Shown here piece by piece: positions 1 through 64,000 of a DNA stretch of 64,000 nt. The position numbers and the translations under genes were made by a program. How positions within the stretch are numbered: the stretch's first letter is position 1; each line of letters starts with the position of its first letter. The stretch spans positions 1 to 64,000 of the forward strand of contig NZ_JMLH01000003.1 of the NCBI RefSeq assembly GCF_000686665.1, given 5' to 3'. Source of the DNA: Thomasclavelia saccharogumia DSM 17460 (lineage in GTDB: Bacteria; Bacillota_I; Bacilli_A; Erysipelotrichales; Coprobacillaceae). A model generated the notes under the pieces. It worked only from the letters and a program-made list of their open reading frames with translations, was not told where the DNA came from and searched no databases.

Positions 1-24
1 GATCTTTTGGCGCTTAAATAATAA

Positions 25-61
25 AACCATAAGTTATTATTATAAAAAAGTACTTATGGTT
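25..61 (+). terminator. stem-loop near left edge
   Basis: Perfect 10-bp inverted repeat AACCATAAGT / ACTTATGGTT (25-34 and 52-61) with an AT-rich loop, followed by a T-rich stretch. It is probably the terminator of a gene lying left of the window. Confidence 0.5.
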
Positions 62-87
62 CTTTCTTTTATGTGTAAGCTATTTGA

Positions 88-216
88 CGCTTACCTATTA
101 TCAATGATGAACTTGAAATTAAATATTATCATAGTTCTACGTTTGAAGAATGTACTGATTTTGTTTTGAATGATGGGATATTGATGTTGGAAGAATTTAA
201 AAAGATACTAAAATAG
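88..216 (+). pseudogene. C-terminal relic of an unidentified gene
   Basis: An open frame with no start codon runs from just after a TGA at 85-87 to a TAG at 214-216. It encodes about 42 residues, acidic and coding-like, ending in EEFKKILK. The missing start and upstream stop suggest the tail of a gene whose front has been lost. I do not recognise the family. A terminator follows directly. Confidence 0.3.
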
Positions 217-241
217 AGTGAGATTTTCTCACTCTATTTTT
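211..241. terminator. bidirectional terminator
   Basis: A 13-bp stem AAATAGAGTGAGA / TCTCACTCTATTT with a T run on each strand. It separates the plus-strand relic from the end of the XRE regulator gene and overlaps the stop codons of both. Confidence 0.8.
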
Positions 242-563
242 CTCTTTCTTCATTACGTTTACGTTTATATTCAATAATAAACATAACTTCCTTTAAATCC
301 TCATCTGGTAATTCTGTCAAAAGTCGTGCAATATTAGCAATATTATAGTAATCATATTTCTTACCACTTATTATTTCTTCAACACTGCGGCCATATAAAT
401 TAGAAAAAATCTTGAGTTCCCCAACTGTAATATCTCTTTTACCGTTTTCAATATCAGAGATAGCAGAATGTGGTACTTTTAAATATTTGGCTACTTCTTT
501 TTGAGTAAGATGTTTAAAATTACGATAGGATTTTAATCTGGCTGCTAAATCTTTATCTATCAT
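234..563 (-). CDS. XRE-family HTH transcriptional regulator
   Basis: Small DNA-binding protein of about 109 residues. A Cro/C1-type helix-turn-helix fills residues 8-62, with the pattern LTQKEVAKYLKVPHSAISDIE typical of the recognition helix region. A short charged tail ends in a Lys/Arg/Glu-rich segment. The start is placed at the ATG at 563, because GGAGG lies 7 bases ahead of it; a GTG two codons upstream overlaps that spacing. No partner gene is adjacent, so its target is unknown. Single-domain XRE proteins like this often regulate their own promoter or a nearby mobile element. Confidence 0.85.
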   Translation of the reverse strand: MIDKDLAARLKSYRNFKHLTQKEVAKYLKVPHSAISDIENGKRDITVGELKIFSNLYGRSVEEIISGKKYDYYNIANIARLLTELPDEDLKEVMFIIEYKRKRNEEREK

Positions 564-677
564 CGTCACACCTCCAGTAAATAAATTTTAGCATTTTCCT
601 TAGCTATCTTCAATAAAATTTTATGTTTTTATAAGTTATTCACTATTATAATAACATTTTTTTCTAAAAAATGATAA

Positions 678-3014
678 TTAATCATAAAAATATCCATTTG
701 TATGATTAATAAAACTAGGAATTTGTTGGATTTTACCAGCTAAAATTTGTTTAAATTGATCATAAATAAATCTTGCTGTTTGACCATCTTCATCGCTAAA
801 TGATAACAAAATAAAATCTACATTTAGATTATCAAGTTTATTTATATATAAACTATGACTATTAAAAATCAGATTATTACAGTTATTATCTGTTAAGATC
901 CTAAATTTTTCATTTTTACGATCAACTAAATGATAGTTTCCTTTTTTACACATGTTACAGTCAATCATTTTTTTCTTAAAATAATGATTACTAATCAAAC
1001 AGTGCTTTAAATGCATATTAATTGTTTTGCCATATACTGTTACAATTATGTTTTGTGTGATATTCGATAAATTATTGATTTGTTTTTTACTCATTTCTAA
1101 AGATAAGATGGCATCATAGGCTTTTAAATAGTTTAAGGCATAACTATTATAAAGATTAAAAGTTGTATCTAAAATGCACTTTTTATCATTAAATATTTCT
1201 AAAGCACCATAGTTTCCAACTAGTATGGCATCGATTTCTAAATATAATTTACTATTTTTGAAGTTAAATAACTGTTTTTCATCGTTTAAAAAGCCCGTAA
1301 AAGGAATAATTTTTTTATGATGTTTTTTGGCAATTTCAATAGCGTCTTTTAATTGTGGTGATAATGGAAAATAATAAGCCTCAATATCTACATCAAGCAA
1401 AGCTTTTAGCTGTTCTACAGAATAAACACGAACACAAATACCCTTGATCATTTTAATCAAATGAGTAGTTTTCTTTTCTTCTATTAATGGAGCTATTGAA
1501 TTAAAAGCTGTTAGAGATGCAACTAATTTATCGATTGCCTGACGACGCATTTCATTGATTTCTTTAAGACTAAAAAAAACATTTTCAGGAATTTCAACAA
1601 TTATATCAGCAGCTTTAAAAACAGTATTGCCTAATTTACTAAGCTGTTCTTCGATACGTTTAGTATTTAGTGGTGCTTTGCTGGCAGCTTCCATTATTAG
1701 CTTTGATACAACCGTAATTGTTTTATCTTGATATGTAATAGTAAGGGTGGGATGATCATTTATTTGCCCTTTAAAATGCATTGTGATAGGATTTTTAATT
1801 TGTTCTTTTTGATAGCTGTCATGGGCTTTTTCAATTAATTCGATATCAATTATTTTATATACAGATTCACCTTTTTTAACTGGTGTATTTAATTCGATTT
1901 CAATAATATCTTTGGCTGCAGCCTGATTTACTAATCGATGATTTAAAAATAGTTTAGTTATTGTTCTAGTATAATCAACACTTTTAAAACTGATCCTATC
2001 CCCTTGTTTGATCTTATCGATCAATTTAATCTTTACAACTTTTCGCTTTTTATCATAATCAAGAACAGAACCTAACTTGATGCCACGATTACCAGGATAA
2101 TCATCAGCCATTAAATCTTTATCCTGTAATAAATAACCATCCGTAAAGCCGCGATTAAACATTTGTTTCATCTCTTTAATTTGTTTAGAATAGTTTTTTG
2201 GATTCTGTTTTTGAAAATAAGCATCAATAGCTTCACGATATTGTTTAACGATTATAGCAACATATTCTGGTCTTTTCATACGCCCCTCTATTTTAAAAGA
2301 GGTAATTCCTGCTTCAATTAAATCACCAACATTTTCAATTGTGCAAAGATCTTTAGGTGACAATAAATATGATGGTACCTGATCGAGATTTTTACCATCT
2401 TTTTGCAGTTTGTATGCTAAACGGCATGGCTGCCCACAGGCTCCTTTATTTCCGCTTCTTTTAGCAATCATACTAGACATCAAACACTGTCCTGAATATG
2501 ACATGCATAATGCGCCGTGGACAAAGACTTCAATATCCAATTTAGAGTTATTACTAATATTTTTTATTTCTTCAAGACTATTTTCCCGAGCTAAAACAAT
2601 TCTATCAACACCAATACGTTCAAAATACTTTACCGCACTTAAACTATATATACTAGTTTGAGTAGACATGTGGATTTCAAAATCAGGAAAATATTTTTTT
2701 ACATATGCCATTAAACCAAGATCTTGAATGATCAAAGCATCAACATTTATTGATGATAAAAACAAAAGATAATCTTTTAAATTTTCAAACTGATTATCTT
2801 CATATAATGTATTTACCGTAACATAGATCTTGACATTTCTTAGATGACCATAAATTACTGCCTGTTTTAATTCATCTCGATTAAAATTAGTAGCAAATGC
2901 TCGCGCACTAAAATCATTACCACCTAAATAAATGGCATTAGCGCCATTTTGAACAGCCGCCTGCAAAGCTTCATAGCTTCCTGCTGGTGCTAATAGTTCT
3001 ATTTGTTTTTTCAT
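678..3014 (-). CDS. U32 family protein, RlhA-like 23S rRNA hydroxylation protein
   Basis: Large peptidase-U32-family protein (778 aa). The N-terminal U32 barrel begins with the signature ELLAPAGSYEALQAAVQNGA. A cysteine cluster near residues 168-200 (ALCMSYSGQC then GACGQPC) matches the iron-sulfur ligand region of the family. A middle DUF3656-like segment (about 380-500) and a C-terminal CNMC region follow. Length and layout resemble E. coli RlhA, which acts in C2501 hydroxylation of 23S rRNA, more than the short collagenase-like members. The start codon overlaps the stop of mtnN (ATGA), so the two are translationally coupled. Specific activity is inferred from family layout only. Confidence 0.8.
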   Translation of the reverse strand: MKKQIELLAPAGSYEALQAAVQNGANAIYLGGNDFSARAFATNFNRDELKQAVIYGHLRNVKIYVTVNTLYEDNQFENLKDYLLFLSSINVDALIIQDLGLMAYVKKYFPDFEIHMSTQTSIYSLSAVKYFERIGVDRIVLARENSLEEIKNISNNSKLDIEVFVHGALCMSYSGQCLMSSMIAKRSGNKGACGQPCRLAYKLQKDGKNLDQVPSYLLSPKDLCTIENVGDLIEAGITSFKIEGRMKRPEYVAIIVKQYREAIDAYFQKQNPKNYSKQIKEMKQMFNRGFTDGYLLQDKDLMADDYPGNRGIKLGSVLDYDKKRKVVKIKLIDKIKQGDRISFKSVDYTRTITKLFLNHRLVNQAAAKDIIEIELNTPVKKGESVYKIIDIELIEKAHDSYQKEQIKNPITMHFKGQINDHPTLTITYQDKTITVVSKLIMEAASKAPLNTKRIEEQLSKLGNTVFKAADIIVEIPENVFFSLKEINEMRRQAIDKLVASLTAFNSIAPLIEEKKTTHLIKMIKGICVRVYSVEQLKALLDVDIEAYYFPLSPQLKDAIEIAKKHHKKIIPFTGFLNDEKQLFNFKNSKLYLEIDAILVGNYGALEIFNDKKCILDTTFNLYNSYALNYLKAYDAILSLEMSKKQINNLSNITQNIIVTVYGKTINMHLKHCLISNHYFKKKMIDCNMCKKGNYHLVDRKNEKFRILTDNNCNNLIFNSHSLYINKLDNLNVDFILLSFSDEDGQTARFIYDQFKQILAGKIQQIPSFINHTNGYFYD

Positions 3015-3706
3015 GATTGATCCTTAATTAGTGATACACACATTAAAGCTGAGGCATTAGCAGCTTTATTTAAATATTCATCAAATTGGATAGTTGAATC
3101 ACCTTTATCAAAAACATCACTTAAAGAACGGGTAATAATAAATTTAGTATTAAATTTATAACATGTTTGTCCCACTGCTGCTGCTTCCATTTCACAGCAC
3201 TTAGCATCTTTAAAATTTTCTTTGATATAATCAACTGTATTTTTATCAGCAACAAACTTATCACCAGAAACAATTAAACCAGCTGTAGAGTTTAGTTTTA
3301 AATTTTCAAGGACATTTTTTGCTCGATCAACTAATTCCTGATCAGCTTTGATTTTTGGCGGTAATCCAGGAACTTCGCCTAATACGCGATCAGGAAAAGC
3401 GGTAATATCAAAATCATATTGGCAGACTGCATCTGAAATTACCACGTCTCCTACTTCCTGATCTAAACAAAGACCACCAGCAGAACCAACGTTTATGACA
3501 AAATCAATTTGATAATTTGTTAAAAGCAGGGTCGTACAAATAGCTGCGTTTACTTTTCCGATTCCGCCTTGTAATAAGACAACTTCTTTGTTTTCAATCG
3601 TCCCTTGATAAAAAGTACAGTCTAAGATAGTTTTCGTATCTACAATATTCATATATTTTTTTATTGCGTCTACTTCTTCTTTCATTGCTCCAATTATACC
3701 GATCAT
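3011..3706 (-). CDS. mtnN: 5'-methylthioadenosine/S-adenosylhomocysteine nucleosidase
   Basis: Cytosolic nucleosidase (231 aa) that cleaves MTA and SAH to adenine plus the thioribose or ribosylhomocysteine sugar, feeding methyl-cycle recycling. It starts with IGIIGAMKEEVDAI, which carries the catalytic-region Glu. The GSAGGL phosphate/ribose loop is near residue 77, EMEAAAVGQ near 172, and SLSDVFDKGD provides the catalytic Asp near 197. Length is normal for the family. It sits 0-1 bp from a SAM-dependent methyltransferase gene upstream, a sensible pairing because methyltransferases produce SAH, and overlaps the U32 gene downstream. Confidence 0.93.
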   Translation of the reverse strand: MIGIIGAMKEEVDAIKKYMNIVDTKTILDCTFYQGTIENKEVVLLQGGIGKVNAAICTTLLLTNYQIDFVINVGSAGGLCLDQEVGDVVISDAVCQYDFDITAFPDRVLGEVPGLPPKIKADQELVDRAKNVLENLKLNSTAGLIVSGDKFVADKNTVDYIKENFKDAKCCEMEAAAVGQTCYKFNTKFIITRSLSDVFDKGDSTIQFDEYLNKAANASALMCVSLIKDQS

Positions 3707-4429
3707 TTATTTACCATCCCTTCTTTTACGACAGACAAAAATAATTCTTTGTGATTTATCATGATATTTTTCAAATTCACCGTAATACTCTATTTCCATA
3801 AAACCGGCCTGCTGCAACATTTCATAGTATGTTTCAATACTATAAGTTTGCTGATGATGTATTTCTTTGATATGTTCGTTGTTTTCTTTATCGATTATTT
3901 CAATCAAATGTTCGATTTTTCCAAATGCTGTCTTTTTAGCTTCCCATTTAAAATAAAAATCATCAGCATCTTCTTCTTCAAAATAACCATCAAGAATTTC
4001 ATCCATTTTATAAAGACTATCAACATCAAAAATAAATGTTCCATTATACTTCAAAGCCTCATATATATTTTTAAACGTTTGTTTAACTTTTTTGCGACTT
4101 AAAACATAATTTATTGAATCACATAAACAAAGAACCAAATCAACAGCAATATCTGTTTTAAAATCACTCATGTCAACACGACCAAGCATTAAATTGACAT
4201 TAGCTTCCATGGCCTTTAATCTTGCCACTTCCAGCATATCTTTTGATAAATCTGTAGCATAGACATTCTTATTATCATTAGCCAGACGAATAGCGATTTC
4301 TCCAGTTCCACAGCCAAGTTCTAAAACTGTTTTAAAATCAGCTTTTTCATTAATGAATTTGTAATAATCATGATAAAATTGTTCATCCATCAAGCTATCA
4401 TAATAATAAGCAAAATTTTCATATGACAT
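3707..4429 (-). CDS. class I SAM-dependent methyltransferase (YqeM-like)
   Basis: Protein of 240 aa with a Rossmann methyltransferase fold. Motif I is VLELGCGTGEIAIRLA (about residues 35-50) and is followed by an acidic motif II (YATDLSKDML). Position right after rsfS matches B. subtilis yqeM, a predicted methyltransferase whose substrate is, to my knowledge, undetermined. The start overlaps the rsfS stop codon, so it is part of the same operon. The C-terminal half has aromatic and acidic residues typical of small-molecule methyltransferases, but nothing in the sequence identifies the substrate. Confidence 0.85.
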   Translation of the reverse strand: MSYENFAYYYDSLMDEQFYHDYYKFINEKADFKTVLELGCGTGEIAIRLANDNKNVYATDLSKDMLEVARLKAMEANVNLMLGRVDMSDFKTDIAVDLVLCLCDSINYVLSRKKVKQTFKNIYEALKYNGTFIFDVDSLYKMDEILDGYFEEEDADDFYFKWEAKKTAFGKIEHLIEIIDKENNEHIKEIHHQQTYSIETYYEMLQQAGFMEIEYYGEFEKYHDKSQRIIFVCRKRRDGK

Positions 4430-4773
4430 TATTTTAAATACCCAGAAATATCAATTCTTGGCATATCTGACCATAATTTTTCAAGATTATAATTAATTCT
4501 TTCATCTTGATCAAAAATATGAACGATAATATCTCCATAATCCATTAATAACCATTTACTGTTACGGCGCCCTTCTATTTTTTTCACCTCAAAGCCACTA
4601 TTTAACATATTTTCTTCAACACTGTCTCTAAGTGCATTCATCAAACGCTCATTTGCAGCTGAACAGATAACAAAAGTATCATAAATTGGACTAGCCATTT
4701 CCATATCGATTGCAACAATATCCTCTGCTAATTTATCATCTAAAGCTTTTATAATAATTTCTAATTTATTCAT
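4429..4773 (-). CDS. rsfS: ribosome silencing factor RsfS
   Basis: Small protein (114 aa) of the RsfS/Iojap family, which binds uL14 on the 50S subunit and blocks subunit joining during starvation. The family core is visible: AIDMEMASPIYDTFVICSA (about 22-40), then RRNSKWLLMDYGDIIVHIF near 70-88, where the W-DYGDI-VH pattern is diagnostic. The gene overlaps the end of nadD-yqeK by a few bases and abuts the yqeM-like gene, keeping the conserved Bacillus order. Confidence 0.93.
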   Translation of the reverse strand: MNKLEIIIKALDDKLAEDIVAIDMEMASPIYDTFVICSAANERLMNALRDSVEENMLNSGFEVKKIEGRRNSKWLLMDYGDIIVHIFDQDERINYNLEKLWSDMPRIDISGYLK

Positions 4774-5866
4774 TAATATCTCCTTTTACATATTTGTTAT
4801 AAATTTCAAAAAAACATTCATCGATTTTTCGCCCTTTTTTATTGGAAAAATCATAAAAATCTTTTAAGCAGGCTCTAAATCCGGCCACAACATCCTTTTT
4901 ACATAAAGCAATTTCTTGACTAGAGTCATAATCACGGCTAGGATCATATTTATCGGCTTCATATATACACATATCTAATTTAGACATATTGATAGAAGCT
5001 GTAGTATGATGTCTAATAGCTTGTAGAATTTCCAGGTCATCTACTAAGTACTCATCTTTAGCCACAAGATATGATAACCATTGATGCCAAATCGGTTCTG
5101 GTTTATCAAGATACTCAGGAAAATATTTTTTCATTAAAGCTAGTGCCTGATCATGAGGCATTTCTTTAGCAATATCATGCAACATTCCAGCAACATATGC
5201 TTTCATTCCATCTAAACCATTACTTTCAGCAATTTCCTTAGCTAGTTTTGCCATACTGACCGTGTGAATATATCTTTTTTTTGACATCTTAGTTTTAACG
5301 ATCGTTTCTAAATAAATGCCATTAGCTACGATATATTTTAAAACTTCAGGAGTCAAGGCATGTAATTTACCATTACGAATATCACTGCTAGCATCATCAC
5401 TAGCAATAAGATCTAATTTAGTAAAATTATATTTTTTTAAATTATCATTTATTTGATAACCAAGGCGTTCAAATACTACTAACGATACTAATTCGCTTAT
5501 TTTTTTAGCGTCTTTCCATTTATGAAAAAGACTTGCCTGATCCATCCCCATAATAAAATATAAATGGTCATCGGGATAAATGGATTTTAAATAATTGATC
5601 GTATCGATCGTATAATTTTTATTGCTGCCATCTTGATCTATTTCATAACGACAAATTTCAACACTACGGTATCGTCTTAAAGCAAGATCCAACATTTCTA
5701 AACGCTGTTCTTTATTAGCTCCTGTAGTATCTTTCCAAGGATTATTTGCAGTTGGAACAACTAATATTTTATCAAGTTTTAATTGTTTTAAAGCTTCTTC
5801 GATCACTCTTATGTGTGATTGGTGAATGGGATCAAAGCTGCCGCCAAAAATACCGATCTTCATCAT
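4766..5866 (-). CDS. nadD: NadD-YqeK fusion: nicotinate-nucleotide adenylyltransferase with C-terminal HD hydrolase
   Basis: One 366-aa reading frame joins two proteins that are separate neighbours in B. subtilis. Residues 1-190 are NadD, which adenylates nicotinate mononucleotide: GGSFDPIHQSH gives the nucleotidyl-transferase HxxH-type loop, and SSDIRNG matches the C-terminal ISSTxIR-type motif. Residues 195-366 are a YqeK-type HD domain, with RYIHTVSMA, then GMLHDIAK as the metal-binding HD and IRHHTTA further on. YqeK proteins hydrolyse diadenosine tetraphosphate. The start overlaps the yhbY stop. I see no stop or frameshift at the junction, so this is a genuine fusion. Confidence 0.92.
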   Translation of the reverse strand: MMKIGIFGGSFDPIHQSHIRVIEEALKQLKLDKILVVPTANNPWKDTTGANKEQRLEMLDLALRRYRSVEICRYEIDQDGSNKNYTIDTINYLKSIYPDDHLYFIMGMDQASLFHKWKDAKKISELVSLVVFERLGYQINDNLKKYNFTKLDLIASDDASSDIRNGKLHALTPEVLKYIVANGIYLETIVKTKMSKKRYIHTVSMAKLAKEIAESNGLDGMKAYVAGMLHDIAKEMPHDQALALMKKYFPEYLDKPEPIWHQWLSYLVAKDEYLVDDLEILQAIRHHTTASINMSKLDMCIYEADKYDPSRDYDSSQEIALCKKDVVAGFRACLKDFYDFSNKKGRKIDECFFEIYNKYVKGDINE

Positions 5867-6150
5867 GGTAATTTATAGATTCCTTTTTCACTAGGACGAT
5901 ATAAAAGAATCGTTCTTCCTAAAATTTGGACGACATCAGCTTTTGTTTTCATGCTTATTTCAATTGCAACTTCATTTTTAGTTTCACTGCAAGATTCTAA
6001 GATCTTGATCTTAATTAATTCATGTGCTTCTAAAGCAGCATCGATTCCTTCGATCTGAGTTTGGTGAACACCTTCTTTTCCAATTTGGAAAATTGCATTT
6101 AAATTGTGTCCTATTCCTCTTAAATATCTTTTTTGTTTTCCTGTTAACAT
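5863..6150 (-). CDS. yhbY: YhbY/YqeI RNA-binding protein (CRM domain)
   Basis: Compact 95-aa protein that is essentially one CRM domain, an RNA-binding fold associated with pre-50S ribosomes. It opens with LTGKQKRYLRGIGHNLNAIFQIGKEG, of which the GIGHNLNAIFQIGK portion is the GxxH-type CRM signature, and ends with VQILGRTILLYRPS. It lies 15 bases downstream of yqeH and overlaps nadD. The company of yqeH, a 30S assembly GTPase, and rsfS shows a ribosome-related operon. Confidence 0.92.
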   Translation of the reverse strand: MLTGKQKRYLRGIGHNLNAIFQIGKEGVHQTQIEGIDAALEAHELIKIKILESCSETKNEVAIEISMKTKADVVQILGRTILLYRPSEKGIYKLP

Positions 6151-6165
6151 ATTTTAAATCCTTTC

Positions 6166-7263
6166 TTAAATTAAAGCTTCGCGAATAAATACCCCAATAC
6201 CTCTAGGAACATGGATCTTTACCTTCGCATTTGGGCAATTAACACTAATAAACCCTAATCCGGAAATGACAAGATCCACTTTATGTTGTGGTAGTTTAAA
6301 ATCATAAACTTTCATTTCTTTAATATCTTTGACTGTTTCAATTTCCGGTTTTAAAGTTAGGTGGCGATTATATAAACTATCACTTTTTTCTAACTTAGTA
6401 CGATGAATTTTAAGTAATTTAGGAAAATAACAAGTAAATGAACTATGTTTCCCACTTATAAAATCCATTCGGGCAAGACCGCCAAAATACAAACTTTGTT
6501 GATCGTTTAATTGAAAATTAATAGGTCTTAGTTCACTTTTAGGAATAATTACTTTAAGATCTTCATCTTTTACTAAATGAGCCATTTGATGCGAATTGAT
6601 AATTCCTGGAGAGTCATATAAATAACTTTGATCATCTAAAGGAATTTCGATCAAATCAAGTGTCGTACCAGGAAATTCACTCGTTGTAATCAAATTATCA
6701 TCACCGCTGCCATAATGTTTTAATAACGCATTTATTAACGAAGATTTTCCTACATTAGTCACTCCAACAATATAAACATCTCGACCATGGCGATATTCAT
6801 TGATCTTATCGATCAGCAAATCTAAGTTATAATTTTTTACCCCACTAGATAGAATCACATCGACTGGTTTGATGCCGATTTCTTTTAATTGACGACGTAA
6901 CCAATGTTCTATTTTAATATCCTTTAATGATTTAGGTAAAATATCACGTTTATTGCCAACTACGAGAATATCGTTGTTATTTAAATGTCGCGGCAAACCA
7001 TTTATTAAACTTCCATTATAATCAAATAAATCAATCAAATAGACAACCAAACAATTTTGATCACCTATTTTTTGAAGAATATTTAAAAAATCATCGCTTG
7101 TAAGATTTGTTTTTTGTAACTCATGATAGTTTTTTAAACGAAAACAACGTTTGCATAAAACCTTTTCATTATTTAAAGCATTTTTAGGGATAAATCCAAT
7201 CTTTTTTTCATCTTCACTTTGAATTATGGCTCCACAGCCAAAACATCTTATTTTTTCGCTCAT
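6166..7263 (-). CDS. yqeH: circularly permuted GTPase YqeH, 30S ribosome biogenesis
   Basis: GTPase of 365 aa needed in Bacillus for 30S subunit assembly. An N-terminal treble-clef zinc finger uses CFGCG and CKRCFRLK. The G domain is circularly permuted in the way typical of YqeH: the G4 motif GNKRDIL near residue 103 comes first, followed by the P-loop VGVTNVGKSSLINALL near 165-180, then the EFPGTTLD switch I region and DSPGI (G3). The C-terminal third is an RNA-binding beta region. It heads the minus-strand operon; an ATG preceded by AAGGAGAATG-like bases gives a normal start. Confidence 0.95.
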   Translation of the reverse strand: MSEKIRCFGCGAIIQSEDEKKIGFIPKNALNNEKVLCKRCFRLKNYHELQKTNLTSDDFLNILQKIGDQNCLVVYLIDLFDYNGSLINGLPRHLNNNDILVVGNKRDILPKSLKDIKIEHWLRRQLKEIGIKPVDVILSSGVKNYNLDLLIDKINEYRHGRDVYIVGVTNVGKSSLINALLKHYGSGDDNLITTSEFPGTTLDLIEIPLDDQSYLYDSPGIINSHQMAHLVKDEDLKVIIPKSELRPINFQLNDQQSLYFGGLARMDFISGKHSSFTCYFPKLLKIHRTKLEKSDSLYNRHLTLKPEIETVKDIKEMKVYDFKLPQHKVDLVISGLGFISVNCPNAKVKIHVPRGIGVFIREALI

Positions 7264-7397
7264 ACATTCTCCTTTTCAAAACTATCCCCATTGTACCTTA
7301 TTTTGCACTACTTTTAAAGTAAATAAAATGAACAATTCATAAATATTTTGTCCTAAAATAAAAGATTTACAATATATATGTATCAGGGGTGAAATTC

Positions 7398-8084
7398 ATG
7401 TTTTCAACAATACTATCATTATTAACAAACGGCTTCTTTTTATCATATATTAAATCTAAATCTTTTGAAATTCCTTTAAGTGCAAAGGAAGAAGAAAAAT
7501 ATTTAGAACGTTTTTTTAATGGTGATCAAGAAGCTAGAAATATTTTAATTGAAAGAAATCTTCGACTTGTTGCTCATATCGCTAAAAAATATGAAAATAA
7601 TAAAGATTTACAAGAAGATCTAATTTCAATTGGAACAATTGGTTTAATCAAAGCAGTTGACAGCTACAAACAAAATCATAAAACTAAATTAGCTACTTAT
7701 GCTTCAAGATGTATCGAAAATGAAATTTTAATGCATCTTAGAACCAACAAAAAAACCAGCTTAGATGTTTCATTAAATGAAACTATTGGTATCGATAAAG
7801 ATGGCAGCGAAATTGTTTTAGGTGATATTATTGCCGCTAAGCAGGAAGAATTTATTGATATCGTTGATAAAAAAGATACTTTAAATAAATTTGCTAATTA
7901 TTTTAAAATCTTAGAGCCACGAGAAAAAGAAACATTGATCATGCGTTATGGCTTAAATAATACAAAAAAATATACCCAAAAAGAAATTGCTAAAAAGTTA
8001 AATATATCACGTTCTTATGTCTCACGGCTGGAAAAAAGAGCATTAATAAAATTGTTAAAAGAACACATGAAGGAAAAACCGTAA
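7398..8084 (+). CDS. sigK: RNA polymerase sporulation sigma factor sigma-K (pro-form)
   Basis: Late mother-cell sigma factor of sporulation. Region 2 is clear (NLRLVAHIAKKYE, DLISIGTIGLIKAVDSY, LATYASRCIENEILMHLR) and region 4 ends with the helix-turn-helix QKEIAKKLNISRSYVSRLEKRA. The first about 20 residues are hydrophobic (ILSLLTNGFFLSYIKSKSF) and line up with the removable pro-sequence of Bacillus pro-sigma-K. The gene is one uninterrupted frame with no skin-type insertion. Start chosen at ATG 7398, because AGGGGTG lies 6 bases upstream; the GTG at 7389 is part of that ribosome-binding site. Confidence 0.9.
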   Translation: MFSTILSLLTNGFFLSYIKSKSFEIPLSAKEEEKYLERFFNGDQEARNILIERNLRLVAHIAKKYENNKDLQEDLISIGTIGLIKAVDSYKQNHKTKLATYASRCIENEILMHLRTNKKTSLDVSLNETIGIDKDGSEIVLGDIIAAKQEEFIDIVDKKDTLNKFANYFKILEPREKETLIMRYGLNNTKKYTQKEIAKKLNISRSYVSRLEKRALIKLLKEHMKEKP

Positions 8085-8101
8085 AATAATTTTACGGTTT
8101 A
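8076..8101. terminator. bidirectional terminator between sigK and parC
   Basis: Stem AAACCGTAAAA / TTTTACGGTTT with a 3-base loop. The stem contains the TAA of sigK and ends at the stop of parC, so both convergent genes use one hairpin. Confidence 0.8.
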
Positions 8102-10714
8102 AAATTCATCTTCATTTAATATATCTTCTAAACTTATTTTTTCGTATTTTACAGGTTTAGATTTTTTTACTGATGGATTTTTCTTTTTAGTTATTTTATT
8201 TTCTATAATCGGTTCATCAAGTTCATCTAATAAAGTATGCTCTTTAGGCTGTTTGAAAATATCCGGTACAGCATCTTTTGATTTTAGATCCTGATAATCA
8301 TCAGTAGAAATTGGTGTGTCTAAATAAACATCATCAATAAATTGATTATTTGTCAACTTAGTAAATGCAGTCGGTTTTTGTTCAAGGGAAGCATTGTGAT
8401 AATCAGATGCTTTAAATGTAAAATTAGTTTGATCATTTAATGTTAAAGTTATTTGCTGTTGATTATTGATAACAACAGCTTTTTTGACATAAATGACTTT
8501 GCTTTTAGGATTTTTATACAATAACGTTCCCTTGGTTGCTCGATTACATGGTGTAATATCACCAATTTTGATTCGTTTTATGCCACCATTTTCACTAATC
8601 AACATTAATGAACAGCTTGTCATTGGATCAAAAATATTTAAACTTATTAATTCATCATTTTTTAAATTGATAGCTTTGATACCAGCAGCTTTTATTCCCA
8701 CCACGGATACTTCCTGTTCTGAATATAGAGCTCCATAACCTGCCTTAGTAGTTAAAATAATACCTTGATTGTTATCTGTTAATTTAACATCGATTACTTT
8801 ATCATCATTTTTAAGTCCCATACATTTAAGCGGTTTTGAAAAACGGGTAACTTTAAAATCTTTTAATAAAGTTCGTTTTATTTGACCGTTTTTTGTAGCC
8901 AGCATTACATATAAAGGCAGATTAAAATCTTTTACTAAAATAGTTCCAATAATTTTTTCACTTGAACTAACTTTGATCAAATAACTAATATGTTTACCAG
9001 CATCTTTCCATTTAAACTCTTCAATTTTATGAACCGGAACAAATAAATAATTACCAGCGTCTGTAAATAACAATAAATGATCCAGCGTGTTAGCCTGATA
9101 CATAGAGACAAGATAATCATTTTCTTTTTTACCAAAAGGCGTTGTTCCTCTAGCTTTGATTGAACGCTTACTGATTCGTTTGATATAACCATCTCTAGTA
9201 ATTGAAATATTAACGTCTTCAGATAAGATCATTGCCTTTTCATCAATTTTAATTTCCTGAATCTCATCACGAATCATTGATAATCTTGGCATAGGATACT
9301 TTTTCTTGATTGTTTTTAATTGATCGATAATTACTTTACGTAAAACATCATCGCTATCTAAAATATTATTTAAATAGGCAATTTTTTCATCTAATTCCTT
9401 ATTTTCATTTTCCAATGTAACAATATCAGTATTAGTTAAACGATACAATTGTAACATTACGATTGCTTCAGCCTGCTTTTCACTAAAATCAAACTTAATG
9501 ATCAAATTATTTTTAGCATCACTTTTATCTTTAGATTGTCTGATTGTCTTTACGACATCATCTAAAATAGATATTGCTTTAATTAAGCCGCTAACGATAT
9601 GCTTTCGCGCCTTAGCTTTGTTTAAATCATAAATTGAACTTCTAGTAACAACATCAATTTGATGATCAATATATCCATCTAAAATATCCATAATTCCCAT
9701 TAATACAGGACGTTTATCCCTGATGGCTACCATATTATAATTATAATTTTTCTGTAGATCAGTATTTTTATATAAATAATTTAATGTATTTTGTACTGAA
9801 ATATCTTTTTTTAGATCAATTACGATTCTAAGTCCATTACGATCAGATTCATCACGAACTTCAATAATACCATCGATACTGCGATTAAAACGAATTTCAT
9901 CTATTTTTCTTACCAATTCAGCTTTATTCACTTCATAAGGGATTTCCGTAACCACGATCTTATTCATTGTTTTTTCTTCAAGTATTGTAGTTTTACTACG
10001 AACAATGACTTTTCCTCGACCGGTTTTAAAGGCATTTAAAATCCCTTGTTTACCCTCTACTATCGCTCCAGTAGGAAAATCGGGACCTTTAACAAATTCC
10101 ATGATTTTCTCTAACGAACAGTTAGGATATTTAATGCGGTGAATCGTCGCCTCGATCACTTCTTCTAAATTATGCGGGGGAATATCAGTAGCATAACCGG
10201 CTGAAATCCCCGTCGCTCCATTTACCAGAAGGTTTGGATATGCTGCTGGTAAAACTGTTGGTTCGTATTCAGTGTCATCAAAGTTTAATGACATCAACAC
10301 AGTTTCTTTATCTAAATCTTTTAATAATTCAGCAGCAATTGCTGAAAGTCTCGCTTCAGTATAACGCATCGCTGCAGCTGGGTCATTATCAATTGAACCA
10401 TTGTTCCCCTGCATATCAACTAATGGTGCTCGCATTTTCCATTCTTGTGATAAACGAACCATCGCATCATAAACAGAAGTATCACCGTGAGGATGATAAT
10501 TACCAATGACATTACCAACTGTCTTAGCTGATTTACGATATGGCTTGGTATATAGATTTCCTTCTTTGTACATCGAATAAAGAATTCTTCGCTGTACTGG
10601 TTTTAAACCATCACGAACATCAGGTAAGGCACGATCTTGAATGATATATTTTGAATATTTTCCAAAACGGTCACCCATAATGGTTTCTAATGACATGACT
10701 ATTTTTTTATCCAT
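8099..10714 (-). CDS. parC: DNA topoisomerase IV subunit A
   Basis: Topoisomerase IV A subunit, which decatenates daughter chromosomes. The N-terminal breakage-reunion domain has DRALPDVRDGLKPVQRRILY, the quinolone-determining HPHGDTSVYDAM segment and the catalytic tyrosine in AAMRYTEARLS. The C-terminal half has beta-pinwheel repeats such as GYGALYSEQEVSVVGIKAAG. There is a lysine-rich tail. It follows parE by 13 bases. ATG at 10714 with AAGGAG upstream is the start; upstream TTG codons would overlap the ribosome-binding site. Absence of a canonical GyrA box was judged by eye only; the parE partner supports ParC over GyrA. Confidence 0.9.
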   Translation of the reverse strand: MDKKIVMSLETIMGDRFGKYSKYIIQDRALPDVRDGLKPVQRRILYSMYKEGNLYTKPYRKSAKTVGNVIGNYHPHGDTSVYDAMVRLSQEWKMRAPLVDMQGNNGSIDNDPAAAMRYTEARLSAIAAELLKDLDKETVLMSLNFDDTEYEPTVLPAAYPNLLVNGATGISAGYATDIPPHNLEEVIEATIHRIKYPNCSLEKIMEFVKGPDFPTGAIVEGKQGILNAFKTGRGKVIVRSKTTILEEKTMNKIVVTEIPYEVNKAELVRKIDEIRFNRSIDGIIEVRDESDRNGLRIVIDLKKDISVQNTLNYLYKNTDLQKNYNYNMVAIRDKRPVLMGIMDILDGYIDHQIDVVTRSSIYDLNKAKARKHIVSGLIKAISILDDVVKTIRQSKDKSDAKNNLIIKFDFSEKQAEAIVMLQLYRLTNTDIVTLENENKELDEKIAYLNNILDSDDVLRKVIIDQLKTIKKKYPMPRLSMIRDEIQEIKIDEKAMILSEDVNISITRDGYIKRISKRSIKARGTTPFGKKENDYLVSMYQANTLDHLLLFTDAGNYLFVPVHKIEEFKWKDAGKHISYLIKVSSSEKIIGTILVKDFNLPLYVMLATKNGQIKRTLLKDFKVTRFSKPLKCMGLKNDDKVIDVKLTDNNQGIILTTKAGYGALYSEQEVSVVGIKAAGIKAINLKNDELISLNIFDPMTSCSLMLISENGGIKRIKIGDITPCNRATKGTLLYKNPKSKVIYVKKAVVINNQQQITLTLNDQTNFTFKASDYHNASLEQKPTAFTKLTNNQFIDDVYLDTPISTDDYQDLKSKDAVPDIFKQPKEHTLLDELDEPIIENKITKKKNPSVKKSKPVKYEKISLEDILNEDEF

Positions 10715-10727
10715 ATCAAATTTCTCC

Positions 10728-12656
10728 TTAATCAATTGCAAAATTATCTTCTAATGTAAACTGAACATTTTGTTCGATCCATTCACGCCGTGGTTCAACC
10801 TTATCACCCATTAAGACAGAAACCCGTCGTTCTACAATTGCAGCATCATCGATAGATACTTGAATCAAAGTTCTTGTTTCTGGATTCATCGTTGTTTCCC
10901 ATAACTGACTGGCATTCATTTCTCCTAAACCTTTATAACGCTGAACATTATATCCACGACCAATTTTTTTCTTAGCTTCTTCTAGTTCATCATCTTCCCA
11001 AGCATAGATAGCTTCCTCTTTTTTTCCGTTTTTCTTAGAAACTTTATATAATGGCGGTAAGGCGATGTATACTTTTCCAGCTGTAATCAAATCACGCATA
11101 TAGCGATAGAAAAAAGTTAATAAAAGAATTTGAATATGAGCTCCATCAGTATCAGCATCGGTCATGATGATGACTTTACTATAGTTGCTGTCTTTTTCAT
11201 TGAAATCGGGACCAACACCAGCGCCTATAGTATTAATGATAGTTGCAATTTCTTCATTCTTTAAAATTTCGCTCATCGCTGCTTTTTCTGTATTCACAAC
11301 TTTTCCACGAAGTGGTAAGATAGCCTGATATTTACGATCACGTCCCTGTTTAGCACTTCCCCCAGCAGAATCTCCTTCGACCAAATAAAGTTCTTTCCGT
11401 TTTTTATCTTTTGACTGTGCCGGAGCCAATTTACCACTTAAAATTCTTTCTTGTTTTGCCCCTTTACCTTTTCGAGCTGCCTCGCGAGCTTTTCGAGCGG
11501 CATCGCGGACCTGGGCTGCTTTAATCATTTTTTTAGTTAGAACATCAGCTGTTTCTTTGTTTTCTTCTAAATAAAACGATAGTTTTTCATAAACAATATT
11601 ATCAACAATATTTCGTGCTTCTGGTGTTCCTAATTTAGATTTTGTCTGCCCTTCAAACTGTAAAAAATGTTCCGGCACTTTTATCGAAATTATTGCCGAT
11701 AATCCTTCACGAACATCATTACCTTCTAAATTTTTTTCTTTTTCTTTTAACAAACCGTATTTACGGGCATATTCATTAAAAGTTCGCGTTAAAGCAGCTT
11801 TGAATCCCGTTTCATGAGTTCCACCATCACTAGTTCTAACTAGATTAACAAATGACAGTGTATTTTCTTGATAACCGCTTGTAAACTGTAAGGCCACATC
11901 TACTTCGATTTCATTTAAAGAACCTTCAATGTTAATGATCGGATTAAGGGTTTCTTTTTCATAATTTAAATATTCAACAAAAGCAGTCAAACCATTATCA
12001 TATTGATAAGACACTTCTTTATTATTCCGTTCATCTTTCAAATCAATCTTGATTCCTTTTAATAGAAAAGCACTTTCCATCAATCTTTCACTGATCGTAG
12101 AATAATTATATTCGCACACGGAAAAAATATCCGGATCAGGTAAAAAATGAATCGTAGTCCCGGTTTTATTAGTTTTACCAATCACTTTTAACTTGCTGAT
12201 CTTATTACCGCCATCTTCAAATTTTTGATACCAGATTTTTCCATCACGATAAATCGTTACTTCTAACCATGATGATAAAGCATTAACAACAGAGGCTCCG
12301 ACACCATGCAATCCCCCTGATGTTTTATATCCCCCATCTTCACTAAATTTTCCCCCAGCATGGAGAACTGTCAAAATAACTTCAGTCGCTGGTCTTCCTG
12401 AAGCATGCATTCCAGTTGGCATTCCTCGACCATGATCACTAACTTCAATACTATTATCACTATGGATTGTTACTTGAATGTTATCACCAAATCCGCTAAG
12501 AGCTTCATCGATAGCATTATCGACAATTTCCCAAACCAAATGATGTAAACCGCGACTATCGGTTGAGCCAATGTACATTCCTGGTCTTTTTCTAACCGCT
12601 TCTAATCCTTCAAGAATTTGGATATTTGATTCATCATAATTACTTTTAGCTGTCAT
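10728..12656 (-). CDS. parE: DNA topoisomerase IV subunit B
   Basis: ATPase subunit of topoisomerase IV (642 aa). The GHKL ATPase domain shows EIVDNAIDEALSG (N box), DHGRGMPTG (G1) and the glycine-rich lid GGLHGVGASVVNALS near 115. A transducer domain follows, then the TOPRIM domain with LVEGDSAGGSAKQGRDRKYQ near 425 and the metal-binding DADTDGAHI near 500. The final segment (GLGEMNASQLWETTMNP) is the usual C-terminal domain. Length fits ParE and short GyrB. It is the first gene of the parE-parC operon and diverges from plsY across about 180 bp. Confidence 0.93.
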   Translation of the reverse strand: MTAKSNYDESNIQILEGLEAVRKRPGMYIGSTDSRGLHHLVWEIVDNAIDEALSGFGDNIQVTIHSDNSIEVSDHGRGMPTGMHASGRPATEVILTVLHAGGKFSEDGGYKTSGGLHGVGASVVNALSSWLEVTIYRDGKIWYQKFEDGGNKISKLKVIGKTNKTGTTIHFLPDPDIFSVCEYNYSTISERLMESAFLLKGIKIDLKDERNNKEVSYQYDNGLTAFVEYLNYEKETLNPIINIEGSLNEIEVDVALQFTSGYQENTLSFVNLVRTSDGGTHETGFKAALTRTFNEYARKYGLLKEKEKNLEGNDVREGLSAIISIKVPEHFLQFEGQTKSKLGTPEARNIVDNIVYEKLSFYLEENKETADVLTKKMIKAAQVRDAARKAREAARKGKGAKQERILSGKLAPAQSKDKKRKELYLVEGDSAGGSAKQGRDRKYQAILPLRGKVVNTEKAAMSEILKNEEIATIINTIGAGVGPDFNEKDSNYSKVIIMTDADTDGAHIQILLLTFFYRYMRDLITAGKVYIALPPLYKVSKKNGKKEEAIYAWEDDELEEAKKKIGRGYNVQRYKGLGEMNASQLWETTMNPETRTLIQVSIDDAAIVERRVSVLMGDKVEPRREWIEQNVQFTLEDNFAID

Positions 12657-12852
12657 TAATCAATTGCCTCCTTTAATCACTTTTGTCATTATAACTAAAT
12701 TATCTGTATTTTTCAAAGGTTATTGTATTTTAACGTGTTATGAAAAAATAATCATTTAATATTTTATCACAACTATCTTTAAATAGTTAAAGTTTTAGAA
12801 TAAATGATTGCTTTTTTAAACTAATAATATATAATAAATGAAGGTGATAAAT
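12657..12852. promoter_or_regulatory. divergent parE / plsY promoter region
   Basis: AT-rich spacer of about 196 bases between the divergent starts of parE and plsY. A plus-strand TATAAT-like element (around 12827-12834) precedes the plsY ribosome-binding site AAGGTG. I see no clear operator or riboswitch. Confidence 0.4.
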
Positions 12853-13452
12853 ATGATTTCAGTAATTTTAATAATTCTCGCATATCTTTATGGGTCGATT
12901 CCATTTGCATTAGTAATTGGAAGACTTTTTTATAAAACAGATGTTAGAAACTACGGTTCTGGTAATTTAGGCGGTACAAATACTGGTCGAGTTTTAGGAA
13001 AAAAAGCGGGTTTTGCAGTAATTGTTCTCGATGCTTCAAAAGCTTTATTAGTGATGCTTTTGACTAAATATTTTTGTTCAGAATTTTCTTTAAATGAAGA
13101 TCTGCCTTATCTATGTGCACTGTTTTGTGTTATCGGCCATTGTTATCCGATCTTTGCAAATTTCAAAGGGGGAAAAGCTGTATCGACAGCAATCGGATAT
13201 TTTTTTGCTGTTGATCCTTTAGGAGCTGTTTTAGCTCTAGTAGTTTTCTTTATTGTTTTAAAAATCAGTAAATATGTATCGCTTTCATCAGTTTTAGCTT
13301 CTTTATCAGTTTTACTGGCAGTTCCTTTTTTGGATATTTCGTTAACTGGTAAATTGGTTACTGCGGCAATTATTTTATTATTGGTTTACCGACATCGTGA
13401 GAATTTAAAAAGAGTTAAGCAAGGAACAGAAAGCAAAATAAGCTGGATGTAA
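12853..13452 (+). CDS. plsY: glycerol-3-phosphate acyltransferase PlsY
   Basis: Inner-membrane enzyme that transfers an acyl group from acyl-phosphate to glycerol-3-phosphate, the first step of phospholipid synthesis. About 200 aa with five hydrophobic segments. The three PlsY motifs are visible: an N-terminal GSIPFALVIGR, then GSGNLGGTNTGRVLG near residue 35, and GHCYPIFANFKGGKAVSTAIG near 97-117. Start placed at the ATG at 12853, which has AAGGTG 7 bases upstream; the ATG at 12838 precedes that site and has no ribosome-binding site of its own. Proximity to parE/parC is common in Firmicutes. Confidence 0.95.
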   Translation: MISVILIILAYLYGSIPFALVIGRLFYKTDVRNYGSGNLGGTNTGRVLGKKAGFAVIVLDASKALLVMLLTKYFCSEFSLNEDLPYLCALFCVIGHCYPIFANFKGGKAVSTAIGYFFAVDPLGAVLALVVFFIVLKISKYVSLSSVLASLSVLLAVPFLDISLTGKLVTAAIILLLVYRHRENLKRVKQGTESKISWM

Positions 13453-13453
13453 T

Positions 13454-13480
13454 AAAATCAGTCAAAATGACTGATTTTAT
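13454..13480. terminator. bidirectional terminator plsY / phosphatase
   Basis: Stem AAAATCAGTCA / TGACTGATTTT with a short loop, between convergent plsY and the phosphatase gene. Confidence 0.8.
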
Positions 13481-14097
13481 TTATAACTAATAATTTCTTC
13501 ATCTTCTAGATGACTAGCATCGCCAATATATTTGATTGTAAAATTTTTACCATCATAATCTACTTCACTAAGCGAACAACCACGCACGACATGCTGATTG
13601 ATCTTAGTTAGATCACTGATTTTATAGTTAAGCATCAAGCCATGTAAAATAATAAATAACATTCCATGAATCGTAATAAAAATATTTTTATCATGATGTT
13701 TTTGATAGATATCAGCAATAAAATCTTTTAATCTTGATTGAACCTCAAGATATGATTCACCATTTGTTAATCTAATTTGATCATCAGGATGATTCCATAA
13801 ATCATCATACTGCTTATCATTTACTAATTCTGCTATTTTTCTTCCTTCATAAATACCAAAATTCATCTCTTTTAAACGATCATCTAGAATAATATGATCA
13901 AATAAAATCTCACTTGTTTGTTTAGCACGATTGATCGGACTACTATAACAATAATCGATCGGTAATGTTTTGATACGTTCTTTTAATAGCAAGGCATCTT
14001 TGATGCCTTGTTTTGTTAAAGGTGAATCTTTCCAGCCCTGAAGTCTTTTTTCTTGATTCCACAATGTCTTTGAATGTCTAGTAATAAATAATTTCAT
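13477..14097 (-). CDS. histidine phosphatase family protein (phosphoglycerate mutase-like)
   Basis: Protein of 206 aa in the histidine phosphatase (PhoE/GpmB-type) superfamily. It starts LFITRHSKTLWNQEKRLQGW, where RHS replaces the usual RHG around the phosphohistidine. Other family residues follow: SSPINRAKQT (second Arg), MNFGIYEGRK (Glu), and FITIHGML with the second catalytic His. All four catalytic-pocket positions appear present, so it should be active. The substrate cannot be read from sequence; relatives include broad phosphatases and alpha-ribazole phosphatase, and no cobalamin genes are nearby. Confidence 0.85.
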   Translation of the reverse strand: MKLFITRHSKTLWNQEKRLQGWKDSPLTKQGIKDALLLKERIKTLPIDYCYSSPINRAKQTSEILFDHIILDDRLKEMNFGIYEGRKIAELVNDKQYDDLWNHPDDQIRLTNGESYLEVQSRLKDFIADIYQKHHDKNIFITIHGMLFIILHGLMLNYKISDLTKINQHVVRGCSLSEVDYDGKNFTIKYIGDASHLEDEEIISYK

Positions 14098-14121
14098 AAA
14101 GTAAAAATAAGGGTCTTCCCC

Positions 14122-14331
14122 TTATTTATATTGTGCCATAATAGATGACATAATTTTTTTTATTTGTACTTCGCTAGGTTTGCGTCCCATTTCCATATAC
14201 ATTGCACGAATCATTTTTTCATTGATTGGTGGATTTTTTTGTAATTGTTTTTTAAACATATAACGAGCCCCAAAGAAACCAATAATAGCGCCGATAATTA
14301 CCCCAATAATCATATTTAAGATCATGTTCAT
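14122..14331 (-). CDS. yneF: YneF family membrane protein
   Basis: Small protein of 69 aa of the UPF0154/YneF family. A single glycine-rich transmembrane helix (MIIGVIIGAIIGFFGARYMF) is followed by a conserved cytosolic tail NPPINEKMIRAMYMEMGRKPSE. Function is unknown across the family. Its position after tkt and the SirA-like gene is the same as in B. subtilis (tkt-yneE-yneF), which is the main reason for the neighbour's identification. Confidence 0.92.
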   Translation of the reverse strand: MNMILNMIIGVIIGAIIGFFGARYMFKKQLQKNPPINEKMIRAMYMEMGRKPSEVQIKKIMSSIMAQYK

Positions 14332-14708
14332 ACCTCCAATTTTTTTACTTGCTCACTAATTATAACATAACTTTTTGAAATTTGATATAAAATCTCAAAG
14401 AATATATTGCTTTTTTTAGCTGCCTCAATAATTACATAATAATCAAAAACTTTACAAACTATTTTTTCTTTTGTCAACTGATTATCAATAATATGAATAT
14501 TATTATCTCTTAAATAATCGTAACGTTCTTTTAAGCGATGTTCAATATAATCACTTACTCCCTCGTTATTACCAAAAAAGCATTCCATCTGCTTAGTTAA
14601 AAAAACATTTTTGGGTTCCAATTTAATAATTTTTTCTTTTATTTCCGGATATTGTTCAAAAAGTTCCCTTACATTAGGATTTAATCTATATATTTTATAT
14701 GTATTCAT
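14328..14708 (-). CDS. sirA: SirA-like protein (candidate sporulation inhibitor of replication)
   Basis: Protein of about 126 aa with no obvious motif by itself. Two things point to SirA (YneE). It lies exactly between tkt and yneF, as sirA does in B. subtilis. Its C-terminal part, SNIFFEILYQISKSYVIIS, resembles what I recall of the Bacillus SirA C terminus (a TIFFEVLKKVSP-type segment), and the lengths are similar. SirA binds domain I of DnaA and stops replication when sporulation begins. The overall match by eye is weak. ATG 14708 is chosen over GTG 14717 because GGTGAT lies just upstream of it. The end overlaps the yneF start. Confidence 0.55.
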   Translation of the reverse strand: MNTYKIYRLNPNVRELFEQYPEIKEKIIKLEPKNVFLTKQMECFFGNNEGVSDYIEHRLKERYDYLRDNNIHIIDNQLTKEKIVCKVFDYYVIIEAAKKSNIFFEILYQISKSYVIISEQVKKLEV

Positions 14709-14843
14709 TTCTATCACCGTAATAATCTTAGCAAGATCAAATGATAAAAATTGTCAAAAAATGTTTAAAAACAAAATATATTATTTTTTAATTTAATATT
14801 GAAAACAGTTTATCCAAAGAATCTAGTTTACAGCTTGAACAAT

Positions 14844-14872
14844 AAAAAGAGTTGTATCAAAACAACTCTTTA
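14844..14872 (-). terminator. tkt terminator
   Basis: Stem AAAGAGTTGT / ACAACTCTTT overlapping the tkt stop codon, with T-rich sequence following on the minus strand. Confidence 0.75.
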
Positions 14873-16846
14873 TAAGATTTCTTTAATATTTTTAATAACA
14901 TTTTCCACTGTGAAACCATAGTTTTCAATTACTACATTAGCTGGTGCACTAGCTCCAAATTTACTTACTGACATTGTTTTACCATCTAATCCAACATATT
15001 TATGCCAGCCAAAATCACTAGCCATTTCGATTGCTAAACGAGCTCTTACATCATTAGGAAGAATCGATTCTTTATAAGCTTTATCTTGTTCTTCAAACAA
15101 TTCCATCGATGGCATCGAAACTACCCGAACATCGATATTTTCTTCTAATAAAGCTGCTTTAGCTTTCATTGCTAGATTTACTTCACTACCAGTAGCGATA
15201 ATTATTGCATCAAGATGATCGACTTCTTTACCAACGATATAAGCACCCCTGCTTACTCCTTCATATGAAGTATTTTCCATTGTCGTTACATTTTGTCTAG
15301 TTAGAATCAATGCTGTTGGTTTATTAGTAGATTCGATTGCTAATTTCCAAGCCGCTGCCGTTTCGATTGCATCTGCAGGTCTTAATACCCGAATGTTTGG
15401 TAAAGAACGAAGCATTACTAACTGTTCAATTGGCTGGTGTGTCGGTCCATCTTCTCCTACAGCAATTGAATCATGTGATAAAGGAATTATGATTGGCAAT
15501 TCCATTAAACAAGACATTCTTAATGCTGCTTTAAAATAATCAGAGAAAACTAAGAAACCACCTGCTGATACTTTGATTCCTGTATGTAAGGTAATTCCAT
15601 TCATCATGGCAACCATAGCAAATTCACGAATTCCAAAAACTAAATTACGCCCATCATAATTTTCAACGCTAAAAGCATTTTCATTAGCGATTTCCGTTTT
15701 TGTTGAACAAGCTAAATCAGCAGTTCCTGACATAAATGTAGGATTTTGTTTAGCTGCTTCCTGAATTAATTGTAATGAAGTATTTCTTGTTGCATCATTG
15801 AAACCAGGTTTGTAATTTTGGATGATTTCTTCAATATCTAAACTGTATTTTCCATCAATTGCATCTTTTAATTCTTGAGCTAATTCAGGAAATTCTTTTT
15901 CATAATTTTTAAATAAACGCTGCCATTTATTATAACGATTTTTACCACGTTTAATACAACTATTTGCAAAATCGTCATAAACTTCTTCAGGAACATAAAA
16001 TTCCTCATGATCAAATCCATAAGATAATTTAGCATTTCTACCATCTTCTTTGCCTAAAGGACTACCATGTACCTTGTTTGTTCCCTGATTACTTGATCCA
16101 TAACCAATAACAGTATTAACAATGATCAAAGTAGGTTTATACAATTCCTTTTTACCTTTACGGATTGCTTTTTGAATATCATTAATATTATTACCATCTT
16201 TAACATTGATTACCTGCCATCCAATTGCTTCATAACGTTTTTTTACATCTTCACTAAACGACATTGATAAAGGACCATCAAGAGTAACTTGATTAGCATC
16301 ATATAAAACAATTAATTTTCCAAGTGAAAGATGTCCAGCAAGTGAAGCAGCTTCATAAGTTACCCCTTCTTGCATATCACCATCACCACATAATGCAAAT
16401 GTATAATGATCAACAATATCATAACCATCACGATTATATTTAGCTGCTAAAAACTTTTCTGCTAAGGCCATTCCAGCAGCCATTGGAATTCCTTGTCCTA
16501 AAGGACCAGATGAAGCATCTACACCATCAGTAAGATTGCATTCAGGATGTCCTGGTGTTGTCGAACCCCATTGTCTAAAATTTTTTAAATCATCCATTGA
16601 GATCTGATATCCTGATAGATGTAACATTGTATACAATAACGCTGAAGCATGCCCTGAAGCTAAAACAAATCGATCTCGATTAAACCATTTTGCCTGCTTA
16701 TGGTAAAAATTCATTTCTTTAGTAAATAACGTATATACAGCAGGTGCTGATCCTAAAACCATTCCAGGATGCCCAGAATTAGCTTTGTTGATAGTATCAA
16801 TGCCTAAAGCACGAATTGCTGCAATTGATAAATTCGATGTTTCCAT
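14870..16846 (-). CDS. tkt: transketolase
   Basis: Thiamine-diphosphate enzyme (658 aa) moving two-carbon ketol units in the non-oxidative pentose phosphate pathway. Full-length: N-terminal GHPGMVLGSAP and HASALLY, the ThDP/Mg motif GDGDMQEGVTYEAASLAGH near 155, then the pyrimidine-binding domain with FGIREFAMVAMMNGI near 405 and HDSIAVGEDGPTHQP near 465, and a C-terminal domain (VSMPSMELFEEQ). Its neighbours ynzC upstream and sirA/yneF downstream repeat the B. subtilis order. AAGGAGAATTAGAAATAA-like bases upstream supply the ribosome-binding site. Confidence 0.96.
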   Translation of the reverse strand: METSNLSIAAIRALGIDTINKANSGHPGMVLGSAPAVYTLFTKEMNFYHKQAKWFNRDRFVLASGHASALLYTMLHLSGYQISMDDLKNFRQWGSTTPGHPECNLTDGVDASSGPLGQGIPMAAGMALAEKFLAAKYNRDGYDIVDHYTFALCGDGDMQEGVTYEAASLAGHLSLGKLIVLYDANQVTLDGPLSMSFSEDVKKRYEAIGWQVINVKDGNNINDIQKAIRKGKKELYKPTLIIVNTVIGYGSSNQGTNKVHGSPLGKEDGRNAKLSYGFDHEEFYVPEEVYDDFANSCIKRGKNRYNKWQRLFKNYEKEFPELAQELKDAIDGKYSLDIEEIIQNYKPGFNDATRNTSLQLIQEAAKQNPTFMSGTADLACSTKTEIANENAFSVENYDGRNLVFGIREFAMVAMMNGITLHTGIKVSAGGFLVFSDYFKAALRMSCLMELPIIIPLSHDSIAVGEDGPTHQPIEQLVMLRSLPNIRVLRPADAIETAAAWKLAIESTNKPTALILTRQNVTTMENTSYEGVSRGAYIVGKEVDHLDAIIIATGSEVNLAMKAKAALLEENIDVRVVSMPSMELFEEQDKAYKESILPNDVRARLAIEMASDFGWHKYVGLDGKTMSVSKFGASAPANVVIENYGFTVENVIKNIKEIL

Positions 16847-16934
16847 TTATTTCTAATTCTCCTTTTACACATAAAAAACTTATCCTTATTATACACAAAA
16901 ATGTCTAAAATTGAATAAGTTTCTAAAAATATCT

Positions 16935-17165
16935 TTAATTTTTTGATTTTTCATCTTTTAATTTTTTTGGAGTTACATCATTTCCTTTTGTATCAACTAC
17001 TTTGATTGTCATTAACTGCTGTTTAAAACCACTTCTAAAAGCTTTTAAATACTCCTGACGTAATTTTTCTTGTTCTTTCAACTCAGCTGGAGTGATACTG
17101 CCATCCTTTTTCTTTTTTGCCAGTTCATTAATTCTAGTAATTAATTTTTGATCTATACTACTCAT
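16935..17165 (-). CDS. ynzC: YnzC/DUF896 family protein
   Basis: Small cytosolic protein of 76 aa, belonging to the DUF896 (YnzC) family of helical-hairpin proteins. The family core is clear: IDQKLITRINELAKKKKDGS, then TPAELKEQEKLRQEYLKAFR. The tail is lysine-rich and acidic. The biochemical role is unknown. In Bacillus the gene is between the SOS genes yneA/yneB and tkt; here lexA and yneA are absent and the gene is preceded by a structured RNA. The ribosome-binding site (AAGGAG, minus strand near 17171-17176) lies only a few bases after that RNA's U-run. Confidence 0.9.
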   Translation of the reverse strand: MSSIDQKLITRINELAKKKKDGSITPAELKEQEKLRQEYLKAFRSGFKQQLMTIKVVDTKGNDVTPKKLKDEKSKN

Positions 17166-17181
17166 TGCCTTTCTCCTTGTA

Positions 17182-17338
17182 TAAAAAAAGGTAGAGAGTT
17201 TTAGATATTTCCCTGTTTTGTACAGGTGGGTACCTTTAAATACACTTTAGGATCCCTATTCTAAGATAGGTCTTCAACACCGCAATTTAAATCAGGTTCC
17301 CTTATCTATGATGTGGAAATTTATTTACTCTCTAACCA
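17182..17338 (-). ncRNA. ssrS: probable 6S RNA
   Basis: A transcript of about 157 nt is predicted from a near-consensus promoter to a U7 run. The folding fits 6S RNA, which binds the housekeeping RNA polymerase. A closing stem (GGTTAGAGAGT with ACTCTCTACC) is followed by AAATTTCC with GGAAATAT. An open central bubble carries a small hairpin on its 3' side (CCTGT/ACAGG). Then comes a long upper stem (GGGAACCTGATTTAAAT with ATTTAAAGGTACCC) capped by another hairpin (CCTAT/ATAGG). No T-box, SAM or TPP signature is visible. The alternative is a leader regulating ynzC-tkt, because ynzC starts right after it. Confidence 0.65.
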
Positions 17339-17343
17339 AGGTT

Positions 17344-17371
17344 ATTATAACATAAGCATGACAAGTGTCAA
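17344..17371 (-). promoter_or_regulatory. sigma-A promoter of the 6S-like RNA
   Basis: TTGACA (17371-17366) and TATAAT (17349-17344), both perfect consensus, spaced 16 bases. Expected start is near 17337, at the 5' strand of the closing stem. Confidence 0.85.
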
Positions 17372-17401
17372 CTATTATTAATAACCGTTATTTAACATAT
17401 T

Positions 17402-18682
17402 TTACTTTTTTTTAACAATACAAACACTGGTATATTCACTGTCAAAGTATTTAAACATATCATAAATATCATCAAGAGTGATTTTAGCAATCTCATCTAC
17501 TAAATCTAACGCAATTATTCCTTCAAAATAATAACGACTAAATAAATTAGCAATGCTTTCAGGTCCATTGAATAAATTAATGAATAAACCAATATTTTTC
17601 TTCTTGATTCTTTCGAAATCATTTTTAGAAATTTCGATATTTTGGAAATTTTGAATCAAAGTAAGTATATGTTCCTTTAATGTTTCATAATCATCACAGT
17701 CACAGCCTATCTGGATAAATGCATAATCACGTTCCTGGGTAAAATTAGCACTAAATGAATCATTGATGATTCCTTTATTCAACCAGTCATTATATAATCT
17801 AGCACTTTTTGAAAATAATAAATCGAATAAAAGATTGATTGCTAATTCACGTCTGATTTTTAATTTAGGATCATCCAAGATTTCATTTACTTTAATTGAA
17901 ACAATTATTTTATTCATTTCAACATCCATCGTTAAAACATTTTCTTTGATCTTGATATTACATGGCTCAATGTTTTTTTGACAAACAATAGGTTTCGCCG
18001 GTGCAAAATTTTTCTTAGCCTGATTTTCTTTAATTACTGTCATTGCTTTATCAGCTTCAATATTACCAACGATAAAAATCATCATGTTACTTGGATGATA
18101 GAAAGTATTGTAGCAGATTTCTAACATATCTTTAGTAGTATTATTAACGGTTTCTACTGTTCCAGCAATATCGACTGCAACGGGATGATTGTTGTAGAGA
18201 TTTTGAATCGATCCGAAATAAACTCTCCAGTCAGGATCATCATCATACATTTTAATTTCTTGACCGATGATTCCTTTTTCTTTTTCAACACTTTCTGGTG
18301 TGATTTCTAATTTTTGAACAAAATCTAATAATAATTCAATACATGGATATTCATTAGCTGTGGTACTAAATAAATAGGCAGTTCGACTTGAAGAAGTAAA
18401 AGCATTAGTACTTGCTCCTAATTTAGCAAATTCATCAGATGCATCACTACCATTCATATCAAACATCTTATGTTCAAGAAAATGAGCAATACCATCTTCA
18501 ACTTTGATCATTTGTTCTTGACCGATTGGTACAAACCGCGTATCGATTGCCCCAAATCTAGTTGAAAATAAACCATATGTTTTTTCAAAACCTGGTTTTG
18601 GCAGTAAATAAACTTCTAAGCCATTATCCATCTTTTCGTGATATAAGGTTTCTTTTAAAGTTTCAAAATATATTTTTTCCAT
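17402..18682 (-). CDS. ymfH: M16 family zinc peptidase (YmfH-like, catalytic)
   Basis: Pitrilysin-family protein (426 aa). The inverted zinc motif HFLEH is present near residue 67 (GIAHFLEHKMF), with the distal glutamate in GIIGQEIKMYDDDPD, so this copy should be the active protease half. A second, degenerate M16 domain forms the C-terminal half. It overlaps the downstream end of the YmfF-like gene by 1 base. In Bacillus ymfF and ymfH are also adjacent, downstream of spoIIIE. The natural substrate is not known from sequence. Confidence 0.88.
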   Translation of the reverse strand: MEKIYFETLKETLYHEKMDNGLEVYLLPKPGFEKTYGLFSTRFGAIDTRFVPIGQEQMIKVEDGIAHFLEHKMFDMNGSDASDEFAKLGASTNAFTSSSRTAYLFSTTANEYPCIELLLDFVQKLEITPESVEKEKGIIGQEIKMYDDDPDWRVYFGSIQNLYNNHPVAVDIAGTVETVNNTTKDMLEICYNTFYHPSNMMIFIVGNIEADKAMTVIKENQAKKNFAPAKPIVCQKNIEPCNIKIKENVLTMDVEMNKIIVSIKVNEILDDPKLKIRRELAINLLFDLLFSKSARLYNDWLNKGIINDSFSANFTQERDYAFIQIGCDCDDYETLKEHILTLIQNFQNIEISKNDFERIKKKNIGLFINLFNGPESIANLFSRYYFEGIIALDLVDEIAKITLDDIYDMFKYFDSEYTSVCIVKKK

Positions 18683-19944
18683 TATTTATCACTCCCTGTA
18701 AGCAAGAAAATCGTATCTAAATGAACTTTTTTACTTGCAGCAATAATTTCTTCTTTAGTAACATTTAAAATATTTTCTAGATATTCATCATCTGTTTCCT
18801 GTTTGTTAGTTAAATCACGATTATAAGCCAAAGCAATCAAGCTCATTGGTTCGTCTTTTGTTTTTATAAATGAGCTTTTTAACATCAACTTAGCTAAAGC
18901 TATTTCATCGTCATTAAGATCACCATTTTGAATTTTAGCTAATTCTTCGATAATCAACTGTTTAGCCTTTTCATAATTACTGCCTTCAATTCCAGCATTA
19001 ACTGTCATGATACCGCTAAAAGCCCCATAACTAGAGGAAATATAATAACAAAGACTATGCTTTTCTCTGACTACTTTAAACAATCTTGATTGCGAAAAGC
19101 CACCAAAAATAGCATTAAAAACCGTCATCGCATAAGTACTTTCATCTAAAAAATTACAATCTACTACAAAACCAAGATTTAATTTTGCCTGAGTTACATC
19201 CTGTTTCTCAATTACTTCAAGCACTTCTTTTTTTGTTGATTTGAAATTTGTTACTACTTCATTTAAATGCGGTGCAGAATCAAAACTTAAATTTTCTTTG
19301 CATATTTCAACAATACTTTCATCGACATCACCAACAACATATAAATGTTTTACATCATTTTTTATACAATCTAATAAATACTGATACAATTCTTCATTAG
19401 AAATTTTATCAAGTTCTTCAATATAACCATTATTGCTGATTGATAAAAATCCTCCTTCACCCATATTTACAAATAACTGATTTAGACCATACATAAATTT
19501 ATCATCATTTTGAACGATCAAACGCTCTTTAAGCTCTTTTTTCTTGATATTAAAAGTCTGCTCATCAAATTTACCATTCAAAGCATTAGGATGATAAAGG
19601 ACATCATTAAATAACTTAATTTGCTGTTTTAATAAATCTTCTTGATAAGGTAAAAAAGCTTCATTGATACAAACACTGGAAATATTTAATACTTGTGATA
19701 ATCCTTTAGTCGCTAAATTAGTTCCAAAGTTCATCCCATAAAGATCTTCTAAATGGGTAGATAAAGCTTGTGTTGATGGATATTCTTCAGTTCCACCAGT
19801 TAACATAAATGCCAATAATGATCTTTTTGTGACATTTTCTTTAGTCAATTTATTTTCTAATTTTAAAGACATCGTTATATTCTTAAATTTCTTTGTCGGA
19901 ATTACATGCAATGTATATCCTGATAACTGATAACTTTTTTTCAT
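18682..19944 (-). CDS. ymfF: M16 family protein lacking the zinc site (YmfF-like)
   Basis: Partner of the preceding peptidase (420 aa). It has the two-domain M16 architecture, but where the HxxEH should lie the sequence reads LLAFMLTGGTEEYPS, with no histidine pair, so it is likely the non-catalytic half of a heterodimer, as in other M16 pairs. C-terminal features such as FNAIFGGFSQSRLFKVVREKHSLCYYISS are typical of the R/Y substrate-binding half. The pair sits just downstream of ftsK/spoIIIE. Confidence 0.85.
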   Translation of the reverse strand: MKKSYQLSGYTLHVIPTKKFKNITMSLKLENKLTKENVTKRSLLAFMLTGGTEEYPSTQALSTHLEDLYGMNFGTNLATKGLSQVLNISSVCINEAFLPYQEDLLKQQIKLFNDVLYHPNALNGKFDEQTFNIKKKELKERLIVQNDDKFMYGLNQLFVNMGEGGFLSISNNGYIEELDKISNEELYQYLLDCIKNDVKHLYVVGDVDESIVEICKENLSFDSAPHLNEVVTNFKSTKKEVLEVIEKQDVTQAKLNLGFVVDCNFLDESTYAMTVFNAIFGGFSQSRLFKVVREKHSLCYYISSSYGAFSGIMTVNAGIEGSNYEKAKQLIIEELAKIQNGDLNDDEIALAKLMLKSSFIKTKDEPMSLIALAYNRDLTNKQETDDEYLENILNVTKEEIIAASKKVHLDTIFLLTGSDK

Positions 19945-20054
19945 ATGACACTCCTTCTTTAAATCTAATGTCTATATTATACACTAAAAATTGAAAAATA
20001 AAATTAAAACCATATTTTCTTGATAAAATCCTACTCATAATTATTTTCCAAGAT

Positions 20055-20082
20055 CAAAAAAGATGTCTGCTTAGACATCTTC
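20055..20082 (-). terminator. ftsK/spoIIIE terminator
   Basis: Stem AAGATGTCT / AGACATCTT overlapping the stop codon, followed by T6 on the minus strand. Confidence 0.8.
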
Positions 20083-22326
20083 TTCTTGATAACCGCGAAT
20101 ATATACCTCACGAGGTTTTGAGCCGATTTGAGGCCCAATTACACCATCAGCTTCTAATTGATCAATGATTCGAGCTGCTTTATTATAACCAATTCTAAAT
20201 TGTCTTTGCAGCAATGAAGTACTAGCCTTTTGAACACTGATAACAAAACTGCGACACATTTCGTATTCTTCATCTTCCTCTTCTTCTTTTGAAGCTGCAC
20301 TCATCGAAGTGGTGTTCAACTTAACATTAATATATTTTTCATCATAATTAGCTCCCTGCTGGCTGGCTGTATGATGAGTTATCGCATTAACTTCTTCATC
20401 AGATACAAACGCACCTTGAACCCGAACTGGTGAACTTGAACCCATTGGAGAAAAGAGCATATCGCCTTTACCAAGTAGTTTTTCAGCACCTGAAGTATCT
20501 AAAATAGTTCGTGAATCGATTCCTGATGATACTGCAAAAGCAATTCTTGAAGGAATATTGGCTTTAATAACTCCCGTAATGATATCAGTTGAAGGTCTTT
20601 GGGTAGCTACGATCAAATGAATTCCCGCAGCTCTGGCCATTTGGGCTATTCGCATGATACAGTCTTCAACTTGTTTACTGGCAACCATCATTAAATCAGC
20701 TACCTCATCTAAAATAATGACATGAAATGGTAAAAATTCTAACTGTTCATCTAAAGCTAAAGTCTCATTCTTTTTATGAATATAGCTATTATAGCTTTCA
20801 ATATTTCTAACATTAGCTTCAGCAAACAAATCATAACGTCGTTCCATTTCTACAACTACTTCTTGTAAAACCGCAGCTGCTTTTTTAGGATCGGTCACGA
20901 CCGGAGCTAATAGATGCGGAATCCCATTATAATTAGCTAATTCTACTTTTTTAGGATCGACCAAAATAAATTTAACTTCATCGGGTCTGGCCCGCATTAA
21001 AATACTGCAAATAATCGTATTGATGCAAACAGATTTACCGCTTCCGGTTGCCCCGGCAATCAGTAAATGCGGCATTTTATTTAATTGAGCATAGATTGTT
21101 TTCCCACTAACGTCTTTTCCTAAAGGAACCAAAAGCTTATTTGCCTGCAGTTCTTTAGGAATATCTTTAATAACTTCTTTAAAAGTAACTGTAGTTGCAA
21201 TGCTGTTAGGAATTTCCACTCCAACTGCTGGTTTACCGGGAATTGGAGCTTCAATACGAATATCTTTTGCCGCTAAAGCTAATTTTATATCATCTTGTAA
21301 CTGAATGATTTTATTGACTCTGATTCCCGTTTCGAGTTTTAATTCGTATTTAGTAACAGATGGTCCGATAAAAATATCGCTAATGGAAGCATTAACACCA
21401 AATTCATGAAGAACATTAGTCAAGGCTTCGGCTTTTTTTAAAGCATTATCTTTATTATCACTGGATTTTTTGGAAGTTGGATTTTTTAATAGTGATAATG
21501 CGGGTAGACGATAATTTTTATTGATTTTCTGCTTTGTTTTTAAACTGTCATTATCATGTATTTTAGGTTCTTTTTCTTTGATTTCTAAAGTCATTGATTT
21601 TTCATCAAATTCCATAGCTGAAGGAATGCTGTCATCTTCTTCTAGATGAGCTGTATGGATTCGCGCTGATGTCTTCTTTTCTGGTTTTTTGTCATCTATT
21701 TCAAATATGTCATCAGGAAAAAAAGCAATATCTCTTTTTTTAGTAAAGAAATCAATAAATTTGCTTTGGGTTTTTTCTTTGTTTTTCTTCTTTTTAGAAG
21801 TTGTTTGTTTCTTTTTTCGCTGTTCAAGATAAAATTTACTTCCCAATAATGCCAAAGAAATCACTAAAACAAAGCCAGAGGCGATGATTGCTCCTGTTTT
21901 ATCAAACAAAGCACTTAATAATCCGTATAACAAGGCTCCGATAAAGCCACCACGGTTACATGGGGCTTGTTGAATATATTGGTCAATAACTTTCATTCCG
22001 GTCATATTATTATCACTAAGTGAAGACATAAATGTTAAAACTGCTCCCGATAACAAGTAGAAACCAATGGCGTTAGGACCATTAAAACGAGGTAATTTCG
22101 CATGATAGATTACATATATACTAACTAGGATCAATGCCACATAACCAATTCCTACAAAATTACCTAATATGTATGTACATAAAAAATTTAGCTGTACTCC
22201 TATTAACCCTAGTTTTAACGTTGCAACGATCGTTAAAAACAATCCTACAGCAGCAATGATTCTAACTTTTAAATCTTCACTAAGTTGTTCTTGTTTAGAT
22301 TTTTTTGAACGACTTGTTTTAGCCAT
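20071..22326 (-). CDS. spoIIIE: DNA translocase FtsK/SpoIIIE
   Basis: Septal DNA pump (751 aa). The N terminus has four hydrophobic helices (about residues 25-165) after a Lys/Arg-rich start, then a charged linker. The motor begins near residue 280: Walker A GATGSGKSVCIN (about 410) and Walker B HVIILDEVADLMM (about 515). The C-terminal gamma domain (SLLQRQFRIGYNKAARIIDQLE) reads SRS/KOPS-type DNA. Placement next to rnjB and the dpa genes matches Bacillus spoIIIE, so it probably moves the chromosome into the forespore; whether it also serves as the division FtsK cannot be decided here. Bacillus tepA, normally between, is missing. Confidence 0.92.
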   Translation of the reverse strand: MAKTSRSKKSKQEQLSEDLKVRIIAAVGLFLTIVATLKLGLIGVQLNFLCTYILGNFVGIGYVALILVSIYVIYHAKLPRFNGPNAIGFYLLSGAVLTFMSSLSDNNMTGMKVIDQYIQQAPCNRGGFIGALLYGLLSALFDKTGAIIASGFVLVISLALLGSKFYLEQRKKKQTTSKKKKNKEKTQSKFIDFFTKKRDIAFFPDDIFEIDDKKPEKKTSARIHTAHLEEDDSIPSAMEFDEKSMTLEIKEKEPKIHDNDSLKTKQKINKNYRLPALSLLKNPTSKKSSDNKDNALKKAEALTNVLHEFGVNASISDIFIGPSVTKYELKLETGIRVNKIIQLQDDIKLALAAKDIRIEAPIPGKPAVGVEIPNSIATTVTFKEVIKDIPKELQANKLLVPLGKDVSGKTIYAQLNKMPHLLIAGATGSGKSVCINTIICSILMRARPDEVKFILVDPKKVELANYNGIPHLLAPVVTDPKKAAAVLQEVVVEMERRYDLFAEANVRNIESYNSYIHKKNETLALDEQLEFLPFHVIILDEVADLMMVASKQVEDCIMRIAQMARAAGIHLIVATQRPSTDIITGVIKANIPSRIAFAVSSGIDSRTILDTSGAEKLLGKGDMLFSPMGSSSPVRVQGAFVSDEEVNAITHHTASQQGANYDEKYINVKLNTTSMSAASKEEEEDEEYEMCRSFVISVQKASTSLLQRQFRIGYNKAARIIDQLEADGVIGPQIGSKPREVYIRGYQEEDV

Positions 22327-22385
22327 GACTCACACTCCCTACTCTAACTCAACCATTATAACATAACCATCTGTTTTAGCCAAAG

Positions 22386-22409
22386 AAAAAAGCAAGTTAG
22401 ACTTGCTTA
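22386..22409 (-). terminator. rnjB terminator
   Basis: Stem AAGCAAGT / ACTTGCTT with T6 on the minus strand directly after the rnjB stop. Confidence 0.8.
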
Positions 22410-24101
22410 AATTTCGATAATAATTGGTAAAACAACTGGTTTTTTACCGGTTTCTTTAACAATAAATTTATTAGACTTTTCTTTGATTTCCTGACGGACT
22501 TCAATTGCTTCTAAATTAGGATCATTTTTCATTTGTTCAACACATTTTTCAGCAATATCCGCAATTCCTTTAATAATATGTTCAGAATCTCTCAAATAGA
22601 CAAATCCCCGTGATTGGACATCAGTATTAGCGATAATTTCACGACTATTACTATCAATAGTTACACCAATAATAACTACACCATCATTTGAAAGCTGAAT
22701 TCGATCATCAATAACTTTATCACCAACATCACCAACACCGATTCCATCGATCATTACATCCTCGACTTCAATTGTATCACGATAATCTTCTAATTTTCCA
22801 TTTTTGAAACTCAAGAATTCACCGTTATCGATCAACGGAATATTTTTTGCATCAATTCCCATACTCTTAGCTACTTCCATATTAGAAATGAAATGCTGAT
22901 ATTCACCTTTAATTGGAACAAAATAAGTAGGATCGAAAATTTGAATGATTACTTTAATATCTTCTTGAGAAGCATGCATTGAAAATAACTCTTTGTTTTT
23001 TAAAACATGAATTTTAGATTCTGTTTTATACAATTCATTGATTGCTTTATTGGCAATCTTTTCAGTTCCTGGAATTACTGGAGATGCCACGATAAAAGTA
23101 TCATTTTCATTAAGTTTTAAATACTCATCACCACCATCAATGATATCACTAATATCATGATATATACGCTGTGGCTTACCACTTAGCAAAATCACTAAAT
23201 TATCATCAATGCCTTTTTTACCAATATCAGTAGAAAATCCAATTATTTCTTTAGGCACCTGAATTACTGCTTTTTTCAAATGCTGTCCGATCCTTACGAT
23301 ACTGTTTGTACTATCATACTTATCACGACCATAAAAAACGATCTTACGCTTATATTTTTTTGTTAGCTCAACGATTTCTTTTGTTCTAAAGATGTTTTGA
23401 GCATAGGATGAAATAATAATTCGTCCTTCACTATCTTCAAAAATATTATCAATTTTTTCAGTTAATTTATGTTTTGGAGAAGTATAGCCAGTGTTTTTAG
23501 AATATGATGATTCACACAACAATACTAAAACACCTTTTTTGCCAATTTCCATCATTTTTTGAATATCGCATCTAAAACCATCGGGAGCACCAAAATCAAT
23601 GATAAACTCACCGCCATATACGACATAACCATCTCTTGTCCATAAAGCAACACCAACACTTCCAGGAATAGAATGAGTAACAGGGAAAAATTCTACTGGT
23701 ACCCCCGCTATATTAATTGAATCATTACGTTTGACTTTTATAAGTTGATAATTAAGTTTTAAATTATTATGTTTTTTATGACGTTTCATCATTTGATCAA
23801 TTAAATCAGCAGTTAAAGTTGGCGCATATACAGGAACATTGACGTTCTCTAATAAATATGGTAACGCCGCCATTACATCATCATGTCCATGAGTAACAAT
23901 GATTGCTGCAATTCGTTCTTCATTTTCTTTTAAATAATCAAAACTAGGAATGATAATATCTACTCCTAATTTATTGATTTCTGGAAATCTAAAGCCAGCA
24001 TCTAAAATAAAAATTTTGTCTTTTATTTCAATACAGTACATACTTTTACCCATCTCAGCTTGTCCGCCAAGAGGTAAAATTTTTACAATATCTTTTCTCA
24101 T
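22407..24101 (-). CDS. rnjB: ribonuclease J2-like protein
   Basis: Beta-CASP metallo-beta-lactamase RNase of 564 aa. Metallo-beta-lactamase and beta-CASP domains are followed by the C-terminal RNase J domain (IADIAEKCVEQMKND). Normally the metal motif is HxHxDH; here it reads THGHDDVMAALPYLL, so the last histidine is valine. Weakened catalytic motifs are a hallmark of RNase J2, which partners with J1. Position between an aspartokinase and spoIIIE equals B. subtilis rnjB. Catalytic activity on its own is therefore doubtful; it may be a structural partner of an RNase J1 encoded elsewhere. Confidence 0.88.
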   Translation of the reverse strand: MRKDIVKILPLGGQAEMGKSMYCIEIKDKIFILDAGFRFPEINKLGVDIIIPSFDYLKENEERIAAIIVTHGHDDVMAALPYLLENVNVPVYAPTLTADLIDQMMKRHKKHNNLKLNYQLIKVKRNDSINIAGVPVEFFPVTHSIPGSVGVALWTRDGYVVYGGEFIIDFGAPDGFRCDIQKMMEIGKKGVLVLLCESSYSKNTGYTSPKHKLTEKIDNIFEDSEGRIIISSYAQNIFRTKEIVELTKKYKRKIVFYGRDKYDSTNSIVRIGQHLKKAVIQVPKEIIGFSTDIGKKGIDDNLVILLSGKPQRIYHDISDIIDGGDEYLKLNENDTFIVASPVIPGTEKIANKAINELYKTESKIHVLKNKELFSMHASQEDIKVIIQIFDPTYFVPIKGEYQHFISNMEVAKSMGIDAKNIPLIDNGEFLSFKNGKLEDYRDTIEVEDVMIDGIGVGDVGDKVIDDRIQLSNDGVVIIGVTIDSNSREIIANTDVQSRGFVYLRDSEHIIKGIADIAEKCVEQMKNDPNLEAIEVRQEIKEKSNKFIVKETGKKPVVLPIIIEI

Positions 24102-24373
24102 CTTTTCCTCCCTTATTATTTTATTATTTCAAACATATGTAAAAAACAATCTCTAATATATTACCATAACATAATGCACTTGGCTAATACTTTCTAAAAA
24201 TATTGTAACAAAATTTAAAGAAAAAGAAAAATAAAATTACTGCCTCTTTTCAATACTTTTAATAAAATTATACCCATTAAATTTATTTTATATAAAAAAT
24301 GTTAGAACGATGTACATCAATACCTCCTTCCAACATTTTATTTTTATGATTTCAAATTAATAAAACTGCACTT
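24102..24373. other. intergenic region between rnjB and aspartokinase
   Basis: AT-rich, 272 bases. It holds the probable rnjB promoter and, at 24296-24340, an imperfect hairpin (AAAATGTT ... AACATTTT) whose loop contains CCTCCTTC. On the minus strand that loop reads GGAGG followed 5 bases later by an ATG that opens only nine codons (24317-24288). I see no other structure. Confidence 0.4.
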
Positions 24374-25435
24374 TTAATCACTTAAAACAATTAAATCATG
24401 CAATAAATTAAGATCTTGTTTTTGCATCTTGACCTTAACATAATAACTATCTATTTCTTTAGTAGAAGTAAGCGCAAATTTTTCTAAAAAGTTTCGATAA
24501 ATATCATCATTTTCCAATTCACAACCAACAAAATGAACTTTTGTATAAGCGTCGATCTTTGTATACCTGCTCGTCAATTTATGAAGATCTTCTTCTAAAA
24601 TAAGATAATCATTTTCATATTTATCATATAAATAATTAAAATCTTTTTTGCTGATTTCTTCATCAAAACGAATCAGCCAATAATTAAAATCAATTGACAT
24701 CGTTTTTATTTTAGTATCATCATGATTAATTAAAGTACCAATATTCCCATTATAAATAGAACGTAAATTAATTTTGAAGCCATCTTTTTTATACCCCTCT
24801 AAAAGAGCTTTATAACAGATTATCCGAGCTTTATGTTTCGCTAGATCCAACGCCTGGCGATATCCTACATGTTTAATTAAACGAGCTCCATTGATATATT
24901 TAGGATCTCCTGTATATATACCGCAAACATCGCTATATATATAAACTTCATCTAAATTCATTCTTCGCGCAATATAAACAGCACTATAATCACTGTCACC
25001 TTTTTCTAAAATACGAACATTTTTAAATTTATCTACTCCTTGAAACCCGGGAATTATGACAACATCATATTTTTCTAAATATTCCGTTACTTTTTTCTTA
25101 TTAAAATCAACAAAACGATGCCCTTTAACTTTTAAACCAGCTTGTAAAGATGAAAGTGAAATAGCTTTTATATCTTGTTTCTTTAATTCACTTGATAAAA
25201 CAACGCTGCTGATCGTTTCGCCACAACTGACGATCCGACTATATTCATCAAAAGATAATTGCCAGGAAACTAACTCTTTTAAAGTATCCGTAGCATAAGG
25301 ATCGGGATAGCGCCCCATCGCACTTACAACTATTACTAATTTATGATCTAAATGTTTTTTTATTATTTCAATTACTGAATCAATTGTTTTTTTATCACGT
25401 AAAGATGTACCCCCAAATTTTAGGACTCTATACAT
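24374..25435 (-). CDS. dapG: aspartate kinase (DapG-like)
   Basis: Aspartokinase (about 353 aa) that phosphorylates aspartate at the head of the lysine/diaminopimelate/dipicolinate pathway. The kinase domain is complete: VLKFGGTSLRDK at the start and EKGDSDYSAVYIARRM near 150. The C-terminal regulatory ACT part appears short compared with the about 400-residue Bacillus DapG. It is the third gene of dpaA-dpaB-dapG, so its product is likely steered to spore dipicolinate or cell-wall DAP. Unlike Bacillus, asd and dapA are not inserted nearby. ATG 25435 has AAGGTAA upstream and overlaps the dpaB stop. Confidence 0.87.
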   Translation of the reverse strand: MYRVLKFGGTSLRDKKTIDSVIEIIKKHLDHKLVIVVSAMGRYPDPYATDTLKELVSWQLSFDEYSRIVSCGETISSVVLSSELKKQDIKAISLSSLQAGLKVKGHRFVDFNKKKVTEYLEKYDVVIIPGFQGVDKFKNVRILEKGDSDYSAVYIARRMNLDEVYIYSDVCGIYTGDPKYINGARLIKHVGYRQALDLAKHKARIICYKALLEGYKKDGFKINLRSIYNGNIGTLINHDDTKIKTMSIDFNYWLIRFDEEISKKDFNYLYDKYENDYLILEEDLHKLTSRYTKIDAYTKVHFVGCELENDDIYRNFLEKFALTSTKEIDSYYVKVKMQKQDLNLLHDLIVLSD

Positions 25436-26018
25436 CTTTATTACCTTCAAATACAGGTTGTACTTGTTTATTATTCAATGCATTGATTAAAGTCTGGAGT
25501 ACTAAATTTTCGTCAAATAACATACTATTTGGTTTTTTTATACAATCATCTTGATACATTGGAACTAAATAAAAATGTTTAGTATTTAAAATCTGCATAA
25601 TATTTTTTCCTGAATTACTTAGGGCATCATTTGTTGCAATTGCTAAAACAACATTATGTTCATTACGTAAAGTTGATTTACAAGCCATCGTTACTGCATT
25701 ATCATTGATTCCATAAACAAGCTTTGCTAATGTATTGCCACTACAAGGCATGACTAGCATCAAATCTAAAGGGATTTTAGGACCAAAAATTTCCGCATTT
25801 ACTACATCAGTAATAACTTTACGTTTTGCTATTTTTTCGATCTTTGCAATCAGTTCATCAGCTTCACCAAAACGAGTATCACAAGTTAATATTTTTTCAC
25901 TGACAAATACATATAGATCACAGTCTTGTTTTGCTAATTCATCTAAAACGGTTATTGTTTTTTTTAAAGAACAAAAAGAACCAGTAATTCCAACCCCTAT
26001 TTTTTTATTTTTTAACAT
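25428..26018 (-). CDS. dpaB: dipicolinate synthase subunit B
   Basis: Flavoprotein-like subunit of dipicolinate synthase (SpoVFB; about 196 aa), which with DpaA makes the calcium-chelating spore-core compound dipicolinic acid from a dihydrodipicolinate-type precursor. The N-terminal GVGITGSFCSLKKT is the flavin-binding phosphate loop, and LMLVMPCSGNTLAKLVYGINDNAVTMACKS is the family PxxGNTxAK core. The start is ATG 26018, with AGGGCGG 9 bases upstream inside the end of dpaA. Presence of both subunits indicates a true endospore former. Confidence 0.9.
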   Translation of the reverse strand: MLKNKKIGVGITGSFCSLKKTITVLDELAKQDCDLYVFVSEKILTCDTRFGEADELIAKIEKIAKRKVITDVVNAEIFGPKIPLDLMLVMPCSGNTLAKLVYGINDNAVTMACKSTLRNEHNVVLAIATNDALSNSGKNIMQILNTKHFYLVPMYQDDCIKKPNSMLFDENLVLQTLINALNNKQVQPVFEGNKDV

Positions 26019-26754
26019 TACGATCAACCGCCCTTTTAATTGCTTTAAATAAAGCTAGAGCACTGCTATGATATGCATATTTGGTTGGTAATTGTTTCAA
26101 CAAATGATAATTAGTATCACGTTTATTACTTTGTAATCCATACGGCTTTGAAGCAACATCATAAATTTGGCACATATCGTCTTTCGTTTTTAACATTTCT
26201 TCAGTAATTACATTACATGGAATAGTATTGATAATAAAATCATATCCATCTAATGTAAGCTCATTTAAACGTATATAACGATATCCCTTAGTAATTACTT
26301 CATCATGATGGTGATCACTGCGATTAGAAATTGTGATCTTAGCATTAAATCGTTCTAATTTATTAGCTAGATCTTTGCCACAATGACCATAACCTAATAT
26401 TAAGATATTTGAATTTGAAAGACTAATATTATTATCAATGATCATATAAGCAATTAATGCTTCATCACTAATATAAGTATTTTCATTAATAAATTCTTCA
26501 TCATGATATAAATAATCATACTTAAAACCTTTTAGTTTACTTAAATAACATAATCGCTGATTTTTTAATAATGTCAAAACAACGGCATCACAAGCAAAAT
26601 CTACTTGTTCAAAACTTTTACCATCTTTTCCCAAAAATACGATTTGACAAGATGATATATAATTTTTATCATTTTCTATTTGATAACCAGCTTTAGCCAT
26701 CAGCTTAGCTAAATATTTACACCGATTATCAGTTCCATTAATATAGACTAACAT
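26005..26754 (-). CDS. dpaA: dipicolinate synthase subunit A
   Basis: NAD(P)-binding subunit of dipicolinate synthase (SpoVFA; 249 aa). The C-terminal Rossmann domain is recognisable: NILILGYGHCGKDLANKL near 120, then ITISNRSD and DFIINTIPCNVITEEML, followed by IYDVASKPYG. The N-terminal domain is shorter than in B. subtilis (about 297 aa in total there). The gene overlaps dpaB and heads dpaA-dpaB-dapG. In Bacillus this operon is transcribed in the mother cell by sigma-K; the sigK gene is 18 kb away in this window. Confidence 0.85.
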   Translation of the reverse strand: MLVYINGTDNRCKYLAKLMAKAGYQIENDKNYISSCQIVFLGKDGKSFEQVDFACDAVVLTLLKNQRLCYLSKLKGFKYDYLYHDEEFINENTYISDEALIAYMIIDNNISLSNSNILILGYGHCGKDLANKLERFNAKITISNRSDHHHDEVITKGYRYIRLNELTLDGYDFIINTIPCNVITEEMLKTKDDMCQIYDVASKPYGLQSNKRDTNYHLLKQLPTKYAYHSSALALFKAIKRAVDRNVKK

Positions 26755-26795
26755 ATTCCACCTCTATTATAAAATATGAAAATAATTCAAGTTTG

Positions 26796-26827
26796 TTACA
26801 GGGTTGATGAATTTCTTCAACCCTGTA
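26796..26827 (-). terminator. hairpin at end of the 105-aa gene
   Basis: Stem ACAGGGTTGA / TCAACCCTGT overlapping the stop codon. There is no long T run after it, so termination may be partial and allow read-through to dpaA. Confidence 0.55.
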
Positions 26828-27134
26828 GATCAATTCCCATCTCTTCACTAATTAGTCCAAGAATAACTTCAATCCGCTCTTGAAGTAAATCAACAGCCTG
26901 ATCAAGAATTATTTTTTCATCTACATTACGATCATAATTTTGAATTTCAAAAACACATTTAACGACAAAAAGCTGTTCTTTTTTCTCACCCACCTTGATT
27001 TGATAATTAAGGCTTAGATTTCCTCTTTGACTATGGCTATAGCCTATTTCAATATGAGCCTTAATATCTTTAGATACTCGAGTCTTTTTGTCATTAACAA
27101 CATTTCCATGAATACTTCTTAATTCAATTTTCAT
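26817..27134 (-). CDS. conserved hypothetical protein, possible SecB-like fold
   Basis: Small 105-aa protein I do not recognise firmly. It alternates charged and hydrophobic residues in a beta-rich pattern (LSLNYQIKVGEKKEQLFVVKCVFEI), followed by a C-terminal amphipathic helix (IILDQAVDLLQERIEVILGLISEEMG). This beta-sheet plus long helix layout is reminiscent of SecB-like chaperone domains, but I cannot confirm it. A good ribosome-binding site (GAGGAATT) precedes the ATG. It lies upstream of dpaA on the same strand with a weak hairpin between. Confidence 0.6.
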   Translation of the reverse strand: MKIELRSIHGNVVNDKKTRVSKDIKAHIEIGYSHSQRGNLSLNYQIKVGEKKEQLFVVKCVFEIQNYDRNVDEKIILDQAVDLLQERIEVILGLISEEMGIDLQG

Positions 27135-27238
27135 TTAAAATTCCTCCTCATTATTCTTTACTTCAAAAAAAAGGATTTTTCTTTTATTATTTACATTTTT
27201 TTTCGATTTTATTAAAATAACCTCGATGGAGGTCAAAA

Positions 27239-27787
27239 ATGTACTATCTAATGCTTATTTACACATTTTTACTATCATTAAAAACTTCCTGGACATATAA
27301 TAATTTTACTTACTTGTCATATCAAAAGGATCTAAGAATTCATTATCTACTTTGGATCATGATCATTTCTTGTTTTTTACTATACAAAATAAATAAATTA
27401 TTTAAAAAAATTACTTATTTATCCCCTTTAAACAAAACATTGATAATATTTAGTTTTTTATCAGTAATAATTGGTTCCTTTTTGCCTTATCATCCTGATA
27501 ATGAAAATATTATTTCAATGTTACATATTATTCTGTCATCTTTTGGGGCTTTATTACTATTAGTAATACTTCAATTATTAATTAATCGAATCATGTTAAT
27601 AGATTTTGAATTTTATCAAAAAACAAATATTTTATTTCATCGCTCATTGTTGATATTAAGTATGTTTATTATTATGTTTGGCACAATTAATAGCATTATA
27701 GAATTATTTCTTATTTTTACTGTATTGATATTATTAAACATGATTGAAAAACATTTTTATAAACTGAAAAGAAATTTACGAAAATAA
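27239..27787 (+). CDS. hypothetical polytopic membrane protein
   Basis: Membrane protein of 182 aa with about five or six hydrophobic segments (for example IMIISCFLLYKI, LIIFSFLSVIIGSFLPY, ILSSFGALLLLVILQLLI and LLILSMFIIMFGTINS). It has a basic C terminus (KHFYKLKRNLRK). The motif GSFLPYHPDNENIISMLHIILSSFGA is somewhat like DUF998-type proteins, though I would not assign the family. GGAGG 8 bases before the ATG is an excellent ribosome-binding site. It stands alone, divergent from the 105-aa gene. Confidence 0.65.
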   Translation: MYYLMLIYTFLLSLKTSWTYNNFTYLSYQKDLRIHYLLWIMIISCFLLYKINKLFKKITYLSPLNKTLIIFSFLSVIIGSFLPYHPDNENIISMLHIILSSFGALLLLVILQLLINRIMLIDFEFYQKTNILFHRSLLILSMFIIMFGTINSIIELFLIFTVLILLNMIEKHFYKLKRNLRK

Positions 27788-27806
27788 TAAAAGTTGCTGT
27801 ACTTGA

Positions 27807-28244
27807 CCAAGCTTAAAAAACTTAGCTTTATCAATAAAACACGTCGGCAGTACAGTTGTTGAAGGATTAGCGGCAAAGCCAATTATCGATTTTGATATTG
27901 TGATTGCTTCAACATCTGATTTAAATAAAGTAATCGAAAAATTAAATCAGATTGGCTATATACATGAAGGCAACTTAGAAATTCCAGACAGAGAAGCTTT
28001 TAAATATACGGGAAAAGAACATTTACAAACGCATCATTTATATGTATGTCCTAAAAATTCAAAGGAGCTGCAAAGACATATCACTTTTAGTGATTATTTA
28101 AAAAGCCACCCTGAGGCTATCAAACTTTATAGTCAGGTAAAAAAAGAGGGCGCAAGATTATTTCCTGATAATATTGAAAAATATTTAGAATATAAATCAG
28201 ATTGTATATCTGAGTTATATAAAAAATGTGGTCTTATAAAATAA
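27807..28244 (+). pseudogene. GrpB family protein, N-terminally truncated
   Basis: The frame continues upstream of any good start codon and reads IKHVGSTVVEGLAAKPIIDFD, the unmistakable core of the GrpB/UPF0157 nucleotidyltransferase-like family (normally about 170-190 aa). The family's first about 35-45 residues are missing: a TGA at 27804 closes the frame, and the upstream bases in other frames carry only scraps. The C-terminal part (LYSQVKKEGARLFPDNIEKYLEYKSDCI) is intact. No ribosome-binding site or start codon fits, although a GTG at 27900 would open a fragment. It is most likely dead. Confidence 0.75.
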
Positions 28245-28282
28245 AGACAGTGATTTTTAATTGAAAAAGGAGACTAATAAAA

Positions 28283-28882
28283 ATGGATTTAAAAAAATTT
28301 AAATGGACACGAAAACCAGAAAGTTACAAAATATATGATGATCGAATTGAAATTATTACAAAACCATATACTGATCTATGGCAAAGAACATATTATCATT
28401 TTCAAAATGACAATGCGCCCGTTTTACAAATAGAAACAGAAGAGAAATATTTTAGTTTTATTGTAAAAACAGATTTTAAAGAAAGTCATCATCGGTTTGA
28501 TCAATGTGGCATTGTCATGTATTTAGATAGTGAAAACTGGTTAAAGGGTTCTATAGAATATGAAAATGATGAATATCAGCATTTAGGCAGTGTTGTAACA
28601 AATCACGGTTACTCAGATTGGGCTACTACAGCAATCGATGCTTCGATCAAATCGATGTGGTATCGTTTAAGCAGAAGAGAAGATGATTATTGTATCGAAT
28701 GCTCTTATGACGGAGTTACTTTCACCCAAATGAGAATTTGTCACATGTTCAAAGGCGCTAATAAAATTGCTTTTGGTATTTATGCCTGTTCTCCTGAAAA
28801 TTCTTCATTTAAAGCCGTATTTTCACAAATGCAAATTACAGAATGTCAGTGGTCTGCCCATACAGGGCAACAGCCTGATTAA
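28283..28882 (+). CDS. DUF1349 domain protein (concanavalin A-like)
   Basis: Soluble protein of 199 aa belonging to DUF1349, a concanavalin-like beta sandwich found in YeeX/enolase-regulation-annotated and carbohydrate-related proteins. Family features are CGIVMYLDSENWLKGSIEYE near 78-97, the VVTNHGYSDWATT strand, and FGIYACSPENSSF near 172. The ribosome-binding site is GGAG with 9-base spacing. It follows the GrpB remnant and ends near a bidirectional terminator. I cannot give the ligand. Confidence 0.85.
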   Translation: MDLKKFKWTRKPESYKIYDDRIEIITKPYTDLWQRTYYHFQNDNAPVLQIETEEKYFSFIVKTDFKESHHRFDQCGIVMYLDSENWLKGSIEYENDEYQHLGSVVTNHGYSDWATTAIDASIKSMWYRLSRREDDYCIECSYDGVTFTQMRICHMFKGANKIAFGIYACSPENSSFKAVFSQMQITECQWSAHTGQQPD

Positions 28883-28927
28883 AGCAGTTATTGTAGATTT
28901 TCGAAAAAATATTTCCTATTTTCAATT

Positions 28928-28960
28928 AAAAAAAGATTTCAAGATCTGAAATCTTTTTTA
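28928..28960. terminator. bidirectional terminator
   Basis: Stem AAAAAGATTTCA / TGAAATCTTTTT, between the DUF1349 gene and the convergent GNAT gene. Confidence 0.8.
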
Positions 28961-28961
28961 A

Positions 28962-29471
28962 TCAAGATATTTTTATCTCAAAACCTAATTCATACAGAGT
29001 CAAATTATCATCAATAACTTCTTCATAAATTCCAGCAGCTCTTTTCAAGCCAGCCTTTTGATAAAGATTTATCGCCGCCTTATTATTATCCACAACAAAT
29101 AATCTTAAATACTCACCATTCATTTCCTTTGCAAGAGCCATTGCTTTATTAATAGTAAGAAGACCCATTCCCCTTCTTAAATAATCGACATTTACACCTA
29201 AACGTTCAATATATAATGCTTTAGCATTTTTATCTGACCAATTTACACTTTTAGAACTGCTACTTAAATCACATAAAACAAATGCCGAAATAATCTTATC
29301 ATCGTCCCATAATAAATAAAGCTGATTATTTTCAATATCATTTTTAAAATATTTACAAGGATAGATCTCATCCCAAATATGAATACCATTATCATTCATT
29401 TTAGCGATAATTTTTTTATACATTTCAATAATTTGTGATAAATCTGACATCACAGCTAACCTTAAATTCAT
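28962..29471 (-). CDS. GNAT family N-acetyltransferase
   Basis: Acetyl-CoA-dependent acyltransferase of 169 aa. The central beta-bulge and pyrophosphate loop are visible in YIERLGVNVDYLRRGMGLLTINKA (R-RGMG matches the Q/RxxGxG/A motif A near residue 100). The final LRLFVVDNNKAAINLYQKAGLKRAAG is the usual motif B end. The ATG directly follows the stop of the DUF5714 gene, so the two are co-translated. Acceptor substrate unknown. Confidence 0.88.
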   Translation of the reverse strand: MNLRLAVMSDLSQIIEMYKKIIAKMNDNGIHIWDEIYPCKYFKNDIENNQLYLLWDDDKIISAFVLCDLSSSSKSVNWSDKNAKALYIERLGVNVDYLRRGMGLLTINKAMALAKEMNGEYLRLFVVDNNKAAINLYQKAGLKRAAGIYEEVIDDNLTLYELGFEIKIS

Positions 29472-30185
29472 CTAATCCACCGCCAAACTAATCTTCTGAT
29501 TCATTTTAAAAAATGGACACTTTTTTTGAATACACTGATTATTCATCGTAGAACGCTTACAAACGATCTGGCTGCTTTCCATTTCAATATTCAAATGCTC
29601 CTTAACAAATTTGATTGCTGCTAAAATTGCAAGATATGAATCTCGTTTACAACATCGCGGCCCGCCATGCTTCGCGATTTGGTTTAATGAAGCCGCTGTC
29701 ATTTGATTTGAAAGTCGCCATTCAATGTTAGAAAGTGGGGTTGATTTAGTAACAATAGCAATAAACATCCCACTGCTTATTCCGGCTCCACAAGCACCCC
29801 AAAAACCGCAAATTCCCCCAGGAATCTTTTTACCCCGATTTTGCATTTCTATTAAAGCACTTTTTAGATCTAGATCGTCACCTGCGTTTTTATAAGCCGT
29901 CAACAAAGCTGAGCCTACCATTATATGATGTTCTGGACCATGCATATGACAAAAACTCAAATCCATTAATTTTTCCATTATCATAATTGGATCAAGTGAA
30001 GTTTCATTTAAACAAACTTGAATGATATTATCGATTCCCTGCATATGACACTTTTCGCATACATAATGTCCATTAATACAGCGTGTTTTACTATACTCCT
30101 GACGGTGGCAAAGAATACACTCCATCAACGTATCAGTCTCAAGATATTCTAACGGCGCTTTACAAATCAAACATTCTTCTTTCAT
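29472..30185 (-). CDS. DUF5714 family cysteine-rich protein
   Basis: Protein of 237 aa. The N terminus has paired cysteines (CLICKAP, CILCHR, CINGHYVCEKC, about residues 5-45) that look like zinc-ribbon ligands. The rest matches the DUF5714 pattern: MHGPEHHIMVGSALLTAYKNAG, then GICGFWGACGAGISSGMF near 125 and GGPRCCKRDSYLAI near 175, finishing with CIQKKCPFF. The many cysteines suggest metal or Fe-S binding. The family is common in anaerobes next to acetyltransferase or methyltransferase genes, and its function is unknown to me. It forms an operon with the GNAT gene. Confidence 0.8.
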   Translation of the reverse strand: MKEECLICKAPLEYLETDTLMECILCHRQEYSKTRCINGHYVCEKCHMQGIDNIIQVCLNETSLDPIMIMEKLMDLSFCHMHGPEHHIMVGSALLTAYKNAGDDLDLKSALIEMQNRGKKIPGGICGFWGACGAGISSGMFIAIVTKSTPLSNIEWRLSNQMTAASLNQIAKHGGPRCCKRDSYLAILAAIKFVKEHLNIEMESSQIVCKRSTMNNQCIQKKCPFFKMNQKISLAVD

Positions 30186-30275
30186 CCTTGCTCTCCTTTA
30201 CAAATCATAATATTTCTTTTAATTAATTTTAACATGAATGAATTTATTCTCAAAGCAGATTTAATTTTTAGGACT

Positions 30276-30302
30276 AAAAAAGAAGAGCTGCCTCTTCTTT
30301 TT
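30276..30302 (-). terminator. terminator of the panD-panC-transporter operon
   Basis: Stem AAAGAAGAG / CTCTTCTTT followed by T residues on the minus strand, just after the transporter stop. Confidence 0.75.
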
Positions 30303-31269
30303 AATTAGTTTTATATTTTAATTCTAATCTTTCATCTTTGTTTAAAGATGACTGTCTGATACTTGCAAAAATTGAACCAGAAATATTATGCCATACACTA
30401 AAGATAGCTCCTGGTAAAGTAGCAAGCGGATTAGCTGCAAAATTTACGGTTGCTAATGAAACCGCTAGACCACTGTTTTGCATTCCTACTTCAATTGCAA
30501 TTGCTGTAGCTTTAGAATATTCAACATGCAAAACTTTGGCTGCTACTAAACCAAGCATCATCCCTAATAAATTATGAAGGATAACTACACATAGTACTAA
30601 AATACCACAGGCTATGATTTTTTCGGTATTAATTGCAACAATTCCGGAGATGATCATTACAATCGATACAACCGAAACAAGCGGTAATATATCAGAAATT
30701 TTTTGAATCTGTTTTCCAAATAAACTGCGAATCAAAATTCCTAGTAAAACAGGAATCAAAATAACTTTTACTACCGATAAAACCATTGACCAAAAAGTAA
30801 CTTTTACCCATGTACCGGCTAAAACATAAACCAATAATGGCGTCATCAGTGGGGCAATTAAAGTTGATATGATCGTCATTCCTACTGAAAGTGCGACATC
30901 ACCACCAGCAATATAAGTTATCACATTACTAGCCGTTCCGCCAGGACAGCAGCCTACCAGGATAACACCTATTGCCAAGTCTTCAGGTAATTGAAAGATA
31001 ACTGCTAATAACCATGCGGCTAAGGGCATGATCGTATACTGAGCTACACAGCCGATAATAACTTCTTTAGGGTGTGAAAAAACAATTTGAAAATCTCCCA
31101 TTTTTATTGCCAGTCCCATTCCAAACATTGCAACTCCTAAAAAAACAGAAGTATAATCGGTTGTCCAGGCAAAACCCTGAGGTATTAAAAAGGCTAATCC
31201 GGAAAAAATAATGATTATAATGCCAATATATTTAGTTAATAATGAACTGATTTTTATGATTTTTTTCAT
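30301..31269 (-). CDS. panS: bile acid:sodium symporter family transporter, probable pantoate/ketopantoate carrier
   Basis: Integral membrane protein (322 aa) of the BASS family with about nine or ten helices. Signature stretches are GVILVGCCPGGTASNVITYIAGGDVALSVGM near 95-125 and AIAIEVGMQNSGLAVSLA near 250, which hold the sodium-binding crossover in this fold. Salmonella PanS, a member of this family, imports ketopantoate/pantoate. Here the gene follows panC by 3 bases, so I infer a pantoate-type substrate rather than bile acid. No panB or panE is in the window, consistent with uptake feeding PanC. Confidence 0.8.
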   Translation of the reverse strand: MKKIIKISSLLTKYIGIIIIIFSGLAFLIPQGFAWTTDYTSVFLGVAMFGMGLAIKMGDFQIVFSHPKEVIIGCVAQYTIMPLAAWLLAVIFQLPEDLAIGVILVGCCPGGTASNVITYIAGGDVALSVGMTIISTLIAPLMTPLLVYVLAGTWVKVTFWSMVLSVVKVILIPVLLGILIRSLFGKQIQKISDILPLVSVVSIVMIISGIVAINTEKIIACGILVLCVVILHNLLGMMLGLVAAKVLHVEYSKATAIAIEVGMQNSGLAVSLATVNFAANPLATLPGAIFSVWHNISGSIFASIRQSSLNKDERLELKYKTN

Positions 31270-31272
31270 TGA

Positions 31273-32112
31273 TTACACCTCATATGAAAAATTATCGATC
31301 AATCGTGTTTTACCAATGTAAACAGCCATTGCAATAAGAACATTTCGATCAACTTTTTTTACTGGCTGCATCGTTAGGGCATCCACTACTGAGATATAAT
31401 CAATTTTAGCAAGCGGTTGACTTTCAATAACCTTTTGCATAGCTTTTATTACATCACTGGCCAAACATCCTTGAAAAATGACATTTTGTCCTTCTTTAAC
31501 AGCTTTTGATAAACAAAGTGCCACTTTTCTTTCTTCACAATTAAGATACGTGTTTCGTGATGATTTAGCAAGACCATCGCTTTCACGAACGATTGGACAG
31601 CCAATGATTTCAATATCAAAATTTAGATCCTGTACCATTTTTCGAATGATTGCTAATTGCTGAGCATCTTTTTGACCAAAATATGCTCTATCAGGGGTAA
31701 TAATATTAAATAATTTTGCTACTACCGTACAAACACCTTTAAAATGAACTGGTCTTGATTTACCACAAAGGGTCGTTGAAAGTAAATCGATATTTACATA
31801 TGCCTGGGGGTCACAATACATATTTTCTGGATCAGGATTAAAAATCAAATCTGCTTTCAGACTTTCACATAACTCACTATCACGTTTAAAATCTCGGGGA
31901 TAAGCTTCTAAATCTTCGTTAGGTCCAAATTGCGTTGGATTAACAAAATCTGAAACCACAACAATATCATTTTCTTCCCGACATTTTTTAATCAAACTTG
32001 CATGACCTTCATGTAAAAAACCCATCGTTGGTACAAGACCGATCGTTTTTCCTTCTTTTTTCCATGCTTTAATAAGTTTTCTTGTTTGTTCTACTGTTTT
32101 TGTTATCTGCAT
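31273..32112 (-). CDS. panC: pantothenate synthetase
   Basis: ATP-dependent ligase (279 aa) joining pantoate and beta-alanine to pantothenate. The nucleotidyltransferase HIGH-like motif is in LVPTMGFLHEGHASLIKKC. FVNPTQFGPNEDLEAYPRD, then RAYFGQKDAQQLAIIRKMV and GLAKSSRNTYL near 180 contribute the ATP and pantoate sites. Normal length. It lies downstream of panD, which supplies beta-alanine, and immediately upstream of the BASS transporter, giving a three-gene pantothenate operon. Confidence 0.95.
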   Translation of the reverse strand: MQITKTVEQTRKLIKAWKKEGKTIGLVPTMGFLHEGHASLIKKCREENDIVVVSDFVNPTQFGPNEDLEAYPRDFKRDSELCESLKADLIFNPDPENMYCDPQAYVNIDLLSTTLCGKSRPVHFKGVCTVVAKLFNIITPDRAYFGQKDAQQLAIIRKMVQDLNFDIEIIGCPIVRESDGLAKSSRNTYLNCEERKVALCLSKAVKEGQNVIFQGCLASDVIKAMQKVIESQPLAKIDYISVVDALTMQPVKKVDRNVLIAMAVYIGKTRLIDNFSYEV

Positions 32113-32171
32113 TTTATTCTCTTCTTTCTTATGGATTTAGAGATAGTACCCTTAACTGACATCACTGCTGA

Positions 32172-32564
32172 TTATTTCATATCTTTTAATAAGCCGTGTT
32201 TTTCATAATTAGTTACTCGGCTAATTTTATTCTCCTCATCCACAAAGACAACTGCAGGTTTATGTGATTTTGCTTCTATTGGATCATAATTTCCATAGGC
32301 CATAATAATAACCTTATCGCCAGTATTTACGCATCTTGCAGCAGCACCATTTAAACAGATCATCCCACTGTCCTTTTTACCACTAATAGCATATGTTTCA
32401 AATCTATTTCCATTATCAACATCTACAATTTGTACTTTTTCATATTCTAAAATTCCCGCCGCTTCAAGCAATTCTTCATCAATCGTGATACTTCCGACAT
32501 AATCTAATTTAGCTTGAATAACGGTAGCACGATGAATTTTTCCTTTTAACATCTCTATTGTCAT
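32172..32564 (-). CDS. panD: aspartate 1-decarboxylase proenzyme
   Basis: Pyruvoyl enzyme (130 aa) making beta-alanine from aspartate. It self-cleaves between Gly24 and Ser25 (YVGS-type site DYVGSITID) to create the pyruvoyl group. Counting from ATG 32564 puts that Gly-Ser pair at exactly 24/25 as in E. coli, so this start is right and the open frame upstream is not translated. Other conserved residues: KIHRATV, YAISG near 56, LNGAAAR near 72. AAAGGA lies 8 bases ahead. It is first in the panD-panC-transporter operon, preceded by a leader with a terminator-like hairpin. Confidence 0.93.
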
Positions 32565-32596
32565 TTCATACATCCTTTCTTGATTTAAAATACAAT

Positions 32597-32631
32597 AAAA
32601 AAGCATTTATAGGGCTATGACCCTAAAATGC
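32597..32631 (-). promoter_or_regulatory. terminator-like hairpin in the panD leader (possible attenuator)
   Basis: On the minus strand GCATTTTAGGG and CCCTATAAATGC form a stem with a short loop, followed by T6. It ends about 33 bases before the panD start, inside the predicted leader. It could be an attenuator or simply the end of an upstream transcript; no gene lies upstream on this strand within 190 bases. Confidence 0.55.
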
Positions 32632-32759
32632 ATGATAAATTATTTGTATTTTTTGAGTCCCATTTAAAAAATATAAGCTCTTTATTTACTATATTTATAT
32701 GAAATTCCAGTGAATCAGATCGAGTATAGTTTTGTTGCCAAATACTATCTCCATTGCTC

Positions 32760-32788
32760 ATTTAAGCATGTTGATAATTGTTTGTCAA
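32760..32788 (-). promoter_or_regulatory. candidate panD promoter
   Basis: TTGACA (32788-32783), 17-base spacer, TTAAAT (32765-32760). The -10 is imperfect. It implies a leader of roughly 190 nt. Confidence 0.45.
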
Positions 32789-32791
32789 TAT

Positions 32792-32816
32792 AAAAAGATG
32801 CCCTGTTGGCATCTTG
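32792..32816 (-). terminator. terminator of the DJ-1/PfpI gene
   Basis: Stem AAGATGCC / GGCATCTT with T5 on the minus strand. Confidence 0.8.
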
Positions 32817-32824
32817 AACTATTT

Positions 32825-33379
32825 TTAAATATTTTCTTCTAAATATTTATACTGCATTCCCTCTTTGATTGCTGAACTATCTATTCCAAGGGCTTCTAAA
32901 AGAGTATATGCAAAAGCCAAAGCAGCCCCAGGACCTTTACCAGTAACGATATTACCATCTTTTAAAACTAAAGCTTCCTGATAATTTGCACTATTTAACT
33001 GGGTTTCAAAACCAGGATAACAAGTAACTGTCTTTTCTTTGATAACTCCTGCTTTTTCTAAAACGATTGGTCCCGCACAAATAGCACCAATGATTTTATT
33101 ATCAACATTAAATTTTTTTACTAGCTCAATTACTCTTGGATCATCTCTTAAATTAGTTGCTCCGGGCATTCCCCCAGGAATAACAACAGCATCATATGTT
33201 TCAATTGTTTCATCATATATACGATCCATCAATATTTTTATTTGGTGAGCGCTAATGGCTTCTAATTTATCCATTCCTACCATTGTACATTCAACATTGG
33301 CACGACGCATTACATCTACTACTGATAATGCTTCAAGTTCTTCAAATCCATCATGAAATAAAACTGCTATTTTTTTCAT
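32825..33379 (-). CDS. DJ-1/PfpI family protein (ThiJ-like)
   Basis: Protein of 184 aa with the DJ-1/PfpI glutamine-amidotransferase-like fold. The nucleophile-elbow cysteine is in IIGAICAGPIVLEKAG near residue 103, with GGMPGATNLRDD near 70 and the early acidic residue in GFEELEALSVVDVMRRA at 12-28. This Glu/Cys arrangement is that of YajL/DJ-1-type proteins, linked to glyoxal or oxidative-damage protection. It is monocistronic, with GGAGG upstream and its own terminator. Confidence 0.88.
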   Translation of the reverse strand: MKKIAVLFHDGFEELEALSVVDVMRRANVECTMVGMDKLEAISAHQIKILMDRIYDETIETYDAVVIPGGMPGATNLRDDPRVIELVKKFNVDNKIIGAICAGPIVLEKAGVIKEKTVTCYPGFETQLNSANYQEALVLKDGNIVTGKGPGAALAFAYTLLEALGIDSSAIKEGMQYKYLEENI

Positions 33380-33578
33380 CTTAAAACCTCCTTGACTGTT
33401 ATTTTATCACTAAACTAATCAAAATGCATTATTTTAAATTGAAAAGCAGCTAATATCGTACTATAATTACATTGTTGTTAAAATAAAAATTTAGTAATAA
33501 CTTGATATTAACTATCTAATTATTTAATGACTAAAATATTATTACACCGTATCTAAAGGAACGGTAGTGGAGGAAAAA
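33380..33578. promoter_or_regulatory. divergent promoter region, DJ-1 gene / ECF S component
   Basis: About 200 bases of AT-rich DNA. Near 33520-33570 the sequence ends in a GTGGAGG ribosome-binding site for the S component. I see no convincing riboswitch fold. Confidence 0.3.
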
Positions 33579-34187
33579 ATGAAAAATAAAAAAACTAAAG
33601 ATCTTGTTTTGTATGCAATGTTTATTGCAATTGAAATGCTGCTTGTATTTATACCATTTTTAGGATATATTCCAATTGGTCCATTGCGTGCAACAACACT
33701 ACATATTCCAGTAATTATTGCCGGAATTATTTTAGGTAAAAAAGGTGGTTCGATCATCGGATTAGTTTTCGGTTTGAGCAGTTTGTTTTATAACACAATT
33801 AATCCTACTGTGACTTCATTTGTTTTTTCACCATTTATTAGCGGAAATATTTTAAGTGCTGTTATCGCTATTTTACCTAGAGTAATGATTGGTTTTGTTG
33901 CTGGTTTTATTTTTGAACAAGTAATCAAGCATAAATGGAATAAATATGCTGGAATGATCGTTGCTAGTTTAGCTGGTTCATTAACTAATACTATTTTAGT
34001 ACTAAGCGGTATTTATTTGATTTTTGGTCAAAGTTATGCTCAAGCAATTGGTCAAGATTTTAATTTGTTATTAGCATACTTAATTGGAATCGTTACTAGC
34101 AGCGGTTTATTAGAAGCTGTTGTCGGAACTATTATTGCTGTTCTTGTTTGCCAGCCTTTATTAATGTTTACAAAGAAAGGAAATTAA
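33579..34187 (+). CDS. ECF transporter S component, probable pantothenate-specific
   Basis: Substrate-capture membrane protein of an energy-coupling factor importer (about 202 aa, six helices). The N-terminal LVLYAMFIAIEMLLVFIPFLGYIPIGPLRATTLHIPVII is the S-component signature, followed by GIILGKKGGSIIGLVFGLSSLF. It is 1 base upstream of coaBC, and coaX follows. Because the neighbours handle phosphopantothenate, pantothenate is the inferred cargo (PanT-like). The ATPase and T subunits are not in the window and would be shared. The start is the ATG at 33579, after GGAGG. Confidence 0.82.
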   Translation: MKNKKTKDLVLYAMFIAIEMLLVFIPFLGYIPIGPLRATTLHIPVIIAGIILGKKGGSIIGLVFGLSSLFYNTINPTVTSFVFSPFISGNILSAVIAILPRVMIGFVAGFIFEQVIKHKWNKYAGMIVASLAGSLTNTILVLSGIYLIFGQSYAQAIGQDFNLLLAYLIGIVTSSGLLEAVVGTIIAVLVCQPLLMFTKKGN

Positions 34188-34188
34188 G

Positions 34189-35376
34189 ATGAAAACAATC
34201 GTTGTAGGAATTAGTGGCAGTATTGCTGCCTATAAAGCTTGTGAACTTGTCAGAGCTTTAAAAAAGAAAGAATATGATGTAGAAGTAATTATGACTAATA
34301 ATGCAACAAAATTTATTAGTCCCCTTACTTTAGGAGCTTTGATCAACAAACCAGTATTAATTGATGATTTTGATGATAATGGCTATGAAATCAAACATAT
34401 TAGTTATGCCAAAAAAGCTGATTGTTTTGTTATTGTTCCTGCGACTGCTAATATCATCGGTAAAATTGCCAACGGTATCTGTGATGATGTATTAACATCT
34501 TCTTTTATTGCTGCTACTTGTCCTAAATTGATTGCTCCAGCGATGAATGTTAATATGTATGATAATCTTGCTACTCAGCGCAATATTGAAAGATGTAAAA
34601 CCTATGGGATTAAATTTGTAGAACCAGGATATGGACTTTTAGCCTGTGGTGATACTGGTCGTGGAAAACTTGCTGATTTAAACCAAATCGTTGCAATGAT
34701 TGAATATTGCTTAAGTGATAAACCATTAAAAAATAAACGAGTCTTAGTGACCGCTGGTCCCACTCAGGAAGCCCTTGATCCAGTAAGATATATTACTAAT
34801 CATTCAAGTGGAAAAATGGGTTATGCTCTAGCAAAAAGAGCCTTTGAATTAGGCGCAAAAGTTACGTTGATCACTGGGCCTACAGGTCTTGATTTTCCTT
34901 ATGGTATAAAAACTATTGAGATCCAAACAGCCAAAGAAATGTTCATGGCAGTTAAAGAACATTATCAAAAACAGGATTTTATTATTAAAGCGGCTGCTGT
35001 TGGTGATTATCGGGTCAAAGAGATTGCTAAAGATAAAATTAAGAAAAAAGAAGAAACTTTAACTTTGGAATTGATCAAAAACGATGACATTTTAGCTTTT
35101 TTAGGAGAACATAAAACTAATCAAATTATTTGTGGCTTTGCAATGGAAACACAAAATTTAATCGAAAACGCTAGAAAAAAACTTATTCATAAAAATTGTG
35201 ATCTTTTAGTTGCCAATAATTTAAAAGAACCAGGGGCAGGATTTAAAAATGATACAAATAAAGTAACCTTTTTAACTGCTGAAAATACTCAGGAAATTGA
35301 ATTAATGTCAAAAAATAATTTGAGTGATTTGATTTTAAAAAAATTAATAGAAATTCAGGAGGAAAAAGCATGTTAA
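34189..35376 (+). CDS. coaBC: bifunctional phosphopantothenoylcysteine decarboxylase / phosphopantothenate-cysteine ligase
   Basis: Two-domain CoA enzyme (395 aa). The N-terminal flavoprotein (CoaC) has IVVGISGSIAAYKACELVRAL and the substrate-binding PAMNVNMYDN near 122, with the usual active-site His in KHISYAKKADCFVIVPATAN. The C-terminal ligase (CoaB) begins about 180: RVLVTAGPTQEALDPVRYITNHSSGKMGYALA and later ICGFAMETQNLIENARKKL. Normal length. Downstream coaX overlaps its end, and the ECF S component is immediately upstream. Confidence 0.95.
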   Translation: MKTIVVGISGSIAAYKACELVRALKKKEYDVEVIMTNNATKFISPLTLGALINKPVLIDDFDDNGYEIKHISYAKKADCFVIVPATANIIGKIANGICDDVLTSSFIAATCPKLIAPAMNVNMYDNLATQRNIERCKTYGIKFVEPGYGLLACGDTGRGKLADLNQIVAMIEYCLSDKPLKNKRVLVTAGPTQEALDPVRYITNHSSGKMGYALAKRAFELGAKVTLITGPTGLDFPYGIKTIEIQTAKEMFMAVKEHYQKQDFIIKAAAVGDYRVKEIAKDKIKKKEETLTLELIKNDDILAFLGEHKTNQIICGFAMETQNLIENARKKLIHKNCDLLVANNLKEPGAGFKNDTNKVTFLTAENTQEIELMSKNNLSDLILKKLIEIQEEKAC

Positions 35377-36143
35377 TTGTAATTGATATCGGTAATACCA
35401 ATATTACCATGGGGCTAGTTGATAAAGATGAAATTATCGATAATTATCGTTTAACAACAAAATTAGAACGTACCTCTGATGAATATGGTTTTATGCTCTT
35501 GAGCTTTTTAAGTGCTTCAAATATTCTTATCGATGAAATTGAAGATATCATCATTGCTTCAGTAGTTCCTAAAATCATGTATTCTTTTACTAATTCAATC
35601 AAAAAATACTTTGATCGTGAACCGATTATTGTTGGCCCTGGAATCAAAACGGGGATCCGTATTAAAATCGATAATCCTAAAGAACTAGGTGCCGATCGTT
35701 TAGTCGATGCTGCTGGGGCTTACTATATCTATGGCGGTCCCTGCTTAGTTATTGATTTTGGCACTGCTACAACGTTTGATGTCGTAAATGAAAATGGTGA
35801 TTTTTTAGGTGGGGCTACAGCACCAGGAATCGGTATTAGTATCAATGCTCTTTCTAGTCAAGCTGCAAAACTGCCGGAAATCGAAATAAAGAAACCTAAA
35901 AATATTATCGCTAAAAATACTGTTACAAGTATGCAGGCTGGTATTGTTTATGGATATGTCGGTCTAACCGAAAATATTATTAATGAAATAAAAAAAGAAT
36001 ATGGGCAAAATTTAAAGGTTATTTCAACTGGTGGTTTGGGACGTATTATTTTTAATGAAACTAAGTTGATTGATGTATATGATCCTGATCTTACATTTAA
36101 AGGTTTAAAAATCATCTATGATAAATATAAAAGAAAAGCATAA
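35370..36143 (+). CDS. coaX: type III pantothenate kinase
   Basis: CoaX (257 aa) phosphorylates pantothenate, the first step from the vitamin to CoA. The ASKHA fold shows IVIDIGNTNITMGLVD (phosphate 1) at the N terminus, GADRLVDAAGAYYIYGGPCLVIDFGTATTFDVV near 105-137, with Asp as catalytic base, and STGGLGRIIF (adenosine motif) near 217. Type III enzymes are insensitive to CoA feedback. The start overlaps the coaBC stop, giving an operon S component-coaBC-coaX. A bidirectional terminator follows. Confidence 0.95.
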   Translation: MLIVIDIGNTNITMGLVDKDEIIDNYRLTTKLERTSDEYGFMLLSFLSASNILIDEIEDIIIASVVPKIMYSFTNSIKKYFDREPIIVGPGIKTGIRIKIDNPKELGADRLVDAAGAYYIYGGPCLVIDFGTATTFDVVNENGDFLGGATAPGIGISINALSSQAAKLPEIEIKKPKNIIAKNTVTSMQAGIVYGYVGLTENIINEIKKEYGQNLKVISTGGLGRIIFNETKLIDVYDPDLTFKGLKIIYDKYKRKA

Positions 36144-36172
36144 AAAAACGATTAATTAAAATCGTTTTTTTA
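36142..36172. terminator. bidirectional terminator after coaX
   Basis: Stem AAAAAACGATT / AATCGTTTTTT with T-runs on both strands. Confidence 0.8.
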
Positions 36173-36184
36173 TTTACCCTAAAT

Positions 36185-36880
36185 TTAATCAAAATTCTTT
36201 TCTACTTCATTTATTGTATATGTGACAATATTACTATTATCCTCTTGAAACATTAGAATAATATCTGCAAGCGGTATTCCCTGTACATTTAGTTCATTTT
36301 CAAGCCATTTTTCATTTTGTCCAATAGTTTTAAGATTTTCATAAAAAATTTTTCCTTCTTTAACTAATACTGTTGGCAATTTAACTTTATTGATCTTAAT
36401 ATTCAAATCATCTACTACAACAGGCCGATATTTTTCTTTTGGAAAAAAACTAAAACTACCATTAGTTTCTAACACTACCGTTTGCAGTTCATTTAAATTA
36501 AAATAACCAGCAATACGACATTGCATTAAAAATTCATCAATATCTAATTTAGCTTTTTCCAATTCCTCATTATAAATTTGATTATTCTCATATAAAACAA
36601 CTGCTTCACCATCAATAATTTTTCTTAATTTCAAAGAAGAAGCAGCTAACTTAGATAAAGTTATTATTACAATTGCATAAACGATCATTGCAATTAAAGG
36701 TTGTAAAATATTATCAAAACCACCCATTACTAACTCACTGGCAATACTACCTATCGTAATTCCATTAATATAATCATACATATTTAATTGACTAACCTGA
36801 CGATACCCCATCATCTTAGTAATAATAAACAAGACAACTAAAGATATGATCGGAACAATTATATATTCTAATATTTGCAT
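36185..36880 (-). CDS. DUF421 membrane protein (YetF-like)
   Basis: Membrane protein of 231 aa. Three hydrophobic helices at the N terminus (IVPIISLVVLFIITKMMG; then LVMGGFDN / LIAMIVYAIVIITLSKLAA) are followed by the conserved cytosolic DUF421 domain with RKIIDGEAVVLYENNQI near 88 and the DEFLMQCRIAGYFNLNELQTVVLETNGSFSF segment of YetF/YcaP proteins. In Bacillus, YetF-like proteins have been tied to spore membrane/germination proteins, but most remain uncharacterised. It stands alone. Confidence 0.85.
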   Translation of the reverse strand: MQILEYIIVPIISLVVLFIITKMMGYRQVSQLNMYDYINGITIGSIASELVMGGFDNILQPLIAMIVYAIVIITLSKLAASSLKLRKIIDGEAVVLYENNQIYNEELEKAKLDIDEFLMQCRIAGYFNLNELQTVVLETNGSFSFFPKEKYRPVVVDDLNIKINKVKLPTVLVKEGKIFYENLKTIGQNEKWLENELNVQGIPLADIILMFQEDNSNIVTYTINEVEKNFD

Positions 36881-36932
36881 AATCTCACCAGTAATATTAT
36901 GGACAAAATCAATATAAATAAACGAAAAAGAA

Positions 36933-37442
36933 TTATTCTTTTTCGTTTATATAAGCATCTTCAATTTCTCCAATATAAATATAATGATAATCATGATCAG
37001 GATAATTTTTTTCATCAAGACTGTCATCAATAAACCCGTTTGGTTCAATTTTACCTTGATATAGTTTTTTACAAATAAAAACCATTTTTCCTTGTTTAAA
37101 AGCTGGCTGTCCCTCAAGCAATTCTACATCAAAATCAACCTCTTTGATTTTATCGCCATCACGTCCCGATTTAGAACCTAATATACCTAATTCTTTTTTA
37201 TAACCTTCAAAAAAAGTTAAAGTAAAATAGTCAGAAGCATCGACAAACTCTCTTGTATAACGTTGAGGTCGAATATAAACAGTTACGACATTTTTATTCC
37301 AAATAACTCCAATCCCGCCCCAGGAAGCAGTCATCGTATTGATTTTATTTTCTTTTAAAGCACTAATTAAAAGCCAGTCTTTCCCAATCGTTTTAAATGG
37401 ATTTAAAACGATTTCATTAATATCAATTTTTTTAAAACTCAT
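36933..37442 (-). CDS. flavin reductase family protein
   Basis: FMN-binding split-barrel protein of about 169 aa. ISALKENKINTMTASWGGIGVIWNKNVVTVYIRPQRYTREFV holds the flavin-contacting residues typical of flavin reductase-like (HpaC/NADH:FMN) domains. It most likely binds FMN and acts in electron transfer. The ATG at 37442 follows AAAGGA by 8 bases and begins right after the malQ stop codon, so it is the last gene of the LUD-malQ-flavin reductase operon. A short T-rich hairpin region follows the gene. Confidence 0.83.
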   Translation of the reverse strand: MSFKKIDINEIVLNPFKTIGKDWLLISALKENKINTMTASWGGIGVIWNKNVVTVYIRPQRYTREFVDASDYFTLTFFEGYKKELGILGSKSGRDGDKIKEVDFDVELLEGQPAFKQGKMVFICKKLYQGKIEPNGFIDDSLDEKNYPDHDYHYIYIGEIEDAYINEKE

Positions 37443-37443
37443 T

Positions 37444-38862
37444 TTAATCATCCTTTCTTAGTTTACCAAATAAATCGATTCCTTTTTTAGCTGTCATAAG
37501 ATTTGGCACTCGATAAGTCCAGTTTATATCATTAACTTCACCAGGAACATTAAAGCGCTGGTCATTGTCAACACCAAGCAGGTCCCAAATCGGAATAATT
37601 ACATCACTAGCCTTTGAATGTAAGCAGTAATCTAAAATTGCTAGATTTAAAGGCAGTTTATCGCCTACAGTTTCTACAATTTTATCACAACTTTGCTGGT
37701 CTAGATTATCGATCCAGCCTTTGATTGTTTCATTATCGTGAGTCCCTGAATAAAAATAACTATTATTGTCAACTTTATCAAAGCCCTCATCAAGCATAAA
37801 TTGAAACACTTTCATCCCTTTTAAGTGATAATGATCTTTTAATTCAATTACTTCTGGTCTTAAATATCCTAAATCTTCAGCAACTAATTCAATATCTCCT
37901 AATTTTGCATAAAGACAATCAAACAATTCATAACCTGGAGCATATTTCCAGCAGCCATCAATAGCACTAGTAGAAGCTGCCGGAATATCCCAATAAGAGT
38001 CAAATGCTCTAAAATGGTCAATTCTGGTAATATCAAAAATCTTACATGCCCAGCCGATTCGGTCAACCCAAAACTTAAATTCATTATTTTGTAAATGTTC
38101 CCAATTATAAATTGGATTCCCCCAATATTGACCTGTAGCACTAAAATAATCTGGCGGTACTCCGGCCACATCTGTAGGATAGCCGTTAGAATCCAACATA
38201 AACGATTCGTTATCTAGCCAAACTTCTACAGAGCCATGATCCACATAAAATGGCATATCACCAATTATCTTGATACCATGTTCATTGGCATATTTTTTTA
38301 AAGTAAACCATTGTAAATAGAAAATGTATTGAACAAATTGATAATACCCAATTTCAGCTTGATATTTACTCAAATCAACTTGATGAAACTTAGGATACTG
38401 TTTAAATCCCTGGGGCCATGAAGCCCAATCGTATGAATCATTGATATTGGCAAAAGTACAATATAATGCATAATCATATACCCAAGGACATTTTTTTAAA
38501 AAAAGATCATATTCATCATTACTTCTAAAATTTTTATATGCTTTTAATAAATATTTATGCTTAAACGCTCTAATTTTATCATAATAAACTATCTTTGCAT
38601 CAGCATTAAATTCCGGGACCTTATCTAACAGTCCCATTTCTACTAACTGTTCTAAATCAATATATATTTCATCCCCAGCAAACGTACTTACTCCACGATA
38701 TGGAGAATTAGCTTGAGTTGAAGGATGAAATGGTAAAATTTGTAAATAATTTGCGCCATTATTTGCTAGAGCGTCAATAACTGCATAAGCATTTTTGCCT
38801 AAATCACCAATCCCATGATTTGATGGAAAACTAGATAAAGGGAATAAAACTCCACAATTCAT
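37444..38862 (-). CDS. malQ: 4-alpha-glucanotransferase
   Basis: GH77 disproportionating enzyme (472 aa) that transfers maltosyl units in glycogen or maltodextrin metabolism. The start GVLFPLSSFPSNHGIGDLG is the GH77 entry; the catalytic aspartate region ITRIDHFRAFDSYWDIP near 277 and the acid/base ELVAEDLGYL near 326 are present, as is FYSGTHDNETIKGW near 365. Length slightly below the typical about 500. It is 1 base after the LUD gene and abuts the flavin reductase gene. Confidence 0.94.
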   Translation of the reverse strand: MNCGVLFPLSSFPSNHGIGDLGKNAYAVIDALANNGANYLQILPFHPSTQANSPYRGVSTFAGDEIYIDLEQLVEMGLLDKVPEFNADAKIVYYDKIRAFKHKYLLKAYKNFRSNDEYDLFLKKCPWVYDYALYCTFANINDSYDWASWPQGFKQYPKFHQVDLSKYQAEIGYYQFVQYIFYLQWFTLKKYANEHGIKIIGDMPFYVDHGSVEVWLDNESFMLDSNGYPTDVAGVPPDYFSATGQYWGNPIYNWEHLQNNEFKFWVDRIGWACKIFDITRIDHFRAFDSYWDIPAASTSAIDGCWKYAPGYELFDCLYAKLGDIELVAEDLGYLRPEVIELKDHYHLKGMKVFQFMLDEGFDKVDNNSYFYSGTHDNETIKGWIDNLDQQSCDKIVETVGDKLPLNLAILDYCLHSKASDVIIPIWDLLGVDNDQRFNVPGEVNDINWTYRVPNLMTAKKGIDLFGKLRKDD

Positions 38863-38863
38863 C

Positions 38864-39505
38864 TTAATATCCTAAATCCTGGTTAACAACGACTATTTTA
38901 ATTCGATCGATGTTACCTTGATATCCTAATTTAACATAACTGCTGCAAATACGTTCTGGCGATAAACAATCCATACATACTCCCGTTTTAGTACATGGTG
39001 TCTTTTTATTTAAGCGTACAGCATTAGCTGGAGCGCTAATTGTTTTAATGTGATTAATGGCTTCAGTTTCATTTTCAAAAATTTTATTTTTTCCTGCAAT
39101 TACAATAACTTCCTTAGGTCCATAGATCATCGCGGCTACTCGATTACCATTTCCATCCACATTATATAAACAACCATCAGTTGTCAAAGCATTAGTGCTG
39201 GTAATAAAAATATCACTAGTAAAAGCTTTTCTAAATACTTCTTGCATCTGCTTTCTTGACAATCCTTCTTCATAGCGATCATATAAAATCACATCACTTT
39301 GTCTAATTAAATCAATGACTCCAGTTTCAAATAAAGTCATCGATCCCCCCAATGCAATTGTTTTTTGGTTACATAAATATCTTTTTAAATAATTATGTAA
39401 TTGTTCAAAATTATCTACAAATGTTATTTGCATATTATTTTGATTAAAAGCTTTGATCATTCTATCTTCTCTAATCTTAATAATTTCCTTCAAATTCTCA
39501 TCCAT
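38864..39505 (-). CDS. LUD domain (LutC-like) protein
   Basis: Protein of about 213 aa with the LUD/DUF162 fold of lactate-utilisation proteins. Family features are IALGGSMTLFETGVIDLIR near 50 and SDIFITSTNALTTDGCLYNVDGNGNRVAAM near 100-130, then PKEVIVIAGKNKI. Four cysteines in CTKTGVCMDC and ICSSY near 180-195 suggest metal binding. Stand-alone LUD proteins are common in clostridia and uncharacterised. The ATG at 39505 has AAAGGA upstream; the upstream TTG (39523) lies ahead of that site. It is first in the operon with malQ. Confidence 0.85.
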   Translation of the reverse strand: MDENLKEIIKIREDRMIKAFNQNNMQITFVDNFEQLHNYLKRYLCNQKTIALGGSMTLFETGVIDLIRQSDVILYDRYEEGLSRKQMQEVFRKAFTSDIFITSTNALTTDGCLYNVDGNGNRVAAMIYGPKEVIVIAGKNKIFENETEAINHIKTISAPANAVRLNKKTPCTKTGVCMDCLSPERICSSYVKLGYQGNIDRIKIVVVNQDLGY

Positions 39506-39554
39506 AATTGTAAGTCCTTTCAAAAATATCCACGAATATTATATTATTTGTTGA

Positions 39555-41567
39555 CTAAGAAATCAATAAAGCAAAATGATAAACTATAAATGCTACAACG
39601 TATGCTACACCGGTTTGATACAGTACTGTTAAAATTGCCTGAAGCCATGAACCTAGTTCTCTTTTTGTTGCAGCAAAGGCGGCAACACAGGGCATATATA
39701 AAACCGTAAAGGTTAAAAAGGCAAAGGCACTTGCTGGTGTAAGTAAGCCGTTTAAAGCATGATATAAAGCATCAGGAGTACTTGAATTAGTTAATACTGA
39801 TAATGTTGAAACAACAGATTCTTTAGCTGTGATTCCCGTAATCAATGCGGTTGATAAACGCCAGTTAGAAAAACCTAATGGAGCAAAAATAAATGATAGT
39901 TTATTTCCAATAAAAGCTAAAATACTTTTTGAACTGTCACTGACCATTTCAAATTTAAAATTAAAACTTTGTAAAAACCAAATCAATAAAGAAGCAATAA
40001 AAATAATTGTAAAAGCTTTTTTTAGAAAATCCTTTGCCTTTTCCCACATATGCATAATTACATTTTTGGCAGTAGGAATTCGATAACTTGGCAGTTCCAT
40101 TACAAAAGGAATTGGATCGCCTGGAAAAATCGTTGCTTTTAACAATAATGCGGAAAAAATAGCCACTAAAATGCCAATACAATAAATTGTAATCATTACA
40201 AATGGCGCTTTAGTACTAAAAAAAGCCGCAATGATCATGCCATAAATTGGCAATTTAGCACTACATGACATAAATGGTGTCACAACTATTGTCATTTTAC
40301 GATCACGAATAGATGATAAAGTTCTTGTTGCCATGATTGCTGGAACTGAACAACCAAATCCAATTAGCATTGGAACAAATGATTTTCCTGATAATCCAAT
40401 TTTTCTTAATAATTTATCCATAACAAAAGCAACTCGTGCCATATAACCACTATCTTCAAGCATAGATAAAAAGAAGAATAAAACAACGATCAATGGTAAA
40501 AATGATAAGACACTGCCGACTCCGGCAATTACGCCATCTTCTAATAAAGAAATCAACCAAGGAGCAACTTGATGATTTGTTAAGAATGTTATTAATGTAT
40601 CCCCAACAAAATTAACGCCTAGCTCCATCAAAGATTGTAATGGTGCTCCAATTACATTGAATGTCAAAAAGAAAATTAATAACATTATAATAATAAAAAT
40701 TGGTATTCCCAAATACTTATGTGTCAAGATTGCATCAATTTTTTCAGAACGTATTTGTCCTGTGGTTTCTTGTTGCTTAAAGACTGTTTTACTAGTAATA
40801 TCTTCAATGATTTGATAGCGCATTTCTACTAATGCAGCATCTTTATCAAGACCTTCTTTTTCTTCCATATCTTTAATAATGTGTTCAATAATATGCAGCT
40901 GTTGTGAATCTAATTTTAATTGTTTGATTATTTCTTGATCACCTTCTATTACTTTGGTAACTGCGAAGCGTTTAGGAAGATTAGCTTTTATCGCATTTTC
41001 TTCAATTAAATGATTGATTGAATGAATTGCTTTATGAATCTCACCACTACATAAATCTAAATGGGAACAGTTATTTTCTTTCAATATCGATTCAACTGCT
41101 TCAATCAATTCTTCGATTCCCTCATTTTTACTAGCCGAAATAGGAACTACCCTTAATCCTAAAGCAGTTTGCAAGCCATCAACATCAATACAGTTACCAC
41201 TACTAATAACTTCATCCATCATATTTAAAGCTAAAACCATCGGAATATTCAATTCCAGTAATTGCATTGTTAAATATAAATTTCTTTCAATACTAGTTGC
41301 ATCAATAATGTTGATAATCATCGATGGCTTTTCTTTGATTAAAAAATCAGTAGAAACAATTTCTTCCATCGTATATGGTGTTAGTGAATAAATACCTGGA
41401 AGATCGACTAATTTAATCGTGGGGTGTTTTTTTATTGAGCCGGATTTTTGCTCAACTGTAACTCCAGGAAAATTACCCACATGCTGATTAGAACCTGTTA
41501 AAGCATTAAAGAGTGTTGTTTTTCCACAATTTTGATTTCCAATCAAAGCAATTGTTTTAGTTATCAT
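39555..41567 (-). CDS. feoB: ferrous iron transport protein B
   Basis: Fe(II) importer of the cytoplasmic membrane (about 670 aa). An N-terminal G domain has the P-loop ALIGNQNCGKTTLFNALTG, G2/G3 in PGVTVEQKSG and LVDLPGIYSLTPY, and G4 LNMMDE. The GDI domain follows, then about eight helices with the two Gate motifs (SFVPMLIGFGCSVPAIMATRT and, later, YMPCVAAFAATKRELG). Complete. Start at ATG 41567 after GAGGTG; feoA upstream overlaps it. Iron-dependent regulation is expected. Confidence 0.96.
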   Translation of the reverse strand: MITKTIALIGNQNCGKTTLFNALTGSNQHVGNFPGVTVEQKSGSIKKHPTIKLVDLPGIYSLTPYTMEEIVSTDFLIKEKPSMIINIIDATSIERNLYLTMQLLELNIPMVLALNMMDEVISSGNCIDVDGLQTALGLRVVPISASKNEGIEELIEAVESILKENNCSHLDLCSGEIHKAIHSINHLIEENAIKANLPKRFAVTKVIEGDQEIIKQLKLDSQQLHIIEHIIKDMEEKEGLDKDAALVEMRYQIIEDITSKTVFKQQETTGQIRSEKIDAILTHKYLGIPIFIIIMLLIFFLTFNVIGAPLQSLMELGVNFVGDTLITFLTNHQVAPWLISLLEDGVIAGVGSVLSFLPLIVVLFFFLSMLEDSGYMARVAFVMDKLLRKIGLSGKSFVPMLIGFGCSVPAIMATRTLSSIRDRKMTIVVTPFMSCSAKLPIYGMIIAAFFSTKAPFVMITIYCIGILVAIFSALLLKATIFPGDPIPFVMELPSYRIPTAKNVIMHMWEKAKDFLKKAFTIIFIASLLIWFLQSFNFKFEMVSDSSKSILAFIGNKLSFIFAPLGFSNWRLSTALITGITAKESVVSTLSVLTNSSTPDALYHALNGLLTPASAFAFLTFTVLYMPCVAAFAATKRELGSWLQAILTVLYQTGVAYVVAFIVYHFALLIS

Positions 41568-41793
41568 TATCAATCACCTCAACTTCTATCATTGATGCAT
41601 CATCTTTTCTAATCGTTAAAACATAACTGCGCAAATATAATTCAATTGGATCTTTCATAGGCGCAACCTTACGAACTTTAACTACTGTTTTAGGAGTTAA
41701 ACCCATTTCTAGTAAACGTCGTCGTAATAGTCCTTCTCCATGAACAACAGTAATTTTACCACTCATTCCTGGTGTTAATTTATCTAATGTCAT
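41557..41793 (-). CDS. feoA: ferrous iron transport protein A
   Basis: Small SH3-like partner of FeoB (78 aa). The family pattern is TLDKLTPGMSGKITVV at the N terminus, then RRRLLEMGLTPKTVVKVRKVAPMKDPIELYLRSYVLTIRK, with the MGLTP loop characteristic of FeoA. The end overlaps the feoB start, so translation is coupled. GGAGGGATATC precedes the start. The 330-base upstream region holds a terminator-like hairpin and an ATTATG/CATAAT inverted repeat. Confidence 0.94.
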   Translation of the reverse strand: MTLDKLTPGMSGKITVVHGEGLLRRRLLEMGLTPKTVVKVRKVAPMKDPIELYLRSYVLTIRKDDASMIEVEVIDNDN

Positions 41794-42122
41794 GATATCC
41801 CTCCTCGTATTTAAATTACCTGATACATATATATTACAACTAAACTATTATTTAACATCAAACATAATAAATATTAAAAAAGTCACAAGATATTCACAAA
41901 TTGTGACTTTCTATTCATCTCTTACTTTAATATTTATAGTTTTAATAGATAAGATATATATTATGATAATTTTTGCATAATTAATTTATCGATTAAATTA
42001 TACACTATATTATAAAATTTTTATAGTCTCCAAATTTTTAATTCTTTTATTTAATAATAACTGCTATTATTTACATCATCAATTAATAATGTTAGAATGA
42101 GTCAAAAAGTTGGAGGCTCGAA
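41794..42122. promoter_or_regulatory. feoA / hydrolase divergent intergenic region
   Basis: About 330 AT-rich bases. At 41879-41910 a perfect AAAGTCACAA / TTGTGACTTT stem ends in T6 on the minus strand, 86 bases before feoA. At 41960-41981 is an inverted repeat ATTATG-N10-CATAAT with TGATAAT inside, a weak look-alike of a Fur or DtxR box. Plus-strand GGAGG lies before the hydrolase gene. No reading frame is convincing. Confidence 0.4.
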
Positions 42123-42650
42123 ATGAAAAAATTATTAGTTGTAATTGATTATCAAAATGATTTTGTAAATGGTAGTTTAGGATTTGAAAAAGCTGCTGCA
42201 CTAGAAGAATATTTGGTTGGTTTAATCAATAAATATCATCATAACAATGATGATGTTATTTTCACATATGATACACATCAAGAAAATTATTTAGAAACTC
42301 AAGAAGGTAAAAACTTACCAATAACTCATTGTATTGAAAATAGTAAAGGCTGGCAGCTGTATGGTAAAGTAAATGAACTTGCTGTAAATGATAAAAAAAT
42401 TTTAAAAGAGACTTTTGGATCATTAGAGTTAGGTAATTATTTAAAAGACAAAGACTATGAAGAAATTACTCTAGTTGGTATTGTTTCTAATATCTGTGTT
42501 ATTTCTAATGCCATAATTATTAAAGCAGCTCTACCAGAGACTACAATAATTATTGATCCAAAAGGAATTGCCAGTAATGATCCTGTCTTAGAGCAAAAAG
42601 CACTTGATATAATGAAAAACTTACATATAAAAATAAAGGATGGCATTTAA
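42123..42650 (+). CDS. isochorismatase family cysteine hydrolase, nicotinamidase-like
   Basis: Hydrolase of 175 aa with the isochorismatase fold. The catalytic triad is visible: Asp in LLVVIDYQNDFVNGSLGF, Lys in KILKETFGS near 95, and Cys in LVGIVSNICVISNAIIIKA near 125. THQENYLETQEGKNLPITHC near 56-76 is the zinc-type D/H region of PncA-like enzymes (TxDxH...). It is probably a nicotinamidase, which would feed the NadD step encoded 36 kb away. A strong GGAGG site precedes the ATG. Monocistronic with a weak terminator. Confidence 0.82.
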   Translation: MKKLLVVIDYQNDFVNGSLGFEKAAALEEYLVGLINKYHHNNDDVIFTYDTHQENYLETQEGKNLPITHCIENSKGWQLYGKVNELAVNDKKILKETFGSLELGNYLKDKDYEEITLVGIVSNICVISNAIIIKAALPETTIIIDPKGIASNDPVLEQKALDIMKNLHIKIKDGI

Positions 42651-42701
42651 GGGTTCTTACTTGATAATGGACAATTAAAAACGAATAACTAAATAAATTT
42701 T

Positions 42702-42727
42702 GGGTTTTTATAAGACCCTCTTTTTTA
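42702..42727 (+). terminator. terminator of the hydrolase gene
   Basis: Short GGGT...ACCC stem followed by C-T7. Confidence 0.5.
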
Positions 42728-42884
42728 TATCTTAGATGAATTTGGTTCACTTCATAATAGTTCAATTAGCATAATTAAGATATCAACGAAATTAAAAATT
42801 GTTTCATTTTGCCAATATAAACATAAATTAATATACTCACTAAATTCTATTTATTATTTTTTAAACATTTCTATAAACTGACAG

Positions 42885-43082
42885 TTACCACTTTCCTTTC
42901 CTTATTCTCCCGCCAATCAAAATTATAGTAAATACGATAACAAAAAATATTCCAGAGATCCAAACGGGAGAAAGTACCCATATCCACGACCAGTCAATTA
43001 GTCCTATTGATTTCAAAACAATAAATATAAGAGTTAAGGTAGAGGTGATCCCCATACCACCAGTTTGAACTTTTTTATCCAT
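42885..43082 (-). CDS. small membrane protein, Tmemb_185A (Fragile-X-F)-like
   Basis: Protein of about 65 aa with two hydrophobic helices. The pattern GITSTLTLIFIVLKSIGLIDWSWIWVLSPVWI matches the short transmembrane Fragile-X-F (Tmemb_185A) domain seen as stand-alone small proteins in bacteria and phages. A Lys/Arg tail (GGRIRKGKW) faces the cytosol. ATG 43082 is chosen because AAGGAG lies 8 bases upstream; earlier GTG and ATG codons are inside the spacer. Role unknown. Confidence 0.65.
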   Translation of the reverse strand: MDKKVQTGGMGITSTLTLIFIVLKSIGLIDWSWIWVLSPVWISGIFFVIVFTIILIGGRIRKGKW

Positions 43083-43121
43083 TATCATCACTCCTTGTAT
43101 AAACTAGAATTTTAAAAGCTG

Positions 43122-43661
43122 TTACATACTAACTATTTTTTTAATAGTATTTGCTGTTCGTATCGTCAATTTATTGCTAATGTTTGCATTTGCTGTTTTA
43201 GACCACCAGTTTGTTTTCTGATAATCTTTGCGATTAAAAGACCAAAATATCACTTCTTTGTAATTTTCTATCTTCTCTAATTCTTTCTTGGGTTCACCAA
43301 TCTCATTATATACATCAGAAAATTTTACTGGTGGCATAATAAAAATCAGATTATCATAAATTTCTTTGTTGTCATCATCCCACCATTCAGGTGCGTTATG
43401 TAGAATATCAATAATAACATCTTTTGAAATAACAAAAACTGGAATATTTAAAGTAAACTGCGTTTTAATCATTTTTTCAATTTGATTTGTAATATTCTTT
43501 AGATCATCTTCATCACTAGAAAAAACTACATTGCCACTGTTTAAATAAGTCTTTACTTCTTGAAACTCAAGGTTTTCAAAACCTTTCTTTAATTCTGCCA
43601 TAGAAATTTTATTTTTCCCGCTTATATTGATACCTCTTAATAAGGCAACATACTTTTTCAC
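43122..43661 (-). CDS. DUF1697 domain protein
   Basis: Protein of about 179 aa of the DUF1697 family, opening with the signature YVALLRGINISGKNKISMAELK. Later motifs are VKTYLNSGNVVFSSDE near 40 and a C-terminal NWWSKTANANISNKLTIRTANTIKKI that ends in the usual R-W/T-x-T-x-x-x-I pattern. The biochemical role is not known. The GTG at 43661 has AAAGGTGG 8 bases upstream, so it is preferred over the GTG at 43673, which lies within that site. Neighbour of the carbamoyltransferase-like gene. Confidence 0.85.
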   Translation of the reverse strand: MKKYVALLRGINISGKNKISMAELKKGFENLEFQEVKTYLNSGNVVFSSDEDDLKNITNQIEKMIKTQFTLNIPVFVISKDVIIDILHNAPEWWDDDNKEIYDNLIFIMPPVKFSDVYNEIGEPKKELEKIENYKEVIFWSFNRKDYQKTNWWSKTANANISNKLTIRTANTIKKIVSM

Positions 43662-43689
43662 ACTTTTAACCACCTTTAATAATTTGATT

Positions 43690-44535
43690 TTATCGAGTTA
43701 AGCAATAAACCATTATTGCTTGTTGAACCTCCAGCAAATATTTCTTAAATTCATATCCACCAAAAAATTCTGATTCAATCACTTCTTCAGAAACTTCTTC
43801 TCCACGATAAAATGGCGGACACGGATTTAGAATCACATTATCATTTGCCATTTTCATTACATCAGTCGTAACATGACAATCTTTGAAATCTTCAAAAGCA
43901 CATGCAGGTAAAGAGTCAGTACATACAATATCTTTGCCTATCACTGCATCATGAATATTATTATAGATCGTTAAACCATCAATTTCATAACCGCTGCCAC
44001 AACATTGTTCTAAACTAAACCCCATGACCTCAGAAGCCTCTTTCCATGCCAATCCTATATTCCCGCATTCTCCAACAAATAAGAATTTATCTTTTATAAA
44101 ATTCTTTCGTATCTTAGACAAAGTATACATATCTGCTAAAACCTCACAGGGATGATTTACATCTGTCATAGCATTGATAACAGGTATTCTTAAACAATCA
44201 GACATTTGTTCCAATAAATGAATATCTTTATGCCGCACAATAACCAAATCGGCCCAGTTATTTAAGTATCCACACACATCTCTTATATCTTCTTTTTTGT
44301 CTAAAGTTTCCATTGGAAAAAGAATTGACTGTCCGCCTAATAAATAGATTCCTTTTTCAAATGTTACTCTTGTCCTGATACTAGAATCAGGACAAAATAA
44401 TAGTACGCTTTTTCTTTTAAGTAAGCTTTGGTATTTTCCTTCTCTAATTTCATCTGTCAATGCAAATATATTATAAATATCGCCTGCATCATAATCTGTC
44501 AATCTAATTAAACTTTTCAAAATACTTACCTCCAT
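43690..44535 (-). CDS. ornithine carbamoyltransferase-like protein of uncertain substrate
   Basis: Protein of 281 aa in the aspartate/ornithine carbamoyltransferase superfamily, about 40 residues shorter than usual. The carbamoyl-phosphate loop is SIRTRVTFEKG (usually STRTR) near 52, and the HPCQ motif appears as HPCEVLAD near 128. The SMG-containing ornithine site is absent: that place reads CTDSLPACAFEDF. The catalytic HCLP loop is NPCPPFYRGEEVS near 240, keeping the Cys but losing the His. No other arginine genes are near. It is either a paralogue with another acceptor or a degraded enzyme. The frame is intact and the AGGTAAG-type ribosome-binding site is present. Confidence 0.75.
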   Translation of the reverse strand: MEVSILKSLIRLTDYDAGDIYNIFALTDEIREGKYQSLLKRKSVLLFCPDSSIRTRVTFEKGIYLLGGQSILFPMETLDKKEDIRDVCGYLNNWADLVIVRHKDIHLLEQMSDCLRIPVINAMTDVNHPCEVLADMYTLSKIRKNFIKDKFLFVGECGNIGLAWKEASEVMGFSLEQCCGSGYEIDGLTIYNNIHDAVIGKDIVCTDSLPACAFEDFKDCHVTTDVMKMANDNVILNPCPPFYRGEEVSEEVIESEFFGGYEFKKYLLEVQQAIMVYCLTR

Positions 44536-45497
44536 AAAAATCTATCTTGTCAGCCCGATTTAATTTTAGGCTCTTTACAAACATCATACAAAACATTTTT
44601 GAAAAGCGGCATCATATCTTATTCATTAAGTTGATATTCTTGAATTAATTCATCTTGCATAGTATCAATTCTATAAACATGGTTAAACATACTAACATTT
44701 CTTTGATATTTAAAAATATTAAGTATTTAATATAAACTTTTCTATTTGTTTTATCAATATCAAATTCAATATCTGTCTATGATTCTATTATACTACGCAG
44801 TAAAGACAAATTCTAGCAACTGAAATTATAGTATTTGCTATCATTTTTAACATGATTCAAGAATATAAATCAAAATTATTCACTTCATTTTTTCCAATCT
44901 ATAAACAATTGTTTGCTAGGAATATTTCCAATAATATCACTTTGATGACGTGAGCAGTTATACTCTGAATCAAAAAATTCTATAATCTTTAAATTACAAC
45001 AGCTGACTTGATATTGAGTATAAAATCCTGTATCATATAATTTATATCATCAGTATCAACTGACGATTGAAAAGGGACAGTGTTAGAGGGTGAGAAGCTT
45101 TAACGGGCTGTTTCTTTTCTTTTTCCTTTCATAATATTGATTGATAGATATCATACACTATTCTGCAAATAAAAAACAGATTAAGATTGATGCAGTGCAG
45201 TTTGAAACGGCATCTTTCTTAATCTGTTTGTTTTTTTTTATTTGCAGTTTTTGTATTATTTTTTTGTAGAGAATTTGCGGTTTAACAGTGGGACAAATTA
45301 TAGCCAATTTTACCATCGATTATTACTATTATGACATCAACTTAAAAAAGCAGAAATTAATTATGATGATTTTATCTAAATTAAATAGTTAGTCAATCAG
45401 CAATTGGTAGATAGCGAAAAACATTGTCTAGCGTGTGCGCTGGCAGTATCGTACATAACTATCTTTCTCAAAGATTGAAGAAATTCCCTCTCACTTT
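44536..45497. other. 962-base region without genes: decayed coding DNA and a large hairpin
   Basis: Minus-strand fragments still look protein-like but are cut by stops. One (about 44619-44720) ends RIDTMQDELIQEYQLNE and continues after a TAA as MMPLFKNVLYDVCKEPKIKSG. Another (44885-45046) reads KLYDTGFYTQYQVSCC and on to LFIDWKK. I recognise neither family. The stretch also contains a large inverted repeat (45163-45247). Nothing else is evident; it looks like the scar of lost genes next to an acquired transporter. Confidence 0.5.
45163..45247. repeat. large nested inverted repeat / hairpin
   Basis: Three nested pairings share one centre: CTGCAAATA with TATTTGCAG (outer), AAACAGATTAAGA with TCTTAATCTGTTT (middle) and GATGC with GCATC (inner). 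The right arm has an extra T-run between outer and middle pairs. Total about 85 bases. It may be a strong terminator for transcripts entering from either side, or a small MITE-like relic. Confidence 0.65.
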
Positions 45498-46850
45498 TTA
45501 GATAGAGCTACCCACCGTTCTATAAAGCATTCGTTGTTCTTGAACAACAAGAACAACAGAAAGTATCAATGCTAATGCGTCACTAACAGGTTGAGCAGCA
45601 AAAATACCATTAATACCCCAAAACCTAGGAAAAACATAGATAAGTGGTATCAAGAACAATATCTGTCTTAAAAATGTTATCACGATTGAGGGCATTGGTT
45701 TTGCAAGCGACTGAAAGAATGTTGTTACAAGCATTACAAACCCTAAAATAGGTGTAATACAAAAATTTGTTCTTAGTCCAATAATACCAAGTTCTAACAT
45801 TTCTTCAGAAGCACCAAAAGCTAACAGAATCGTTTTTGGAAAAAACATGACAATGAGCCAAATAATACAAGTAACACCAACAGAAAAAGCAGAGGCCTGA
45901 TACAAGGTAGACATAACTCTCTTGTAATTTCCGGCGCCAAAGTTATTGCCAACAATAGGCTGAATTCCCTGGCTGATACCACTTGCAGGCATAATTACAA
46001 AGGTCATAATACTTGCAACAACAGCATATACACTAATAGCTGTATCGCCACCATACTTACCTAATTGACTGTTATAAACAAGACTAATTAATCCCATAGC
46101 CATTTGTGCGAGCCAGAAAGCGAAACCACAAGAGATGATTTTTTTAGAAAGTTCAAAATCAAAAGAAAATGTTTCTCTTTTTATCTCTACTTTTGTGTAT
46201 CCTTTCAAAATGATATATACACCAAACAACGTGGAAATGATTTGTCCTATTACAGTCGCCCAAGCTGCACCTATAACGTTCCAGTCTAAAACCGCCACAA
46301 ATACAGCATCAAGAATAATATTTGTTACTGCGCCAATACCTGTAACGCACATACCTAAAACAGGTTTTCCAGAAACACGAACAAAATCACAAAAAACTTG
46401 TGTAAGACCTTGAAACAAACAGCCTAATGCAACAATCCGATAATATTCAGCTGCATATACATATGCTGTTTCTGTTACTCCAAATACTTTAAGAATAAGA
46501 TCTTCAAAGATAAGTAAAAGTACAGATAAGAAAATTTCAAAAATAGCGACTAAAATCAACGCATTTCCAAAGGAACGATTCATATCTTTTTGTTTGCCTT
46601 TTCCAGCAAATAAGCTGAATAAAGACGAACCGCCTGCGCTGCAAGTAAGCCCAAAAGCCATCATCATATAAGAAAGCGGAAAGCAGATCGATAATCCAGC
46701 CAATGCAGAAGTACCATTAAAGTTTCCTATAAAAATACGGTCAACGATGTTATAAATTGCTGTAATCAGAAGCGAAATTGCTGCTGGAATAGAATACTTC
46801 AAAATCATAGGGAACAATTTCCCTGTCAAAAAATTATTTATTTCATTCAT
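45498..46850 (-). CDS. MATE family efflux transporter
   Basis: Multidrug exporter (450 aa, about 12 helices) of the MATE superfamily, MepA/NorM-like. The start FPMILKYSIPAAISLLITAIYNIVDRIFIG is the family entry, and the mirrored second half begins around VVASIMTFVIMPASGISQGIQPIVGNNFGAG near 280. It exports cationic compounds using a sodium or proton gradient. It is preceded by a MarR gene on the same strand; an operator copy lies 23 bases before its start, so it is probably repressed by that MarR. A shift in codon choice from its neighbours suggests acquisition. Confidence 0.9.
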   Translation of the reverse strand: MNEINNFLTGKLFPMILKYSIPAAISLLITAIYNIVDRIFIGNFNGTSALAGLSICFPLSYMMMAFGLTCSAGGSSLFSLFAGKGKQKDMNRSFGNALILVAIFEIFLSVLLLIFEDLILKVFGVTETAYVYAAEYYRIVALGCLFQGLTQVFCDFVRVSGKPVLGMCVTGIGAVTNIILDAVFVAVLDWNVIGAAWATVIGQIISTLFGVYIILKGYTKVEIKRETFSFDFELSKKIISCGFAFWLAQMAMGLISLVYNSQLGKYGGDTAISVYAVVASIMTFVIMPASGISQGIQPIVGNNFGAGNYKRVMSTLYQASAFSVGVTCIIWLIVMFFPKTILLAFGASEEMLELGIIGLRTNFCITPILGFVMLVTTFFQSLAKPMPSIVITFLRQILFLIPLIYVFPRFWGINGIFAAQPVSDALALILSVVLVVQEQRMLYRTVGSSI

Positions 46851-46872
46851 AATTATATACCTTTCATTTAAG

Positions 46873-46887
46873 TTAGTTTCCTAAGTA
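46873..46887. promoter_or_regulatory. candidate MarR operator before the MATE gene
   Basis: TTAGTTTCCTAAGTA on the plus strand. The same 15-base pattern, with one change, occurs in front of the marR gene. Inside it TTAG and CTAA form an inverted pair. Confidence 0.6.
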
Positions 46888-46923
46888 TTAAACTAAAAAT
46901 TTTGGATAACATATCTAAAATTT

Positions 46924-47352
46924 TTATTCAGACAGGTTATCCATCATTTTCTCAATTACTTTGAAAAAGACCTGTAAATCTGTCTCGGAAATGTCCTTTA
47001 CAAGGGTTTCTTCCAATGCAGTCAAGTCATCTACAACCTGCTGCTTGTATAATAAAGCTTTATCTGTCAAAACAATCTTTTTCAATCGATTATCATAAGG
47101 AACCGGTTCACGAACAATCAACCCATTTTTTTCCATTTGCTTTAATAATTCAGTAGCAGTAGATGGGCGGATACTGTATTCTTCCTCGATATCCTTTTGA
47201 AATATATCATCTGTCTGTGCGAGTAAAAAGTGAAGTGTTCTTCCCTGTGAACCACTAAAATCTTTTCGAGAAGAAAGCATATCCAATTTTCTACGTAATT
47301 TGTTAGATAGCTTACTTACATATCTTGCTGCACTTTGTGTAAGAGAAATCAT
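46924..47352 (-). CDS. MarR family transcriptional regulator
   Basis: Winged-helix regulator of about 142 aa. The core is SGSQGRTLHFLLAQTDDIFQKDIEEEYSIRPSTATELLKQMEKNGLI, with recognition helix STATELLKQME, then the wing VREPVPYDNRLKKIVLTDKA. This is typical MarR layout. ATG 47352 has AAGGAGG directly upstream and is the start; the frame's earlier TTG overlaps the -35 box. The promoter and an operator copy lie just upstream, implying autoregulation. It controls most likely the MATE exporter downstream. Confidence 0.9.
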   Translation of the reverse strand: MISLTQSAARYVSKLSNKLRRKLDMLSSRKDFSGSQGRTLHFLLAQTDDIFQKDIEEEYSIRPSTATELLKQMEKNGLIVREPVPYDNRLKKIVLTDKALLYKQQVVDDLTALEETLVKDISETDLQVFFKVIEKMMDNLSE

Positions 47353-47365
47353 AGCGTCCTCCTTG

Positions 47366-47380
47366 CTTAGCTTCCTAAGT
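47366..47380. promoter_or_regulatory. candidate MarR operator before marR
   Basis: TTAGCTTCCTAAGTA, matching the copy at 46873-46887 in 14 of 15 bases. It begins immediately downstream of the marR -10 box, so binding would cover the transcription start. Confidence 0.65.
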
Positions 47381-47409
47381 AATTCTACCTTGCTTTTTTT
47401 GTTTGTCAA
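47381..47409 (-). promoter_or_regulatory. marR promoter
   Basis: TTGACA (47409-47404), 17-base spacer, TAGAAT (47386-47381). Confidence 0.75.
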
Positions 47410-47945
47410 TATCTGATGAACTGCAAAAGCAGTTAAAAGAACATATAGGCAAGTAAACTATTTTATTATGAAGGTTATTCACATTTGACATAAATTTTTT
47501 TAATTTTAGACAAGTTGATTTTTTCTATCATTAAATAGTCTTTTCCTTTGTAGTAGCTAGAAAAAGATGACAAAAAGAATTATGCCTTATTCATCTTTCT
47601 TTGCACCATGTATGACAGCAGTCTATTTCAAGCAAGTACCACCAATAAAATAGTCATTTTATTAGACCACTTATGCATAAATTTTTTCTGTTTACAATTA
47701 TCCTTTACCCTTATATTTATTCATAACAAGAATAATATTGCATAAAATCGTATATAACTATTAATAAAAATATTTTTTCCAATTACTTTTACATAAAATA
47801 AAGCAACAAGATATATCTTTATTTACAATAAAACACTTTTTTTCATAAAAATCATATCTTATCTGCATTTCTTAGATAAATTCTATCTTGTAACAAGACT
47901 CAAATAAGAGTATACTTATAGGTAAATCAAGGGGGTATTTTAACA
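47410..47945. other. 536-base gene-free region upstream of ilvE
   Basis: Very AT-rich. Apart from the ilvE promoter at its right end I find no frame, no T-box (no AGGGTGG-type antiterminator sequence) and no strong hairpin. Confidence 0.5.
47888..47916 (+). promoter_or_regulatory. ilvE promoter
   Basis: TTGTAA (47888-47893), 17-base spacer, TATACT (47911-47916). The ribosome-binding site AAGGGGG is at 47930-47936. Confidence 0.65.
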
Positions 47946-49010
47946 ATGGAAATTAAGATTGAAAGAGCTCAAACTCTAAAAGAAAAACCAGATCAAAATA
48001 ATTTAGGTTTTGGTAATTATTTTACTGATCACATGTTTGTCATGGATTATACTGAAGGTAAAGGATGGCATGATGCAAGAATCGTTCCTTATGGACCTAT
48101 TGCTATGGATCCTGCTACTATGGTATTACACTATGCGCAAGAAACATTTGAAGGATTAAAAGCATATCGTGATCCTCAAGGAAATATTACATTATTTAGA
48201 CCAGAAATGAATGCTCGTAGAATGATTAATTCAAACAAACGTATTTGTATGGCAGAATTACCAGAAGAAATGTTTGTTGAAGCAGTTGAAGCAATCGTCA
48301 AATATGAGCAAGACTGGATTCCTACGGCTAAAGATACATCATTATATATTCGACCATTCATGTTTGCTAGTGAAGCTGGAGTTGGGGTTCATCCTGCTAA
48401 AACTTATAAATTTGTAATTATTTTATCACCTGTAGGAAATTATTATCCTGAAGGTGTCAATCCTGTAAAAATTTGGGTTGAAGATGAATATGTACGTGCT
48501 GTCAAAGGTGGAACTGGGTTTACTAAATGTGGTGGAAATTATGCTGCTAGTATCGCTGCCCAAGTAAAAGCTGAAGCACATGGTTATACTCAAGTTTTAT
48601 GGCTTGATGGTGTTCATCGTAAATATGTTGAAGAAGTGGGAACTATGAATGTAATGTTTTTAATCGATAACACTATCGTTACAGCTCCTCTTGAAGGATC
48701 AGTATTGCCTGGAGTTACTCGTGATTCAATTATTCATATTCTTAAAGATTGGGGATATAAAGTTGAAGAACGTGAACTTAGTATTGATGAATTAATGGAA
48801 GCTGGACGTAATGGAAAATTAACTGAAGCATTTGGTACAGGTACAGCAGCTGTTATTTCACCAGTTGGTCAGCTTTATTATAAAGGCGAAGAAGTAGTTA
48901 TCAATAATTTTAAAACTGGCGAATTAACACAAAAACTTTATGATACTTTAACAGGAATTCAATGGGGTCGTTTAGAAGATAAATATGGTTGGGTTCGTCA
49001 TATTAAATAA
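47946..49010 (+). CDS. ilvE: branched-chain amino acid aminotransferase
   Basis: PLP enzyme (354 aa) of fold type IV, class of the larger BCAT proteins, interconverting Leu, Ile and Val with their 2-oxo acids. Features: YAQETFEGLKAYRDPQGNITLFRPEMNARRM near 60-95, TKCGGNYAASIAAQVKA with the PLP lysine region near 195, and the VEEVGTMNVMFLID segment near 233; GVTRDSIIHI and GTGTAAVISPVG near 300 form the cofactor phosphate site. Length and order are complete. It has its own promoter and terminator. Confidence 0.94.
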   Translation: MEIKIERAQTLKEKPDQNNLGFGNYFTDHMFVMDYTEGKGWHDARIVPYGPIAMDPATMVLHYAQETFEGLKAYRDPQGNITLFRPEMNARRMINSNKRICMAELPEEMFVEAVEAIVKYEQDWIPTAKDTSLYIRPFMFASEAGVGVHPAKTYKFVIILSPVGNYYPEGVNPVKIWVEDEYVRAVKGGTGFTKCGGNYAASIAAQVKAEAHGYTQVLWLDGVHRKYVEEVGTMNVMFLIDNTIVTAPLEGSVLPGVTRDSIIHILKDWGYKVEERELSIDELMEAGRNGKLTEAFGTGTAAVISPVGQLYYKGEEVVINNFKTGELTQKLYDTLTGIQWGRLEDKYGWVRHIK

Positions 49011-49023
49011 TTAAGATATTATA

Positions 49024-49052
49024 TACAGATCAGTTAAACTGATCTGTTTTTT
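49024..49052 (+). terminator. ilvE terminator
   Basis: Stem CAGATCAGTT / AACTGATCTG followed by T8. Confidence 0.85.
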
Positions 49053-49087
49053 TATAAAGTTTATGAGCTTATACTGATTCATATAGT

Positions 49088-49114
49088 AAAACCACAGATT
49101 TTATCTGTGGTTTT
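49088..49114. terminator. second stem-loop between ilvE and citrate synthase
   Basis: Stem AAACCACAGAT / ATCTGTGGTTT with T/A ends on both strands; likely terminates transcripts arriving from the citrate synthase side or as a backup for ilvE. Confidence 0.65.
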
Positions 49115-49289
49115 ATCAAAAATTTAGCTTTACTTACGCAACTAACATAGTTATTTACTTTCACTAATTTCATCAAGATAGCTTGATAAAATTAATATTA
49201 CTGCTGCATTCTATAACCCAAAACACAAACAAGCTTTAAATACTTTTACATAAACAACTTATTTCTTAATGATAAAAGGAGGTATCATT

Positions 49290-50630
49290 TTATTTTCGTT
49301 TATCGATTGGGATATATTCATATGTTTCACCAACATATTTAGCAGCTGGACGAATAATACGACCAGAATATAATTTATTTTCAATATTATGTGCCAGCCA
49401 TCCTACTGCTCGACCTACCACAAACATTAAAGTATATAATTCGGTAGGAATACATAACATATCATAAATTAAGCCACTATAAAAATCAACATTAGCACAT
49501 ACCGTAATTCCTTTACGTTTTTTTATTGCAGCGATTGCTAACTGTTCAAAACGATAGTAAAAATTAAATTCATTTTCACGTCCTTTTTCTAATGACAATT
49601 CTTTACACTGTTGTCTTAAAATAACACAGCGTGGGTCGCTAAGTGTATAAACAGCATGACCAATACCATAAATCAAACCACTATTATCATTAAAGTTTTT
49701 ATCTAAGATTCTTTCAATAATCATTTCGATTTGTTTATCACTAGCTTCTAATCCTATTTCATCAATAACTAATTTCATTTGTTTCATAACTGCTAAATTA
49801 GCACCACCATGCTTAGGACCTTTTAATGAACCTATTGCTCCAGCAAAACTTGAATATATATCAGTTCCTGTAGAACTGATTACTACATTAGTAAATGTTG
49901 AGTTATTTCCACCCCCATGATCAGCATGTAAGACAAGACACATATCAAGAACTTCAGCTTCTTTAGGTGTAAAATGTTTATGATCTCTTAAAAGATACAA
50001 AATATTTTCGGCAATTGATAAATCAGGTCTAATTTGATGAATGTATAAACTTTCTTTATCAAAATAATGCACCTTGCTACGATATGCATAGCAAACAATA
50101 GAAGGAATTTTAGCAATCAAATTTAATCCTTTATACATTGTTGATGAAGCACTAATATTATCAGGATCATCATCATATGAATAAAGCATCAAAACTTCCT
50201 GCTGTAATTTATTCATTAGATTTTTAGAAGGGAATCCCAAAATTTTTGATTCCAGATAATGTGGCGGTAATTCATAGCGATCTGATAATTCTTTTTTAAA
50301 ATTTTCTAATTCTTCGACCGTTGGTAAATAACCAAACAAGATCAAAAAACATGTTTCTTCAAATAAAAATCTTTGATGCGGCTCCCTTTTATTAATAATA
50401 TCAGAAACATTGATACCCCGATAATAAAGCTCGCCCTCACAATCGACCTTTTTATTTTCAACCCTTTTATAACCAACGACATCAGCAATTTTAGTTAATC
50501 CAACTAATACTCCTGTACCATCTTCATTTCTTAACCCTTTTTTTACATCATATTTTGAATATAATTCATTATCGATTTTATTGTTACTTTCTCTTGCTTT
50601 TTCAATAAAACCGTCTATAAATCTACTCAT
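49290..50630 (-). CDS. gltA: citrate synthase
   Basis: Citrate/2-methylcitrate synthase family protein (446 aa). Catalytic residues are visible in HADHGGGNNSTFTNVVISSTG near 233, IGHAVYTLSDPRCVILRQ near 322, and the Asp region NVDFYSGLIYDMLCIP near 378; GPKHGGANLAVMKQM supports the acetyl-CoA site. The N-terminal extension (MSRFIDGFIEKAR) makes it longer than CitZ. No aconitase or isocitrate dehydrogenase is nearby, so it may serve glutamate synthesis through a partial cycle. A likely operator overlaps its promoter. GGGGG before ATG is the ribosome-binding site. Confidence 0.9.
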   Translation of the reverse strand: MSRFIDGFIEKARESNNKIDNELYSKYDVKKGLRNEDGTGVLVGLTKIADVVGYKRVENKKVDCEGELYYRGINVSDIINKREPHQRFLFEETCFLILFGYLPTVEELENFKKELSDRYELPPHYLESKILGFPSKNLMNKLQQEVLMLYSYDDDPDNISASSTMYKGLNLIAKIPSIVCYAYRSKVHYFDKESLYIHQIRPDLSIAENILYLLRDHKHFTPKEAEVLDMCLVLHADHGGGNNSTFTNVVISSTGTDIYSSFAGAIGSLKGPKHGGANLAVMKQMKLVIDEIGLEASDKQIEMIIERILDKNFNDNSGLIYGIGHAVYTLSDPRCVILRQQCKELSLEKGRENEFNFYYRFEQLAIAAIKKRKGITVCANVDFYSGLIYDMLCIPTELYTLMFVVGRAVGWLAHNIENKLYSGRIIRPAAKYVGETYEYIPIDKRK

Positions 50631-50660
50631 ATAAGCACCCCCTAAAATTAATTAATTTCT

Positions 50661-50689
50661 ATTATAGCATCATTCAATAAAATTGTATA
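50661..50689 (-). promoter_or_regulatory. citrate synthase promoter
   Basis: TATACA (50689-50684), 17-base spacer, TATAAT (50666-50661). The -35 box lies inside the right-hand palindrome. Confidence 0.6.
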
Positions 50690-50715
50690 CAATTTATAAT
50701 AAAGATTGTATACAA
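50683..50715. promoter_or_regulatory. two TTGTATACAA palindromes, candidate GntR-type operators
   Basis: Exact 10-base palindrome TTGTATACAA at 50683-50692 and again at 50706-50715, 23 bases centre to centre, i.e. about two helical turns. The first covers the -35 of citrate synthase. The pattern resembles sites of the FadR branch of GntR regulators (TnGTATACnA). Confidence 0.65.
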
Positions 50716-50806
50716 AATATCTTAAATCTCTTAAACATTCTTAAGCAAAATTAATTGTTTAATCACCATAATTAAGTTAAAATGAGTTGTAAAGGTGGTT
50801 GATATT

Positions 50807-53155
50807 ATGAAGATAAATAATCAAAATTATCCTGGTTTAACTAGTCTTCAAGTTAAACAAAGAATTGATGAAGGTAAAATTAATCATATAAACAACAAAA
50901 TTACTAAATCATATAAAGAAATTTTTCTCAATAATACTATTACTTTTTTTAATATTTTAAATGCAGCTTTATTAGGTTTAGTTCTCTTTGTTGAATCTTA
51001 TAAAAATACTCTCTTTATTTTAGTTATAATCACTAATACAATTGCAGGTATCTATCAAGAAGTTAAAGCAAAAAGAACATTAGATCGTCTATCAATCATA
51101 ACAACAGCAAAAGTTGAAGTAATTCGCGATGATCATCTAAAAGAAATTTCGATTGATGAAATTGTTTTAGATGATTATCTAGTTTTAACTACTGGTATGC
51201 AGATTCCCACAGATAGTATTCTTGTAGATGGTCAAATGGAGACAAATGAAGCTCTTTTAACCGGGGAATCAGATCCTGTTTTAAAACAAAATGGCGATCA
51301 ACTTTATTCTGGAAGTTTTATTACCTCAGGAAAAGGAATATGCAAAGTTATTCATGTTGGTGATGATAATTATATGAATAAAATCACTAATGAAGCGAAA
51401 CGTTTGAAAAAGCATAATTCGCAATTGAATCAGTGTTTAAACACCATTTTGAAATATGTAAGTATCTTTATTTTGCCAATTGGCGGATTATTGTTTTTAA
51501 AACAACTTATATATAGTGAACAAGGCTTTAATGATGCCATTGTAAGTACTGTTGCCGCGGTTTTAGGAATGATTCCCGAAGGCCTTGTATTATTGACCAG
51601 TGCGGCATTGACACTTAGTGTTTTAAGGCTAGCTAAACAAAAGACTTTAGTTCAAGAATTGTTCTGCATTGAAACATTAGCACGGGTAGATGTCTTATGC
51701 CTTGATAAAACAGGGACAATTACCGAAGGAACAATGAAAGTTGAGTTTGATATTAAAACATGTAATCTTGATTTTCAAGAAATTATGGGAAATTTAATGC
51801 ATACATTGACTGATGTTAATGTAACAGCTCAAGCCTTAAAAGAACATTATCCCTGCAAAACTAACTTTAAACCCTGTCATGTTATTCCTTTTAGTTCTGA
51901 TCGTAAATATAGTGGAACTTCTTTTTATGACCATGGTACATATTATCTTGGAGCTTATCAATTTCTTTTTCCGCAAGGAGATGAGGATCTAGAAGAACTT
52001 TGCTTTGATTACACAAGTAAAGGCTATCGTATTTTAGTATTAGCTCATACAAATAAAATCATCAACAATGAAAATTTGCCGTCTGATTTAAAACCATGTG
52101 GAGTAATTGTTTTAAGCGATGTCATAAGAGATGATGCTAAAGAAACTTTGCGCTATTTTGAATCACAAGGCGTTGATTTGAAAATCATTTCTGGTGATGA
52201 TCCAATAACTGTCTCTGCCATCGCTAAAAGAGCCGGTTTAAAAAGCAGGCATTATATAGATGCAACAAAATTGACAACAGCAAAAGATATTCAAAAAGCA
52301 GTTAAAAATTATTCTGTTTTCGGTCGGGTCACCCCACAACAAAAAAAAGAGATGGTCTTAGCTTTAAAGCAACTAGGTCATACTGTAGCTATGACTGGTG
52401 ATGGTGTCAATGATGTCTTAGCTTTTAAAGAAGCTGATTGTTCGATAGCTATGGCTTCAGGAAGTGATGCCGCAAAAAATACAGCTAACTTAGTTTTATT
52501 AAATAATAATTTTAATGCTATGCCTTATATTGTTGATGAAGGGCGTCGCGTTATCAATAATATTACAATGTCGGCATCAATGTTTTTAATTAAAACAATC
52601 TTTTCAGTCTTAATTTCAATTTCAACGATTTTCTTTGGTCAAGCCTATCCTTTTGAACCAATTCAATTATCTTTGATCAGTGCCTGTTGTGTGGGAATTC
52701 CTACCTTCTTTTTAACATACGAAGCAAATTTTGCACATGTAAAAGGCAACTTTTTTAAAAATGTTTTAGAAAAATCATTTCCTTCAGCTTTTACGATTGC
52801 TTTAGGAACTACTTTGATAACTAATATCGGTCTTTATTTAGGCTATGATCCTAATATGCTGTCTACTGTTTGTATTTTATTTACTGGTTGTAATTATACG
52901 ATTGCTTTATTACGAATTTATAGTCCTTTGACCCGTTATCGAAAAATTATTATCTATACAACCCAAATGGCTTATTATATTTCGATGATCATTGGCCAGT
53001 CTATATTAGATTTGACGGGGCTAGATTTTAATTGGCTGATGGTTTTATTAGCATTAATTGCCTTTTCTCCTTTATTAGTTGATTTCTCTGGCTATTTATT
53101 TAGATTATTAGAACAATTATTTAATAAATATAAAAAAAATAAAATTAAACTATAA
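50807..53155 (+). CDS. CtpE-like cation-transporting P-type ATPase (copy 1)
   Basis: Membrane ion pump of about 782 aa, P2-like. The actuator TGES is in LLTGESDP near 160, the phosphorylated Asp in LCLDKTGTITEGT near 300, and the hinge in AMTGDGVNDVLAFKEADCSIAMASGSDAAK near 530. TM4 has the canonical PEGL (GMIPEGLVLLTS). Similarity is to CtpE/YfgQ-type ATPases (calcium or manganese in studied relatives); substrate uncertain. Start at ATG 50807, with AAAGGTGG 8 bases upstream. About 10 helices. A paralogue lies at 59125. Confidence 0.88.
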   Translation: MKINNQNYPGLTSLQVKQRIDEGKINHINNKITKSYKEIFLNNTITFFNILNAALLGLVLFVESYKNTLFILVIITNTIAGIYQEVKAKRTLDRLSIITTAKVEVIRDDHLKEISIDEIVLDDYLVLTTGMQIPTDSILVDGQMETNEALLTGESDPVLKQNGDQLYSGSFITSGKGICKVIHVGDDNYMNKITNEAKRLKKHNSQLNQCLNTILKYVSIFILPIGGLLFLKQLIYSEQGFNDAIVSTVAAVLGMIPEGLVLLTSAALTLSVLRLAKQKTLVQELFCIETLARVDVLCLDKTGTITEGTMKVEFDIKTCNLDFQEIMGNLMHTLTDVNVTAQALKEHYPCKTNFKPCHVIPFSSDRKYSGTSFYDHGTYYLGAYQFLFPQGDEDLEELCFDYTSKGYRILVLAHTNKIINNENLPSDLKPCGVIVLSDVIRDDAKETLRYFESQGVDLKIISGDDPITVSAIAKRAGLKSRHYIDATKLTTAKDIQKAVKNYSVFGRVTPQQKKEMVLALKQLGHTVAMTGDGVNDVLAFKEADCSIAMASGSDAAKNTANLVLLNNNFNAMPYIVDEGRRVINNITMSASMFLIKTIFSVLISISTIFFGQAYPFEPIQLSLISACCVGIPTFFLTYEANFAHVKGNFFKNVLEKSFPSAFTIALGTTLITNIGLYLGYDPNMLSTVCILFTGCNYTIALLRIYSPLTRYRKIIIYTTQMAYYISMIIGQSILDLTGLDFNWLMVLLALIAFSPLLVDFSGYLFRLLEQLFNKYKKNKIKL

Positions 53156-53219
53156 ATTCAAATAATGTATTATTGGAAAAGATACAAGAAAATTGCTAAA
53201 ATATAATAAAGGAGAAGGA

Positions 53220-54545
53220 ATGAATATGTATGAAAAAATTAAATCTTTAGCAAAAGAATATTTTCCTGAAACAGTTCAAACAAGACGTGATTTTCATAAA
53301 TATGCAGAAAGAGGCTGGTTAGAAATGCGAACTGCCTCAATCGTAGCTAGAAAACTAAATAATTTGGGTTATCAAGTATTGGTAGGAAAAGAATTGATGT
53401 GTGAAACGACAAGAATGGGGCTGCCAAGTAAACGTGTATTAACACTCAATTATAAACGGGCTATCTTACAAGGAGCTGACCCCTACTATTTAGAAAAAGT
53501 GAAAGATGGCTTTACAGCAGTAGCGGGAATTATAAAAAATGGTGATGGTCCAGTTGTAGCTATCAGATTTGATATGGATGCCTTGAGTATTATGGAGGAT
53601 GATTCTGCTGATCATAATCCTGGTAAATTTGGCTTTATTTCATGTAATCCTGGAGCTATGCATGCTTGTGGTCATGATGGACATACAGCTATGGGATTAA
53701 CTGTCGCTAAAATTTTAAGTGACATCAAAGAACATCTTCATGGAACCCTAAAACTTATTTTCCAGCCGGCTGAAGAAGGTGTAAGAGGTGCCAAAAGTAT
53801 TGCAACAAGCGGTTTTTTAGATGATGTTGATTACATTTTTGCAGGACATATTTGGCAACAGGCACCAGGAGAAGATTATGATATTTATTTAGGGATGGAT
53901 GAAACTTTTGCCACAACGAAATTAGATGTAATCTATCACGGAGTTTCTTCTCATGCCGCTGGTATGCCTCAATTTGGAAAAAATGCCCTTCTTTCAGCTG
54001 CTTCATGTATCTTGAATCTTCACTCAATTCCGCGTAATAGCGACGGCTGTACAAGAATCAACGTAGGAACGATCAACGCCGGAACAGGGCGTAATGTTGT
54101 TCCCGAAACAGCAAAGTTAGAAATAGAAGTACGTGGAGCAACTACAGAATTAAACAATTATATGGAAGTATATGCTACTGATGTAATCCGCGGAGCTGCT
54201 TTGATGCATGATACTATTGTTGAAATCAATAAAATGGGGAAAGCTTATTCACTTGAATGTGATAAAAAAATGATGGATATAATTCGCCATGTCTGTGATG
54301 ATCATTTAAAAAATATTAAAGTTGCTCCAAAATATTTAAGTCCTTTAGATGGTAGTGATGATTTTTCTTATATGATGGCTACTGTTCAAGCCCACGGAGG
54401 AATTGCTACCTATATGAAATTAACTACTGATCTAGCAGCTTCACCACATAATTGTGCCTATGATTTTGATGAAAATGTTCTTTTGACAGGAACTACAGTT
54501 TACAGTAGTGTAGCATATTATTTATTAAATAAAATTCATAAATAA
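53220..54545 (+). CDS. M20 family amidohydrolase (AbgA-like)
   Basis: Zinc-dependent amidohydrolase of about 441 aa. Metal ligands appear in AIRFDMDALSIM near 121, MHACGHDGHTAMG near 153 and FQPAEEGVRGA near 184, and the lid domain with IYHGVSSHAAGMPQFGKNAL near 247; GSDDFSYMM comes near 380. The closest function is AbgA, a subunit cleaving p-aminobenzoyl-glutamate, or N-acyl amino acid hydrolases. The start is ATG 53220 after AAAGGAGAAGGA; upstream TTG 53193 is before this site. It may be in an operon with the P-type ATPase 65 bases upstream. Confidence 0.87.
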   Translation: MNMYEKIKSLAKEYFPETVQTRRDFHKYAERGWLEMRTASIVARKLNNLGYQVLVGKELMCETTRMGLPSKRVLTLNYKRAILQGADPYYLEKVKDGFTAVAGIIKNGDGPVVAIRFDMDALSIMEDDSADHNPGKFGFISCNPGAMHACGHDGHTAMGLTVAKILSDIKEHLHGTLKLIFQPAEEGVRGAKSIATSGFLDDVDYIFAGHIWQQAPGEDYDIYLGMDETFATTKLDVIYHGVSSHAAGMPQFGKNALLSAASCILNLHSIPRNSDGCTRINVGTINAGTGRNVVPETAKLEIEVRGATTELNNYMEVYATDVIRGAALMHDTIVEINKMGKAYSLECDKKMMDIIRHVCDDHLKNIKVAPKYLSPLDGSDDFSYMMATVQAHGGIATYMKLTTDLAASPHNCAYDFDENVLLTGTTVYSSVAYYLLNKIHK

Positions 54546-54570
54546 AAACAGCAAAAGAGCTGCTTTTATT
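54544..54570. terminator. bidirectional terminator
   Basis: Stem AAAACAGC / GCTGCTTTT with AT-rich flanks, between convergent M20 and MBL genes. Confidence 0.75.
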
Positions 54571-55657
54571 TTAAATTAGTCCACCATTTACTTTGATAAA
54601 GATCATGGCCATACGTAATGGTTTCGCCAATTTTAGGAACGATCCACTTGATATTTTCTTTATCCGCTTTGTTCGTAAATCTTTCTACTGGATCATCCCA
54701 AGGATGCTCGGCTAAACTAAAGGTTCCCCAATGAATCGGCATGATCATCTTAGCTTTTAAGATCATCCCAGCTTTTACCGATTCTTCAGGTGTCATATGT
54801 GTAGCTCGCCATTTTTCATTATACTGTCCCGCTTCTAAAACGGCTAAATCAAATTCACCGTATTTCTTGGATATTTCTTCAAAATGACTATCAAATCCAG
54901 TATCGCCACTTTCGAATATTTTATGATATTCATCAATAAATACCCAGGAAGACCATAATGTTTTATAACTGTCATTAATAAAATTTCTAAAAGAACTATG
55001 TCTAGCTGGCGTACAAGCTACTAATAATCCATTTATTCTTATTTCTTCCCACCAGGCTAAACTGATAATTTTTTCTTTCTTTATTTTCCATCTTTCTAAA
55101 TGTTTTTCAATTCCTAAGGGAACAATATATCTTGTTACTTTTTTATCTATTTTTTTAATCGTTTTATAATCTAAGTGATCATAATGATCATGGGTTATAA
55201 CTACAATATCGATCTTATCAAATTCATTGATTTTAATAGGTAAAGCACTAAATCGACGCATTGAGGGAAAAGGAAATGGTGAAGCATGATTGCTAAAAAC
55301 TGGATCAATTAAAATATTCATCCCATGCATTTGAAAAAAGATAGAAGAGTGTCCTAGCCATGTGATAGTTAATATTTCATCATCAGGATTTTTTAGGATT
55401 TTTGGAGTTTTTGTGATAATTTTATCAATAGGAATATTATCTTTTATCGAAAGATAGTTATTTTTTTTAGCTTTAATATATATTCGTCGATACTTATTTT
55501 CATTATAAAATTTATGATGTTTAAAATTTTTAGCTCTTGAAGCATAATTTAAGCGATCTTTTTTTGATGGTCTTTTACCAAAAGGAACCCATAATTTTAA
55601 AAATAAGAAGATAATAGAAAATATTAATAGTATAAATTTCCATATTTTTTTATTCAT
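54566..55657 (-). CDS. membrane-anchored MBL-fold metallohydrolase (NAPE-PLD/UlaG-like)
   Basis: Protein of 363 aa. An N-terminal helix (IWKFILLIFSIIFLFLKLWVPFG) anchors it in the membrane. The metallo-beta-lactamase domain then follows: TWLGHSSIFFQMHGMNILIDPVF near 97, metal motif THDHYDHLD (HxHxDH) near 157, CTPARHSS near 212, GDTGFDSHF near 250 and PIHWGTFSLAEHPWDDP near 310. This layout matches N-acyl-phosphatidylethanolamine phospholipase D-like and UlaG-like proteins. The substrate is unknown, but the anchor and family hint at lipid or cell-wall chemistry. Confidence 0.85.
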   Translation of the reverse strand: MNKKIWKFILLIFSIIFLFLKLWVPFGKRPSKKDRLNYASRAKNFKHHKFYNENKYRRIYIKAKKNNYLSIKDNIPIDKIITKTPKILKNPDDEILTITWLGHSSIFFQMHGMNILIDPVFSNHASPFPFPSMRRFSALPIKINEFDKIDIVVITHDHYDHLDYKTIKKIDKKVTRYIVPLGIEKHLERWKIKKEKIISLAWWEEIRINGLLVACTPARHSSFRNFINDSYKTLWSSWVFIDEYHKIFESGDTGFDSHFEEISKKYGEFDLAVLEAGQYNEKWRATHMTPEESVKAGMILKAKMIMPIHWGTFSLAEHPWDDPVERFTNKADKENIKWIVPKIGETITYGHDLYQSKWWTNLK

Positions 55658-56090
55658 TTTCTTTAACCTTTCTAACTAATATAGTTCATCCAAACGTCAG
55701 TATAAAATATATGTATCCATTTTTTCTAACAAACATTTTTTAACAATTTATTTGCTGTCTTAATCAACTAATCATAACTTATTTTAAAATTATTTAATTC
55801 TTTTTTATCTTCATCTATTAGAACTAATCCTTTTAGGACCTGATTTTGATTCACAAATAATAGAATATATTAAATTAACTTTTTCTAATCTCAATAATAA
55901 AAGATAATCGTACTTTCAAAAATCTTTTCAAACCCATAAGAATTTAACTTTAGCGATATTTCATACCCAAATAAATTATCTAATACTCTATAAATATTCG
56001 CGAAAATTACATAATACTATTTAACTCCATTGTAAAACAAGATAATTTATAAATCAATTATCTTTGCCTTTGAACCATCACATCTATATT
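55658..56090. other. 433-base gene-poor region
   Basis: AT-rich spacer. A short plus-strand frame (about 55824-55911) reads LILLGPDFDSQIIEYIKLTFSNL-type sequence and then stops, with no start; it may be a gene relic. Promoters of neighbours aside, I see nothing else. Confidence 0.35.
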
Positions 56091-56113
56091 AAAAAGGGAT
56101 CCTCGATCCCTTA
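56091..56113 (-). terminator. lipoprotein gene terminator
   Basis: Stem AAGGGATC / GATCCCTT with T5, overlapping the stop codon. Confidence 0.8.
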
Positions 56114-56635
56114 TTCATTAGTCTTTTTAGTCTCAAAAAAATTCATAAAATCATCTACTGCATTATCAATTCCATTACCTAGTTTTGTTGTAAATTCATC
56201 AAAATCACCTTCGGCATCGCTGATAACATTATCAACTTCATCATCACTGGCATGATAAACTTTATTAGCATAATTTTTAGCTTTAATTCCTAGGTTTCGA
56301 ATCGTATCATCTTCACCGACATCTCCATAATTTGCTGCCATTTCTAAATAACTGCCTTTTTCATATAATTTTTTTGCAACTTCTTTATCTTTTACATTAT
56401 CAAGATTATTATTAATATAATTAACAGCATCAATTACATCATCTCGATTAACTTCATAATCATTACCAAATTGATTTTTGATCTGTGTATCAATCTCATC
56501 AAAATCATCATTATTTGTTGTTTCATTTGTTGAATTGTTAGCTTCATTTGTTTTGTCATCATCATTATTATTAGCACATCCAGCTAAAGTAAATAATAAT
56601 GTTAAACAAAATAAATATTTTATTATTTTTTTCAT
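56111..56635 (-). CDS. putative lipoprotein, acidic
   Basis: Secreted, lipid-anchored protein of 174 aa. A type II signal peptide ends in LFTLAGC with the lipidated Cys at residue 20. An Asn/Asp/Thr-rich linker (about 20-50) follows. The remainder is acidic and helical, with repeated Asp/Glu and Asn residues (DDVIDAVNYINNNLDNVKDKEV). I do not recognise the domain. It stands alone, with AAGGAG before the ATG. Confidence 0.8.
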   Translation of the reverse strand: MKKIIKYLFCLTLLFTLAGCANNNDDDKTNEANNSTNETTNNDDFDEIDTQIKNQFGNDYEVNRDDVIDAVNYINNNLDNVKDKEVAKKLYEKGSYLEMAANYGDVGEDDTIRNLGIKAKNYANKVYHASDDEVDNVISDAEGDFDEFTTKLGNGIDNAVDDFMNFFETKKTNE

Positions 56636-56733
56636 AAGTATTCTCCTTTATAATTTTCTACTACTATTTTTAACCAATTTTATTTTTTTAAACAAAATAG
56701 AAAAAAATAATGTATAATATAGAAGGTGATTTT

Positions 56734-57186
56734 ATGAAAGAAAAACAATTAGATGCTTTATTAGAAAATATTAATTACGAAATTTCATTATTAGCAAATA
56801 TGAGTGCTTTTATTAAACAAGAATTTGAAGATGTTTCATGGGCTGGTTTTTATCTTAATCGAGATCAACAATTGATCTTAGGTCCTTTTCAAGGATTAAC
56901 TGCTTGTACTATTATTCCCTATGATCGCGGTGTATGTGGTGCATGTGCCACAGAATTAAAGACTAAACGCATTGCTAATGTTCATGATTTTCCTAGTCAT
57001 ATAGCTTGTGATAGTGCCAGTAATAGTGAAATTGTTCTACCAATAATAATCGATCAAAATTTGTATGGTGTTTTAGATCTTGATTCAACGAGTTTTGACC
57101 GTTTCCAGGAAAGTGATCAAATAATTTTGGAAAAGTTAATAGTGATTTTGATCAAGCATTTAAAAAGAATCCAACTTTCTATTTAA
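56734..57186 (+). CDS. msrC: free methionine-(R)-sulfoxide reductase (GAF domain)
   Basis: Cytosolic fRMsr (150 aa), a GAF-domain enzyme that reduces free methionine-R-sulfoxide. The diagnostic run is present: SWAGFYLNRDQQLILGPFQG, then ACTIIPYDRGVCGACA near 75-90 and HIACDSASNSEIVLPII near 105. All three catalytic cysteines (CT, VCG, ACD) are visible. An extra Cys follows in CGACA. Start chosen at ATG 56734 after GAAGGTGATTTT; the ATG at 56710 lies before the ribosome-binding site. Confidence 0.92.
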   Translation: MKEKQLDALLENINYEISLLANMSAFIKQEFEDVSWAGFYLNRDQQLILGPFQGLTACTIIPYDRGVCGACATELKTKRIANVHDFPSHIACDSASNSEIVLPIIIDQNLYGVLDLDSTSFDRFQESDQIILEKLIVILIKHLKRIQLSI

Positions 57187-57211
57187 CAATTTTTTGGGAT
57201 TTTGTTTTGCT

Positions 57212-57247
57212 AAAAAACTTAGGTCTATTTAGCCTAAGTTTTTTTAA
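57212..57247. terminator. bidirectional terminator
   Basis: Stem AAAAAACTTAGG / CCTAAGTTTTTT with a 9-base loop, between convergent msrC and the zinc-ribbon gene. Confidence 0.85.
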
Positions 57248-57249
57248 TA

Positions 57250-57654
57250 TTAACTTTTTTTATCAAAGCGATTTTTACATGTAGGACAGGTTATCGTGAT
57301 TTTTCCGCGTCCTTTAGGAACTCTGACTATCTGCTTACAGCTTGGACATAAATAATATTTATGTTCTTTATCTTGATGATTCTTTTTAATTACATTAAAT
57401 CTTTTCTTGATCGGTTGAATCATTTTTAAATATTTTTCATTTTCTTCTCTTCGTTTATATATATTACGTGAATATGTTCTAAACAAATTACAAATTAGTA
57501 ATAACCATACTACAGCTGAAAGAAATGAGCTTCTAATAAAAAACAAGTTTAAGCACATTATTACTACCGCTAGAACTAATAAAAAAACATTAAACTGATC
57601 AGAACCATATCTTCCTGCCATGAATCGATATAATGCATTTTGAAATTTATTCAT
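57250..57654 (-). CDS. membrane protein with C-terminal zinc ribbon
   Basis: Protein of 134 aa. Two hydrophobic helices (VFLLVLAVVIMCLNLFFI and FLSAVVWLLLICNLF, residues about 24-62) are followed by a basic region and a C-terminal zinc ribbon (YLCPSCKQIVRVPKGRGKIT then CPTCKNRF, CxxC twice). It also opens with a short FMAGRYGSDQFN motif seen in similar small clostridial membrane proteins. The function is unknown. It is 53 bases downstream of the Mbeg1-like gene and shares its orientation. Confidence 0.8.
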   Translation of the reverse strand: MNKFQNALYRFMAGRYGSDQFNVFLLVLAVVIMCLNLFFIRSSFLSAVVWLLLICNLFRTYSRNIYKRREENEKYLKMIQPIKKRFNVIKKNHQDKEHKYYLCPSCKQIVRVPKGRGKITITCPTCKNRFDKKS

Positions 57655-57707
57655 ATTAACCCTCTTTTCATATTTACTATAATTTAATAATATTAATAGA
57701 TTATGAA

Positions 57708-58913
57708 TTAAGATTTATTTTTCTTATATTCTTTGCGACTATTATTATTTTCTACTAATAGCACTTTAAAAAATTGAATTAAAGCATTTCGCGATTCACT
57801 ATCCATATTTTTTAGTTCCTTCAAAGCAGCAATTAAATGTGTAAATGTTTTTTCTGAAAAATCATTTATCTTTTTTATTCCTGCAGCCTCGATAATACTA
57901 AAAAGACATTCAACAGCATTCTTTCGCGTTTCTTCATCCACTTTAACAAGCCAGGATTTAAATGCTGTATCCATTGCTTGACTCTCTGCATTAATAGCTT
58001 TGCTTTCAACAAAATGAATACCTTCGATCTGCCATGTAAAACCACTATGCTGCATTAATCCTTTTGCATCACTTTTAACAACGATCATTTCTTCAAGATA
58101 TTCAAGCATTATCCCAAAAACACAGCCCTCAGGAACAAATTTTTTGATTTTTTTAGCTATCTTTTGATACTCCGGAATTTCCAAGATTTCTTGATTAAAT
58201 CCTGGACCATCATTATTATAAATTTCAATGATTCTGTTTATTATTTTTTCACTGCTATTACATGCTGCATATACAGCCAGATTTCCACCTTTAGAATGTC
58301 CTCCTAAACGCATCTTCACACCAAAAAAATATTGGTTAAAATAATTCTTTATAGTATTTAAACCACTAGTTTGAAAACTACGATTTTTAAGTAAATAAAA
58401 TAAACTCTTATTATATTTTTTTCTTGCAATGGCAGATAAATATTCTTTAGCTCTAATTTGTGAAGGAATCGGCATAGTATAAGTCATCATAAAATCTTCT
58501 TTCCATCCTAGAATCGTATCATCAGTTCCCCTAAATGCAACATATATACTACTATCTGGTAATTGAAAAGTTATTGCTGCAAATTGTTTAACAGCCTGAT
58601 AATCTAATTCATTTAAATAATCAGATAATAAAATATTTTTATATCGTTTTGATTTAGCTGCGATTTTTAATAAAATGATAGCATCTTTAATAAAAGAAAA
58701 TTCATCCATCAATTTATCAAGATCATTTAAATAAAAAAAATCATTTGCTACATCTTCTAAACTTCGACTTTCTTTTGATAAAAAAGTCGGTACTATTTTA
58801 TCAAAATCAACATATGCCAGTTCACTTAAAATTAGTCCATCAATATCATTGAAAGGATCGATCTGTAAATCAAGATCACCACGCCATTTTATATAGTCAA
58901 TTATATTTGCCAT
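57708..58913 (-). CDS. Mbeg1-like (DUF2974) lipase-fold protein
   Basis: Protein of 401 aa with an alpha/beta-hydrolase core of the Mbeg1/DUF2974 family. The nucleophile elbow is GGHSKGGNLAVYAA near residue 200. Upstream are the family markers DPFNDIDGLILSELAYVDF near 20 and IYVAFRGTDDTILGWKEDFMM near 125. The C terminus is helical. Relatives are annotated as lipases of unknown substrate. No signal peptide, so it acts in the cytosol. The catalytic Ser is present; the His is probably in HSGFTWQIEG. Confidence 0.87.
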   Translation of the reverse strand: MANIIDYIKWRGDLDLQIDPFNDIDGLILSELAYVDFDKIVPTFLSKESRSLEDVANDFFYLNDLDKLMDEFSFIKDAIILLKIAAKSKRYKNILLSDYLNELDYQAVKQFAAITFQLPDSSIYVAFRGTDDTILGWKEDFMMTYTMPIPSQIRAKEYLSAIARKKYNKSLFYLLKNRSFQTSGLNTIKNYFNQYFFGVKMRLGGHSKGGNLAVYAACNSSEKIINRIIEIYNNDGPGFNQEILEIPEYQKIAKKIKKFVPEGCVFGIMLEYLEEMIVVKSDAKGLMQHSGFTWQIEGIHFVESKAINAESQAMDTAFKSWLVKVDEETRKNAVECLFSIIEAAGIKKINDFSEKTFTHLIAALKELKNMDSESRNALIQFFKVLLVENNNSRKEYKKNKS

Positions 58914-59124
58914 TATTTTCCCCTTTGCTTTGATCTATGATTATTTATTTAACTTATATGAATATTATAAACAAATTTATTAATAAATAACATTGATAAT
59001 AAAAAGTATTTTAATGATTTTAAGAGTAATTAAGAAATTCTTTAGTTTTTTTATGATGAAATTTTAATATCTTAGTTATATTATAAATAGAAATTATTAA
59101 ATATCTACTATAGGGGAAATAATG

Positions 59125-61452
59125 ATGGAAAAAATAACCGGATTGACTAATGAAGAAGTTGATTTAAGAATTAAAGCAGGTAAAGTTAATATTGCACCTA
59201 AACCTGTTGTTAAAAGTAATTTACAAATTATCATAAGTCATATTTTTAATTTATTCAATGCTTATAATTTTATTATTGCTGTAGCTTTAATTGCAGTTAA
59301 AGCATATTCAAGCTTGTTTTTTGTTGTAATCGTTGTTTCTAATACTGTTATTAGAGCTAAACAAGAAATCAAATCAAAAAACATGGTTGCCAAATTAAAT
59401 TTGATTGTCTCACCAAAAACAAAAGTAATTCGTGAAGAAAAAACAATTTCAATCAATAACGAAGAAATTGTTTTAGATGATATCGTTTATTTTGAAACTG
59501 GTAATCAAATCAGTGCTGATGCTAGAGTTGTTAAAAACAGTGTTGAAGTTGATGAATCACTATTAACTGGAGAAGCCGATCCTGTCACAAAAAATCCTGG
59601 AGATATGCTATTGTCGGGCAGCTTCATTTTAAGTGGCGCCTGCTTAGCAAAAGTAATTCATGTTGGCAAAGACAATTATGCTAGTAAAATCACCGATCAG
59701 GCAAGGACGCGAAAACCAGTTAACTCAGAATTATTAAATACATTCAACACAGTTACTCGCTATACTAGTTATTTAGTTTTACCATTAAGTATCTTGATGC
59801 TTTATCAAGCTTATATAATCCGTGATCAAAGTATTACAAGTACGATCGTTAATACAGCAACCGCCCTTTTAGGAATGCTGCCAAAAGGCCTAGTCTTACT
59901 TACTAGTGTCTCTTTAGTCGCCAGCGTTGTTAAATTGGGTAAGCAAAAAACGCTTGTTCAAGAGATGTTTAGTATTGAAACATTATCAAGAATAGATGTT
60001 TTATGTTTAGATAAAACTGGTACTCTTACTGAAGGAAAGATGGAAATTGAACAAGTTGTTGAACTTGATAATTCCTTTTTGTATGATCTAAATAAAATTA
60101 TGAGTTCGTTTGTTGCTGGTTCATTAGATAATAATATAACTTTTAAGACTTTGAAGAATTATTTTAATGAACCGAGTACTTATAAAACATTAAATAGGAT
60201 TGCCTTTTCTTCAGCTCGTAAATGGAGTGCTGTAGAATTAGAAACAATTGGAACAATTATTGTTGGGGCTCCAGAAATCATTAAACCTGAGTATCCTTTA
60301 CCTCAAAAGATTACGGCAATGGCTAAAAGCGGTGCGCGAATTTTAATGATCGGTCATCATGAAAATATCGATACGCTTCAAGAAACGCTCAATAAAACAA
60401 TTCCTTTAGGCTTGATCGTTATTAAAGATCCAATCCGAAAAGATGCAAAAGAAACATTAAAATTTTTTAGTGAAAATGATGTTGATATTAAAGTGATTTC
60501 CGGTGACAATCCCGCTACAGTAAGTGCCATTGCAAAACTTGCTGGTGTCAATAATGCTGATAAATATATTGATGCTTCATCAATTAAAACAGATCAAGAA
60601 TTAGAAAATGCTATTTTAAACTATAATGTCATTGGTCGTGCTACGCCTTTTCAAAAGCATCAAATGATTCTTTGTTTACAAAAACATAAACAAAAAGTTG
60701 CTATGACAGGTGACGGCGTCAACGATGTTTTAGCTCTAAAAGATGCTGATGTATCAATTGCTATGGGATCAGGATCTGATATTGCAAGACAAGTTGCTCA
60801 ATTTATCATTATTGATGGGAAGTTAGAAACATTAGTTGAAGTAGTTCGTGAAGGTCGTTTAGTTATCAACAATGTTACCCGTTCTGCTTCAATGTATTAT
60901 TTAAAAACGATCTATACTATCTTACTTTCTATATTATCGATCATCCTAAATATTCCTTATCCTTTTATCCCTTTTCAAATGACCTTATTAGATATGTTTA
61001 TTGAAGGTTTTCCATCATTTATGATCTTATTTGAACGAAATATTGAAAAACCAAAAGAATCGATTGGACATCATGCTTTGCGTTACTCACTACCTAACGC
61101 CCTAACAATCGTTTTAACTGTTGCGATAATAAAATTATTAGCACCCTTACTCCATTTATCACTACCGGAAGTATTTACAGTTTTATATTTTACAACGGCT
61201 TTTATTTCTATCCATATGATCTATAGAATTTACAGTCCTCTCAACTGGTATCGTGGTGGTGTACTAGTTATTGATATAATTGGCTTTATTTTATCTACGC
61301 CAATATTTTGGCCATTACTACAGATGCATAGTTTAAATTCAAAATTGATCAGTTATATTTTAATAACTATCATTGCTGCTATCCCTATTTTAATCATTCT
61401 TACTAAATTAGTTAGTATGTATTTAAATAAAATTCAAAATAATCTTAAATAA
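59125..61452 (+). CDS. CtpE-like P-type ATPase with PKGL in TM4 (copy 2)
   Basis: Paralogue of the pump at 50807 (about 775 aa). The catalytic sites are intact: LLTGEADP near 147, LCLDKTGTLTEGK near 295 and AMTGDGVNDVLALKDADVSIAMGSGSDIAR near 530. The cation site differs: TM4 reads GMLPKGLVLLTS, with Lys in place of the Glu in PEGL. TM6 gains two acidic residues (LLDMFIEGFPSF, against LISACCVGIPTF in copy 1). ATP hydrolysis should work but the transported species may differ. ATG 59125 has better spacing to GGGGA than the adjacent ATG at 59122. Confidence 0.87.
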   Translation: MEKITGLTNEEVDLRIKAGKVNIAPKPVVKSNLQIIISHIFNLFNAYNFIIAVALIAVKAYSSLFFVVIVVSNTVIRAKQEIKSKNMVAKLNLIVSPKTKVIREEKTISINNEEIVLDDIVYFETGNQISADARVVKNSVEVDESLLTGEADPVTKNPGDMLLSGSFILSGACLAKVIHVGKDNYASKITDQARTRKPVNSELLNTFNTVTRYTSYLVLPLSILMLYQAYIIRDQSITSTIVNTATALLGMLPKGLVLLTSVSLVASVVKLGKQKTLVQEMFSIETLSRIDVLCLDKTGTLTEGKMEIEQVVELDNSFLYDLNKIMSSFVAGSLDNNITFKTLKNYFNEPSTYKTLNRIAFSSARKWSAVELETIGTIIVGAPEIIKPEYPLPQKITAMAKSGARILMIGHHENIDTLQETLNKTIPLGLIVIKDPIRKDAKETLKFFSENDVDIKVISGDNPATVSAIAKLAGVNNADKYIDASSIKTDQELENAILNYNVIGRATPFQKHQMILCLQKHKQKVAMTGDGVNDVLALKDADVSIAMGSGSDIARQVAQFIIIDGKLETLVEVVREGRLVINNVTRSASMYYLKTIYTILLSILSIILNIPYPFIPFQMTLLDMFIEGFPSFMILFERNIEKPKESIGHHALRYSLPNALTIVLTVAIIKLLAPLLHLSLPEVFTVLYFTTAFISIHMIYRIYSPLNWYRGGVLVIDIIGFILSTPIFWPLLQMHSLNSKLISYILITIIAAIPILIILTKLVSMYLNKIQNNLK

Positions 61453-61481
61453 GCAGATCGTCATGATCTGCTTACAAATTT
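61450..61481 (+). terminator. terminator of P-type ATPase copy 2
   Basis: Stem AAGCAGATC / GATCTGCTT, followed by A/T-rich DNA. Confidence 0.75.
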
Positions 61482-62127
61482 TTATCCAACCACTTCTTTA
61501 TCACCATCATTCATAAAAGAATGCTCGCTATGTTTAGATATAGTTAATTTTGCATGTGTAGATCTCACAAAATTTTTTATAACTGAAAATGACTGCAAAT
61601 TATCTTTTCCTCCATAAAGGATGTAGGTTAGACTATCCCACCTTACAATAGGATTATTTTTAACATACTGATAATAATCTCAAGTTAAGATATCTATTGG
61701 TGTAGAAATTTCTCTTTCAGTATTCAATATTTCTTCAGTAATATCAAACCATTTAAACATATTTTTGATAAGATATTCCATATCGACAATTAATACAATC
61801 TTTATATGCTTGCAAACTAAAATATGCACCCAAACTACAAGCATATAAAGAAACTGTTTTCCAATTAGCTAAAGCATATGCACTTATTTGCCTAAGATCA
61901 AAAACACCATTAAAAACATTACATCGATAATTTTCATCTTTTCGCTCTCCGTGTTCTGGTAAATCGAAACTAATTGTCTGATATCCCCTACTTTGCGCTA
62001 TTGAAGCAAAAAGTTTAGCTGATTCTTTATTAGACATTTTTCCATGAACATAAATGAATACTTTGTCTGATTCTACGGACCATATAATAACGGGAATTTT
62101 TGCAAGATAAAATTTTGTTGTTTTCAT
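61482..62127 (-). pseudogene. alpha/beta hydrolase, broken by a frame change and a TGA
   Basis: The front codes a hydrolase N terminus (VIIWSVESDKVFIYVHGKMSNKE, then FDLPEHGER and the elbow SLYACSLGAYFSLQAY). The frame is lost near 61780-61795, and in another frame the protein resumes as VDMEYLIKNMFKWFDITEE and continues to SEHSFMNDGDKEVVG at 61484. Inside that tail a TGA at 61680-61682 sits in ILT-stop-DYYQYV, where relatives would be expected to carry Trp. Two lesions make a functional product unlikely. The remaining 124-residue front half would lack the acid and His of the triad. Confidence 0.8.
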
Positions 62128-62202
62128 TATCCATCACCAATTAGATAATATCACCAAAAGTACTGTTTTCAATATATAATTAGTTACAGAATTGTTTTTT
62201 AT

Positions 62203-62232
62203 TCAAAAAAGATCGTATTAAAATACGACCTC
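62203..62232 (-). terminator. terminator of the CD3324-family gene
   Basis: Stem GGTCGTATT / AATACGATC with T6 on the minus strand. Confidence 0.75.
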
Positions 62233-62244
62233 ATTTTTGATAAA

Positions 62245-62493
62245 TTATTTTTTAATTGAATAAACTGAAAGGTAATAGCTATCAGCTAATTCATCAATAC
62301 TTTTTCCTTGTTGATAATCTTTCTTTATCTTTATATTTCTTTGTTTAATTTCTAATTTATAACCACTCAATTCGCCCCATTTCTTTTTGTTGTCCTTTTT
62401 TGAAGGAATATAAATATATCCACCCTGGATATAATTTTGTAGTTCTTCAACTAAAGCAACAGGAAGTATTGAATCGGCTTTAATATATTTCAT
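62245..62493 (-). CDS. CD3324 family small protein
   Basis: Small DNA-binding-like protein of about 82 aa in the CD3324 family. It begins MKYIKADSILPVALVEELQNYIQGGYIYIP, then a WGELSGYKLEIKQRN segment and a C-terminal helix-turn-helix-like part (SIDELADSYYLSVYSIKK). Start at ATG 62493, after AAAGGAG; the longer frame upstream lacks a ribosome-binding site. Function unknown, possibly regulatory. No clear partner gene. Confidence 0.8.
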   Translation of the reverse strand: MKYIKADSILPVALVEELQNYIQGGYIYIPSKKDNKKKWGELSGYKLEIKQRNIKIKKDYQQGKSIDELADSYYLSVYSIKK

Positions 62494-62733
62494 GCAAGCT
62501 CGCTCCTTTACCTTTTTATCATCAAATTGCAAAGCCAGCACTATCCTTTATTACTCCATGCAACTATGATAAACACTTACTGACTTTGCATGGAGTAAAG
62601 CGACATTCTTTCTTTTTTTATTTACCATTATGATCTCACCCCTTAATTTTTTACAAATAACAGCAAATATATATTTCTATTATACAAGTTACAATAATTA
62701 CATCATCTAAATTCCTTTTTAGCTTCAACATAT

Positions 62734-63042
62734 TTATTTCAATAAACTAAAATCTATCGTATTTCGTCTTTTTAAAACCGCATATAAGTTAAGTATTGTA
62801 ACAATTACAAGAACAATAAGATATCCGATCATCATAATCGGATAGATATCCAGGATTCCGGCAATATCATTGCTATTTACTCTAGTTATCATATCATACA
62901 ATGAATACAATATCGCTAACGAATAACATACATAGCTCAATACTACCAAAACATTAAATTTTCTGTATTTTTTAATGACTGCAATTATTGCAAAAATTAT
63001 TGCAGCTAAACAAAGTATCAAATCAATAATTACCATAATCAA
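62734..63042 (-). CDS. hypothetical membrane protein, three helices
   Basis: Protein of 102 aa that is mostly membrane: about three hydrophobic helices (IMVIIDLILCLAAIIFAIIAVI, VLVVLSYVCYSLAILYSLY, IYPIMMIGYLIVLVIVTILNLYAVL), short loops and a basic tail. No family is evident. AAAGGAG before the ATG supports translation. It is on the same strand as the VOC gene, 25 bases downstream, so may be co-transcribed. Confidence 0.65.
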   Translation of the reverse strand: MIMVIIDLILCLAAIIFAIIAVIKKYRKFNVLVVLSYVCYSLAILYSLYDMITRVNSNDIAGILDIYPIMMIGYLIVLVIVTILNLYAVLKRRNTIDFSLLK

Positions 63043-63067
63043 TCTCCTTTAAATTTTATTATATACA

Positions 63068-63448
63068 TTATTCATGTATTTCCAAAGGTAATCCATCGGG
63101 ATCAAAGAAAAAAGTCATTTTCTTTCCAGTATAGTCATCTATACGTATAGGTTCCGTACTAATTCCTTTTTCATTAAGTTCCTTGACCGTTTCTTCCACA
63201 GATTCAACCCAAAAAGCAAGATGCCTTAAACCATATGCTTCAGGATAACTAACTCTTGCCGGATGATTTGTAGCAATAAATAATTCCAATTCGATATCAT
63301 CTAGCTGCAAATCAATCTTATAATCATTTCTACTTTCTCGATAATTTTCCCGAATTATCTTAAAACCTAATAAATCTACATAAAAATGTTTTGATTTCTT
63401 ATAATCACTGCCAATTACCGCAACATGATGAAGTTTTTTTAGATTCAT
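63068..63448 (-). CDS. VOC family protein (glyoxalase-like)
   Basis: Protein of 126 aa of the vicinal oxygen chelate superfamily, SMU1112c/GloA2-like. Metal ligands: His in LKKLHHVAVIGSDYKKSKHFY, Glu in DIELELFIAT, His in YGLRHLAFWVESVEE, and Glu in PDGLPLEIHE at the end. The layout of a single-domain homodimer is normal. Likely lyase or dioxygenase activity cannot be specified. GGAGATCGGCT precedes the ATG. Confidence 0.88.
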   Translation of the reverse strand: MNLKKLHHVAVIGSDYKKSKHFYVDLLGFKIIRENYRESRNDYKIDLQLDDIELELFIATNHPARVSYPEAYGLRHLAFWVESVEETVKELNEKGISTEPIRIDDYTGKKMTFFFDPDGLPLEIHE

Positions 63449-63475
63449 AGCCGATCTCCTTTCAAATATTAAACT

Positions 63476-64000
63476 TTAGTTATTAACTATTTTTTCTTTC
63501 CAACTCACCACAACCTCTTTACCACAATGAGCTAATCCTATATAGATTATCTTTCCTTCTAATCCTTTATCATATTCTTTTTCAATGATCTGTTCAATCG
63601 CTACATCTGATAAGCTTTCTAGTTCTTCTTTATTTTTACTATACTTGAATTCAATTACATATGATGGTAAATCCTTTTTGGCTTTTAAAATAATATCACA
63701 TCTCCCTGATCCGGCTTCTCGATTACTAATTATTTCATACTCTCCTGTCAACCAGGCACTCATCCCTAATAACATCATATGATAACTGTTTTCATCTTTT
63801 AAATCATGATATGATGGTATTCTTTTTAAAATATTTCGATAACTATTTTCAAATAATTCTCTGTCTCTCGTTTCCAAGGCATAAAATAAATCATTTAAAA
63901 TACTTTCTGATACTTGTAAATGATAGGCCGTCAGTGACATAAATTCCTGTTGTACTTCTTCATTAGGAACTCTGATTCGATATCTATTTTTTCGCATCCT
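63476..64000 (-). CDS. PD-(D/E)XK nuclease domain protein, 5' end beyond the window
   Basis: The visible 173 residues are a C-terminal PD-(D/E)XK domain as found at the end of AAA-ATPase-like DUF1703 proteins. The nuclease core is GRCDIILKAKKDLPSYVIEFKYSKNKEEL, giving D, then ExK. Before it is a helical region (MLLGMSAWLTGEYEI). The sequence begins RYRIRVPNEEVQQEF, which in relatives follows a large ATPase domain, so the true start is most likely to the right of the window edge. Role unknown; such genes are abundant and lineage-expanded in gut anaerobes. Confidence 0.82.
   Translation of the reverse strand, partial: RMRKNRYRIRVPNEEVQQEFMSLTAYHLQVSESILNDLFYALETRDRELFENSYRNILKRIPSYHDLKDENSYHMMLLGMSAWLTGEYEIISNREAGSGRCDIILKAKKDLPSYVIEFKYSKNKEELESLSDVAIEQIIEKEYDKGLEGKIIYIGLAHCGKEVVVSWKEKIVNN

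Follow-up and report, generated by a model that had tools for sequence, protein, structure and literature searches.

The minus strand of the 64-kb window examined here (64,000 nucleotides of Thomasclavelia saccharogumia, the whole stretch of DNA that was analysed) carries a strong promoter and a structured RNA directly ahead of ynzC. The locus raises the question whether this RNA is a 6S RNA, a leader of ynzC, or both. We propose, with a probability of roughly 0.8, that it is a decoy-type 6S RNA with its own terminator, and that a minority of transcripts would read through and thereby make the 6S RNA the untranslated leader of ynzC. The features concerned are listed in Table 1.

Table 1. Features of the 6S-ynzC-tkt locus (positions in the window)
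Feature	Position	Strand	Remarks
-35 element TTGACA of 6S promoter	17366..17371	-	promoter scan
-10 element TATAAT of 6S promoter	17344..17349	-	promoter scan
6S RNA gene	17183..17337	-	about 155 nt; 5' end placed by promoter spacing
Closing helix, 5' arm	17327..17337	-	helix 1; 8 of 9 pairs with compensatory changes, 97.7% of cells paired
Central bubble, 5' strand	17302..17318	-	columns nearly invariant; unpaired in consensus
3'-side hairpin CCUG-N7-CAGG opposite the bubble	17212..17226	-	single-sequence fold and consensus
Closing helix, 3' arm	17190..17199	-	RNAalifold consensus and covariation count
U7 run right after closing helix	17183..17189	-	sequence; probable termination site
ynzC ribosome-binding site AAGGAGA	17172..17178	-	SD AAGGAG begins at 17178, 4 nt past the U-run
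ynzC, DUF896 (PF05979), 76 aa	16935..17165	-	E 1.3e-29; ATG at 17165; the genome's only DUF896 gene
tkt, transketolase	14870..16846	-	probably own promoter; GTGTATAAT ahead of tkt

Results

In a 601-base search, the Rfam 6S model RF00013 matched positions 17338-17188 over its full length (model positions 1-187) with 37.7 bits and E 4.2e-6; genome-wide the match has E 5.2e-6. The gathering score of RF00013, an annotation cut-off rather than a biological feature, is 46.4, and since the match stays below it, 6S RNA is absent from the output of a default Rfam scan of the window. The sole match of that scan is a pan motif (RF01749) elsewhere, at 32651-32751 on the minus strand with 37.6 bits against a cut-off of 36.2; it precedes the ORFs 32606-32172 and 32112-31273, which we take to be panD and panC. 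Among the 43 genomes of the family Coprobacillaceae, 40 have an RF00013 match and 24 exceed the gathering score. A covariance model made from 24 family sequences, excluding the genus of this genome, matched 17185-17340 with 141.4 bits (E 3.8e-26, genome search). Neither model found another 6S gene in this genome: RF00013 has a single match, and the next match of the hold-out model has an E-value of 3.0. Four other Rfam families considered at the locus (freshwater-2 and three others) are at chance level (E 1.8 to 4.3). The full-length Rfam match, the uniqueness in the genome, the hold-out model and the covariation described below support the identification of 17337-17183 as a 6S RNA, the only one detected in this genome. 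This agrees with the earlier note, which had called the RNA a probable 6S RNA and had considered that a second clear 6S gene would weaken its case.

The promoter at 17371-17344 agrees with TTGACA-16-TATAAT in 12 of 12 positions, as the earlier note had read it, and a TG precedes the -10 region; by its sequence it corresponds to the sigma-70/A-type consensus that is looked for in 6S genes. While it is the only perfect TTGACA/TATAAT pair in the window when spacers of 16-18 are allowed, 0.23 are expected by chance and at least one occurred in 22 of 100 shuffles, so that the promoter is not decisive alone. The 6S promoters of the relatives match on average 11 of 12 positions (at least 10 in 33 of 39 genomes, all 12 in 13 of 39). 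The transcript probably starts near 17337, and its length of about 155 nt comes close to the 157 nt previously estimated.

The predicted single-sequence fold (-37.4 kcal/mol) consists of a closing stem, an open central strand on the 5' side, a 3'-side hairpin and an upper arm. This is the 6S architecture that had been recognised before, and the consensus of the relatives agrees with it. The z-score of -2.1, with 6 of 200 shuffles folding as well, is modest evidence, and the identification therefore rests on homology and covariation. For 39 sequences from relatives (38 distinct), aligned with plain MAFFT, the RNAalifold consensus comprises 30 pairs, of which 16 show compensatory changes; 97.9% of the cells of these pairs are paired, and changes on both sides occur in 132 cells compared to 41 in shuffles. 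None of 500 shuffles reached any of five measures, and sliding the partners by 1-3 columns lowered the pairing to 27-58% of cells. Closing stem, open bubble and upper arm, as expected of a 6S RNA, thus occur together with covariation among relatives, the check that the earlier note had suggested. Most of the covariation sits in the closing helix, whereas the 3' hairpin (helix 7, with 97.4% of its cells paired) and the base of the upper arm hardly vary and, being neutral, lend no covariation support. The 5' strand of the central bubble is probably the template for product RNA. As read from the alignment, no product RNA start in the genus combines the GG 4/5 or 5/6 rule with the upstream adenine of PMC8414754.

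Searches with tblastn placed ynzC on the same strand directly downstream of the 6S RNA in each of the 39 family genomes that could be tested, which include all 18 genera that could be checked. Of the 43 genomes, G008, G009 and G015 were set aside because they have no RF00013 match, and G020 because its contig ends past the 6S RNA. The distance between the end of the closing stem and the ATG of ynzC has a median of 23 nt, and 33 of the 39 genomes fall between 17 and 28 nt. In G018 the pair is kept although tkt and ymfH are in opposite orientation. One ORF finder, used for all loci, reported a same-strand ORF at most 45 nt behind the 6S RNA in 34 of 39 loci, compared to 0 of 26 for tmRNA and 0 of 29 for RNase P RNA, the two RNAs to which this control was confined (short flanks removed 4 of 30 tmRNA and 1 of 30 RNase P loci; 7 more over-cut-off tmRNA matches and 11 more RNase P matches were omitted). 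At one 6S locus the ORF finder gives an ORF 320 nt off, while tblastn puts ynzC closer. The link is not called into question by the three genomes that have no 6S match, since in G008 ynzC begins at base 4 of its contig (a 6S model matches only weakly in this genome, E 0.15) and G009 and G015 are without both 6S RNA and ynzC. Second 6S copies in one genus (L119, G019:C1:2887660-2887811, and L120, G020:C290:1735-1885) have no ynzC nearby, so the 6S RNA does not require the link.

Outside the family the link was not seen. The sister family f2 has kept the 6S RNA, with ynzC adjoining in 0 of 21 loci, and of the 47 loci from the rest of the class, a single one has ynzC near the 6S RNA, at a distance of 396 nt and on the other strand. 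The class scan for ynzC covered 68 loci, leaving out L049 (replaced by L109) and L060, and distances were counted for 66 of the 68, L047 and L069 having uncertain offsets. Approached from the other side, 80 named ynzC loci include 9 from the family, all with a 6S RNA in front; these belong to the 43 genomes already considered and are no independent sample. Near ynzC at the 71 loci outside the family, the 6S model gave no significant match (best E 0.22), and an Rfam scan of 40 of these 71 at gathering scores listed no 6S RNA.

Elsewhere in the class, too, a same-strand ORF often follows the 6S RNA closely: by 55 nt or less at all 11 loci of family f12, by 43 nt or less at all 3 loci of f10, and by 60 nt or less at 8 of the 21 loci of f2 but none of the 7 of f9. 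The partners found elsewhere in the class include ThiF-like proteins, UPF0154 (yneF), transketolase (one f19 genome) and arginyl-tRNA synthetase. As this neighbour survey lacks a null for the genomes concerned, we treat it as a lead: the leader position of the 6S RNA may recur in the class while the partner gene changes. At the f12 loci L055, L057, L058, L066, L067, L070, L071 and L100, the 6S RNA stands directly ahead of a ThiF-like gene, one of these calls being confirmed by Pfam and the others by similarity of the printed N-termini. In f2 it often precedes yneF (L074, L076-L078, L080, L081, L083-L086). Since yneF lies just beyond tkt in our window, the 6S RNA may have moved within a ynzC-tkt-yneF neighbourhood. 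Tandem 6S arrays occur in other families of the class, with six copies in G111:C113:11954-13392 (L109), four in G087:C1:982835-984425 and three in G093:C1:1772223-1772998.

The U7 run stops 4 nt before the ribosome-binding site of ynzC, the close join of a few bases pointed out in the earlier note. At least 6 T within the first 10 nt past the closing stem are found in 35 of 39 relatives, and in most of them the closing helix with its U-run is the sole terminator-like element. A simple terminator scan reported no short-loop hairpin at the locus, since here the long-range closing helix itself forms the stem ahead of the U-run. Members of genus g12 have a longer gap (63-117 nt) between 6S RNA and ynzC. 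Two of them, G022 (L019) and G024 (L016), no longer have the U-run and instead show a hairpin of its own, with a T-run, ahead of ynzC. This swap is a natural experiment on termination and, though confined to these two genomes of a single genus, agrees with a terminator role of the U-run in the other relatives. In G018 and G025, where the U-tracts are weak, termination may work otherwise.

The earlier note had also seen no separate promoter for ynzC. We found none here, and in 35 of 39 relatives none stands out either: the best promoter-like site inside the 6S RNA or the gap scores on average 7.28, compared to 7.79 in shuffles. A ynzC promoter inside the 6S RNA was discarded on these scores; G011 alone reached 10, at 110 nt upstream of the ATG. 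For most relatives this leaves the 6S promoter or read-through from ymfH. An efficiently terminated 6S RNA could consequently stand beside a ynzC that is transcribed from elsewhere, by ymfH read-through or from an unrecognised promoter, the adjacency being inherited and without function. Genus g12 speaks for separate transcription, as TTGACT-16-TATGCT precedes ynzC in G021, G023 and G024, and the gap of G022 contains these hexamers too, although the scan chose another site there; the second 6S copies and the other families, where the 6S RNA exists without ynzC, would suit a functionless adjacency. We nevertheless consider this reading unlikely, though it keeps some weight, because the promoter signal is not above shuffles in most genomes, the spacing is conserved and the pair persists where the neighbours have changed.

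The suggestion that read-through might extend into tkt has weakened. The box GTGTATAAT is found ahead of tkt in 11 of 12 printed ynzC-tkt gaps, G041 being without it in the stretch printed, and tkt probably has its own promoter with this conserved -10 box, which makes a co-transcription of 6S RNA and ynzC with tkt doubtful. By eye, a hairpin with a T-run follows ynzC in G036, G039 and perhaps G041.

Discussion

According to the reading that we prefer, a strong sigma-A-type promoter would give rise to a transcript of about 155 nt. This RNA takes the 6S fold and, by homology with known 6S RNAs, would bind the housekeeping RNA polymerase holoenzyme as an open-promoter decoy. The closing helix together with U7 would form an intrinsic terminator, at which most transcripts would stop as 6S RNA, while a minority would continue for about 20 nt into ynzC. 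Since ynzC has no other evident promoter, 6S RNA and ynzC would make up one transcription unit with the 6S RNA as untranslated leader. The analysis shows the 6S homology, the covariation, the single copy, the adjacency and spacing throughout the family and the lack of a better promoter; that the RNA binds polymerase and templates product RNA, that transcripts end at U7 and that some of them reach ynzC is inferred.

With its closing stem, large 5' central bulge, opposing hairpin, long upper arm and sigma-A-type promoter, the RNA resembles the 6S-1 type of Bacillus subtilis (RF00013), a layout that passages of PMC8414754 describe for lactic acid bacteria and B. subtilis 6S-1 alike. Unlike this type, it is short, stays below the Rfam cut-off and bears the U-run on the closing helix itself, and throughout the genus its central bubble has lost one base (UUUCC-ACA versus UUUCCUACA). 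The arrangement with ynzC has a known parallel in the ssrS-ygfA unit of gamma-proteobacteria, for which parts of PMC2848244, PMC7641849 and PMC4064990 describe a 6S RNA in the 5' untranslated region, co-transcription and a long conserved linkage. Here, too, the 6S RNA lies directly upstream of a protein gene on the same strand in every testable genome across the genera, with a joint transcript predicted. As the downstream gene is ynzC/DUF896 and not ygfA, the locus may work like an ssrS-ygfA unit but is not a member. For E. coli, Rho-dependent termination and processing are reported, whereas at our locus the closing helix would provide an intrinsic terminator. In Streptococcaceae, the 6S RNA is probably on one primary transcript with tRNA-Lys, according to passages of PMC8414754; the next gene likewise probably shares the 6S transcript at our locus, the partner being a tRNA there and an mRNA here. 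The same passages mention that lactic acid bacteria have kept the 6S RNA beside rarA and uspA. While the 6S RNA itself is of a known kind, the tight family-wide arrangement with ynzC was not found described; our search covered open-access literature and does not establish absence from print. The view of the earlier note that the arrangement is unusual is only partly borne out, given the proteobacterial parallel.

In a read-through mRNA the U-run could pair with the ynzC ribosome-binding site and keep ynzC translation low, and the fold of 17338-17130 indeed pairs CCUUUUUUU with GGAGAAAGG. However, such a pairing is expected for any U-run near a purine-rich ribosome-binding site, its energy is weak here (-0.9 kcal/mol), the z-scores scatter and several relatives are without the structure, which renders this role improbable. 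Riboswitch-like masking of the ribosome-binding site was likewise tried and found unsupported. It is also improbable, the sensing step being speculative, that the 6S leader works both in cis and in trans, with read-through into ynzC reporting the level of free polymerase: capture of the nascent 6S RNA by free holoenzyme, or its refolding by product RNA, would then affect the formation of the closing helix that precedes the U-run. If this were true, the 6S RNA would be a global brake and at the same time a sensor for its own operon partner. A leader that acts on ynzC in cis only (riboswitch-like or as an attenuator), with no 6S RNA acting in trans, would suit an RNA directly ahead of ynzC and its ribosome-binding site, but is very improbable in view of the full 6S model match, the conserved central bubble, the same RNA away from ynzC in G019 and G020 and with other neighbours in sister families, and the lack of a consistent masking structure among relatives. 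What stands of the leader idea in the earlier note is the arrangement, with ynzC in 39 of 39 genomes, tight spacing and internal promoter scores no better than those of shuffles.

The 6S RNA identified here is overlooked by default annotation, and the model derived for its family, which consists of gut bacteria, is backed by covariation. Read as a 6S RNA with its own terminator and a minority of read-through, the locus would provide a Gram-positive counterpart of ssrS-ygfA, in which the 6S RNA is placed as leader of a DUF896 gene. Since expression of ynzC is probably tied to that of the 6S RNA, the locus would offer a direct way to ask for the function of ynzC.
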